DNA from: Spartobacteria bacterium
Lineage (GTDB): Bacteria > Verrucomicrobiota > Verrucomicrobiia > Chthoniobacterales > UBA6821
Length of the DNA: 37,421 nt
Reading direction: 5' to 3'
Assembly: GCA_947482345.1 (NCBI GenBank)
Contig: CANKJN010000010.1
Location: 1-37,421, forward strand
Shown: positions 1-37,421 of the stretch, one piece after another
Layout of the letters: each line of letters opens with the position of its first letter
Position numbering within the stretch: position 1 is the first letter of the stretch
Made by a program: the position numbers and the translations under genes
Notes under the pieces: model-generated
Database searches by the model: none
What the model was told of the DNA's origin: nothing
What the model saw: only the letters and a program-made list of their open reading frames with translations

Positions 1-248
1 CTCCAAAACTCCACCACCCGCTCGTCACTCAGGTTGTGCAGATACTTGAGCAGGAGCAATCCCACCATCCTCCGTATCGGCAGCGCAGGCCTCCCCTCCT
101 CACTGTAAAGATGCCCAAATGCCTCCTCATAAACTTCCCAGTCGATCCTCTCCGCCAACTTGTAGAGACCTTGTCTCGGATCAAGCTGGCTGCGTAGCTC
201 CGGTAGTAAAAAGTTCCCTTGTTGGCTTGGTTGCAGTCTGGATTTCAT
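1..248 (-). CDS. IS5/IS1182-type transposase, N-terminal part (cut by window edge)
   Basis: An open reading frame of 82 codons runs off the left edge of the window. Read from the ATG at 248 it begins MKSRLQPSQQGNFLLPEL and continues through a stretch like the DUF772 N-terminal domain of IS5/IS1182-type DDE transposases (WEVYEEAFGHLY, then RPALPIRRMVGLLLLKYL, then LSDERVVEFW). The family cuts and pastes IS ends with a DDE catalytic domain, which would lie beyond the window. The upstream part of the IS should lie between 249 and about 360, but I could not fix its end. This gene is not the same family group as the transposase at the right edge. Confidence 0.8.
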   Translation of the reverse strand, partial: MKSRLQPSQQGNFLLPELRSQLDPRQGLYKLAERIDWEVYEEAFGHLYSEEGRPALPIRRMVGLLLLKYLHNLSDERVVEFW

Positions 249-480
249 CTCGCTTGGTTTACGGGGTTTGGAGGACCTCTCGGCCCTTTACTCGCAATCC
301 AATCAAGCAAATACCATGCCTATTATCCTAACCATGAATACCTTAAGACATTTTTAAGGATCGACGAAGTAACAGGCTCCTGGCAATAGCCTCGGGTTCA
401 TTTTGACCCCTCGTTCATAGTTCCTAGTTCTTGGTTGCCGGAAAACCAAGAACCAAGATCCTGCAACAGCCCAACAACCT
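249..480. other. Gene-free stretch: presumed IS end and GH gene 3' flank
   Basis: This stretch lies between the start of the left transposase and the stop of the GH63-like gene. It holds an imperfect inverted repeat (CCTTAAGACATTTTTAAGG, 341-359), which could belong to the IS end, and a perfect 10-bp hairpin at 427-453 (listed separately). No coding potential of note was seen. Confidence 0.5.
427..453 (-). terminator. Hairpin downstream of the GH63-like gene
   Basis: GTTCTTGGTT (427-436) and AACCAAGAAC (444-453) form a perfect 10-bp stem with a 7-nt loop, 27 nt beyond the stop of the minus-strand glucosidase gene. There is no T tract after it on the minus strand, so a Rho-independent terminator is only one reading. 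The right half is also made of CCAAGAA heptamers, like the other heptamer arrays in this window. Confidence 0.35.
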
Positions 481-3162
481 TCAGATCTCCTTGGCCAGAA
501 GTTCGGCGACGAGGCCGGTCCAACCGGTCTGGTGCGAGGCACCAAGGCCCTTCCCCGTATCCCCGTGGAAGTATTCGTAGAAGAGGACGAGATCCTTCCA
601 ATGGGGATCCTCTGTGTAGCGGGTCTCCGCCCCGTTAAGGGGACGCGACCCCGTCTCATCAGGCAGAAAGAGGGAAGCGACACGGATCGAGAGGAGGCGG
701 GCAGCTTCTCCGAGAGTGACCCGGTTGCCCGATCCCGTGGGAAACTCGACTTTCAGGGACTCGCCGTAGAAGTGGTCGTAGGTCTTGAGGGACTGGATGA
801 TCATGTAGTTGATCGGGAGCCAGACGGGGCCGCGCCAGTTGGAATTCCCCCCGAACATCCCGGTCCTCCCCTCGCCCGGCTCGTAGTCGACCGAGTAGGC
901 GGTTCCGTTGACCGTGTAGATGTAGGGGTTCTTCTCGTGGTACTTGGAGACCGAGCGGATACCGTGAGGCGAGAGGAACTCACTCTCGTCAAAGAGATAG
1001 CTCAGCATCCTCTCCAATCGGGCACGCGGCGTGACCGTCAGCAGGATATCCTTGTCGATGTCCATGATATCGCCGTTCACGTCGAGAAGATGCCCGGCAA
1101 TCTTGGGTCGGTTCATGACCGCCCAGAGGAGGCGGGTCTCGAAGCCCGGGCTCTTCCGCCGCTGGAGTCCGGTCACGTAACTCGTGGCGACGAGCGGCAT
1201 GAATCCCTCGATGGAGCGGACCTTGATCGGCACATGCTCCCCGTCGGGAAGCTCCAGCAGGTCGTAGTAGAATCCGTCCTCCTCATTCCAGAGGCCCGAT
1301 CCACAGAAGTCGTTCATGGCCCCCACGATTCGGGTGAAGTGGGTGATGAACTTCGTCCCCATGTCCTCATAGACGGGATTTTTCTCCGAGAGGGTGAGCG
1401 CGATCTGCAGCATGGTCATGCAGTATAAGGCCATCCAGGAGGAGCCGTCGGCCTGCTTGAGACGACCGCCGGTGGGAAGGGGCTTGGAGCGGTCGAAGAC
1501 GGAGATGTTGTCGAATCCAAGGAAACCACCCTCGAAGAGGTTGTTACCGTCGCTGTCCTTGCGGTTCACCCACCAGTTGAAATTCAGCAGGAGCTTCTGG
1601 AAGACACGCTCCAGGAAGGCCGGGTCATCCTTCCCCAGCTCCCTCTGCTGGCGGTAGAGTCGCAGAGCCGCCCAGGCGTGTACCGGAGGATTCACGTCGG
1701 AGAAGTTCCACTCGTAGGCGGGCATCTGCCCGTTGGTGTGGGTGTACCATTCGCGCAGGAGCAGGATCAGCTGGTCCTTGCAGAACTCCGGATCGACTCG
1801 GGAGAGGGCCGCGGTGTGGAAGGCGAGATCCCATGAGCAGTAGTAGGGATACTCCCAGGTATCGGGCATCGAGAGGATGTCCCGGTTGAAGAGATGCATC
1901 CAGTCGGCGTTGCGCGCCGCATGACCTGCGGGCGGCGGAGGTTTGGTCGCGTCTCCCCGCGCCCACTCGCTCTGGACGAGGTTGTAGAACTGCTTGCTCC
2001 AGAGCAGACCCGCGTAGGCCTGGCGGGCCACAAGCCGCTGCTGAGGGTTGAGGGCGGGATTGATGGTCGCTGCGTGGAACTCGTCGGCCTCGTCGAGCCG
2101 CATCGCAAAGACCTCCGCATGGTTCTCGCCAAGCGGATCGACCGAGGGATCGCGCCACTCTCCTTTTTCGGCGAGGCGCAGGCGGATTTCCACGCTTTTT
2201 CCGGCCGGGATCGAGAGATCGTAGCGGGCGGCTACCTTGGTTCCCGTCATGGCCGGATTCACCGCATCGGACTTGCCGTGGATCACCGCGTCATGGAAGG
2301 CATCCTTGGTGTGCTTCTTCCTAGAGGGTGATCCGTAGAGACGCTCGCAGTTGGTCTCGTTGTGAGTGAAGAGAAACTCCGGCGCCTTCCCGTCCGGAGC
2401 GTCTCCGCACGCGAGCAGATACTCACCCATCGCCGCATGGCGGGCCGAGAGCACTCCCGACGAGGCGATCGAGATCTCCGGCTCCTCCAGGCACTCCTCG
2501 CTGATCTTTCCCCAGGCCCAGGTGTTCCGGTACCAGAGCGTCGGAAGCAGGACCAGCGGTGCCTCCTCGGGGCCGCGGTTGGTGACGGTGATCCGGATCA
2601 GGATGTCCTTGATCGACTCCTTCGCATACTCCACCTGAACGTCGAAGTATCGGTTTTCGTCAAAGACTCCAGTGTCGAGCAGTTCGTACTCGGGAAGATC
2701 GCGGCTACGTCCGGCATTCTCCGAGACAAGCTTGGCATAGGGAAACTCGGCCTGCGGGTATTTGTAGAGCCCTTTGCAGTAGGAATGGGTCGGGGTCGCG
2801 TCGAGATAGTAGTAGAGCTCTTTGACGTCCTCGCCGTGGTTGCCCTGCGGACCGGTGAGACCGAAGAGGCGCTCCTTGAGGATCGGGTCCTTTCCATTCC
2901 AGAGGGCGAGACCGAAGCAGAGCCTGCCGAACCGGTCGCTCAACCCCATCAGACCATCCTCACCCCACCGGTAGACACGACTGCGAGACTGATCAAAGGT
3001 GAAGGAGGTCCATACATCGCCATCAGCTGAATAATCCTCGCGCACTGTCCCCCACTGGCGCTCCGAGAGATAGGTGCCCCAGAGCTTCCAGAAGCGCTCG
3101 CGCCTCGCATCCTCGCCGAGACGGATCTCTTCGGCTGTCGTTTCCCGGGGTGATGGCATCAT
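481..3162 (-). CDS. GH63/MGH1-type glucosidase, large (893 aa)
   Basis: This gene is predicted to hydrolyse alpha-glucosidic or related linkages; the true substrate is unknown. The protein has the N-terminal signature of MGH1-like hydrolases (WGTYLSERQWGTVREDYS, about residues 28-45), an N-terminal beta-rich part, and an (alpha/alpha)6-barrel region with CSWDLAFH (about 437-444) and GGNSNWRGPVWLPIN (about 768-782), both typical of GH63/MGH1 members. Length near 890 aa is normal for this subgroup. No signal peptide is seen, so it is probably cytoplasmic and may act on storage glucans or compatible-solute glucosides (inference). It is the last gene of a minus-strand run after a DUF4153 gene only 20 bp upstream. 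The first ATG codons (3162 and 3159) sit at the edge of a mobile-element end, so the upstream sequence has been replaced by repeat DNA. Confidence 0.85.
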   Translation of the reverse strand: MMPSPRETTAEEIRLGEDARRERFWKLWGTYLSERQWGTVREDYSADGDVWTSFTFDQSRSRVYRWGEDGLMGLSDRFGRLCFGLALWNGKDPILKERLFGLTGPQGNHGEDVKELYYYLDATPTHSYCKGLYKYPQAEFPYAKLVSENAGRSRDLPEYELLDTGVFDENRYFDVQVEYAKESIKDILIRITVTNRGPEEAPLVLLPTLWYRNTWAWGKISEECLEEPEISIASSGVLSARHAAMGEYLLACGDAPDGKAPEFLFTHNETNCERLYGSPSRKKHTKDAFHDAVIHGKSDAVNPAMTGTKVAARYDLSIPAGKSVEIRLRLAEKGEWRDPSVDPLGENHAEVFAMRLDEADEFHAATINPALNPQQRLVARQAYAGLLWSKQFYNLVQSEWARGDATKPPPPAGHAARNADWMHLFNRDILSMPDTWEYPYYCSWDLAFHTAALSRVDPEFCKDQLILLLREWYTHTNGQMPAYEWNFSDVNPPVHAWAALRLYRQQRELGKDDPAFLERVFQKLLLNFNWWVNRKDSDGNNLFEGGFLGFDNISVFDRSKPLPTGGRLKQADGSSWMALYCMTMLQIALTLSEKNPVYEDMGTKFITHFTRIVGAMNDFCGSGLWNEEDGFYYDLLELPDGEHVPIKVRSIEGFMPLVATSYVTGLQRRKSPGFETRLLWAVMNRPKIAGHLLDVNGDIMDIDKDILLTVTPRARLERMLSYLFDESEFLSPHGIRSVSKYHEKNPYIYTVNGTAYSVDYEPGEGRTGMFGGNSNWRGPVWLPINYMIIQSLKTYDHFYGESLKVEFPTGSGNRVTLGEAARLLSIRVASLFLPDETGSRPLNGAETRYTEDPHWKDLVLFYEYFHGDTGKGLGASHQTGWTGLVAELLAKEI

Positions 3163-3182
3163 GGGATTTAATCAGCGGTTCC
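3158..3182. repeat. Remnant end of the 274-bp MITE-like element
   Basis: CATGGGATTTAATCAGCGGTTCC (3160-3182) matches the right end of the 274-bp element found at 7369 and 33204, and is followed by CTAG (3183-3186), a YTAR-type target. Only about 23 nt match; the rest of the element is absent. It supplies the 20 bp between the DUF4153 stop and the GH63-like start. Confidence 0.6.
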
Positions 3183-4931
3183 CTAGGGTGTCTGGGGTGC
3201 GGGGGATGGATTGTTTCCCGGATCGCACTGTTTTTCAAAAACCTGATATTCGATGCTAACCACCTTTCTAGGGGTGGCCGAGGAATCCCATTGGGCATAC
3301 GTGATCACGATCTGGAAGCACCGCCCCTCTCCTCCGAGAGTGAAGAGAATGGGCGTCTTGTTTTTAATCGCCGCATCAAAATCAAGGTCAGCGATTCGTT
3401 TCGATGCCACCTCCCTGCCCCCAGCTTGGAGAACCAGCTTCAGGTCAAGGTCACCGCTGCCCGTGAATGTGTTCTTCAGCATCAACTCCTCCCCGGCGGC
3501 ATTCGTACCAAGGGTTCCTTTCCATCTACCGTTGCGGGCCTGCAGATAGGCGGTGCATCCGGCAATCGGAACGATGGATCCTTCGCTAAGTCCATAGCTG
3601 CATTGGGTAGGATCCTTGGATAGATGGAGCTTCTGAAGCACCGCCCTGGTCAGTTCCCAGCAAGCAAGCTTGGGATCGATATCGATACCGAGCGGTCCGG
3701 TCACCTTCTCAAGGTCCGCCAACCCGAAATCCTGAACGATCATTGTGACAATGGAACGGATCTGCTCATCCTTGCGGTTTGTGGATTCGAGAAGGTGCTT
3801 GAGTCGTTCGGACTGACTGCGTAGCGACAAGGTGCCCGCGCTCAGCGGCCCCAGGGCGGCCACCAATGTGGTGAGGGCAAGCAGGAAGGGAACCAAGAGA
3901 GGTGCTTGGTTACGGCGAATCAGAAAACAGAATGCCGATACAGTCAGCCAGATGCCTGCGGCCAATGCGGAATATCGGTCGAAGGTCACGCCGTACTCCT
4001 TGATGCGGAGCGCGAGGGAGATGAAGAGGAGGGCGCTGCTAAGCAGGAAGGCCGGTGGATAGATCAACGAGAACCATCGGGCCCACGGACGCTCCCCCTT
4101 CCACGGAAAGATCAGGAGCATGGCCAGCGTTCCATACGCCCCAAGGGAGAGCACCGGAGTCGCCACCATGCCGTTTGGAAGCTTCCACTGGATGATGATC
4201 TTCACGGCATAAGCGGCGAGGATTCCCATGAAGAGGAAACCGATCGGGATCAGCGCCCACTTGCAGAGATTAGACCAGACCTTGAACCCAGGCTGGTCGG
4301 GATAGAGGTCTTCCTTGGCCGACGGAAACAGAGCCAGGGCCGTGACGGGGTAGATCAGGCATCCTGCAAGGGCAAGGAGATCGAAGTGCAGACAATGCAC
4401 AAAAAAGAAATGGGCTTCCAATCCAAAGAGTATCTTCACGCTCAAGAGGGCCAGTTGAAGGCCGATTTCCACAATCGCCGTCATGATCGCGGCAAGTACG
4501 AGGGCGTTCAGCCAACCGACATTCACCCTCCACCAATTGAGACTTCCCTCGCGTACAAGGCCGGGCACCACGCTGGCCAGGGCAAACGCCATCAGCACCA
4601 GCATCCAGAAGCAAAACCACACCGTTCCAGTGTGAATAATGCCCACAGGAACAAGGAAAAAGAGACCCGTCATGGCGATCAGCGCAGCCGGATGCAGGAT
4701 CGCTTGAAATCGCGGATGGAGTTCCGATCCATAGACCGCGCCGACGAGAAGAGGGAGGCCAAAGAGCATCGTGAGGGAAATCCTGATGCATTGTTCGTCG
4801 GTCGGGGTCGACAAGGAATGGATGGAAACAATATATGCGGCGGTGGCGATCAGTGCCGCCAGGATCGGCAGGGGGAACCGACGCAGTCCCGCGAACTTCG
4901 ATACGAAATGCCTGAATTTGGGAGTTTTCAT
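3183..4931 (-). CDS. DUF4153 polytopic membrane protein (582 aa)
   Basis: The first roughly 360 residues hold about eleven hydrophobic segments, as in the DUF4153 family of uncharacterised inner-membrane proteins; the stretch GPLSAGTLSLRSQSERL (about 355-371) is the family's conserved motif after the last membrane segment. The C-terminal 200 residues look soluble and include Cys-containing and beta-rich parts (for example GEGRCFQIVITYAQWD). The family function is unknown. The gene lies 44 bp after cinA and 20 bp before the GH63-like gene on the same strand, so co-transcription is likely. Its TAG stop lies inside the CTAG flanking a repeat remnant, so the original C terminus may have been altered by an insertion. 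Confidence 0.75.
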   Translation of the reverse strand: MKTPKFRHFVSKFAGLRRFPLPILAALIATAAYIVSIHSLSTPTDEQCIRISLTMLFGLPLLVGAVYGSELHPRFQAILHPAALIAMTGLFFLVPVGIIHTGTVWFCFWMLVLMAFALASVVPGLVREGSLNWWRVNVGWLNALVLAAIMTAIVEIGLQLALLSVKILFGLEAHFFFVHCLHFDLLALAGCLIYPVTALALFPSAKEDLYPDQPGFKVWSNLCKWALIPIGFLFMGILAAYAVKIIIQWKLPNGMVATPVLSLGAYGTLAMLLIFPWKGERPWARWFSLIYPPAFLLSSALLFISLALRIKEYGVTFDRYSALAAGIWLTVSAFCFLIRRNQAPLLVPFLLALTTLVAALGPLSAGTLSLRSQSERLKHLLESTNRKDEQIRSIVTMIVQDFGLADLEKVTGPLGIDIDPKLACWELTRAVLQKLHLSKDPTQCSYGLSEGSIVPIAGCTAYLQARNGRWKGTLGTNAAGEELMLKNTFTGSGDLDLKLVLQAGGREVASKRIADLDFDAAIKNKTPILFTLGGEGRCFQIVITYAQWDSSATPRKVVSIEYQVFEKQCDPGNNPSPAPQTP

Positions 4932-4975
4932 CTTTTTGGATAAGTAGAGGGTATCTGCATTGAGGTTTTATTCGA

Positions 4976-6223
4976 TTACATTGAGACAAGGGTTCTGCGG
5001 AGGCGATCGAGGGCCGATTGTGTCACCACCTGCTTGAAGGTGAGACGGTCCGATGGCCTGGTTTCCTTCCAAACCTCCGTCTCGCATCCATCACGTGCAA
5101 GCGCGAGCCAGACTGTGCCCACGGGCTTTTCCGGGATTCCACCATCGGGACCTGCAATCCCGGTGGTGGCCAGCGCAAAGGTAGCCCCGCTTTTACGGAG
5201 CGCTCCCTCGGCCATGGCACGGACCACCTCCTCGCTCACGGCTCCATGGGTAGCAATGAGATCAGGAGGCACGCCCAGCAGATCCGTCTTGGAGGCATTG
5301 CTGTAGGTGACAAATCCTTCAAGGAAGACGGCCGAGGCTCCGGGAACATTGGTCAGACGGTTGGCGAGCAATCCTCCGGTGCACGACTCGGCAGTCGCCA
5401 GCGTGGCCCCTTTCTGTCCGAGAAGATGAACCACGATCTCCTCCATCGATTCATTCTCATCCGAGACCAAGTGGTCACCGACTGCGGCCAGAACGGATGG
5501 CTCCACCTCATCGAGAATCTCCTTGGGACCGATCAGTCGGAAATCGACCTCATTCGGTCTGGCGCAGTAGCCGACCTCCAGATCACCCCTCTTGGTGAGT
5601 TCCATGCCGATCTTTGCCTCCAGCATCGATTCCCCCATGCCGACGACCTTGTAGATCCTACATTCGTGCTGATCGCCGCCCGCAGCCAGATCCTTGAGAA
5701 AAGGCAGGAGATAGGCACGCGCCATCGGCTGGAGCTCTCGGGGAGGACCGGGCAGGAGAAAAATATGAGGCGTGGCCCATGAGATGCCCTCGGTCGCCGG
5801 AATGTGGAGACCCGGTGCTGTTCCGTTCTCATTGGGGATCACGATCGCCCCCTCAGGCGCCATGGCCTGTCGGTCCATGCGATCCTGAAGGGGAATGCCA
5901 CGCCGACTGAGGCGTTCCTTGATACGCTCCATCGTCTCCGGGTGATGCACCATGCGGCGGCTCAGGATCTGGGCAACGGTCTCTCGGGTGATGTCGTCGG
6001 TCGTGGGTCCTAGTCCTCCCGTCACGATCAGAATATCGGTACGGGGAAATGCCTCCAGAAGGGCATCGCGGATGGGGGAACCGTCGGGCACGGTCCCCTG
6101 CCTCCCGATCCTCAGCCCCAGCGGGAAGAGTTCCTTTCCGAACCAGGAGAGATGGGCATCCTGAACGTTCCCGAGCAGCAGCTCGCTTCCCGTGTTCAGG
6201 AGTTCGACGCGCAGAGTACTCAT
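4976..6223 (-). CDS. cinA: CinA family protein (MoCF-like domain plus NMN deamidase domain)
   Basis: The protein is 415 aa, the normal size of two-domain CinA. The N-terminal COG1058 domain has NTGSELLLGNVQDAH (about 10-24) and TGGLGPTTDDITRE (about 74-87). The C-terminal PncC-type domain has the ATAESCTGG motif, followed by FVTYSNASKTDLLGV and TTGIAGPDGG. PncC-type domains hydrolyse nicotinamide mononucleotide to nicotinate mononucleotide in NAD salvage; the N-terminal domain has been linked to ADP-ribose pyrophosphatase activity. I chose the ATG at 6223 because it starts the conserved MSTLRVELLNTGSE and overlaps the stop of the upstream gene as ATGA, a sign of translational coupling; a longer frame to 6406 lies inside the upstream gene. 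Confidence 0.93.
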   Translation of the reverse strand: MSTLRVELLNTGSELLLGNVQDAHLSWFGKELFPLGLRIGRQGTVPDGSPIRDALLEAFPRTDILIVTGGLGPTTDDITRETVAQILSRRMVHHPETMERIKERLSRRGIPLQDRMDRQAMAPEGAIVIPNENGTAPGLHIPATEGISWATPHIFLLPGPPRELQPMARAYLLPFLKDLAAGGDQHECRIYKVVGMGESMLEAKIGMELTKRGDLEVGYCARPNEVDFRLIGPKEILDEVEPSVLAAVGDHLVSDENESMEEIVVHLLGQKGATLATAESCTGGLLANRLTNVPGASAVFLEGFVTYSNASKTDLLGVPPDLIATHGAVSEEVVRAMAEGALRKSGATFALATTGIAGPDGGIPEKPVGTVWLALARDGCETEVWKETRPSDRLTFKQVVTQSALDRLRRTLVSM

Positions 6224-7044
6224 GATTCGGCTCCTGTCACGATGCCGAGCCAACGGTCGGTCATTCCCCTCTGCCATCGGGCCTCCTCGACGCTGTAGGC
6301 ATGGCTCAGATTGGCCAGCATCCTGGCGATCACCTCCCGTGAGCCCGGATTCTCGAGATGCTCGTCGGTCAACTCGATCTGCTGGCGGGCAAGGATGTCG
6401 GCACAATCGGCTAGGGAGAGAACACGGCCCGAATGAAACGGGTCGAAGTAGGTCTCCCCGCAGCGCGCGATGAAGTGGCCCGGGAGATTCACCCCGTGCA
6501 CCTCGATCCCGGCGCGCGCGGCGACAAAGAGATAGAGAAGGCTCAGGGTCAACGGGAGTCCGCGGCGGTTCTCCATCACCATGGGCAGGAGCGAATTCTC
6601 ATGGTTGTAGTAGTCGTCACGATTGCCGTCGAATCCTAGCTCTCCGTGGAGATAACCGGTCAGGAGTGGAACCGGATCCTTCACTCCGGATCCAAGCCGA
6701 CGGCCAACCTCCTCGCCCCAGAGGGCGAGTTGATGACGCGACTCCTCCGTATCGATCCACGGCAAGAGTGCCGAGGAGAGAAGCCAGCATGCCTGCTCGA
6801 GCGGTATCTCCCCGTCCCGCTTCCTAAGCAGGGTCTCCAGTTCAGCGGCGGCTTTCTTGCCGGCGATCGCATGAAGGACCTCCTGGGCATGGGCGGCCAC
6901 AATGGCCGAATCGGCATTCACCAGATCCCTGAGATCCGGCACGACGCTCTCCCCCTTGATTACCAACTGCTCCTTCACGAGCCCGACCGTCTCGGGATCA
7001 TCATCCCGGAAAAGCCGGGCAAGGGCATCGCACTGCGAGGACAT
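6220..7044 (-). CDS. SirB1 family protein (transglutaminase-like)
   Basis: The protein is 274 aa and matches the SirB1/PF13369 transglutaminase-like family in its core: a segment with RDDYYNHENSLLPMVMENRRG (about 139-159) is followed by LPLTLSLLYLFVAARAG and by GVNLPGHFIAR (about 182-192), with a Tyr-Phe-Asp-Pro-Phe box after it. The first 110 residues look like a helical HEAT-like region. The usual catalytic Cys of true transglutaminases is not obvious (the relevant site reads RGLPLTL), as is common in SirB1 proteins. Biochemical role is not established; E. coli SirB1 is of unknown function. It is the first gene of a minus-strand run and overlaps cinA by 4 nt. Confidence 0.82.
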   Translation of the reverse strand: MSSQCDALARLFRDDDPETVGLVKEQLVIKGESVVPDLRDLVNADSAIVAAHAQEVLHAIAGKKAAAELETLLRKRDGEIPLEQACWLLSSALLPWIDTEESRHQLALWGEEVGRRLGSGVKDPVPLLTGYLHGELGFDGNRDDYYNHENSLLPMVMENRRGLPLTLSLLYLFVAARAGIEVHGVNLPGHFIARCGETYFDPFHSGRVLSLADCADILARQQIELTDEHLENPGSREVIARMLANLSHAYSVEEARWQRGMTDRWLGIVTGAES

Positions 7045-7368
7045 GAAGAGAAGGATGAAACCTGAGGCTTGAAACCTGAAGCTTTAATTCACAGGGATGA
7101 AAGGGATTAAGGGGGATTGAAAGAATGGCATGGCAGAAGTAGCTGCCAGGAAAAACTTCGGTACGGCTGGCCTTGGTCCCACTCTTGCAAGTGAGCTTGC
7201 AGAGATGATCCCAGAGGCAACCGGCAGCAATCAAAACCACCGAGTAAGCTTCCGAAGAAATCCAGCTCTTGGTCAAATACCTGCCAAGTTCCCTTCTTTC
7301 CTGAGTTCCTGATAAAATTCTTTGAACATCCCGCCTCTAAAAAAGAGCGAGGAGCAAGGAATCCTCAA
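7045..7368. other. Gene-free stretch upstream of the SirB1-like gene
   Basis: This holds heptamer-like sequence (AAACCTGA/GGCTTG, 7064-7084) and a repeat arm at 7091-7155 that is related to the one at 14895-14990. A hairpin (CTCTTGCAAG...CTTGCAGAG, 7181-7203) is also present. No convincing gene was seen; any promoter for the SirB1-like gene should be here. Confidence 0.5.
7089..7155. repeat. Solo arm related to the inverted repeat at 14895-15036
   Basis: ACAGGGATGAAAGGGATTAAGG at 7091 and the following GATTGAAAGAATGGCATGGCAG resemble AAAGGGGATTGTAAGAAAGGCATGGCAG at 14945. The partner arm (CCCTTAATCCC... orientation) was not found nearby, so this looks like half of an inverted-repeat element. 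Confidence 0.5.
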
Positions 7369-7642
7369 GGAAGCGCTGATTAAATCGCATAGAGGCCGTT
7401 GCGGGAAGAATGGGCCGCGGGCAAGGCGGCTTGGCGCGAGCATCCCCGCAGCGGGCTGTAAGCGCCAAGCCAACACAGCCCCCGGCCTGTTATCTCCGCA
7501 ACCCGGAGGGCTGAAGCCATTTGTCGATTTTTGTGGCGTTGCTCGCTTGGGCGAGACCGCTGCGGGTATCGCCCAGCACTCGCGCCTTCAAAAATCAGCA
7601 AATGCTCTTCAGTGGCCTTCATGGGATTTAATCAGGGGTTCC
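7369..7642. mobile_element. 274-bp MITE-like structured element, copy 1
   Basis: The element starts GGAAGCGCTGATTAAATC and ends GATTTAATCAGGGGTTCC; the ends are an imperfect inverted repeat of about 30 bp (GGAA.CGCTGATTAAATC..CAT..AGGCCG). It differs from the copy at 33204-33477 by only 7 substitutions in 274 bp with no gaps. It is flanked by TCAA (left) and TTAA (right), close to the YTAR targets preferred by IS5-group elements. Inside it are nested stems: GGCTTGGCGC/GCGCCAAGCC around 7421-7467, CTCCG/CGGAG near 7494-7507, and GATTTTTG (7526-7533) with CAAAAATC (7589-7596). It is too short for a transposase, so it would need one in trans. Confidence 0.72.
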
Positions 7643-7831
7643 TTAAGCCGCCTCGACATCGACGGCCGTGATCTCACCGCCCTCGGTGGTGATCCTGACC
7701 GTGGCCGGACGGCAGCAGACAGCGCAGTCCTCGATCATCTCGACCACCCCCTCCACGGCCGTCTCCACCTGGATGGCGTAATCCTCCCCGCACTGCGGAC
7801 ACTGGATCAGGATCTCCTCAAGCCAGTCCAT
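7643..7831 (-). CDS. Small CPXCG-motif cysteine-rich protein (62 aa)
   Basis: The protein has a CPQCG pair near the N terminus (residues 10-14) and a CAVCC pair near the middle, giving a four-Cys zinc-ribbon-like pattern, with the acidic segment QVETAVEGVVEMIEDCAVCCRP typical of the CPXCG (PF14255) family of about 60 aa. Function is unknown; metal binding is likely. I chose the ATG at 7831 (MDWLEEILIQCPQC), which gives the family's usual length; a TTG at 7873 would add residues encoded by repeat-like DNA. The TAA stop is part of the TTAA that borders the MITE-like element, so the insertion abuts or created the stop. Confidence 0.78.
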   Translation of the reverse strand: MDWLEEILIQCPQCGEDYAIQVETAVEGVVEMIEDCAVCCRPATVRITTEGGEITAVDVEAA

Positions 7832-7869
7832 GAAGAAGGAAGTATGAATTATGAGGGATGAAGAATGAA

Positions 7870-7950
7870 CCAAGCCCGTGGGATCGGGCGCGGTAGACTA
7901 CCGAAGGTAGCCCCGTTAGGGGCGGCACCGCTTGCTGGGAGGCAAGTGCC
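7870..7950. repeat. Four-hairpin structured repeat, unit 1
   Basis: Four consecutive hairpins can be drawn: GCCCG/CGGGC (7874-7889), CTACC-GAA-GGTAG (7898-7910), CCCC-GTTA-GGGG (7911-7922) and GGCA..CTTGC..GCAAG.TGCC (7924-7950). The unit ends with GTCAAACCTGA. The next unit keeps each stem with different bases, so the fold and not the sequence appears to be conserved. Confidence 0.7.
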
Positions 7951-7953
7951 GTC

Positions 7954-7974
7954 AAACCTGAAACCTGAAACCTG
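7954..7974. repeat. Heptamer array (AAACCTG)x3
   Basis: Three perfect tandem copies of AAACCTG join the two four-hairpin units. A decayed version (AAACCTGAGACGTGAAACC) follows unit 2 at 8074-8092. Confidence 0.85.
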
Positions 7975-7978
7975 AACC

Positions 7979-8060
7979 AAGCCGCTGGGAAGCGGCGCGG
8001 TAGACTACGACGCAGTCGTAGCCCCAACGGGGCGGCACGGCTTTGCGGGAGCAAAGTGCC
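7979..8060. repeat. Four-hairpin structured repeat, unit 2
   Basis: Same architecture as unit 1: GCCGCT-GGGA-AGCGGC (7981-7996), CTACGAC-GCA-GTCGTAG (8005-8021), CCCC-AAC-GGGG (8022-8032) and GGCA...CTTTGC-GGGA-GCAAAG-TGCC (8034-8060). Stems 1, 2 and 4 differ from unit 1 on both sides in a compensating way. Loops are mostly GGGA or GNA on the plus strand, while both neighbouring genes are on the minus strand. Confidence 0.72.
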
Positions 8061-8094
8061 GTCAAACCTGAGACGTGAAACCCACAACAGGATC

Positions 8095-8538
8095 CTATCC
8101 CTCGACTTCGATGCGCTTGGCGTCGTTCCAGAGATCCTCGAGTCCGTAGAGGCCACGCTTCTCGGTATGGAAGATGTGAACGATCACACTTCCGTAATCG
8201 ATGATGACCCATTGGCTCGCGGGGAATCCATCCTCGGCGGTCGGACACTGGCCGGTGGCCTCGCGGACCTTCTCGCGGATCGATCCGGCGATCGCCTTGA
8301 GTTGGGGTTCGGAGGTTCCCGAGGCGATCACGAAGAAATCGGTGAAGCTTGAGATCCCACGCATGTCGAGGATCACGACATCCTCGGCTTTCTTATCGAG
8401 GGCACCCTCCGCGCAGAGACGGGCAAACGACTCCTCGGGATCGATCGCGACAGCCAGTGCCTTCTTGACGGGCTTGGCCTTAGCAGAGGTGGCTTTGGAG
8501 GCGGCTTTGGATGCGGAGGCGGGCTTAGAGGTGGCCAT
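8095..8538 (-). CDS. rsfS: Ribosomal silencing factor RsfS with a Lys/Ala-rich N-terminal tail
   Basis: RsfS binds ribosomal protein uL14 on the large subunit and blocks subunit joining when nutrients are short. The domain starts near residue 35 and carries the family signature KKAEDVVILDMRGISSFTDFFVIASG, the GTSEPQLKAIAGSIREKV helix and the C-terminal WVIIDYGSVIVHIFHTEKRGLYGLEDLW block. A tail of about 30 residues made of Ala, Lys and Ser (ATSKPASASKAASKATSAK) precedes it and is not part of the usual family. The gene overlaps the 3' end of nadD by 14 nt; nadD-rsfS is a widely conserved pair. Confidence 0.94.
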   Translation of the reverse strand: MATSKPASASKAASKATSAKAKPVKKALAVAIDPEESFARLCAEGALDKKAEDVVILDMRGISSFTDFFVIASGTSEPQLKAIAGSIREKVREATGQCPTAEDGFPASQWVIIDYGSVIVHIFHTEKRGLYGLEDLWNDAKRIEVEG

Positions 8539-9145
8539 GTGAGGAAGCGGGGCGGTAGGGAGCCTGAGTCATGATCAGCTCATATACCTGCTCGGGAACC
8601 ATAAAGCGAATGGAAAGCCCCCGTGCGGCGCGATCCCTGATCTCTGTCGAGGAGAGATCAATCCGACGGCGCACGACGGGAAAGCCGCAAGCAGCGACCG
8701 CATCGCCCCCCTTGCCACGGTCGAGCACTGCGAAATCAACGAGATTCATCAACTCCCCGATCTCGTGCCAGTTGGGGAGATCGGCGAGATTGTCGGCTCC
8801 GATCAGGAAGAGAAAGCGGACCCCGGGATGATCGCCGAGCAGGGAGCGGACAGTCTCGATCGTGTAGGAGGGGCCGTTACGGCGGAGTTCACGGTCATCC
8901 ACGGAGAATCGCGGCTCATCCGCCGTGGCTAGTCGAAGCATCGCTAGACGGGCTTCCGGAGATGCTCCGGGAGGATGATCCTGCTTGAACGGGGAAACTC
9001 CGGCAGGAATGAAGATGATCCTGTCGAGATCGAGTTCCTCAAGAGCCGCCTCGGCCAGAATCAGATGGCCGAGATGAACGGGATCAAAGGTCCCTCCAAA
9101 AAGCCCCACCCGCTCCACATGCCCAGGGATTCTCTTTGCATTCAT
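8525..9145 (-). CDS. nadD: Nicotinate-nucleotide adenylyltransferase NadD
   Basis: NadD joins nicotinate mononucleotide and ATP to make deamido-NAD in the cytoplasm, a step shared by NAD synthesis and salvage. The 206-aa protein has the nucleotidyltransferase motif GGTFDPVHLGH (residues 17-27), the FIPAGVSPFK segment, FLIGADNLADLPNWHE and the C-terminal DLSSTEIRDR motif that corresponds to the ISxTxxR of this superfamily. The ATG at 9145 is followed directly by conserved sequence. nadB in the same window makes the first intermediate of this pathway, and CinA feeds NaMN to it, though these genes are not in one operon. Confidence 0.95.
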   Translation of the reverse strand: MNAKRIPGHVERVGLFGGTFDPVHLGHLILAEAALEELDLDRIIFIPAGVSPFKQDHPPGASPEARLAMLRLATADEPRFSVDDRELRRNGPSYTIETVRSLLGDHPGVRFLFLIGADNLADLPNWHEIGELMNLVDFAVLDRGKGGDAVAACGFPVVRRRIDLSSTEIRDRAARGLSIRFMVPEQVYELIMTQAPYRPASSHGHL

Positions 9146-9182
9146 GGAGTTTCAATCGGGTTCTGTCCCTTCTGATTGTTCC

Positions 9183-9210
9183 TTTCAGTCTTCAGCCTTC
9201 AGCCTTCAGT
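9183..9210. repeat. CTTCAGC-type heptamer array between namZ-like and nadD
   Basis: TTTCAGT is followed by CTTCAGC, CTTCAGC and CTTCAGT in tandem, then CTAAACC. The same CTTCAGTCTAAACC string occurs in reverse orientation at about 23690-23710. Confidence 0.8.
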
Positions 9211-9218
9211 CTAAACCA

Positions 9219-10412
9219 CTAATAAAGCAGAAAAGGCTGCCTCTCCGCGCGGAAGCGGGAGAGGAAAGGCTGCCATGAAGCCACGATCTGCTCCGGTCTC
9301 TTGGTAGCCAGATCCCGACGGATCGAGTCACTGCCGTAGACCTTGTAAAAAAGGTTCATCATCCCGGCATTGGCCTTCGTGAAGATCAGGCCGTGCGACT
9401 GCCTGTTGCACTCGGCGAGGGTGTAGAGGGCGGCGGCGCAGAGATCGCCGCCACCGTCGGGATTGGCATGGAAGACGACCCCGGGACCGGAGGGTGTCGG
9501 GACGGGATCCACTCCGATTCCGGAACACTTGGCGCGGAGATAGGAGGTCAACTGCGGCTTGATCCAACTAGCCCCCAGGATCTGGAAGGCACGCGGTGAG
9601 AAGAGCCCGAGATCCAGCCCCCCGGCCAGACCACCCACCACACCCGTGATGACGTAGTAGTTCGGGGACATGGCCAGAGGGATATTCGGCGATGTCGGCA
9701 CCCAGCGCAGACCGGTCATCGGCCAGGTCATCGGGCGCGTCCATCCCCGCATCTTCACGACCTGAAGATTGGCCTTGGGACCCATCCACCCCTTGGCATT
9801 GGCCATCAGGGCGAGTTCGCCCATCGTCATGCCGTGGACGTAGGGGATCGGGAACTGCCCCACGAAGGAAATCCACTTCGGTTCGATCCCCATGCCCTCG
9901 ACGCGGTTGCCGCCAAGGGGATTGGGACGGTCCAGGATGACAAATTCCTTTCCCTGCTCGGCGCACGCCTGCAGGCACTTGCCCATCGTGCTGATGTAGG
10001 TGTAGCTGCGGCAACCGATATCCTGCATGTCGAAGACCAGCACATCGATCCCCGCGAGCATCTGAGGGGTCGGCTTCCGCGTGTCACCATAGAGCGACCA
10101 GGCGTTCAGTCCAGTGAGGGCATCCTTCCGGGAGCGGATCTCCACTCCCGCCTTCTCGGTCCCGTCGAGTCCGTGCTCCGGTGTATAGAGGGCGACCAGA
10201 TTGACATGCTTTTTGAGAATGAGTCGTGTCTTCTCACCGGCCGAGTTCACTCCGGTATGGTTGGTCACGAGCCCGACCCGCTTGCCGCGCAGCAGATCGA
10301 AGTTGTTCTTTTGCAGGACATCGATGCCAAGCTCCACGGCGTGTGCGGGGAGGGCCAAGGCTGACATGAGAAGAAGCAGGCAGGGAAGAATGCGGCGCAT
10401 GGGAAGAATCAT
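9219..10412 (-). CDS. namZ: DUF1343 protein, NamZ-like exo-beta-N-acetylmuramidase (GH171)
   Basis: The family includes Bacillus subtilis NamZ (YbbC), which removes N-acetylmuramic acid from the non-reducing end of peptidoglycan fragments. This protein has a signal peptide ending near AHA (residue 25), so it acts outside the cytoplasmic membrane. Family motifs visible are GKRVGLVTNHTGV (about 43-55), LYTPEHGLDG (75-84, with the conserved Glu-His), VFDMQDIGCRSYTYISTM and ILDRPNPLGGNRVEG, plus SPNIPLAMSPNYYVITG further on. Length (397 aa) is normal. It is divergent from a NagZ-like gene 37 bp away; in B. subtilis the two genes are also neighbours. An alternative start (10400, MRRILPCLL) would give a more usual signal peptide. 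Confidence 0.87.
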   Translation of the reverse strand: MILPMRRILPCLLLLMSALALPAHAVELGIDVLQKNNFDLLRGKRVGLVTNHTGVNSAGEKTRLILKKHVNLVALYTPEHGLDGTEKAGVEIRSRKDALTGLNAWSLYGDTRKPTPQMLAGIDVLVFDMQDIGCRSYTYISTMGKCLQACAEQGKEFVILDRPNPLGGNRVEGMGIEPKWISFVGQFPIPYVHGMTMGELALMANAKGWMGPKANLQVVKMRGWTRPMTWPMTGLRWVPTSPNIPLAMSPNYYVITGVVGGLAGGLDLGLFSPRAFQILGASWIKPQLTSYLRAKCSGIGVDPVPTPSGPGVVFHANPDGGGDLCAAALYTLAECNRQSHGLIFTKANAGMMNLFYKVYGSDSIRRDLATKRPEQIVASWQPFLSRFRAERQPFLLY

Positions 10413-10449
10413 TTCGTCAGGAGGAAGGGGTTCTGTTTCTCTGTAACCT

Positions 10450-11559
10450 ATGAAAAGCCCCTCCCACGGTCAACTGCTGCTCCTAGGTGTCCCCGGTTAC
10501 GAGATTGACGAGGCCTATGCAGATTTCGTCAGGCGCATCCAACCGGGAGGCTTCATCCTCTTCGGTCGTAACATCCAGACACCGGCCCAGCTTCGCGCCC
10601 TGACCGACAGACTCCGCGAACTCAGCGACATCGAGCCGATCATCACGATCGATCAGGAAGGGGGACGCGTCTCCCGCCTGAAGCTCCTTGGGAACGAGCC
10701 CCCTAATGCCCGCCAACTCCGCGACAAGGGGGATCTGGAACTCATCGCCTGCCACGGAGAGCTGACCGGACATCTGCTGCGGATCTTCGGATTCAACCTC
10801 GACCTCTGCCCCGTCCTCGACATCGCCTTTGACGACGAGGCCGACAACTCGCTGCGCGGCCGCTGCTACGGCACCACCGCCGATCAGGTTATCGAAATGG
10901 CCGGCGTCTTCAACCAAGCCCTGCGATCCACCGGAGTCCTCTCCTGCGGCAAGCACTTCCCCGGATACTCCTGCGCCTCCAGCGACCCCCACCACGAACT
11001 CTCCGCCCTCCCCCGCCCCCGCACCGAACTGGAGGCCCACGAACTGAAAGTCTTCCGCCGCTTCTGCACAGGGGAGAATCCCGTCGACAGCATGATGATC
11101 GGTCACATCGCCTTCAAGGAACTCGACCCCTCCGGCATGCCCGCATCACTCTCGCCAGCCGTCACCACGAAACTCCTGAGGGAGGAGATGGGATTCCAGG
11201 GGCTGGTCATGACCGACGACCTCGACATGGGAGCGATCCTGAATCACTACGGCTTCGACGAGATGATCCGCCTCGGACTTGCCTCGGGGAACGACCTCCT
11301 CATGATCTGCCACCGCACCGAGCTGGCCGAACAGGCCGCCAAGGTCCTTGAAAAATGCCCGGCCGAGCAGATCGACCGTGCGCTTGCCAACATCGCCGCC
11401 TTCAAGGCCAAGCTCCCTCCCCCGACCACCTTCACGGAGGAAAACTACAAGGCACTCGATCAGGGAGTCTGGGATCTGCGGGTCAATGTACTTGGAGCAG
11501 AGGAAGCCGCCAAGCGCAGCCCCGAGGATGGAAAGCGCTCCCCTGTGGAAGTTTATTGA
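10450..11559 (+). CDS. nagZ: Glycoside hydrolase family 3, NagZ-like beta-N-acetylhexosaminidase
   Basis: NagZ enzymes remove N-acetylglucosamine from GlcNAc-anhydroMurNAc or GlcNAc-MurNAc fragments. Visible motifs are GGFILFGRNI (about 33-42), TIDQEGGRVSRL (73-84), KHFPG (168-172) followed by the loop Asp-x-His (SDPHH, Asp179 and His181) that acts as the acid/base in NagZ, and the nucleophile motif TDDLDMGAI (Asp256). There is no signal peptide, so it is cytoplasmic. Length 369 aa fits single-domain NagZ. The neighbouring NamZ-like gene supports a role in cell-wall recycling. A GGAGGAAGGGG stretch lies upstream, but about 24 nt from the ATG, too far for a normal ribosome-binding site. Confidence 0.88.
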   Translation: MKSPSHGQLLLLGVPGYEIDEAYADFVRRIQPGGFILFGRNIQTPAQLRALTDRLRELSDIEPIITIDQEGGRVSRLKLLGNEPPNARQLRDKGDLELIACHGELTGHLLRIFGFNLDLCPVLDIAFDDEADNSLRGRCYGTTADQVIEMAGVFNQALRSTGVLSCGKHFPGYSCASSDPHHELSALPRPRTELEAHELKVFRRFCTGENPVDSMMIGHIAFKELDPSGMPASLSPAVTTKLLREEMGFQGLVMTDDLDMGAILNHYGFDEMIRLGLASGNDLLMICHRTELAEQAAKVLEKCPAEQIDRALANIAAFKAKLPPPTTFTEENYKALDQGVWDLRVNVLGAEEAAKRSPEDGKRSPVEVY

Positions 11560-11677
11560 TCGCACCCTTGGTGGTAGCCGGTGGAAGGTTGCAGCTCCCC
11601 TTCAGGATTTCCATGGGAACGTTCCATCCTATTACTCCAAGTAGAACCGCGGGACTTTTACCGCAAAAGATAATCCG

Positions 11678-12265
11678 TCAGTTGCCCAAAAGAGCGCTCT
11701 TCAGATCGGCAGCTACAGGCTTGGAGCCGAACCAGAGGCTTAGGAAGGATTTCTGGAACTCCCGTCCCGCGATCGTCCCCTTGAGGGTGCCCGAGTCATA
11801 CACGAGCGTGTTCGTCCCGACAAACTGAACCCGCTCCATGCCGCCGTTCTTGAGCGGACCGAACATCCCAATGAATGCATCGCGGTCCCTCTCATAGCCC
11901 GGATAGGTGTAGGAGACGCTCTGGGCAAACTGAGAACTCCAGGCACGCGTCACATCGGATTGACCGACAATCCGCAAGAAGGTGAAATCAAACTGAATCG
12001 GTCCCGGGGATGCCGTCACCGCGGAGGCTGAGCGAAGCGGCTCAGGAGCATAGAACGCCGCCACATAGATCTTGATCGGCACCATCACCAGGGAAAACGT
12101 CCGCAATCCCGCCCCGTTGAGCTGGAGGGGTTGACCAGCCACCTGAACGTTCGAAGGCACTGTCACTCCCTGGATCTGCAAGGCATAGGAAGAGGAGATA
12201 GTGAATGTGAGTATGAAAAGGGAGAGGATGAACAACCTTGAGGGGAGGAAAGGGTAATGCTTCAT
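11678..12265 (-). CDS. Exported chalcone-isomerase-like protein
   Basis: The 195-aa protein has a signal peptide (cleavage after SSSYA, about residue 28) and the pattern of the bacterial chalcone-isomerase-like family (PF16036): GVTVPSNVQVAGQPLQLNGAG, then VPIKIYVAAFYAPEP, then a region ending DSGTLKGTIAGREFQKSFLSLWFG. Bacterial members are not shown to act on flavonoids and probably bind lipid-like ligands in the periplasm (inference). I chose the third start (ATG at 12265) because AGGG lies 7 nt before it; GTG 12271 and ATG 12268 are alternatives. It converges on the NagZ-like gene with 118 bp between the stops. Confidence 0.8.
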   Translation of the reverse strand: MKHYPFLPSRLFILSLFILTFTISSSYALQIQGVTVPSNVQVAGQPLQLNGAGLRTFSLVMVPIKIYVAAFYAPEPLRSASAVTASPGPIQFDFTFLRIVGQSDVTRAWSSQFAQSVSYTYPGYERDRDAFIGMFGPLKNGGMERVQFVGTNTLVYDSGTLKGTIAGREFQKSFLSLWFGSKPVAADLKSALLGN

Positions 12266-12440
12266 CATCACACCCTGACATCGTATTGGATCAGCGGCAA
12301 TACCTACGCGGCAGACCGACTGATGAGAAACGATTCCAAGACACGGGGAGAAACTGCGTGGCTACAGGGATTGTAACATAGAAAGGGCTGTGCGGGGCTT
12401 CGTGCTTTGCTTGCCCAATCATTGCTTCGCTTTTGCCGCG

Positions 12441-12481
12441 GCTTATCGCAACGGCCCCTGTCCGATATAATCAGAGGTTCC
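12441..12481 (-). repeat. Degenerate end of the 274-bp element family, reversed
   Basis: Read on the minus strand from 12481 this begins GGAACCTCTGATTATATCGG and continues CAGGGGCCGTTGCGATAAG. It matches the left end of the 274-bp element (GGAAGCGCTGATTAAATCGC ATAGAGGCCGTTGCGGGAAG) with about 10 differences in 40 nt. Similarity fades after that, so it is either a decayed copy or the end of a related element. Confidence 0.55.
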
Positions 12482-12523
12482 CGAATTCAGTTTTTTATAA
12501 CGACTTTATTAATCGCTATTCAC

Positions 12524-12551
12524 TTGACGACAAGTAAATCGCCTGTAGATG
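12524..12551 (+). promoter_or_regulatory. Candidate sigma-70 promoter for the small lipoprotein gene
   Basis: TTGACG (12524-12529) and TAGATG (12546-12551) are 16 bp apart, 29 bp before the ATG at 12580, with A+T-rich DNA upstream (TTTTTTATAACGACTTTATTAATCG). The -10 match is modest. Confidence 0.35.
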
Positions 12552-12579
12552 TAATGGCTGTTGAGGATAAAATTCACCC

Positions 12580-12903
12580 ATGAAACAAACCGCAGCTGCT
12601 GTGATTCTCATCCTCTCATCGGCAATCACAGGATGCAGCTCTGCGGCAAAGAAATCACAAAAAACCGACAGACCGCAGAGCAGCAAGGGCAAGATTCCGT
12701 TGACCGCTGTGCCAAACGCGGCGCTCACGTCGGTCGACCAACACGTTCCCGGAATTTACCTCCACACAGCCTACCTCAGTCAGCATGGAAATCACAAAGT
12801 GTACGAACTCAAAGGCCTTTCCAATTTCACTGATTATCAAATCACCGTGACTTCCGAAGGCCACATCCTGGATGTCGATCAGGACAGTTCACTCTCAGAC
12901 TAA
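12580..12903 (+). CDS. Small predicted lipoprotein (107 aa), function unknown
   Basis: The N terminus is a lipoprotein signal with the lipobox AITGC (Cys19), so the mature protein should be lipid-anchored in the envelope. After a Lys/Ser-rich linker the C-terminal half (VYELKGLSNFTDYQITVTSEGHILDVDQD) resembles one repeat of PepSY-like domains, in which a strand with a Glu-x-x-Gly pattern is followed by a second strand ending in a Val-Asp; this is a weak, pattern-based suggestion. GAGGA (about 12564-12568) lies 11 nt before the ATG. It precedes the sulfate-binding protein gene by 35 bp and may share its transcript. Confidence 0.7.
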   Translation: MKQTAAAVILILSSAITGCSSAAKKSQKTDRPQSSKGKIPLTAVPNAALTSVDQHVPGIYLHTAYLSQHGNHKVYELKGLSNFTDYQITVTSEGHILDVDQDSSLSD

Positions 12904-12938
12904 AACCACCCGAACATTTCAGAAACAAACCTTCAGCC

Positions 12939-13973
12939 ATGATCACCTCACGCTCCATGACCCTTGCACTGACGCTGCTAGGAACCCTCGCTATCAACTC
13001 ACTCAAGGCCGAAGTCTCGCTCCTGAATGTGAGCTACGACCCGACCCGTGAACTCTACACGGAGTTCAACAAGGCCTTTGCAAAGCACTGGAAGGCGCAA
13101 TCAGGAGAGGATGTGAAGATCGCCACCTCCCATGGCGGATCCGGCTCTCAGTCTCGACTGATCCAGGATGGCAGCGACGCCGACGTGGCAACGCTGGCCC
13201 TTGCCTACGACATCGACGCCATCCATGAGAAGGGAAGCACCGGAGCCTTGGACAAGCCACTCATCCCGAAGGATTGGCAGTCCCGCCTCCCCCACAACAG
13301 CTCCCCCTACACCTCAACGATCGTCTTCCTGGTCCGGAAGGGAAACCCGAAGAACATCAAGGACTGGGATGACCTGACACGCGACGACGTCTCCGTCGTG
13401 ACCCCGAACCCCAAGACGGGCGGCGGCGCCCGCTGGAATTTCCTCGCAGCATGGGCATATGCCAAGAAGAAGTTTGCAGGGGACGAGACACAGATCCGCG
13501 ACTTTGTGGGAAAGGTTTACAGGAACGCCCTGAAGAACGGTCTCCCGGCAGCAGCCCGCGCGGGCACCATCGCCTTCACGGAACGAAAGCTGGGCGATGT
13601 CTCCATCTCCTGGGAGAACGAGGCGCTACTCTTGAAGTCCAAGAACGGCGGAGAATACGAGATCGTGACTCCCTCCGTCAGCATCCTGGCGGAACCCCCC
13701 GTGACGGTGATCGACGCCAATGTGGATGCGAAGAACACGCGCAAACAGGCGACGGCTTACCTTGAGTATCTCTACAGCCCCGAGGGACAGGATATCATCG
13801 GCAGGAATTTCTATCGTCCCGTGGATCCTTCCGCAAAGGCCAAGTATGCAGGCCAGTTCAAGGAAATCGATCTGGTCACCATCGCCGACTTCGGCGGCTG
13901 GTCCAAGGCCCAGAAGACATTCTTCGACGACCGGGGTCTCTTTGACCAGATCATCAAGGGAATCAAGAGGTAG
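12939..13973 (+). CDS. sbp: Sulfate/thiosulfate-binding periplasmic protein
   Basis: This is the solute-binding part of an ABC importer for sulfate (or thiosulfate). A signal peptide ends near LKA (residue 24). The mature N terminus VSLLNVSYDPTRELYTEFN, the binding-site segment TSHGGSGSQSR, GNPKNIKDWDDL, VVTPNPKTGGGARWNFL and the C-terminal LYSPEGQDIIGRNFYRP are hallmarks of the Sbp/CysP family; 344 aa is the usual size. A second in-frame ATG at 12957 would shorten the signal peptide. The membrane and ATPase genes follow at 15142-17750, after an unrelated hydrolase gene and a repeat-rich gap. Confidence 0.94.
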   Translation: MITSRSMTLALTLLGTLAINSLKAEVSLLNVSYDPTRELYTEFNKAFAKHWKAQSGEDVKIATSHGGSGSQSRLIQDGSDADVATLALAYDIDAIHEKGSTGALDKPLIPKDWQSRLPHNSSPYTSTIVFLVRKGNPKNIKDWDDLTRDDVSVVTPNPKTGGGARWNFLAAWAYAKKKFAGDETQIRDFVGKVYRNALKNGLPAAARAGTIAFTERKLGDVSISWENEALLLKSKNGGEYEIVTPSVSILAEPPVTVIDANVDAKNTRKQATAYLEYLYSPEGQDIIGRNFYRPVDPSAKAKYAGQFKEIDLVTIADFGGWSKAQKTFFDDRGLFDQIIKGIKR

Positions 13974-13986
13974 CCTCCGAACGGCT

Positions 13987-14814
13987 GTGGCACTTCGATC
14001 AATACCGATTGCGACGACGGGCGGTGAATCCCGGACGGATTCCCTCAATCAGCGCATTGGCCATCGTTCCACTTCGATCCTCCGCTACGGGGACCAGCTT
14101 GCGGGCCGCAGCCGAGCCATCGATGCCGGGCATGTGCGCGATGCGTCCGGGAAGAGACATCTCCCGCGCTACCGCTGGTCCGATCCCGCCTCCACGCCTT
14201 CCTACAGGATCGGAATCTTCGCTGGAATCCATGGCGACGAGCACTCGGGAGTGATCGCCGCCCTGCAACTTCTGCACCATCTGGAGCTCCATCCGATGAT
14301 CGGCCGCTTCCACGAACTCTTCATTTATCCGGTCTGCAATCCCTGGGGATTCGATCAAGGTCTCCGCGAGGGTGCTTCGGGCCGTGATCTCAACCGGCTT
14401 TTCTGGCAGGAGGAGGCGGAAGTCCTGCTGATCGAACAGGAACTCCGGGCCAAGCGCTTCGACGGCATCATCGCGCTCCACACCGACGACACCAGCGAGG
14501 GAATCTACGGTTATGTGAACGGCAGCACTCTTACCCGACACCTGCTCGAGCCCTCACTGGATGCAGCCTCCTCGATCCTGCCGCGCGATCACCGCCCCGA
14601 GATCGACACCCATCCGGCGGAACGCTCGATCATCACCGGCGGCTACACCGGGATTCTCTCGGCACCGCCGGATCAACATCCAAAACCCTTCGAGATCGTC
14701 TTCGAGACCCCCCATCTGGCGCCGCTTGGCAGACAGGTTGAGGCCCATATGGCCGCCGTGAAGGAGATTCTGAGGATTTTCCCCCAGATCAGTTCCCAGG
14801 GGATGGATATCTAA
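13987..14814 (+). CDS. M14-like zinc hydrolase (succinylglutamate desuccinylase/aspartoacylase type)
   Basis: The 275-aa protein has the metal and catalytic pattern of the AstE/AspA branch of M14 metallopeptidases: IFAGIHGDEHSG gives His82 and Glu85 as zinc ligands, GRDLNRLFW supplies the conserved Asn-Arg (about 135-136), a third ligand His165 lies in IALHTDD, and FETPH (Glu240) fits the catalytic Glu. These enzymes cleave an amide bond next to a carboxylate; the actual substrate is not predictable. No ATG is usable, so I chose the GTG at 13987, 13 nt after the sbp stop; the frame upstream of that lies within sbp. Its place between sbp and cysT suggests co-transcription with sbp, but no functional link is known. 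Confidence 0.78.
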   Translation: MALRSIPIATTGGESRTDSLNQRIGHRSTSILRYGDQLAGRSRAIDAGHVRDASGKRHLPRYRWSDPASTPSYRIGIFAGIHGDEHSGVIAALQLLHHLELHPMIGRFHELFIYPVCNPWGFDQGLREGASGRDLNRLFWQEEAEVLLIEQELRAKRFDGIIALHTDDTSEGIYGYVNGSTLTRHLLEPSLDAASSILPRDHRPEIDTHPAERSIITGGYTGILSAPPDQHPKPFEIVFETPHLAPLGRQVEAHMAAVKEILRIFPQISSQGMDI

Positions 14815-15141
14815 TACGGCTTCTCGCTATTTGGAGTGGGTGGATATGAGATTTCTCCCGCAGTGGCGCCAAGATGCAGAGAAAGGATTAAGGCACAGGG
14901 ATCCGTAACGGATGCGAAGCAACGACCGGGCTAGCCAAGGGGATAAAGGGGATTGTAAGAAAGGCATGGCAGTCTCAGGTCGTCCTCGGGAACAAGACTT
15001 GGTTCTGAACATCCCTTTTATCCCCTTCATCCCTGTAAAAACTTTCATGCATCTCTATCCCTGTTTTGCTTGCCTGGCTTTGCCTTCAAAAGACGACTGG
15101 CTTTCCCGTTGTTTTACGGCATTATTTTCGCCTGCTTCGCC
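14815..15141. other. Gene-free stretch between the M14-like gene and cysT
   Basis: No gene was seen. Most of the stretch is an inverted-repeat element (14895-15036), listed separately. The last 100 bp before cysT are ordinary sequence without an evident ribosome-binding site. Confidence 0.55.
14895..15036. repeat. Inverted-repeat element with a nested insertion in the left arm
   Basis: The right arm ATCCCTTTTATCCCCTTCAT plus CCCTGT (15011-15036) is complementary to ACAGGGAT (14895-14902) and AAGGGGATAAAGGGGAT (14937-14953). Between those two halves of the left arm sit about 34 extra nt (14903-14936) containing AACGGATGCGAAGCAACG (14907-14924), an 18-mer that also occurs at 28811-28828. Confidence 0.65.
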
Positions 15142-15969
15142 ATGTCCAAGAAACGCCACATCCTTCCCGGATTCCACCTGAGCCTCGGGTGGACCGTGAC
15201 CTGGCTTTCCCTGATCGTCCTCCTGCCCGTGATCGCATTGGCAGGGAAGACCGCTTCGGGAGGGTGGGAACATTTCTGGGAAACGGTCACCGATCCCGAG
15301 GTCGTCGCGACGTATCGCGTGACCTTCGGCATCTCACTGATCGCAGCCATCATCAACGGTGTCTTCGGCTTCCTGGCGGCATGGATCTTCGCGCGCTACG
15401 AGTTCCCCGGGCGCAGGCTGTTGGAGGCCGCGACCGATCTGCCTTTCGCCCTTCCGACCGCCGTGGCCGGAATCGCCCTCACCGCCCTCTACTCGCCCAA
15501 CGAGTGGATCGGAAAATACCTTGAGCCGCTCGGGATCAAGATCGCCTTCACCCCGGCCGGTGTCCTCATCGCGATGACCTTCATCGGCTTTCCTTTTGTC
15601 GTGCGCGCGGTGCAACCGGTCATCACGGAACTCTCCTCCGATGTGGAGGAGGCCGCGGCCTGCCTCGGAGCAAGCCGCTGGCAGACCCTGCGCCATGTCG
15701 TTCTCCCTCCCCTGCTTCCCGCGCTGCTTGCCGGGATCATCATGTCCTACGGGCGCGCCGTCGGGGAATACGGCTCCATCGTCTTCATCTCCGGCAACAT
15801 CCCCTTCCGGACCGAGATCACCCCGCTGATGATCGTCACCAAGCTGGAGCAGTACGACTACACCGGGGCCGCCGCGATCGGCTTCACGATGCTGGCCGCT
15901 TCGCTCGTGATCGTCGTGATAGGAAACAAGCTCCAGAGTTGGGGCAACCGCTTCCGCAAATCCGCCTGA
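15142..15969 (+). CDS. cysT: Sulfate ABC transporter permease CysT (CysU)
   Basis: One of two membrane subunits of the sulfate importer. From the ATG at 15142 (MSKKRHILPGFHLSLGWT) the protein is 275 aa, as in E. coli CysT, with about six membrane segments. DLPFALPTAVAGIALTALYS and the EAA loop EEAAACLGASRWQTLRHVVL (coupling to the ATPase) are clear, and SYGRAVGEYGSIVFISGN is a CysT signature. A start 24 codons earlier is possible, but it would add residues that do not belong to the family. No Shine-Dalgarno sequence is visible. cysW begins 16 bp downstream. Confidence 0.94.
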   Translation: MSKKRHILPGFHLSLGWTVTWLSLIVLLPVIALAGKTASGGWEHFWETVTDPEVVATYRVTFGISLIAAIINGVFGFLAAWIFARYEFPGRRLLEAATDLPFALPTAVAGIALTALYSPNEWIGKYLEPLGIKIAFTPAGVLIAMTFIGFPFVVRAVQPVITELSSDVEEAAACLGASRWQTLRHVVLPPLLPALLAGIIMSYGRAVGEYGSIVFISGNIPFRTEITPLMIVTKLEQYDYTGAAAIGFTMLAASLVIVVIGNKLQSWGNRFRKSA

Positions 15970-15985
15970 CCACCGTTCCCGATCC

Positions 15986-16915
15986 ATGGCCAGCTTCATC
16001 GATTTCAGGAATCCTCCGGGCAGTGACCGGCGTGCCGACAGCGCCTTCCGTGCCACCTCGGAGCCGCTTTGGGTGCGGAGAATGCTGATCGGCATCGTCC
16101 TTGCCTTCTTCATCCTCTTCCTGGGACTGCCACTGGTGGTTGTCTTTCAGGGGGCTCTTGCCAAGGGAACGGAACACTTCGTTGCGGCGTTCCGCGATTA
16201 CGACATCCTGCACTCGGTCCTCATGACGCTGACGGTGACCCTGATCTCGGTCCCCGCCAACACGCTATTCGGCATTGCCGCCGCTTGGTCGATCACACGC
16301 TATCGCTTCTTCGGCCGCCAGGCGTTGCTTGCCCTGATCGACCTTCCCCTCTGGGTCTCCCCCGTGATCGGCGGCCTCGTCTACGTGCTGCTCTACGGAC
16401 GACGCGGCTACATGGGCCCGTGGCTCCAGGCGCATGACATCAAGATCATCTTCGCTCTCCCGGGCATGGTCCTTGCCACCACCTTCGTCACCTTTCCCTT
16501 CGTGGCACGAAGCCTGATCCCGCTGATGCAGGCACAGGGGTGCGAGGAGGAGGAGGCCGCGCTGACGCTTGGGGCGGGCGGTTTCCAGATCCTCAGACGG
16601 ATCACCCTTCCCAAGATCAAGTGGGGACTCTTCTACGGAGTGATCCTCTGCAATGCGCGCGCCATGGGAGAGTTCGGCGCCGTCAGCGTCGTCTCGGCGA
16701 AGATCAGCGGAAAGACCAACACTATGCCGCTCGAGATCGAACGTCTCTACGGCGACCTCCTCTTCGCGGATGCCTTTGCAGTCGCCTCGGCCCTTTCGCT
16801 ACTTGCCCTCGTCACCCTCATTCTCAAGACCCTGGCCGAGTGGAAAAACCGCCGGCAGTTCGAGGCGGGCCAACGCGCCCTTCTCGAACCGACAATCGAG
16901 GGAGCCACGAATTGA
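15986..16915 (+). CDS. cysW: Sulfate ABC transporter permease CysW
   Basis: The second membrane subunit of the sulfate importer, 309 aa. An N-terminal cytoplasmic stretch of about 30 residues precedes the first membrane segment ([20 protein letters not shown]). [36 protein letters not shown], the EAA loop [20 protein letters not shown] and [19 protein letters not shown] are typical of CysW. The protein is slightly longer than E. coli CysW (291 aa), due mainly to the N terminus. The 109 bp to cysA consist largely of two heptamer arrays. Confidence 0.94.
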
Positions 16916-16931
16916 ATCATGTAGCGGCCAC

Positions 16932-16959
16932 CTTTTCACTTTTCACTTTTCACTTTTCC
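16932..16959. repeat. Heptamer array (CTTTTCA)x3 plus CTTTTCC
   Basis: Three perfect tandem copies of CTTTTCA at 16932-16952 and a fourth changed copy, in the cysW-cysA gap. Confidence 0.85.
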
Positions 16960-16990
16960 ACTTCCCCCCCATTCACCATGTCACTTCCCT

Positions 16991-17018
16991 CAGCCTTCAG
17001 CCTTCAGCCTTCAGCCAT
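16991..17018. repeat. Heptamer array (CAGCCTT)x3 plus CAGCCAT
   Basis: Three perfect copies and one changed copy end 7 nt before the cysA ATG at 17025, where a ribosome-binding site would be expected. It is the same unit, in another phase, as the CTTCAGC arrays before queA and the gene at 23770. Confidence 0.85.
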
Positions 17019-17024
17019 TTCCCA

Positions 17025-17750
17025 ATGAGCATCGAAATCACCTCCCTCACCAAGAACTTCGGCGCTTTTCCCGCCGTGAAGGATGTAAGCCTGCACATCA
17101 AGACCGGCGAGATGGTCGCCTTCCTCGGCCCCAGCGGCTCGGGCAAGACCACACTCCTGCGCATCATCGCGGGGCTGGAGTTCGCCAATCATGGCGAGAT
17201 TTTCTTCGATGGCGAGAACGTGACCATGAAGAGCGCCAACGAGCGCAAGGCGGGTTTCGTCTTCCAGAGTTACGCCCTCTTCAACCACATGACGATTTTC
17301 GAGAACATCGCCTTCGGCCTGCGCGTCGCGCGGCGCTCGAAGCGACTGACGAACGAAAAGATCCGGGAGCGCGTCCTCTCCCTGCTGGAGACAATCCAAC
17401 TCTCCGGACTCGAGAACCGCTTCCCGGTGCAGCTTTCGGGTGGTCAGCGCCAGCGTGTCGCCTTCGCCCGTGCACTCGCCGTGGAACCGAGGGTCCTGTT
17501 GCTGGACGAACCTTTCGGAGCCCTCGATGCGAAAGTTCGTCGCGAACTCCGTGCCTGGCTCACCGAGTTTCACAACAAGACTCACCTGACCAGCCTCTTC
17601 GTAACCCACGATCAGGACGAAGCCTTCGACGTCGCCGACCGCGTGGTTATCATCGACAAGGGAACCATTCAGCAGATCGGGACCCCTGAGGAAGTCCGAT
17701 CAGGGGGAGGCAACGCCTTTGTCCGCGATTTCCTGGCAATCGATATCTGA
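17025..17750 (+). CDS. cysA: Sulfate ABC transporter ATPase CysA, short form without the C-terminal domain
   Basis: The ATPase that drives sulfate import. Walker A is GPSGSGKTT (35-43), the Q-loop lies in [21 protein letters not shown], the ABC signature is [15 protein letters not shown] (about 137-151), Walker B is [11 protein letters not shown] and the switch His is in [14 protein letters not shown]. The gene from ATG 17025 encodes 241 aa; well-known CysA proteins have about 350-365 aa because of a C-terminal regulatory (TOBE-like) region. Here the protein ends shortly after the [20 protein letters not shown] segment that normally precedes it. The stop is clean, with no frameshift evidence, so this looks like a short form rather than a broken gene. 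Confidence 0.92.
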
Positions 17751-17784
17751 ACGATCAGTAGAGTTACTAGGTAACAGGCAGGCT

Positions 17785-18813
17785 CTAGCAAATCGAATCG
17801 AGTACGCCGCGTAGATACTCCGTCATCGCGCGCAGGGCGGCGGCATGACGGTTATCCTGAACATGGATAAGTTCGGCCTCAGCCTCATCGACAAGACTAC
17901 GGGCGGCCTGAACCGATGCAGGAAGCGATCCCCTCGAGGTCACCAGGGCGGCGAGTTCGGCGGCAGGCATCGGTTCCTCGGAGAGGAAGCGGGAGCGGAG
18001 TTCGTCCCTTTCCTTCGCGGATGCGTTCTGGAGAAGCAACAGGACGGGAAGGGTGAACTTCCCGCAGGCAATATCGGTGCCGAGCGTCTTGCCGATCATC
18101 TCCTCGTCGCCGACGAGATCGATGCAGTCGTCGAGCACCTGGTAGGCGATGCCCACCTTGTTGCCGTAGTTCTTGAGCGCACTGATCACTGCAGGGGAAG
18201 CACCGCTCAGGAATGCTCCCAACTCGCAGGAGACGGCGAAAAGGGCTCCGGTCTTCATCTGAACCATCCGGTAATACTCCGACAGCGGAAGATTCAGATC
18301 GAATCGGCGCTGGGTCTGAAGGATCTCACCCGTGCAGACATCGGCGGCGGCATCGGCGATCCTGCGTGAGACATCCGAGTTGGAAAACTTCGTCGAGAGA
18401 CGCAGGGCATGCGCGAAGAGGACGTCCCCCACGAGGACGGTGAGGGAATTCCCCCACTTGGCATTAAGGGTCGGTCGGTCGCGGCGCCGGTCGGCACCGT
18501 CCATGATGTCGTCATGGACGAGGCTCGCGATGTGGATGAGTTCCACGATGACCGCCAGGTCGACATGATCGGAAACGATGCGACCCGTGGCGCCTCCGGA
18601 GAGAAGCGCCAGGGCGGGTCGCAGGCGCTTGCCGCTACCCCCGATGGCATACTCGAAATAGTGCTCGATTCCGGCATCGACGGACTTCGACTGTTCGCGG
18701 ATCCGTTCCTCCACCGAGTAGAGGTCGGGGCCGATCAGTTCGATTGCGGAGGCGAACGAGGCGTTCGACTTTGGGTCAATGTCCTTGGTGGACCATCTTG
18801 TGAAATTTTTCAC
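17785..18813 (-). CDS. ispB: Polyprenyl diphosphate synthase (long-chain trans type)
   Basis: The enzyme condenses isopentenyl diphosphate units onto an allylic primer, giving the chain for menaquinone or ubiquinone. The 342-aa protein has GKRLRP (61-66), the first Asp-rich motif DDIMD (101-105) and the second DDCID (228-232). Ala at the fifth position before the first motif (IASLVHDD) is small, which in this family goes with long chains. The product length cannot be read from sequence, so ispB is a best-guess symbol; HepT-like is an alternative. The gene converges on cysA with 34 bp between the stops. Confidence 0.88.
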   Translation of the reverse strand: MKNFTRWSTKDIDPKSNASFASAIELIGPDLYSVEERIREQSKSVDAGIEHYFEYAIGGSGKRLRPALALLSGGATGRIVSDHVDLAVIVELIHIASLVHDDIMDGADRRRDRPTLNAKWGNSLTVLVGDVLFAHALRLSTKFSNSDVSRRIADAAADVCTGEILQTQRRFDLNLPLSEYYRMVQMKTGALFAVSCELGAFLSGASPAVISALKNYGNKVGIAYQVLDDCIDLVGDEEMIGKTLGTDIACGKFTLPVLLLLQNASAKERDELRSRFLSEEPMPAAELAALVTSRGSLPASVQAARSLVDEAEAELIHVQDNRHAAALRAMTEYLRGVLDSIC

Positions 18814-19117
18814 ATGGGCAGTTTCCCCGATCTGGAACCCATCGTCAATGCCGCGCGGATCATCGATATCCCGGATCGCTCCCGGATACCCTGTCGGTCA
18901 CGATATTTTGGCTTTTCGCCATGAGGAGTGGGAAGATATTCGGAGTGGGTTTCACGCAAAGGACGCGACGATCGCAAAGAGGGGCTCCCCGTCGCTGTGT
19001 TGTTACCGGCGGGGTAGTTTCATCGTGCGCTGGTCTTCTCTTCCACCTTGGCGACCTTTGCGACCGTTGCGTGAAATCATTCTCTTTCAATCAACCCGCC
19101 GCAAACAGCGAGGTGCC
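18814..19117. other. Gene-free stretch between the SDR and prenyl synthase genes
   Basis: No gene was seen. The stretch holds an inverted-repeat element (18950-19076). A promoter for the prenyl synthase gene is expected here, but none stands out. Confidence 0.5.
18950..19076. repeat. Inverted-repeat element with GCAAAG-rich arms
   Basis: TTTCACGCAAAGGACGCGAC and ATCGCAAAG (18950-18979) pair with CTTTGCGACCGTTGCGTGAAA (19056-19076). The ends match perfectly over TTTCACGCAA; the inner part pairs as CGCAAAG/CTTTGCG with offset. Arms of this TTTCACGCAAAG type are widespread between genes in several phyla. Confidence 0.6.
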
Positions 19118-19951
19118 CTAATTTTTTTTAGGCTTCCTTGTGCCGGCACCCAGTTGAATCGCGGTACGGATAAGAGGAAACGGTAGCAGCCTCACGCCGC
19201 GCACAAGAAGCGCCAGCAGCCTGTTGGGGATCACTCCGGGCTTGTCACGTTCGAGTCCCGACAAGGCTTCGTGAACCACGGAATCAGGCGAAGTTGCCAA
19301 CGCCGGATGGGACCGATCCATCGCTCGGATCGTCTCCCCATTACGGCTGGCCACCTCGAAGAACTCGGTAGGCACCGGCCCCGGACAGAGAGCGGTCACG
19401 GCGATCCCCTCCCCGGCAAGCTCCATGCGAAGCGCCTCGCTGAAACTCGTCACATAAGCCTTGCTTGCCGCGTAGACAGCCATCTCGGGGAGTGGGAAGA
19501 ATCCTGCTATCGAACTGACATTCAGGATGCCCGCAGACCTTTGGGAGCGTAGCATCGGCAGGAGCAGGTGGGTGAGATGGGTCAGCGCCGTGACATTCAC
19601 CTCCAGAACGGGTGCGAGTCGGTTCCAATCGGCCGAGTCAAAGGAGCCGAGATCACCCAACCCCGCGTTGTTAATGAGCAGGTTGAGCGGGATTTCCTCG
19701 CGGATGATCCATGCAGCAAGACGCCCCCTTTCCCCGGACTTCGCCAAATCGGCCGGAAGCGCATCAACAACAAGGGAAGGAAAGTCGGCGCGGAGCGAGT
19801 TTGCAAGGGATGCAAGACGATCCTCGCGACGGCCGACGAGGATCAGGCGCGAAGCCTTCGGAGCCAACTGACGCGCAAACTCTGCTCCCAGCCCCGCCGT
19901 GGCACCGGTGATCAGGGCGGTGCATCCCTTGGTGGTGAATCGTGGCCTCAT
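19118..19951 (-). CDS. Short-chain dehydrogenase/reductase
   Basis: A classical SDR of 277 aa, NAD(P)-dependent. The nucleotide motif is TGATAGLG (15-22), followed by NNAG (94-97), the catalytic Ser in NVSSIAG (146-147) and YAASK (Tyr160, Lys164). Basic residues after the second strand (GRREDR) favour NADPH. The region after YxxxK (CPGPVPTEF) is also typical. The substrate cannot be predicted; the C-terminal 60 residues resemble DltE-like short-chain reductases. The gene overlaps the upstream substrate-binding lipoprotein gene by 4 nt (ATGA), so it is translated as part of that run. Confidence 0.88.
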   Translation of the reverse strand: MRPRFTTKGCTALITGATAGLGAEFARQLAPKASRLILVGRREDRLASLANSLRADFPSLVVDALPADLAKSGERGRLAAWIIREEIPLNLLINNAGLGDLGSFDSADWNRLAPVLEVNVTALTHLTHLLLPMLRSQRSAGILNVSSIAGFFPLPEMAVYAASKAYVTSFSEALRMELAGEGIAVTALCPGPVPTEFFEVASRNGETIRAMDRSHPALATSPDSVVHEALSGLERDKPGVIPNRLLALLVRGVRLLPFPLIRTAIQLGAGTRKPKKN

Positions 19952-21555
19952 GGTTGATCAGACTTTTTCAGGAAGATCTCCCTCAGGGGATGTTCGTCGA
20001 GCACATTCGCCTCGATGCCTCCTATCCGGTTTCCGTCATAGAGCTGGATCCCGACATAGAAGAAAATCGGGGCTATCGGCGCCTCCTCGCACACAAGGAA
20101 CTCCTCGGCCCTCCGCAGCATTGCGAAGCGGCGCACGGGATCACTTTCTGCCGCGGACTCACCGATCAGGCGGTCGTACGCTGCACTGCTCCAGCCGGTG
20201 CGGTTGTTCCCGCTACCCGAGAGAAAGAGATCCAGGAAGGTGTTCGGATCCGGGTAATCCCCCACCCAACTGGAACGGGCGATGCCGAAATCGAGTGATC
20301 CAAGCGAGTTGAGGTAGACCTTCCACTCCTGACGGGCTGGCTGTACGGTGACGCCGAGCACCTCCATCCACATCGACTGGAGCTCGATCGCCATCCCCTC
20401 ATTGAGTTCCCCCTCGCTGTAGAGATAGGTCGTCAGGGGAAAACCCTTTCCTCCCGGGTATCCCGCCTCGGCCAGCAACCTGCGCGCCTCCACGGCATTC
20501 TCCGGAAGACCTGACGGAGCCTCATACCCGGGAATCCCCGGTGGAACGAAGCTCAGGGCATCGGTCTCCCCGGCCCGGGTGATCTTGGTCGTGACGCGCT
20601 TCCGGTCGAGTGCCATCGAGAAGGCCTTGCGAACGCGGACGTCTGTAAAGGGTCCCTTGGCACAGTTGAAACGGAGGAAGTAGGTGCCAAGAAAGGGCGC
20701 GGCGTGGAAGTCGGGACGGACTTTGAGTGCATCGAGCAGCGACGGCGGAGCAAGCCCCTTGTCCATGATCAGGTCCGCCTGGCCCGCGGCGTAGAAATTG
20801 TAGGCGACGTTGGCCTTGCTGATCGGGAGGATCCGGATGGATCGGAGGGAGACGTTCGCCTGATCCCAGTAGAGGGGATTATTCGCAAGACGGACCGAAT
20901 CATTGATCCTCCACTCCTCAAGAAGGAACGCCCCATTGCCCACGAGCTTACCCGGCTTCACCCAATCGTCGCCGTATTTACCGATCAGGTCGGTCCGCAC
21001 GGGGTAGAGCGTCGGAAAGGCGCAGAGATCGAGGAAGTAAGGGGTCGGTTGCCGGAGCTTCACCACCAGCGTCCGCTCATCGGGGGCCTTCACACCCACG
21101 GAGGAGAAATCGGCGCCCTTTCCAGCTGAGCCGTCCCTGCCATTGGCAAATTCCTCCGCACCCTGCACGGGAAAGAGCTGGTAGCTGTAGGCCGAAGCCG
21201 TGGCGGGATCAAGCGTGCGGCGCCAGGAATCCAAGAAGTCTCCTGCCCTAACGGGCCGGCCATCGCTCCATCGCGCATCGGGACGGAGGTGAAAGGTGTA
21301 GGTCAGACGATCCGGCGAAATCTCCCACGAAGAGGCGACGCCGGGGCCGCTCCTTCCATGACGGTCGAATCGCAACAGCCCCTCGAAGAGGGCATTCACG
21401 ATCCGCCCCTCGGGCTGACCGGTGATGAGCGCGGGATCGAGCGTCTCGGGCTCCGCGCCGTTGATGAAGACCAGATCGGCACGCTGCTCGCGCGGGGCAC
21501 ACCCCTGCGTGAACAGAAGCGCCCCGGAAAGAAGCGTGAGGAAACCTCTCTTCAT
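19948..21555 (-). CDS. Oligopeptide-type ABC transporter substrate-binding lipoprotein (SBP family 5)
   Basis: The 535-aa protein has a lipoprotein signal with Cys19 (FTQGC) and the SBP_bac_5 layout: NGAEPETLDPALITG at the mature N terminus, the GLLRFDRHG and SWEISPDRLTYTFHLRPDARWSDG segments, then VRKAFSMALDRKRV and GDYPDPNTFLDLF. This family captures di- or oligopeptides for import; some members (MppA) bind murein peptides. No permease or ATPase genes are adjacent, so it must work with a transporter encoded elsewhere. It overlaps both neighbours by 4 nt. Confidence 0.9.
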   Translation of the reverse strand: MKRGFLTLLSGALLFTQGCAPREQRADLVFINGAEPETLDPALITGQPEGRIVNALFEGLLRFDRHGRSGPGVASSWEISPDRLTYTFHLRPDARWSDGRPVRAGDFLDSWRRTLDPATASAYSYQLFPVQGAEEFANGRDGSAGKGADFSSVGVKAPDERTLVVKLRQPTPYFLDLCAFPTLYPVRTDLIGKYGDDWVKPGKLVGNGAFLLEEWRINDSVRLANNPLYWDQANVSLRSIRILPISKANVAYNFYAAGQADLIMDKGLAPPSLLDALKVRPDFHAAPFLGTYFLRFNCAKGPFTDVRVRKAFSMALDRKRVTTKITRAGETDALSFVPPGIPGYEAPSGLPENAVEARRLLAEAGYPGGKGFPLTTYLYSEGELNEGMAIELQSMWMEVLGVTVQPARQEWKVYLNSLGSLDFGIARSSWVGDYPDPNTFLDLFLSGSGNNRTGWSSAAYDRLIGESAAESDPVRRFAMLRRAEEFLVCEEAPIAPIFFYVGIQLYDGNRIGGIEANVLDEHPLREIFLKKSDQP

Positions 21556-22550
21556 GACATCAACGGCAATGCATGGCTGCAGGGGATTCCCGAGGCGAAC
21601 TCCGTGAGACTTTTGACCGTCGTCTCCGCAATGTTCCGAAGGGCATGGTCGGTAAGGAAAGCCTGATGCCCCGTGACGACCACGTTGGGGAATGTCAGCA
21701 GGCGGGCGAAGGTATCGTCGTCGATGATGTCCGAGGAGTGATCCTCGAAGAAAAGGGAGGCCTCCTCCTCGTAGACATCGATCGCGAGAAAGCCGACCTT
21801 ACGGCTCTTGAGCGCCTCCACCACGGCGGGAGTGTCGATCAGCGCGCCACGGCTCGTGTTGATGAGGAAGACCCCGTCCTTCATCATCGAGATCGCCGCC
21901 TTGTCGATGAGATGGTGGGTGGAGGGCATCAGCGGGACATGGAGCGTCAGGATATCGGAGTAGCGGAAGAGCTCCTCCCGCGTATCGACATAGGAGGCAA
22001 GCAGGGTCACCTCCTCGTTGGGCTCCTCGTCGTAGGCCAGAATCCTGCACCCGAAACCGCTCAGTAATCTGACCACGGCCGTGCCGATGCGACCCGTTCC
22101 GCAGACACCGACAGTCTTCTCCCGTAGCTCAAATCCGCAGAGACCCTCGAGATTGAAGTCGGCACGCCTCACGCGGTTGTGACCCTCGTGGATGTGTCGG
22201 GCCAGAGTCAGGATCAGCCCGATCGTGAACTCCGCCACGGCGTTGGGGGAGTAGGCGGGAACATATGCCAGCTGAATGCCCAACTCTTGGGCCGCCTTGA
22301 TGTCGATCTGGTTAAAACCGGCACTCCGGGTCGCAAGAAAGCGTGCTCCTCCCCCGGCAAGTTTTTCCAGAACGGTGCGGTTTGCCGAGTCGTTGACGAA
22401 GATCAGGACCGCCTCATGCCCCGCAGCCAACGCCGCCGTGTGAGCGTCCAACCTTGGTTCCAGAAAAGTGAACTCTAGGGAAGACCCCTTGGCTGCCTCT
22501 TCCAAGGCGCGGCGTTCATACTTCTTGGTGTTGAAGACCGCGATTCTCAT
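21552..22550 (-). CDS. ldhA: D-lactate dehydrogenase-type 2-hydroxyacid dehydrogenase
   Basis: The enzyme reduces pyruvate (or a related 2-oxoacid) with NADH to the D-hydroxyacid. Length is 332 aa, normal for LdhA. Visible are TRSAGFNQIDIKAA (substrate loop), VPAYSPNAVAEFTIGLIL, the NAD-binding VGVCGTGRIGTAVVRLL, the catalytic Arg in INTSRGALIDT, the Glu in AIDVYEEEASLFFED (the double-Glu style of LdhA) and the catalytic His in VVTGHQAFLT. It is the first gene of a three-gene minus-strand run with 4-nt overlaps; the link to the peptide-binding protein is not obvious. Confidence 0.9.
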   Translation of the reverse strand: MRIAVFNTKKYERRALEEAAKGSSLEFTFLEPRLDAHTAALAAGHEAVLIFVNDSANRTVLEKLAGGGARFLATRSAGFNQIDIKAAQELGIQLAYVPAYSPNAVAEFTIGLILTLARHIHEGHNRVRRADFNLEGLCGFELREKTVGVCGTGRIGTAVVRLLSGFGCRILAYDEEPNEEVTLLASYVDTREELFRYSDILTLHVPLMPSTHHLIDKAAISMMKDGVFLINTSRGALIDTPAVVEALKSRKVGFLAIDVYEEEASLFFEDHSSDIIDDDTFARLLTFPNVVVTGHQAFLTDHALRNIAETTVKSLTEFASGIPCSHALPLMS

Positions 22551-22632
22551 CTCCTCCCATCATGAAAAGATTTAGTGGAACCTGAAAGCTGAATAAAATC
22601 ATGTGGGGTCCTACGCCCCTCGCCAGTTTTTC

Positions 22633-22667
22633 CTTCAGACTTCGGCCTTCAGCGTTCAGCCTTCAGC
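22633..22667. repeat. CTTCAGC-type heptamer array before queA, 5 units
   Basis: Units read CTTCAGA, CTTCGGC, CTTCAGC, GTTCAGC, CTTCAGC. The array ends 11 nt before the queA ATG at 22679, and no Shine-Dalgarno sequence is present between. Confidence 0.8.
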
Positions 22668-22678
22668 CTCTTCCTGCC

Positions 22679-23665
22679 ATGTCTTCCCTTCTCTCCGACT
22701 ACCAATACGACCTGCCGCCTGAGTTGATTGCCGATCGTCCCGCCCTTCGGCGGCAGGACTCGCGGATGCTGGTACTGCATCGAGGTACTGGGCGGATCGA
22801 GCATCGGGGTTTCGCCGATCTGCCGGAATACATCACACCACAGGATCTTCTTGTCCTCAATGACAGCAAGGTCATCCCGGCCCGACTACACGACGCCACA
22901 GGAAAGATCGAGATGCTGCTGCTGGAGCAACGCGGCCCGCTCCACTGGACAGCCATGGTACGTCCCGGCAAGAAGATGCGTGAAGGTGCCTCCGTCGAGG
23001 TGGCCGGCACGACGGCCACGGTCTCGGAGGTTCTGGATGACGGCACCCGCCTGCTGGAGTTCTCCGCTCCGCCGGATCTGGATCACCACGGCGAGATGCC
23101 GATCCCTCCCTACTTCCATCGTCCCTCGGACGAGCAGGACAAGGAGCGATACCAGACGGTCTATGCGAGGGATCCCGGCTCCGTGGCGGCTCCGACGGCC
23201 GGCCTTCACTTCACAAAGGAGATCCTGGCCTCGCTGCCCCACGCATTCGTAACACTCCATGTAGGCGCGGGAACCTTCCATCCCGTGAAGACCGATGATG
23301 TCTCCGAGCACCGGATGCACTCTGAGTATTATTCCCTCTCGGAGGAGACTGCTTCGAGGATCAATGCCGCCAAGGCCTCGGGCGGAAAACTCATCGCGGT
23401 AGGCACCACCACCGCCCGCGTTCTGGAATCACAGGCACCCAGCCAACTCGCCGCCGCCTCGGGCTCGACGGATATCTTCATCAGGCCACCCCACCGGTTC
23501 CGGCACATCGATGCCCTTCAGACCAACTTCCATCTCCCCGGCTCCACCCTCCTGATGCTGGTGAGCGCCTTGGCGGGAAGGGAACTCATCCTGGAGGCCT
23601 ACAACGAGGCTGTGCGAGAGAAATACCGCTTCTTCAGCTACGGCGACTGCATGCTGATTTTGTGA
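22679..23665 (+). CDS. queA: tRNA preQ1(34) S-adenosylmethionine ribosyltransferase-isomerase QueA
   Basis: QueA transfers and isomerises the ribosyl part of SAM onto preQ1 in tRNA to make epoxyqueuosine. The 328-aa protein has the family N terminus YQYDLPPELIADRPALRRQD, LNDSKVIPARL, FHRPSDEQDKERYQTVYA, GSVAAPTAGLHFT, VTLHVGAGTFHPVK and the C-terminal QTNFHLPGSTLLMLVSA and YRFFSYGDCMLI. The start at 22679 (MSSLLSDYQYDLPPE) fits the family; an earlier in-frame ATG at 22601 would translate heptamer repeats. Slightly shorter than E. coli QueA (356 aa). Confidence 0.95.
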   Translation: MSSLLSDYQYDLPPELIADRPALRRQDSRMLVLHRGTGRIEHRGFADLPEYITPQDLLVLNDSKVIPARLHDATGKIEMLLLEQRGPLHWTAMVRPGKKMREGASVEVAGTTATVSEVLDDGTRLLEFSAPPDLDHHGEMPIPPYFHRPSDEQDKERYQTVYARDPGSVAAPTAGLHFTKEILASLPHAFVTLHVGAGTFHPVKTDDVSEHRMHSEYYSLSEETASRINAAKASGGKLIAVGTTTARVLESQAPSQLAAASGSTDIFIRPPHRFRHIDALQTNFHLPGSTLLMLVSALAGRELILEAYNEAVREKYRFFSYGDCMLIL

Positions 23666-23680
23666 TTCCTCGGATCACAG

Positions 23681-23760
23681 GCTGAAGACCGAAGCGGTTT
23701 AGACTGAAGGCCGGATTAGATTTTTCTTCAGCCTTCAGCCTTCAGCCTTTAGCCTTCAGC
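23681..23760. repeat. Opposed heptamer arrays between queA and the HD gene
   Basis: Five direct units lie at 23726-23760 (CTTCAGC x3, CTTTAGC, CTTCAGC), 9 nt before the next ATG. About 20 nt upstream, GCTGAAGACCGAAGCGGTTTAG and ACTGAAGG (about 23684-23710) carry the complement of the same unit. The two sets can pair (GGCTGAAG with CTTCAGCC), which could form a hairpin that acts as a queA terminator or hides the next start. Confidence 0.65.
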
Positions 23761-23769
23761 CTTTCCCTC

Positions 23770-24837
23770 ATGCCCCTGCTAACAATTTCCGAACTCAAGA
23801 AGGCCGCGCGTGAAGACTCCCCGCAAGAGGCCGTGGTCCATGCGCAGATCGAGAAACTGATCAGGAAGGAAGCAGCCAATGGCAAACCGTTTCACGAGGT
23901 TCAGTTCCGAGACGGATCGGAGAGCATGACCCTCCGTGCCTGGAGTGACACACCTGCCTTCGAGGCTTGCTCATCGCTCAAGGCCTCGGAGTTCGTCGAG
24001 ATCGAGGGGATCTTCAGCCACAGCTCAGCCTTTGGCCTTGATGCCAAACGCTGGGAACTCAATCCCCTGCCCGAGGAGGCGATCGATGCCCTGCTGGAGG
24101 GATCCGCCGAGCGCAGGGAACTTCTGGAACGATGCGACCGGATCATCACCGGGGCGGTGGAGAGCATCGCCGATCCAAGGATCAAGGCACTCTGCGGGCA
24201 ATTCCTCAGCCAGCACGGCCCCCGCTTCCGTCGTGCCGCGGCGGCACGGGGCAACCATCACGCCCGCCGCGGGGGACTGCTCGAGCACACCTCGCGGATG
24301 ATGGAATCGGCCCTGGCCCTCTGCGGCGTCTATCCGGAACTCAACCGCGACCTGATCATCGCCGGAGTCCTCTTCCACGATACGGGAAAGCTCTGGGAGA
24401 CCTGCCCTCCGGAGCGCGGCTTTGGCATTACTCCGGAGCTTCGCGGTGAACTTCTCGGACATCTCTCGATCGGGATCGAGTTGGTGAACTCGATCTGGCG
24501 CGAATTGCCCAAAGATGGGTGGGAGCAGTTCACCCCCTCCTCGGAGGATGTCCGACTTCACATCCTCCATCTGGTCGCCTCGCACCATGGGCAATTGGAA
24601 TACGGCTCTCCCGTCCTGCCCAAGACACCCGAGGCGGCCCTCCTGCACTTCATCGACAACATCGATGCACGCATGGAGATGTTCTTCACCGCCTACCAGG
24701 CGAATCCGTCGGCCGGCAACTCATCCCTGGAGTGGGTGCGCCCACTCGGGGTCGCGCCGGTGAATCCCCTCCCCGCGGTGACCGCCCCCTCGGAAACCGG
24801 CCTCTTATCGCAAGACGGGGAAGAACTGCTTCTTTAA
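23770..24837 (+). CDS. OB-fold plus HD-domain nuclease, YhaM-like
   Basis: The 355-aa protein has an N-terminal OB-fold (about 20-95, with DGSESMTLRAWSDTPAFE and FVEIEG) and an HD domain with NHHARRGGLLEHTSRMM (about 159-175) and the metal-binding pair in LFHDTGKL (His203-Asp204), followed by LHLVASHHGQLEYGSPVLPKTPEA. This is the layout of YhaM (CBF1) 3'-5' exoribonucleases, here in a Gram-negative type bacterium. The C-terminal 30 residues look unstructured. RNA is the likely substrate (family knowledge); DNA activity is possible. It follows queA by 104 bp and two mutually exclusive hairpins lie after its stop. Confidence 0.83.
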   Translation: MPLLTISELKKAAREDSPQEAVVHAQIEKLIRKEAANGKPFHEVQFRDGSESMTLRAWSDTPAFEACSSLKASEFVEIEGIFSHSSAFGLDAKRWELNPLPEEAIDALLEGSAERRELLERCDRIITGAVESIADPRIKALCGQFLSQHGPRFRRAAAARGNHHARRGGLLEHTSRMMESALALCGVYPELNRDLIIAGVLFHDTGKLWETCPPERGFGITPELRGELLGHLSIGIELVNSIWRELPKDGWEQFTPSSEDVRLHILHLVASHHGQLEYGSPVLPKTPEAALLHFIDNIDARMEMFFTAYQANPSAGNSSLEWVRPLGVAPVNPLPAVTAPSETGLLSQDGEELLL

Positions 24838-24839
24838 GT

Positions 24840-24888
24840 CACTCAAACTTCGAAGTTGAATGAGTGGCGCTGTGCCGCACGCCACTCA
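24840..24888 (+). promoter_or_regulatory. Two mutually exclusive hairpins before gpmA
   Basis: CACTCA (24840-24845) can pair with TGAGTG (24861-24866), enclosing the palindrome AACTTCGAAGTT (24846-24857). The same TGAGTG, as part of TGAGTGGCG (24861-24869), also pairs perfectly with CGCCACTCA (24880-24888). Only one can form at a time. A CTTTTT run follows at 24900-24905, 11 nt after the second stem. This resembles an attenuator layout, or it may just be a terminator for the preceding gene. Confidence 0.45.
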
Positions 24889-24976
24889 GACCACGGTTCC
24901 TTTTTCCCCATGGAATTTCATCGATGGTTCCACAGCTCTTTCCAAGGGGTGAGATTTTTGTGTAGGGTCATCCGAT

Positions 24977-25726
24977 ATGCATAAATTAGTTCTCATCCGC
25001 CACGGCGAAAGCACCTGGAACCGAGAAAACCGTTTCACCGGTTGGACTGATGTCGACCTGAACGAGAAGGGCCTCGGTGAAGCCAAGGCCGCCGGCGAAC
25101 TCCTCAGGAAGGAGGGCTACTCCTTCGACCGTGCTTTTGTCTCCGTTCTCAAGCGCGCGCTGCGGACGAACTGGATGATCCTGGACGAACTCGACGAACT
25201 CTGGATACCCATCGAGCGCTCCTGGCGCCTGAATGAGCGGCACTACGGCTCCCTTCAGGGCCTCAACAAGGCGGAGACCGCCGCCAAGTTCGGCGACGAT
25301 CAGGTGCTGATCTGGCGACGTAGTTACGATGTGCCGCCTCCGGCCCTCGAGAAGAGCGACGAGCGTTTTCCCGGCCACGATCCCCGCTACAGGAATGTGT
25401 CCGCGGCGGAACTTCCCCTGACCGAGTGCCTCAAGGACACGGTCGACCGAGTGCTGCCTTACTGGCACGAGGAGATAGCACCCGCCGTGAAGCGCGGGGA
25501 AAAGGTCCTCGTCACCGCGCACGGAAACACGCTCCGAGCCATGGTGAAGTATCTCGACAATCTCTCCGAGGAGGAGGTGCTTGCCCTGAACATCCCGACA
25601 GGCATTCCCCTGGTCTACGAGCTCGATGACAACCTGAAGCCGATCCGCCACTACTATCTGGGTGACCAGGAGGCGATCGCCGCAGCAGCCGCAGCCGTGG
25701 CCTCCCAAGGAAAGGCCCAGAAGTAG
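24977..25726 (+). CDS. gpmA: 2,3-bisphosphoglycerate-dependent phosphoglycerate mutase
   Basis: Interconverts 3- and 2-phosphoglycerate in glycolysis and gluconeogenesis in the cytoplasm. The 249-aa protein has the phosphohistidine motif RHGES (residues 8-12, His9), [14 protein letters not shown], the Glu in [16 protein letters not shown] and the second His in [15 protein letters not shown]. Length is as in E. coli GpmA. The ATG at 24977 directly starts conserved sequence; no good ribosome-binding site is visible. The M3 peptidase gene follows by 5 bp. Confidence 0.96.
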
Positions 25727-25731
25727 GCTCC

Positions 25732-27606
25732 ATGCGATCCGCCGCCACTCCCCGACTCATCGCCGACCTCTCCGGGGAGGGTGGCACCTCCACGCTGATG
25801 ACCCGATCCCAGGTTCCCGTCGCTGATACCTGGGATCTCACCCCCATCTTCCCTGACGATGCCGCCTGGGAGGCGGAGTTCAAGGGTCTCTCCTCCCGCC
25901 ATGACGGCATCGCGAGGTTCAAGGGAACTCTGGGCCGGAGCGCCGCCGACCTTGCCGCGGTTCTGGAATTCGAGAAGTCGCTCGACCGCTCCACCGAGCG
26001 ACTCGCTCAATACGCCGGATTGCGACTCTCCGAGGACGGCTCCAACGATGCCTCCCTCGACCGCGACGGGAGACTCTCTTCCCTCTGCGCGAAGATCAGC
26101 GAAGCCTGCTCCTGGGTTGCCCCTGAGATCCAGGAGATCCCGGACGGGACCTTCGCAGCTTTCCTGACTGATCCGGTACTGGGCGACTGGCTTATTCCGC
26201 TCGGCCGCCTCCGCAGGCTCAGGCCCCACACGCTGGGAAACAAGGAGGAGCGCCTCCTCTCCCTCTCGATGCCTGTTCTCGGCGGACACCACGAGACATT
26301 CTCCCAGTTGACCAATGTCGACATGACCTTCGGCAAGGTCGCTGATGACCGGGGGCAGGAGATCGAACTGACCCAGAGCAGTTTCTCCTCCCTCCTCCAG
26401 CGGCCCGACCGCGAAGTCCGCAAGGCGGCCTTCGGAAAGTTCTACACGGAGTTCGACGCCCACCGCTATACCCTCGCCAGCTCGCTCGCGAGTTCCATCA
26501 AGGGGGATGTCTTCCTGGCACGCGCGCGCAACTACTCCTCCGCCCGCGAAGCCTCCCTCTTCCCCGACAATGTCCCCGTCTCCGTCTACGACAACCTGAT
26601 CGCGGCGGTGAGGTCGCGGCTTCCCGTCCTCCACCGCTATTACGCCCTCCGGCGGCAGGTCTTCAACCTCCCCGATCTCCATGTCTACGACACGTATGCC
26701 CCGCTTGTCTCGGCGGTCCAGAGCGACGTCTCCTTCGACAAGGCGACCGACATGGTGCTCGGCGCCCTGAAGCCGCTCGGCACGGAATACACCGACATCC
26801 TCGGGAAGGGACTCCACGGCGAGCGCTGGTGCGACCGCTATGAGAACAAGGGCAAGAGAAGCGGCGCCTTCTCCTACGGAACCTACGAGGCTCCCCCCTA
26901 TATCCTCATGAACTACAAGTCCGATGTCTTCTCGGACATTTACACCCTGGCGCATGAGGCCGGCCACTCCATGCATACCTGGTATGCTCGGAACACCCAG
27001 AGCTTCCAGAACTACCATTACCCGATCTTCCTCGCCGAGGTGGCCTCCACCTTCAACGAGATCCTGCTGACCGAGCATCTCCTTGCCGAAACCAGGGACC
27101 GCTCCATGCGCGCCTACCTGATCAACCGTCAGATCGACGATCTGCGCGGAACGCTCTTCCGGCAGACGATGTTCGCGGAGTTCGAGAAACTCACCCATGA
27201 AGCCGAGGAATCGGGCGCAGCCCTCACGCTGGAAAGCTTCCGCAAGACCTACCGCGGCCTCCTTGATGCCTACTTCGGCACGGGCGTCGTTATCGACCCG
27301 CAGCTTGAACTCGAGTGCCTGCGCATCCCCCATTTCTACAGCGCCTTCTACGTCTACAAGTATGCCACCGGCATCTCGGCCGCGATCACCCTTGCGGACG
27401 GCGTCCTGAAAACAGGCGAGACCGGGCGCTACTTCGGATTCCTGCGCAGCGGGGGAAGCAAGTTCCCCATCGAGACACTGGCCGATGCGGGGGTGGACAT
27501 GAATTCCCCCCGGCCCGTGAATGCCGCGCTCGACCTCTTCGAGCGCAGGGTTGCCGAATTGGAACAGCTCCTGCTCGAGTCCGGGACACCCAACGCCGCC
27601 GAGTAA
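25732..27606 (+). CDS. pepF: M3 family oligoendopeptidase (PepF-like)
   Basis: A cytoplasmic zinc metallopeptidase that cleaves short peptides. The zinc motif is HEAGH (408-412) in YTLAHEAGHSMHTWYA; the third ligand Glu should be in FLAEVASTFNE. Other PepF features are GVSSFSDLLQRP-like (SFSSLLQRPDREVRKAAF), PDNVPVSVYDNLI, and GTYEAPPYILMNY. The length of 624 aa is typical. A second ATG at 25798 (MTRSQVPVADTWDLTPIF) starts right at family homology and may be the true start, as the first 22 residues look extra. The histidine kinase gene overlaps its stop by 1 nt. Confidence 0.93.
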   Translation: MRSAATPRLIADLSGEGGTSTLMTRSQVPVADTWDLTPIFPDDAAWEAEFKGLSSRHDGIARFKGTLGRSAADLAAVLEFEKSLDRSTERLAQYAGLRLSEDGSNDASLDRDGRLSSLCAKISEACSWVAPEIQEIPDGTFAAFLTDPVLGDWLIPLGRLRRLRPHTLGNKEERLLSLSMPVLGGHHETFSQLTNVDMTFGKVADDRGQEIELTQSSFSSLLQRPDREVRKAAFGKFYTEFDAHRYTLASSLASSIKGDVFLARARNYSSAREASLFPDNVPVSVYDNLIAAVRSRLPVLHRYYALRRQVFNLPDLHVYDTYAPLVSAVQSDVSFDKATDMVLGALKPLGTEYTDILGKGLHGERWCDRYENKGKRSGAFSYGTYEAPPYILMNYKSDVFSDIYTLAHEAGHSMHTWYARNTQSFQNYHYPIFLAEVASTFNEILLTEHLLAETRDRSMRAYLINRQIDDLRGTLFRQTMFAEFEKLTHEAEESGAALTLESFRKTYRGLLDAYFGTGVVIDPQLELECLRIPHFYSAFYVYKYATGISAAITLADGVLKTGETGRYFGFLRSGGSKFPIETLADAGVDMNSPRPVNAALDLFERRVAELEQLLLESGTPNAAE

Positions 27607-28790
27607 TGAACAGGGGATTCATCGACAAACTTGTCGAGCGGATCCGCTTTGTTGAACCGGCCGACATCGGCCACTACCTCCAACTCCTTTCCAAGGAGAA
27701 GGGATTCCTCGAAACCATCTTCAACGCGATCCTCGAGGGGGTCATCGTCACGGATCCTCAGGACCGGATCATCTACATGAACCGGGCGGCCTGCGCCTTC
27801 TTCGGCATGGATGGCGCGGAACACATAGGACGCAGTCTTGCCGTGGCCATTCCCGGGCTCGATCTCCGCTCCGTGGCCCGCACCGGGGATGTGATGAGCC
27901 GCGATCTCGAGGTCTTCTATCCCGAACGGAGATTCCTGAACTTCTACGTCACCCCCCTGATGAGCGACGAGGAGGAGAGCTCCCGCAAGGAGCTCGTCGG
28001 CAGGGCCGTCATCCTCCGCGACATCACCGAGGAACGTCGCGAAACGCAGGAGACGATCGAGAGCGAGCGCTTCTCGGCCGTAACACTGCTGGCAGCCGCG
28101 GTGGCGCATGAAATCGGCAACCCGCTGAACTCGCTCGATATCCAACTCCAGTTGATCGAACGCCGCCTGAAAAAAGGCCTTGCCGGCGAAGGTGAGGTCG
28201 GAGACCTAGCCAAGTCGATCGCGATTGCCCGGGCAGAGGTCGCCAGGCTTGATCAAATCATCTCCAAGTTCCTCAAGGCCGTGCGCCCCTCACCGCTGGA
28301 GGCTGTACCCTCGGACTTTAATGCGCTGATCATCGAGAGTGTCGACTTCCTGAAACGTGAGATCGAGGACCGTGGAATCAACGTGGAGATCTTTCCGGGC
28401 AAGAACCTCCCTCCGGCAACCCTCGACAGGGACCAGATCAGGCAGGCCCTTTACAACGTGATCCGGAACAGCTTCCAGGCCATGGGAAGCTCCGGAAAGC
28501 TCCGCGTGGTGACCGGATACGACGACACCCATGTCTGGGTCAGCATCGGCGACACAGGCGGCGGCATCGACCCCTCGGTTGCCGACAGGATCTTCCATCC
28601 CTACGTGACGACAAAGAGCGACGGAAGCGGCCTCGGCCTCCATGTCGTCCAGCGGATTGTCAGGGATCATGGCGGAGAGATCGACCTCAAGAGCGCCGCA
28701 GGGAAGGGACTCCTCTTCACCATTCGTCTCCCTCGACAGGACCGCCGCGTCCGTTTCCTTCCCGCGATTTCCGAAGAATCAAAGAACTGA
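27606..28790 (+). CDS. Soluble PAS-domain sensor histidine kinase (NtrB-like)
   Basis: The 394-aa protein has no membrane segment. It has a PAS domain (about 35-150, beginning ETIFNAILEGVIVTDPQDRI), a HisKA domain with the phospho-acceptor His168 in AVAHEIGNPLNSL, and an HATPase_c domain with N box (QALYNVIRNSFQAM), G1 (IGDTGGGID) and G2 (KSDGSGLGLHVVQRIV). It should sense a cytoplasmic signal and phosphorylate a response regulator, but none is adjacent. The ATG at 27606 overlaps the pepF stop as TAATG, indicating coupled translation. The upstream frame runs into pepF and is a shadow. An inverted-repeat element starts 3 nt after the stop. Confidence 0.9.
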   Translation: MNRGFIDKLVERIRFVEPADIGHYLQLLSKEKGFLETIFNAILEGVIVTDPQDRIIYMNRAACAFFGMDGAEHIGRSLAVAIPGLDLRSVARTGDVMSRDLEVFYPERRFLNFYVTPLMSDEEESSRKELVGRAVILRDITEERRETQETIESERFSAVTLLAAAVAHEIGNPLNSLDIQLQLIERRLKKGLAGEGEVGDLAKSIAIARAEVARLDQIISKFLKAVRPSPLEAVPSDFNALIIESVDFLKREIEDRGINVEIFPGKNLPPATLDRDQIRQALYNVIRNSFQAMGSSGKLRVVTGYDDTHVWVSIGDTGGGIDPSVADRIFHPYVTTKSDGSGLGLHVVQRIVRDHGGEIDLKSAAGKGLLFTIRLPRQDRRVRFLPAISEESKN

Positions 28791-28793
28791 AGA

Positions 28794-28965
28794 GAATCTC
28801 GCGCAGAAGCAACGGATGCGAAGCAACGGCCTTGCAAGCAAACGCAGAGCAGAGATAGGACTGAATGAAAGGTGTGGATAGGTCATGCCAAGGATAATTG
28901 ATCGACTTCCACTTCTTCCCCCGTTGAATTTTTTCCTCGGCGTCTCTGCTCTGCGGGAGATTTCT
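28794..28965. repeat. Inverted-repeat element with a nested insertion in the left arm
   Basis: GAATCTCGCGCAGA (28794-28807) continued by GCAGAGA (28849-28855) pairs with TCTCTGCTCTGCGGGAGATTTC (28943-28964). About 41 nt (28808-28848) interrupt the left arm and contain AACGGATGCGAAGCAACG (28811-28828). GCAGA flanks the insertion on both sides (28803-28807 and 28844-28848), like a short target duplication. Confidence 0.65.
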
Positions 28966-29008
28966 TTCCTGATTTCCTGATTTCCATATTAAAATCACCA
29001 ATTATCCC

Positions 29009-29494
29009 ATGACCACATCACTCCAAGTCGGCGATAAAGCCCCCTCCTTCACCACCACTGCCGTCGGCGGCGACTATGCCTCCGGCACTCCGCTGAATCT
29101 CTCCGAACTCAAGGGATCGCCCGTTGTCCTCTACTTCTACCCCAAGGACGACACGCCGGGATGCACCACCCAGGCGTGCGGCATTCGCGATTCCTGGAAC
29201 GAGTTGAAGAAGACTGGAGCTGCGATCTTCGGCGTCAGCATAGATCCGGATAAGTCTCACACGAAGTTCATCACCAAGTTCGACCTCCCCTTCCCCCTGC
29301 TCTCGGATACGGACAAGTCGATCGTCGAGGCCTACGGAGTCTGGGTGGAGAAATCCATGTACGGAAAGAAATACATGGGAACGGAACGGACCACCTTTGT
29401 CATCGACGCCAAGGGTAAGATCGCCGCCATCTTCCCGAAAGTGAAACCCGCCGAACACGCAGGCCTTCTCATGAAGGCGCTACAAACCTTGTAG
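29009..29494 (+). CDS. bcp: Thioredoxin-dependent peroxiredoxin (Bcp/PrxQ type)
   Basis: Reduces hydrogen peroxide and organic peroxides using thioredoxin. The 161-aa protein has YPKDDTPGCTTQACGIRD, with the peroxidatic Cys52 and the resolving Cys57 five residues later, the spacing of the classical Bcp/PrxQ atypical 2-Cys class. FGVSIDPDKSHTKFITKFDLPFPLLSD and the later GTERTTFVIDAKGKI are also typical. It is not obviously in an operon: 218 bp precede it, containing an inverted-repeat element, and 127 bp follow. Confidence 0.95.
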   Translation: MTTSLQVGDKAPSFTTTAVGGDYASGTPLNLSELKGSPVVLYFYPKDDTPGCTTQACGIRDSWNELKKTGAAIFGVSIDPDKSHTKFITKFDLPFPLLSDTDKSIVEAYGVWVEKSMYGKKYMGTERTTFVIDAKGKIAAIFPKVKPAEHAGLLMKALQTL

Positions 29495-29621
29495 GAGCCG
29501 TCGTTTCAATCTGAAAAAAAGAAGTGGGTTGGGTATCCCCTAAACAGCCAATCACTTTTCACCTTCGGAATTTGGGTTTAGCTTGCCAAATCAAGCCGCG
29601 AGAAGTCATATTTTCAAATCA

Positions 29622-30047
29622 GTGAAGACTTCCCCCTTAGCTCTGATACTCATGCTTCTTGTCAGTACTTCCGCGGCCTTTGCGGACATACAGGCTCCTC
29701 CCCAGTCCAATCAGGGACCGACACGGAAGTTGGGACGCGGCATTGGCAACATGCTCTACGGCTCCACAGAGATCTTTGAATCCATGTCCGATGTAAATTA
29801 TACGGACGGAAACTCCGCCGCCTTCAGCTATGGGTTGGTCCGTGGACTCGGACGCACCCTCTCCCGCATCGGCTACGGTGCCTTCGAGACAGTCACATTC
29901 CCATTCCCGACCAATCACGGCACCTACAAGCCCCCCTACAATAATAACATCCAGTGGCTGAACTCAGGCTACTCGGAGTTCCCTCCCGAAGTCGGTTTCG
30001 AGACCAAGTACGACTACGCTCGCCAGTACAGCAGTCAGAGCTGGTAA
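29622..30047 (+). CDS. Small exported protein of the TIGR04073 type (exosortase-system-associated)
   Basis: The 141-aa protein has a signal peptide (cleavage after AAFA, about residue 21) and the family pattern: KLGRGIGNMLYGSTEIFESM, then GLVRGLGRTLSRIGYGAFETVTFPFPT, then a C terminus rich in Tyr, Pro and Asn (KPPYNNNIQWLNSGYSEFPPEVGF). TIGR04073 proteins are known mainly from Verrucomicrobia with exosortase systems and have no assigned activity; no exosortase or PEP-CTERM gene is seen here. The start is uncertain: I use GTG 29622, which gives a clean signal peptide; TTG 29583 would add 13 residues. Confidence 0.78.
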   Translation: MKTSPLALILMLLVSTSAAFADIQAPPQSNQGPTRKLGRGIGNMLYGSTEIFESMSDVNYTDGNSAAFSYGLVRGLGRTLSRIGYGAFETVTFPFPTNHGTYKPPYNNNIQWLNSGYSEFPPEVGFETKYDYARQYSSQSW

Positions 30048-30378
30048 GTGCGCGCTGCCTATTGCAGCGCATGGAACTAGAAAAGCTGCCAGAGGAGTGG
30101 ATGCCGCCTCATGAGAAACACGATCACCGCGTAACGGTGAGGCCGTAGCTCAACTTGCAGCATTGGATCCAAGGGGATGGGGGAGATGGTCTTATACCAT
30201 CTCCACTCTTATTCCGGTAGAATCAGCTGGGTCTTTCGGCGATGGGCGTTGTTGTCATCCCTCGGCTTATCTTCAGATAGCCCTCGGTCTTCCGCCTAGC
30301 CCATCACCAAAATCCCTTCGCCAATTCCACCAGACTAATCGTGTCAATGGTATTACCCGCGTTCCCTCAAGAGGCAGT
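30048..30378. other. Gene-free stretch between TIGR04073 and nadB stops
   Basis: The two genes converge on this stretch. It has three hairpins: GCGCTGC-CTATT-GCAGCGC (30052-30070) right after the TIGR04073 stop, TCACCG-CGTAA-CGGTGA (about 30124-30140), and the strong one at 30182-30204. No gene was seen. Confidence 0.5.
30182..30204. terminator. Candidate bidirectional terminator
   Basis: GGAGATGGT (30182-30190), loop CTTAT, ACCATCTCC (30196-30204) form a perfect 9-bp stem. On the plus strand ACTCTTATTCC follows, a weak T tract. The position between convergent genes fits a terminator. Confidence 0.45.
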
Positions 30379-31974
30379 CTAAATTCTCCTGATCACTGTG
30401 TCGTGAAGAAACTTTGCGTCGTCGTGACCGGGATAATCGAGGGTGTAGTGAAGGCCGCGGCTCTCCTTCCTGCTGATGGCGCAGTCGACGATGAGTGAGG
30501 CGGTGGTCGCGAGATTGCGGAGTTCGAGAAGGTCTGCGGTGATCTTGAAGTTCCAGTAGAACTCTTGGATCTCGGTCTGGAGATTGCGGAGGCGTGTGGC
30601 AGCGCGCTGGAGCCGCTTGTCGGTGCGGACGATGCCGACATAATCCCACATGAGCCGCCTGATCTCGTCCCAGTTGTGGTAGATGACGACCATCTCGTCC
30701 ACATCGCTGACCTTGCCCGGCCGCCACTCGGGAAGGACGATCTCTGTCGCCTGACGGTGATGGTTTCGGCTCGCCTTGGCCTCGGCCCGATGGGCCATGA
30801 CCAGCGCCTCAAGAAGGGAGTTGCTGGCAAGCCGGTTGGCGCCGTGAAGCCCGGTGCAGGCGGCCTCACCCACGGCATAAAGTCCCCGGAGGCTGGTTTC
30901 GCCGTTGAGGTCGGTCTTCACGCCGCCGCACTGGTAATGGGCTGCAGGAACCACGGGGATCGGCTGCCGGGTGATGTCGATCCCAAGCCCGAGGCAGGTC
31001 TCGTGAATTGTCGGAAATCGCTCCCTGATGAACTCGGCCGGCTTGTGCGAGATATCAAGGAAGACGCACGGCTTTCCGCTACGCTTCATCTCGGCATCGA
31101 TCGCGCGCGCGACGATGTCGCGGGGGGCCAGTTCGAGGCGCGGATCATACTTCTCCATGAAGCGGCGCCCCTGACTATCGGTGAGGACACCCCCCTCGCC
31201 GCGCACCGCCTCGGTGATGAGAAAGGATTTGGCCTTGGGGTGATAGAGGCAGGTCGGATGGAACTGCATGAACTCCATGTTCTCGATCGCTGCTCCGGCC
31301 CGCCATGCCATCGCCACGCCGTCACCGGTGGCGATGTCGGGATTGGTGGTATAGAGGTAGACCCGCCCGCATCCCCCCGTGGCCAGGATGGTGACGTCGG
31401 TGCGAAGGGTCTCGACCTCTCCTGTGGCCTCGTTGAGGACGTAAAGACCGACGCAGGAATCCTCCATGGCGTAGCCGAGCTTGCCGGTGGTGATGAGATC
31501 CACGGCCATGTGGTTCTCCAGCACGGTGATATTCGGATGGGCGGCCACGGCTTCCAGCAGCGTCCGCTCGATTTCGAATCCCGTGGCGTCCTTGGCATGC
31601 AGGATGCGGCGCTTGGAATGCCCTCCCTCGCGGCCGAGGTCCGGTTCCTTGCCTCCCCCCGGTGTCGTGCGTTCGTCGAAATGCATCCCGAGGGAGACAA
31701 GTCCGGCAATACGCTCAGGCCCCTCGGCCACCACGCTCCGCACGACCTCCTCATTGCACAGTCCATCCCCTGCGATGAGCGTGTCGCGGACATGTAGGGC
31801 GATGGAATCCTCGCTGCTCGTCACGCAGGCGATGCCGCCCTGAGCCCAGGCGGTGTTGGAATCGGCGCGCGATTTCTTGGTGACGATGGCGACCGATCCC
31901 TTTTCGGCTGCCTTCAGCGCATAGGTCAGTCCCGCAATTCCGCTGCCGACAACGACGTGATCAAAGGTTTTCAT
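30379..31974 (-). CDS. nadB: L-aspartate oxidase NadB
   Basis: NadB oxidises L-aspartate to iminoaspartate, the first step of de novo NAD synthesis, using FAD. The 531-aa protein has the FAD motif VVGSGIAGLTYAL (about 6-18), KSRADSNTAWAQGGIA, RTPGGG-like TTPGGGKEPDLGREGGHSKRR-type active-site segment, MEFMQFHPTCLY, VPAAHYQCGGVKTD and LYAVGEAACTGLHGANRLASNSLLEALV. Its ATG overlaps the panC stop by 1 nt (TGATG). NadA and NadC genes are not in the window; nadD is at 8525. Confidence 0.95.
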   Translation of the reverse strand: MKTFDHVVVGSGIAGLTYALKAAEKGSVAIVTKKSRADSNTAWAQGGIACVTSSEDSIALHVRDTLIAGDGLCNEEVVRSVVAEGPERIAGLVSLGMHFDERTTPGGGKEPDLGREGGHSKRRILHAKDATGFEIERTLLEAVAAHPNITVLENHMAVDLITTGKLGYAMEDSCVGLYVLNEATGEVETLRTDVTILATGGCGRVYLYTTNPDIATGDGVAMAWRAGAAIENMEFMQFHPTCLYHPKAKSFLITEAVRGEGGVLTDSQGRRFMEKYDPRLELAPRDIVARAIDAEMKRSGKPCVFLDISHKPAEFIRERFPTIHETCLGLGIDITRQPIPVVPAAHYQCGGVKTDLNGETSLRGLYAVGEAACTGLHGANRLASNSLLEALVMAHRAEAKASRNHHRQATEIVLPEWRPGKVSDVDEMVVIYHNWDEIRRLMWDYVGIVRTDKRLQRAATRLRNLQTEIQEFYWNFKITADLLELRNLATTASLIVDCAISRKESRGLHYTLDYPGHDDAKFLHDTVIRRI

Positions 31975-32819
31975 CAGAGAGGAAGATTGTCGATCAGGCG
32001 GACGGATCCCAGGCGGACGGCCGCAAAGATGCGGACACCGGTCCCGGGCTTCGCCGTTTTCAAAGATCCGAGCTTTTCCCCGTCGAGAATCTCGGCGTAA
32101 TCAACAACGGCCCCGGGAATGGCCGCGAGTTCGTTCACCAATCCGCCCCGAAGCCTTGCGACGCGGCGTTCTCCCGCCTCCGCCTCCATGGCCGTGGCGA
32201 TAAGCGCCTGATGAATTCTCGGGGCAAGCCGCCTTGCCTCGCGTGTGAGCAGGCGGTTGCGGGAACTCAGAGCGAGGCCATCCTCCTCCCTGACCGTCGG
32301 GTGAGCGACGATTTTCACAGGCATCCGGAGATCGCGTACCATTCTCCGGATCACGGCCAACTGCTGCCAATCCTTCTCACCGAAAACAGCGAGGTCGGGC
32401 CGGATCATGTTGAAGAGCATCGCCACGACCGTGCAGACGCCATCGAAGTGGCCGGGACGGGAAGCACCGCAGAGTCCCGTCGCCAAGGTGGACTCCCTCA
32501 CCAGGACCGATGCATCGGCCGCATACATCTCCGCGGGGGTGGGATGAAAGAGAAGATCTGCCCCTTCTTCCTTGCAGATCATCTGGTCCTGAGCAAAGGG
32601 CCGGGGGTATTTCGCGAGATCTTCCTTGGGTCCGAATTGGGTCGGGTTCACGAAGATGGAAACCACGACACGACCCTTGGAGCCAGCCAACCTGCGGGCT
32701 TTGCGGATCAATGCAGCATGCCCTTCATGAAGCGCCCCCATGGTGGGAACAAAGACAACCGGGGAGGGCGCCGTGCGCCGCCATGACCGGACAACTCCGA
32801 TCCGGGCCGCCGTCTTCAC
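31974..32819 (-). CDS. panC: Pantothenate synthetase PanC
   Basis: Joins pantoate and beta-alanine with ATP to make pantothenate, the coenzyme A precursor. The 281-aa protein has FVPTMGALHEGHAALI (about 23-38), IFVNPTQFGPKEDLAKYPR, the RPGHFDGVCTVVAMLFNM segment, FGEKDWQQL and SSRNRLL. The start is a GTG (32819); the preceding codons belong to the gap with secG, whose stop is only 4 nt upstream. The order secG-panC-nadB with tiny gaps suggests one operon. Confidence 0.95.
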   Translation of the reverse strand: MKTAARIGVVRSWRRTAPSPVVFVPTMGALHEGHAALIRKARRLAGSKGRVVVSIFVNPTQFGPKEDLAKYPRPFAQDQMICKEEGADLLFHPTPAEMYAADASVLVRESTLATGLCGASRPGHFDGVCTVVAMLFNMIRPDLAVFGEKDWQQLAVIRRMVRDLRMPVKIVAHPTVREEDGLALSSRNRLLTREARRLAPRIHQALIATAMEAEAGERRVARLRGGLVNELAAIPGAVVDYAEILDGEKLGSLKTAKPGTGVRIFAAVRLGSVRLIDNLPL

Positions 32820-32823
32820 CGGG

Positions 32824-33150
32824 TTATTTGGCCGGAGCCGAAGGTGTCACGGGCGATGCCGCCGGTGAGGGTGCCTTCATCAACTGCTTCTGGATCGCGG
32901 TGGGGCCGGCGGTCACCTTCACCTGCAGTACCGAGATTAGCAGGGTCAGAGCGAAGAAGAGTCCTCCGAGCCAGACGGTGAACTTGGTGAGCACGGTGGT
33001 GGTCTGGGCACCAAAGAGGTTGTCCGTGAGTCCGCCACCGAAGGCGGCTCCGAGTCCCTCACTCTTGGGGCGCTGCATGAGGATGGTGAGGATCATCAGC
33101 AGGCAGATGATCACGAGTAGGGTAACGAGGATAGGCATCAGGAGCCACAT
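32824..33150 (-). CDS. secG: Preprotein translocase subunit SecG
   Basis: A small Sec translocon subunit in the cytoplasmic membrane. From ATG 33150 the protein is 108 aa with two membrane segments (LVTLLVIICLLMILTILM and TVWLGGLFFALTLLISVLQV) joined by the SecG loop QRPKSEGLGAAFGGG followed by a phenylalanine-containing stretch (NLFGAQTTT). The C-terminal tail is Ala/Pro-rich. A start at 33138 (MPILVTLL) is equally possible. Any longer frame would run through the mobile element at 33204-33477. That element separates secG from accB and probably lies between their promoters. Confidence 0.9.
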   Translation of the reverse strand: MWLLMPILVTLLVIICLLMILTILMQRPKSEGLGAAFGGGLTDNLFGAQTTTVLTKFTVWLGGLFFALTLLISVLQVKVTAGPTAIQKQLMKAPSPAASPVTPSAPAK

Positions 33151-33578
33151 AAGGCGTCCACTACAAACGGAAGGAGGAAATCTGTAAAGAGGGAACCTCT
33201 TAAGGAAGCGCTGATTAAATCGCATAGAGGCCGTTGCGGGAAGAATTGGCTGCGGGCAAGGCGGCTTGGCGCGAGCATCCCCGCAGTGGGCTGTAAGCGC
33301 CAAGCCAACACAGCCCCCGGCCTGTTATCTCCGCAACCCGGAGGGCTGAAGCCATTTGTCGATTTTTGTGGCGTTGCTCGCTTGGGCGAGACCACTGCGG
33401 GTATCGCCCAGCACTCGCGCCTTCAAAAATCAGCAAATGCTCTTCAGCGGCCTTCATGGGATTTAATCAGCGATTCCCTAAGGAGGAACCTACCTCTTTT
33501 ATGCCTCTTCACTGGGGACAGGTTGCTTGACCTCCGGCGACTCCTCCCGTCACAATCACTCCTTCCAAAACCAATACC
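33151..33578. other. Divergent gap between secG and accB
   Basis: The 428-bp stretch is mostly the second copy of the 274-bp element. The remaining 53 bp next to secG and 101 bp next to accB must hold both promoters, or the element itself contributes one; no clear promoter or ribosome-binding site was seen. Confidence 0.5.
33204..33477. mobile_element. 274-bp MITE-like structured element, copy 2
   Basis: Same length and orientation as copy 1 (7369-7642) with 7 substitutions. The ends GGAAGCGCTGATTAAATC and GATTTAATCAGCGATTCC form an 18-bp inverted repeat with one mismatch. It is flanked by TTAA (33200-33203) and CTAA (33478-33481), fitting a 4-bp YTAR target. It sits between the divergent secG and accB genes. 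The low divergence from copy 1 suggests recent spread or gene conversion. Confidence 0.72.
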
Positions 33579-34157
33579 ATGGCACGTACCACCAAGACCT
33601 CCAAGAAGGCCCCCAAGGCCCCCGCCAAGAAGCTTTCCGCCCCCAAGGCCATCAAAGCAGCCAAGATTTCCAAGGCTCCCAAGGCGGCGGGATCGGACTT
33701 TCCCGAAGTCCGTTCCCTGATCGACCTCCTCAAGCAGAACGACCTGGCCGTCCTCGAATTCGAGAAAGGTGACTTCCGCATCACCCTGAAGACCCCGGCG
33801 GGTGCCTCCTCCGGTGCCACCGTGATCCAGGGCCATGCCTCGGCCCCCGCTCCCGCCGCCCTCCCTGCGGCATCCTCCGTCCCTGCCGAGAAGGCAGCCG
33901 CCCCGGAGCCTGCGAAAGGCAACTTCAAGGAAATCACCTCCCCCATGGTCGGCACCTTCTACGCCACCCCCTCCCCGGATGCGCCCCCCTTCGTCGAGGC
34001 AGGGAAGACCATCAATGCCGATTCCGTCGTCTGCATCATCGAGGCGATGAAGGTCATGAACGAGATCAAGGCCGAGATTTCAGGAAAGGTCGTTGAGGTC
34101 GTTGCCGAGAACGGAAAGCCGGTCCAGTTCGGACAGGTTCTCTTCCGCGTCAGCTAA
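33579..34157 (+). CDS. accB: Biotin carboxyl carrier protein of acetyl-CoA carboxylase, with a Lys/Ala/Pro tail
   Basis: AccB carries biotin for malonyl-CoA synthesis. The C-terminal biotinyl domain has [20 protein letters not shown] (about 121-140) and the biotinylation site EAMKVMNE (Lys158). An N-terminal domain (about 40-75, [22 protein letters not shown]) and an Ala/Pro linker precede it. The first 38 residues ([20 protein letters not shown] and onward) are extremely Lys/Ala/Pro-rich, unlike usual AccB N termini. 192 aa in total. accC follows by 33 bp, the standard accBC order. Confidence 0.95.
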
Positions 34158-34190
34158 GGCAGCGCCGGAACCTCCGACCACACCGACCCG

Positions 34191-35555
<1,365 letters not shown>

Positions 35556-35621
35556 GGTTTTAGCCCAGAGACGACTGGAAAGGACTAGAAAGGGGTCAAC
35601 GGGAGGCTGGAATCACATCCC

Positions 35622-36248
35622 ATGAAGCCGCTCTCCGAATGCTGTCTCTACGGAATCGTCGACACGGGCTACGTGACCCCGGAGAAGATGCTGTCCATGA
35701 CGCGCTCCCTCATCCGGGGGGGTGCGGATATCCTGCAACTCAGGGCAAAGAAGGAGTCCAGCGATGAAATCCTTGCGATGGCCCGGGAACTTGCGCCGAT
35801 CTGCCGCGAAGCGGGGATTCCCTTCATTCTGAACGATTACCCGGAACTCGTCCGCGACTGCGGAGCCGCCGGGGCCCATGTCGGTCAGGATGATCTTTCC
35901 GTGGCCGAGGCCCGCCGCCTGGCCGGCCCCTCGGCGATCATCGGCAAATCGACGCACTCCTTGGAACAGGCTCTCGCATCCGCTGGGGAAAAGCCCGACT
36001 ACATCGGATTCGGACCACTTTTTGCCACGCCCACCAAGCCCGATTACCTCCCGATCGGGACCGACGACATCATGGAGGTCCACCGATTGCTGGAGTTGCC
36101 GATCTTCTGCATCGGGGGAATCAAGCACAGCAATCTTACCGGCGTCGTGACCGCCGGGGCGCGGCGCGTCGTGATTGTTTCCGATCTTCTGCTGGCCCCC
36201 GATCCCGCACAGCGCACGGCGGAATGCAAGGCGCTGCTGACCTCCTGA
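35622..36248 (+). CDS. thiE: Thiamine-phosphate synthase
   Basis: ThiE couples the hydroxymethylpyrimidine and thiazole parts of thiamine. The 208-aa protein has the TIM-barrel motifs GADILQLRAKK (about 34-44), FILNDYPELVRDCGAAGAHVGQDDL (about 66-90), IGKSTHSLEQA, YIGFGPLFATPTKP and FCIGGIKHSN. Standalone ThiE is usually 205-230 aa. GGGAGG lies 16 nt before the ATG. No TPP riboswitch was found in the short upstream gap. The methyltransferase gene begins 4 nt after the stop. Confidence 0.9.
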   Translation: MKPLSECCLYGIVDTGYVTPEKMLSMTRSLIRGGADILQLRAKKESSDEILAMARELAPICREAGIPFILNDYPELVRDCGAAGAHVGQDDLSVAEARRLAGPSAIIGKSTHSLEQALASAGEKPDYIGFGPLFATPTKPDYLPIGTDDIMEVHRLLELPIFCIGGIKHSNLTGVVTAGARRVVIVSDLLLAPDPAQRTAECKALLTS

Positions 36249-36251
36249 TCC

Positions 36252-37295
36252 GTGGGTGACAACGGGATTCTTCCGCTGCTGAGGCGGGTTCAGGAAGAAT
36301 GCGGGGGAGCCATTCCCTTCGACCGTTTCATGCGGGAGGCGCTTTATCACCCCACCCTCGGCTACTATACGGCCCAGATCGCCGACGTGGGCCGGGAAGG
36401 AGACTTCTCCACTTCCGCAACCTTGGATCAGGGACTCGGCATGTCGATCGCGGCATGGATCATGGAGCGGGCCAGGGCGTCGGGATGGCGGCGCATTCCC
36501 GTGATCGAGGTGGGTGCCGGGAGCGGACATCTGGCGCGCACCATCCTGAAACATCTGAGATGGCCGGGGCGGTTGATAACAAGTTACACGATCGTGGAAG
36601 CCTCGCCGATCCTGAAGAGGCGTCAGCAGGATCTGCTGCGCGGTCGCGGAGTGGTCTGGGTCGATTCGATGGAGCAGGCCCTGAAACGATCCGGGGGACG
36701 GGCCCTGATTTTCAGCAACGAACTGGTCGATGCCATCCCATGCCGTCTTTTTGAGAGGACAGAACATGGATGGAGCGAAGTGGGAGTTCAACTCTCCCCC
36801 GACAACTCGATTCTTGAAGTCCTGATCCCTCTCGGGGCCGGCGATCCGTGGTTCGGTCAATTTGAAGCCTGTTCACCCGGCCATCGGATTGAGCGCCATG
36901 ATTCCTACAACGAGTGGCTTCGATCATGGAGACCGGAGTGGAAGGAGGGTTCCATGCTGACGATCGACTACGGGGATCAGCAGACGGCTCAAAGCCGCAC
37001 TCCCATCCAGGGAACCCTGCGGGCGTACTGGAAGCACCAGCGGTTCACGGGACGGGAAGTCTATGCGAGGTTCGGAAAACAGGACATCACGGCCGACGTC
37101 AACTTCAGCGACCTGATCCGCTGGGGAGAGGAGTTGGGGTGGAGAAGCGAATTGCTTGCGACACAACGGGAATTTCTGAAAACCCTTCTCACCCCGAGTC
37201 AGATCGGCAGGACTTCAGACCGATTCAGCACTCCGTCCGATGCGGGCGATGCCTTCATGGTCCTGGAGCAGAGCACCGGACCTGAAATTCCCTAA
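36252..37295 (+). CDS. SAM-dependent methyltransferase, MidA (DUF185) family
   Basis: The 347-aa protein has the DUF185/MidA layout: FMREALYHPTLGYYT and REGDFSTSATL (about 45-62) precede the SAM-binding VIEVGAGSGHLARTIL (about 84-99), then FSNELVDAIPCRLFE, a region ending SMLTIDYGDQ and the C-terminal half with TADVNFSDLIRWGEELGW. Eukaryotic homologues (NDUFAF7) methylate an Arg of complex I; the bacterial substrate is unproved. The start is GTG (36252). The gene ends 41 bp before a transposase gene. Confidence 0.9.
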   Translation: MGDNGILPLLRRVQEECGGAIPFDRFMREALYHPTLGYYTAQIADVGREGDFSTSATLDQGLGMSIAAWIMERARASGWRRIPVIEVGAGSGHLARTILKHLRWPGRLITSYTIVEASPILKRRQQDLLRGRGVVWVDSMEQALKRSGGRALIFSNELVDAIPCRLFERTEHGWSEVGVQLSPDNSILEVLIPLGAGDPWFGQFEACSPGHRIERHDSYNEWLRSWRPEWKEGSMLTIDYGDQQTAQSRTPIQGTLRAYWKHQRFTGREVYARFGKQDITADVNFSDLIRWGEELGWRSELLATQREFLKTLLTPSQIGRTSDRFSTPSDAGDAFMVLEQSTGPEIP

Positions 37296-37336
37296 ATAGT
37301 GACGTCACGAGATAGGATTGTTGATAGAGGGAGCGG

Positions 37337-37421
37337 ATGAACAAAGAGAGCGCCCTTCATCGTCACGACATAACGGATCGAGTTTGGAAGTTACTGGAGC
37401 CTCATTTGCCAGGCAGGGCAG
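37337..37421 (+). CDS. IS5-family transposase, N-terminal part (cut by window edge)
   Basis: From the ATG at 37337 the frame reads MNKESALHRHDITDRVWKLL then EPHLPGRA, the N-terminal DUF4096 pattern (D..W..L.P.LPG) of IS5-family orfA-type transposases. The remainder lies beyond the window. GGAG-like GAGGGAGCGG directly precedes the ATG. The IS end should lie between 37296 and 37330, but I could not define the inverted repeat. This is a different group from the transposase at 1-248. Confidence 0.75.
   Translation, partial: MNKESALHRHDITDRVWKLLEPHLPGRA

Follow-up and report, generated by a model that had tools for sequence, protein, structure and literature searches.

Covarying four-hairpin repeats with precise junctions in a Spartobacteria genome resemble REP elements and IS200/IS605 ends

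The small dispersed repeats of cyanobacteria (Elhai 2008) are reportedly tiny single hairpins of 21-27 bp inserted in short tandem repeats. Several further systems are relevant here. In IS608, the right cleavage site is TCAA, the right guide is GAAT, and the element inserts 3' of a TTAC that is retained (PMC5934647). A guide tetranucleotide sits at the hairpin foot of REP structures, and atypical high-copy structures with the foot CnGA, ~600 of them in Solibacter, flank class 3 TnpA-Y1 genes (PMC6006769). The CGTC REPs lack a dedicated transposase, have stems of 8-9 bp and mostly form head-to-head dimers, and GTAG REPs abound in O. terrae, a member of the Verrucomicrobia (PMC3733652). Furthermore, heptamer arrays occur in other bacteria (PMC4679880). 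How repeats such as the CGTC REPs move in the absence of an identified enzyme is a standing puzzle. In this study, a structured repeat family with precise insertion was found to be real, and its members are REP-like elements in a new form; no description of them was seen among the titles and abstract openings listed by literature searches. With a probability of roughly 0.6, the units are non-autonomous miniature elements, ~86-90 bp long, whose mobile form is probably a folded single strand of DNA, much as in REP elements and the ends of IS200/IS605 transposons.

The window, which is the whole analysed stretch of 37,421 nucleotides (contig CANKJN010000010.1, assembly GCA_947482345.1), contains two units with the following parts and neighbours:

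7870-7955, + strand: unit 1, CCAAGC...GTCAA; covariance model 95.4 bits, E 4.4e-20
7874-7889 (H1), 7894-7897 (TAGA), 7898-7910 (H2), 7911-7922 (H3), 7923-7951 (H4), 7952-7955 (terminal TCAA), + strand: parts of unit 1
7977-8065, + strand: unit 2; covariance model 110.5 bits, E 9.0e-24
7981-7996 (H1), 8001-8004 (TAGA), 8005-8021 (H2), 8022-8032 (H3), 8033-8061 (H4), 8062-8065 (terminal TCAA), + strand: parts of unit 2
7830-7869: degenerate 14-bp (2 x 7) array ending TGAA, the 5' flank of unit 1 (tandem repeat finder and sequence)
7954-7976: AAACCTG heptamers (x3.3) separating unit 1 from unit 2; the called range overlaps the final two bases of unit 1 (tandem repeat finder)
8066-8082: rest of the heptamer array, the 3' flank of unit 2 (sequence)
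8095-8538, - strand: neighbour gene, rsfS-like, with a match in 12 further genomes of this genus
7643-7831, - strand: neighbour gene for a cysteine-rich protein of 62 aa

The product of the gene at 8095-8538 resembles RsfS, a ribosome silencing factor, and the 62-aa protein is presumably of the CPxCG type. Both units were found on the + strand as a direct, same-orientation pair with the layout CC-AA-H1-GC-GG-[TAC]AGA-H2-H3-H4-TCAA, and each folds with the stem order that an earlier note had given for a tandem pair of four-hairpin units. The loops that the note had described as favoured are also present, with GGGA capping H1 and H4 and GAA or GCA capping stem 2. The compensatory stem changes that it had listed are all real, but two of the three are partly changes of length and not clean substitutions (from unit 1 to unit 2, CTACC/GGTAG becomes CTACGAC/GTCGTAG and CTTGC/GCAAG becomes CTTTGC/GCAAAG). 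Further tandem arrays of 7 bp (or 14 bp) that are devoid of units lie at positions 7056, 9184, 16932, 16990, 22632 and 23726 of the window and are of the TTCAGCC, CTTTTCA and CCTTCAG types.

The own genome (2.36 Mb) held at least 144 matches at E<=0.001 to a covariance model trained on 41 of its copies (150 of 2015 candidates scored), so that the collection of copies proposed in the earlier note yielded a large family and not an isolated pair. At least 62 matches to the unit were also obtained with BLAST (40 of 138 candidates scored). All per-genome model counts are lower bounds, with up to 150 candidates scored per genome and 19 in the order-wide survey. At E<=1e-10, units were present in 15 of the 16 genomes of the genus, with at least 111 in the own genome and from 1 to 40, again as lower bounds, in the other carriers; the single genome that gave no match at this threshold was G013. 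Moreover, a pattern scan of named genomes returned 20 stretches, all from MAGs (18 titled Spartobacteria, one Chthoniobacterales and one 'Proteobacteria'), and the viral contigs scanned contained no match to the pattern. Spartobacteria, the title of most of these stretches, is one class within the Verrucomicrobiota.

Folding of the + strand gave MFE z-scores of -2.15 for unit 1 and -2.42 for unit 2, and folding of the minus strand gave about equal values of -2.04 and -2.93; because both strands fold alike, folding energy was set aside as evidence. Covariation was assessed in 82 copies carried by other congeneric species, none of which had been used in model building. In this alignment, which was fitted to the model and carries a bias towards the structure while the stems are still plain in the raw rows, 94.0% of 2287 stem cells were paired, compared with 74.7% after shuffling and 35-49% when the partners were slid. 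Two-sided changes were present in 25 of the 29 pairs (386 two-sided cells versus 110 after shuffling), the covariation value was 0.445 versus 0.127, and not one of 500 shuffles attained any of these measures. Single stem pairs were represented by up to six standard pair types across the 82 copies. The relatives' copies thus showed the covariation that the earlier note had proposed to look for, and the free loss of pairing that it had named as the contrary outcome did not occur. In a second set, comprising 48 distinct rows from four other genera, 89.0% of the cells were paired, two-sided changes were found in 28 of the 29 pairs and none of 500 shuffles attained the observed values. Approximately one third of these rows are near-identical copies from the sister-genus genome G021, one is a truncated duplicate of another row, and the alignment is poor in one helix (76%). 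With respect to a shuffling of modules from stem to stem, no linkage was seen among the 29 rows parsed out of 106, which are too few. Conservation of the fold, which the note had attributed to selection, is well supported. However, since the window units are lineage-specific insertions, as described below, this selection probably acts on source copies during movement and not at each locus.

The note had suggested that the unit may be either a plus-strand RNA or a folded single-stranded DNA like the REP elements. The GNRA-type loops and the strong covariation would suit a structured RNA, either a regulatory element or a small RNA, that had multiplied as a repeat and been retained because of the fold of the RNA, and the well-kept pairs showed a modest excess of G-T over A-C (28 versus 17 in the 82 copies and a further 44 versus 22; together 72 versus 39, binomial p 0.002). 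In all 82 copies, however, 35 G-T (wobble) cells were counted against 24 A-C cells, whereas 31 tRNAs of the own genome, in which ARAGORN may favour canonical pairs, had 39 G-U and 0 A-C in 668 pairs, so that G-U is rarer and A-C is commoner in the units than in these tRNAs. Furthermore, no Rfam family reached the gathering score in the window (two weak nearby matches were chance-like), no constant position relative to genes was found in crude gene calls, and the corresponding place in relatives is empty. The gene at the 3' side pointed towards the unit in 78 of 115 cases, and between co-directional genes 18 units lay on the gene strand and 32 on the opposite strand; these counts were not relied on because the gene calls are crude, with 93 of the 188 units overlapping an ORF of at least 100 aa. 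A structured RNA is accordingly a quite improbable identity for the units, and of the two suggestions it is the comparison with REP elements that is well supported. For a mobile element of folded DNA, most mismatches would have accumulated neutrally after the insertion of initially well-paired copies.

The gap between the rsfS-like gene and the CPxCG-type gene is 266 bp here, measured from the end of the aligned rsfS, versus 24-173 bp in relatives. None of the 10 relatives holding both genes (of the 12 with an rsfS match) has a unit in this gap, and a model search of all 12 rsfS loci found no unit, the best score being 10.6 bits (E 0.36). The units of the window are lineage-specific insertions. 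Downstream of rsfS in genome G009 (L174), a stretch resembling an insertion-sequence transposase was seen by eye.

The junctions respect the phase of the heptamer arrays. For 148 of the 188 copies (those with complete ends, 40 bases on each side and an element ending CAA), closing the flanks over the unit restored a lag-7 identity of 3.36/7, compared with 1.28-2.21 at shifts of 1-6 bases; an identity of at least 6/7 was reached by 20 copies versus at most 2 at shifted junctions, and among periods 4-12 only 7 stood out. After removal of duplicate loci, 141 copies remained, in which the observed value was 3.39 versus 2.37+-0.11 with permuted flanks for the own copies and 3.45 versus 2.53+-0.12 for those of relatives, and 0 of 5000 permutations attained the observed phase in either set. 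Heptamer arrays were judged to be present on at least one side in 81 of 141 copies. A target duplication of 7 bp was considered and rejected, as the array-free copies (n=38) averaged 2.1/7, with 34 of the 38 below 5/7 and four at 5 or above.

The window also contains, at ~7430-7640 and ~33265-33475, a longer interspersed repeat (a few hundred bases) that units of two subfamilies have entered elsewhere. Its two copies in the window are empty at the site of entry:

7579-7604, + strand: empty site, CTCGCGCCTTCAA adjoining AAATCAGCAAATG, in the longer repeat; the same site elsewhere is filled by a subfamily unit
33414-33439, + strand: second empty site of the same kind

This repeat was unit-free at three places (both window sites and L068) and carried the subfamily unit at 13, where the junction reads CCTTCAA-unit-AAATCAGC, in the general form TTCAA-unit-AAATC; the 13 filled sites may stem from one insertion. 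In addition, 6 of the 148 units have the 3' end of another unit as their 5' flank, in direct orientation.

The bases at these junctions are restricted. The 5' flank ended in GAA in 97, CAA in 19 and GAG in 13 of the 148 copies. Among 183 of the 188 copies, the unit ended in TCAA in 147 and in TTCA(A) in 19, and in the 148-copy set this tally is partly by construction because elements ending CAA were chosen. The 3' end changed together with the internal NAGA motif: in 180 of the 188 copies, the combinations were xxGA/TCAA (145), AGAA/TTCAA (18, most of which represent one composite repeat) and AGC/GCAA (3), the exceptions being AGC/TCAA (2), xxGA/TTCAA (1) and single irregular rows (11). NAGA started with A, T or C in 183 copies, and this starting base also covaried with the base just 5' of the unit, since C was found in 11 of 13 copies with a G flank and in 2 of 162 with an A flank; for both the end and the flank covariation the independent changes are few, and several of the G/C flank rows share a lineage or a locus. 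Pairing with the flank is not required, because with an A flank the first base was A in 92 copies and T in 66, so that A with A was as common as A with T. The base that precedes the unit could itself belong to the unit, as its first base. The heptamers next to 153 copies bear on this point: G stood at the flank position for C-type units in 6 of 7 heptamers on the right and 3 of 6 on the left, for T-types in 8 of 22 and 4 of 19, and for A-types in 13 of 24 and 6 of 27. These counts hint that the flanking G may belong to the target, the right-side contrast with A-types being weak and several of the C-type cases being related.

Taken as a moving single-stranded DNA, the unit would be recognised by its fold, in which hairpin 1 precedes a group of hairpins 2-4 that a short GA:TC pairing closes. 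The 3' end would be cut after TCAA, positioned through pairing with the internal NAGA, and the unit would insert just 3' of [G/C]A[A/G] without target duplication, a mode of insertion by which units would keep the phase of heptamer arrays and could insert behind one another. We infer from these features a single-stranded intermediate, an enzyme of the HUH type and a guide role for NAGA. The covariation of NAGA with TCAA and with the flank resembles the pairing between guide and cleavage site in IS200/IS605 single-stranded DNA transposons. As in IS608, a 3' TCAA is combined with an internal GA able to pair with it, and insertion occurs 3' of a short motif kept at the left without target duplication, the motif of the units being a loose one. 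In contrast, the target of the units is [G/C]A[A/G] and not TTAC, their four hairpins abut the cuts whereas IS200/IS605 elements have single subterminal hairpins, and no tnpA was found with unit ends. The orientation of the units showed no bias relative to local GC skew (0.012+-0.009 and 0.007+-0.011), a weak proxy for the replication strand; a mechanism of this kind might give a bias of the lagging-strand type, and its absence counts against the reading as a single-stranded mobile element.

With the Pfam Y1_Tnp profile, two RAYT-like genes that are 38% identical to each other were found in the own genome, as the earlier note had proposed to look for, but no unit lies near them and 13 unit-bearing genomes are without a Y1 match. 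The units might be extended REPs that are moved in trans by these RAYT-like Y1 proteins, which scored 56.4 and 63.0 of the 80 bits needed for REP_Tyr_transpos, below threshold. Consistent with this idea, copy numbers at E<=1e-10 are highest in the two genomes with a Y1 match (at least 111 in the own genome and at least 40 in G004, the next having at least 34). This is a weak hint; the own count is favoured by a model built on own copies. GTAG is also present in a part of the copies, namely those with TAGA as NAGA. On the other hand, the regions of ~3.3 kb fetched around each of the three Y1 genes (the own two and that of G004) contained no unit, the best score being 6.3 bits, and a Y1 match was missing in 14 of the 16 genomes of the genus, of which 13 carry units. 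The G004 protein is a different one and was found in 1 of 38 genomes, G004 alone, and was rejected as a genus-wide mover; its gene (L085:1393-2658, - strand) encodes 421 aa with a partial Y1_Tnp domain. A true REP/RAYT system is therefore unlikely. Like REPs and REPINs, the units are short palindromic repeats at high copy number with a tetranucleotide at a hairpin foot; unlike them, they consist of four hairpins plus a closing helix, end in TCAA and, in the window pair and the abutting units, lie in direct tandem, besides differing in the relation to RAYT genes just described. They were not assigned to the REP or the IS200/IS605 elements because the gene association that defines those groups was searched for in these genomes and not found. 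The GTAG REPs of O. terrae, also from the Verrucomicrobia, were compared by description, and the likeness to class 3 TnpA-Y1 structures is one of motif, some units having CAGA where those have the foot CnGA.

Genes other than Y1 were also considered. No transposase-like gene was present beside units among the 40 most recurrent frames (mostly in flanks of 0.5-1.5 kb), and no autonomous relative combining tnpA with the same ends was seen in the draft genomes with their short flanks. Long composite repeats and contig-end copies were rejected as candidates for an autonomous element, since their widely shared frames read as translations of the repeats themselves. The movement could instead depend on an enzyme of another kind, or on host replication and repair at hairpins and tandem repeats, for example when templates are switched within heptamer arrays, in which case no dedicated transposase would be involved. 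The missing gene and the entry of units into short tandem repeats favour this possibility, and the small dispersed repeats of cyanobacteria reportedly behave likewise. As a precedent for hairpins within heptamer arrays they come closest, being reportedly inserted in phase into short tandem repeats, whereas the single hairpins of 21-27 bp attributed to them differ from four hairpins in ~87 bp. The CGTC REPs are likewise without a dedicated transposase, and many units end in CGTCAA; in contrast, the stems of the CGTC REPs are short (8-9 bp) and mostly arranged in head-to-head dimers (PMC3733652). However, the conserved ends and the covariation of end and flank suggest a defined recognition step, and the longer repeat, which lacks heptamers at the junction, was also entered exactly at TTCAA. 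This explanation is a minority possibility. Spread of a retrotransposed RNA by a reverse transcriptase would agree with the compact, RNA-like fold, but RVT_1 was found in 1 of the 16 genomes of the genus (G001) and not in the own genome (drafts, the own genome being 93% complete), and this route is very improbable. An element that moves as single-stranded DNA, probably by means of an HUH-type enzyme, is the preferred reading. A single genome offers more than 100 copies whose junctions can be read, together with its own empty sites and with covariations that indicate the choice of end and target, so that both the mover and the rule of target choice can be tested directly.

In the order-wide survey, at least 28 of 213 genomes matched at E<=1e-5, comprising 15 within the genus and 13 outside it, the latter giving 1-3 weak matches apiece. 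Eleven of these 13 were inspected (families f1, f7 and f10). Their elements keep the layout with different stems, for example ACAACCAAGC...GCGCGGTAGA...GGCCCGCAGGGC...GGGAGCGAACGAGTCAA in L236, so that related elements are present in other families of the order and the units belong to a superfamily, beyond one single repeat. An order-wide superfamily might name its own target: NAGA would pair with the 3' end and with the preceding target base, a change of T or A to C would redirect the unit from ...A to ...G targets, and the mover would be neither Y1/RAYT nor a reverse transcriptase. This extension is speculative and rather unlikely as a whole. If the flank pairing is real, it would represent a natural DNA-guided choice of target in a minimal element.

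Several subgroups were observed in addition. The sister-genus genome G021 (L243-L257) has 16 model matches, many of which lie inside a larger repeat whose flanks are conserved. Elements of another related family, also with four hairpins, start with AATAC and end with GCAA or TCAA (L158:1604, L162:1158, L053:239 and 329, L140:597 and possibly L034:145). Finally, a subfamily of near-identical copies (L065:12, L066:5, L067:1945, L068:1933 and L069:3213), four of the five close to contig ends, perhaps represents the most recent spread, and it adjoins the further small hairpins CTGCGAAGCAG, TCCGAAGGA and CCGTCGGGAGACGG.
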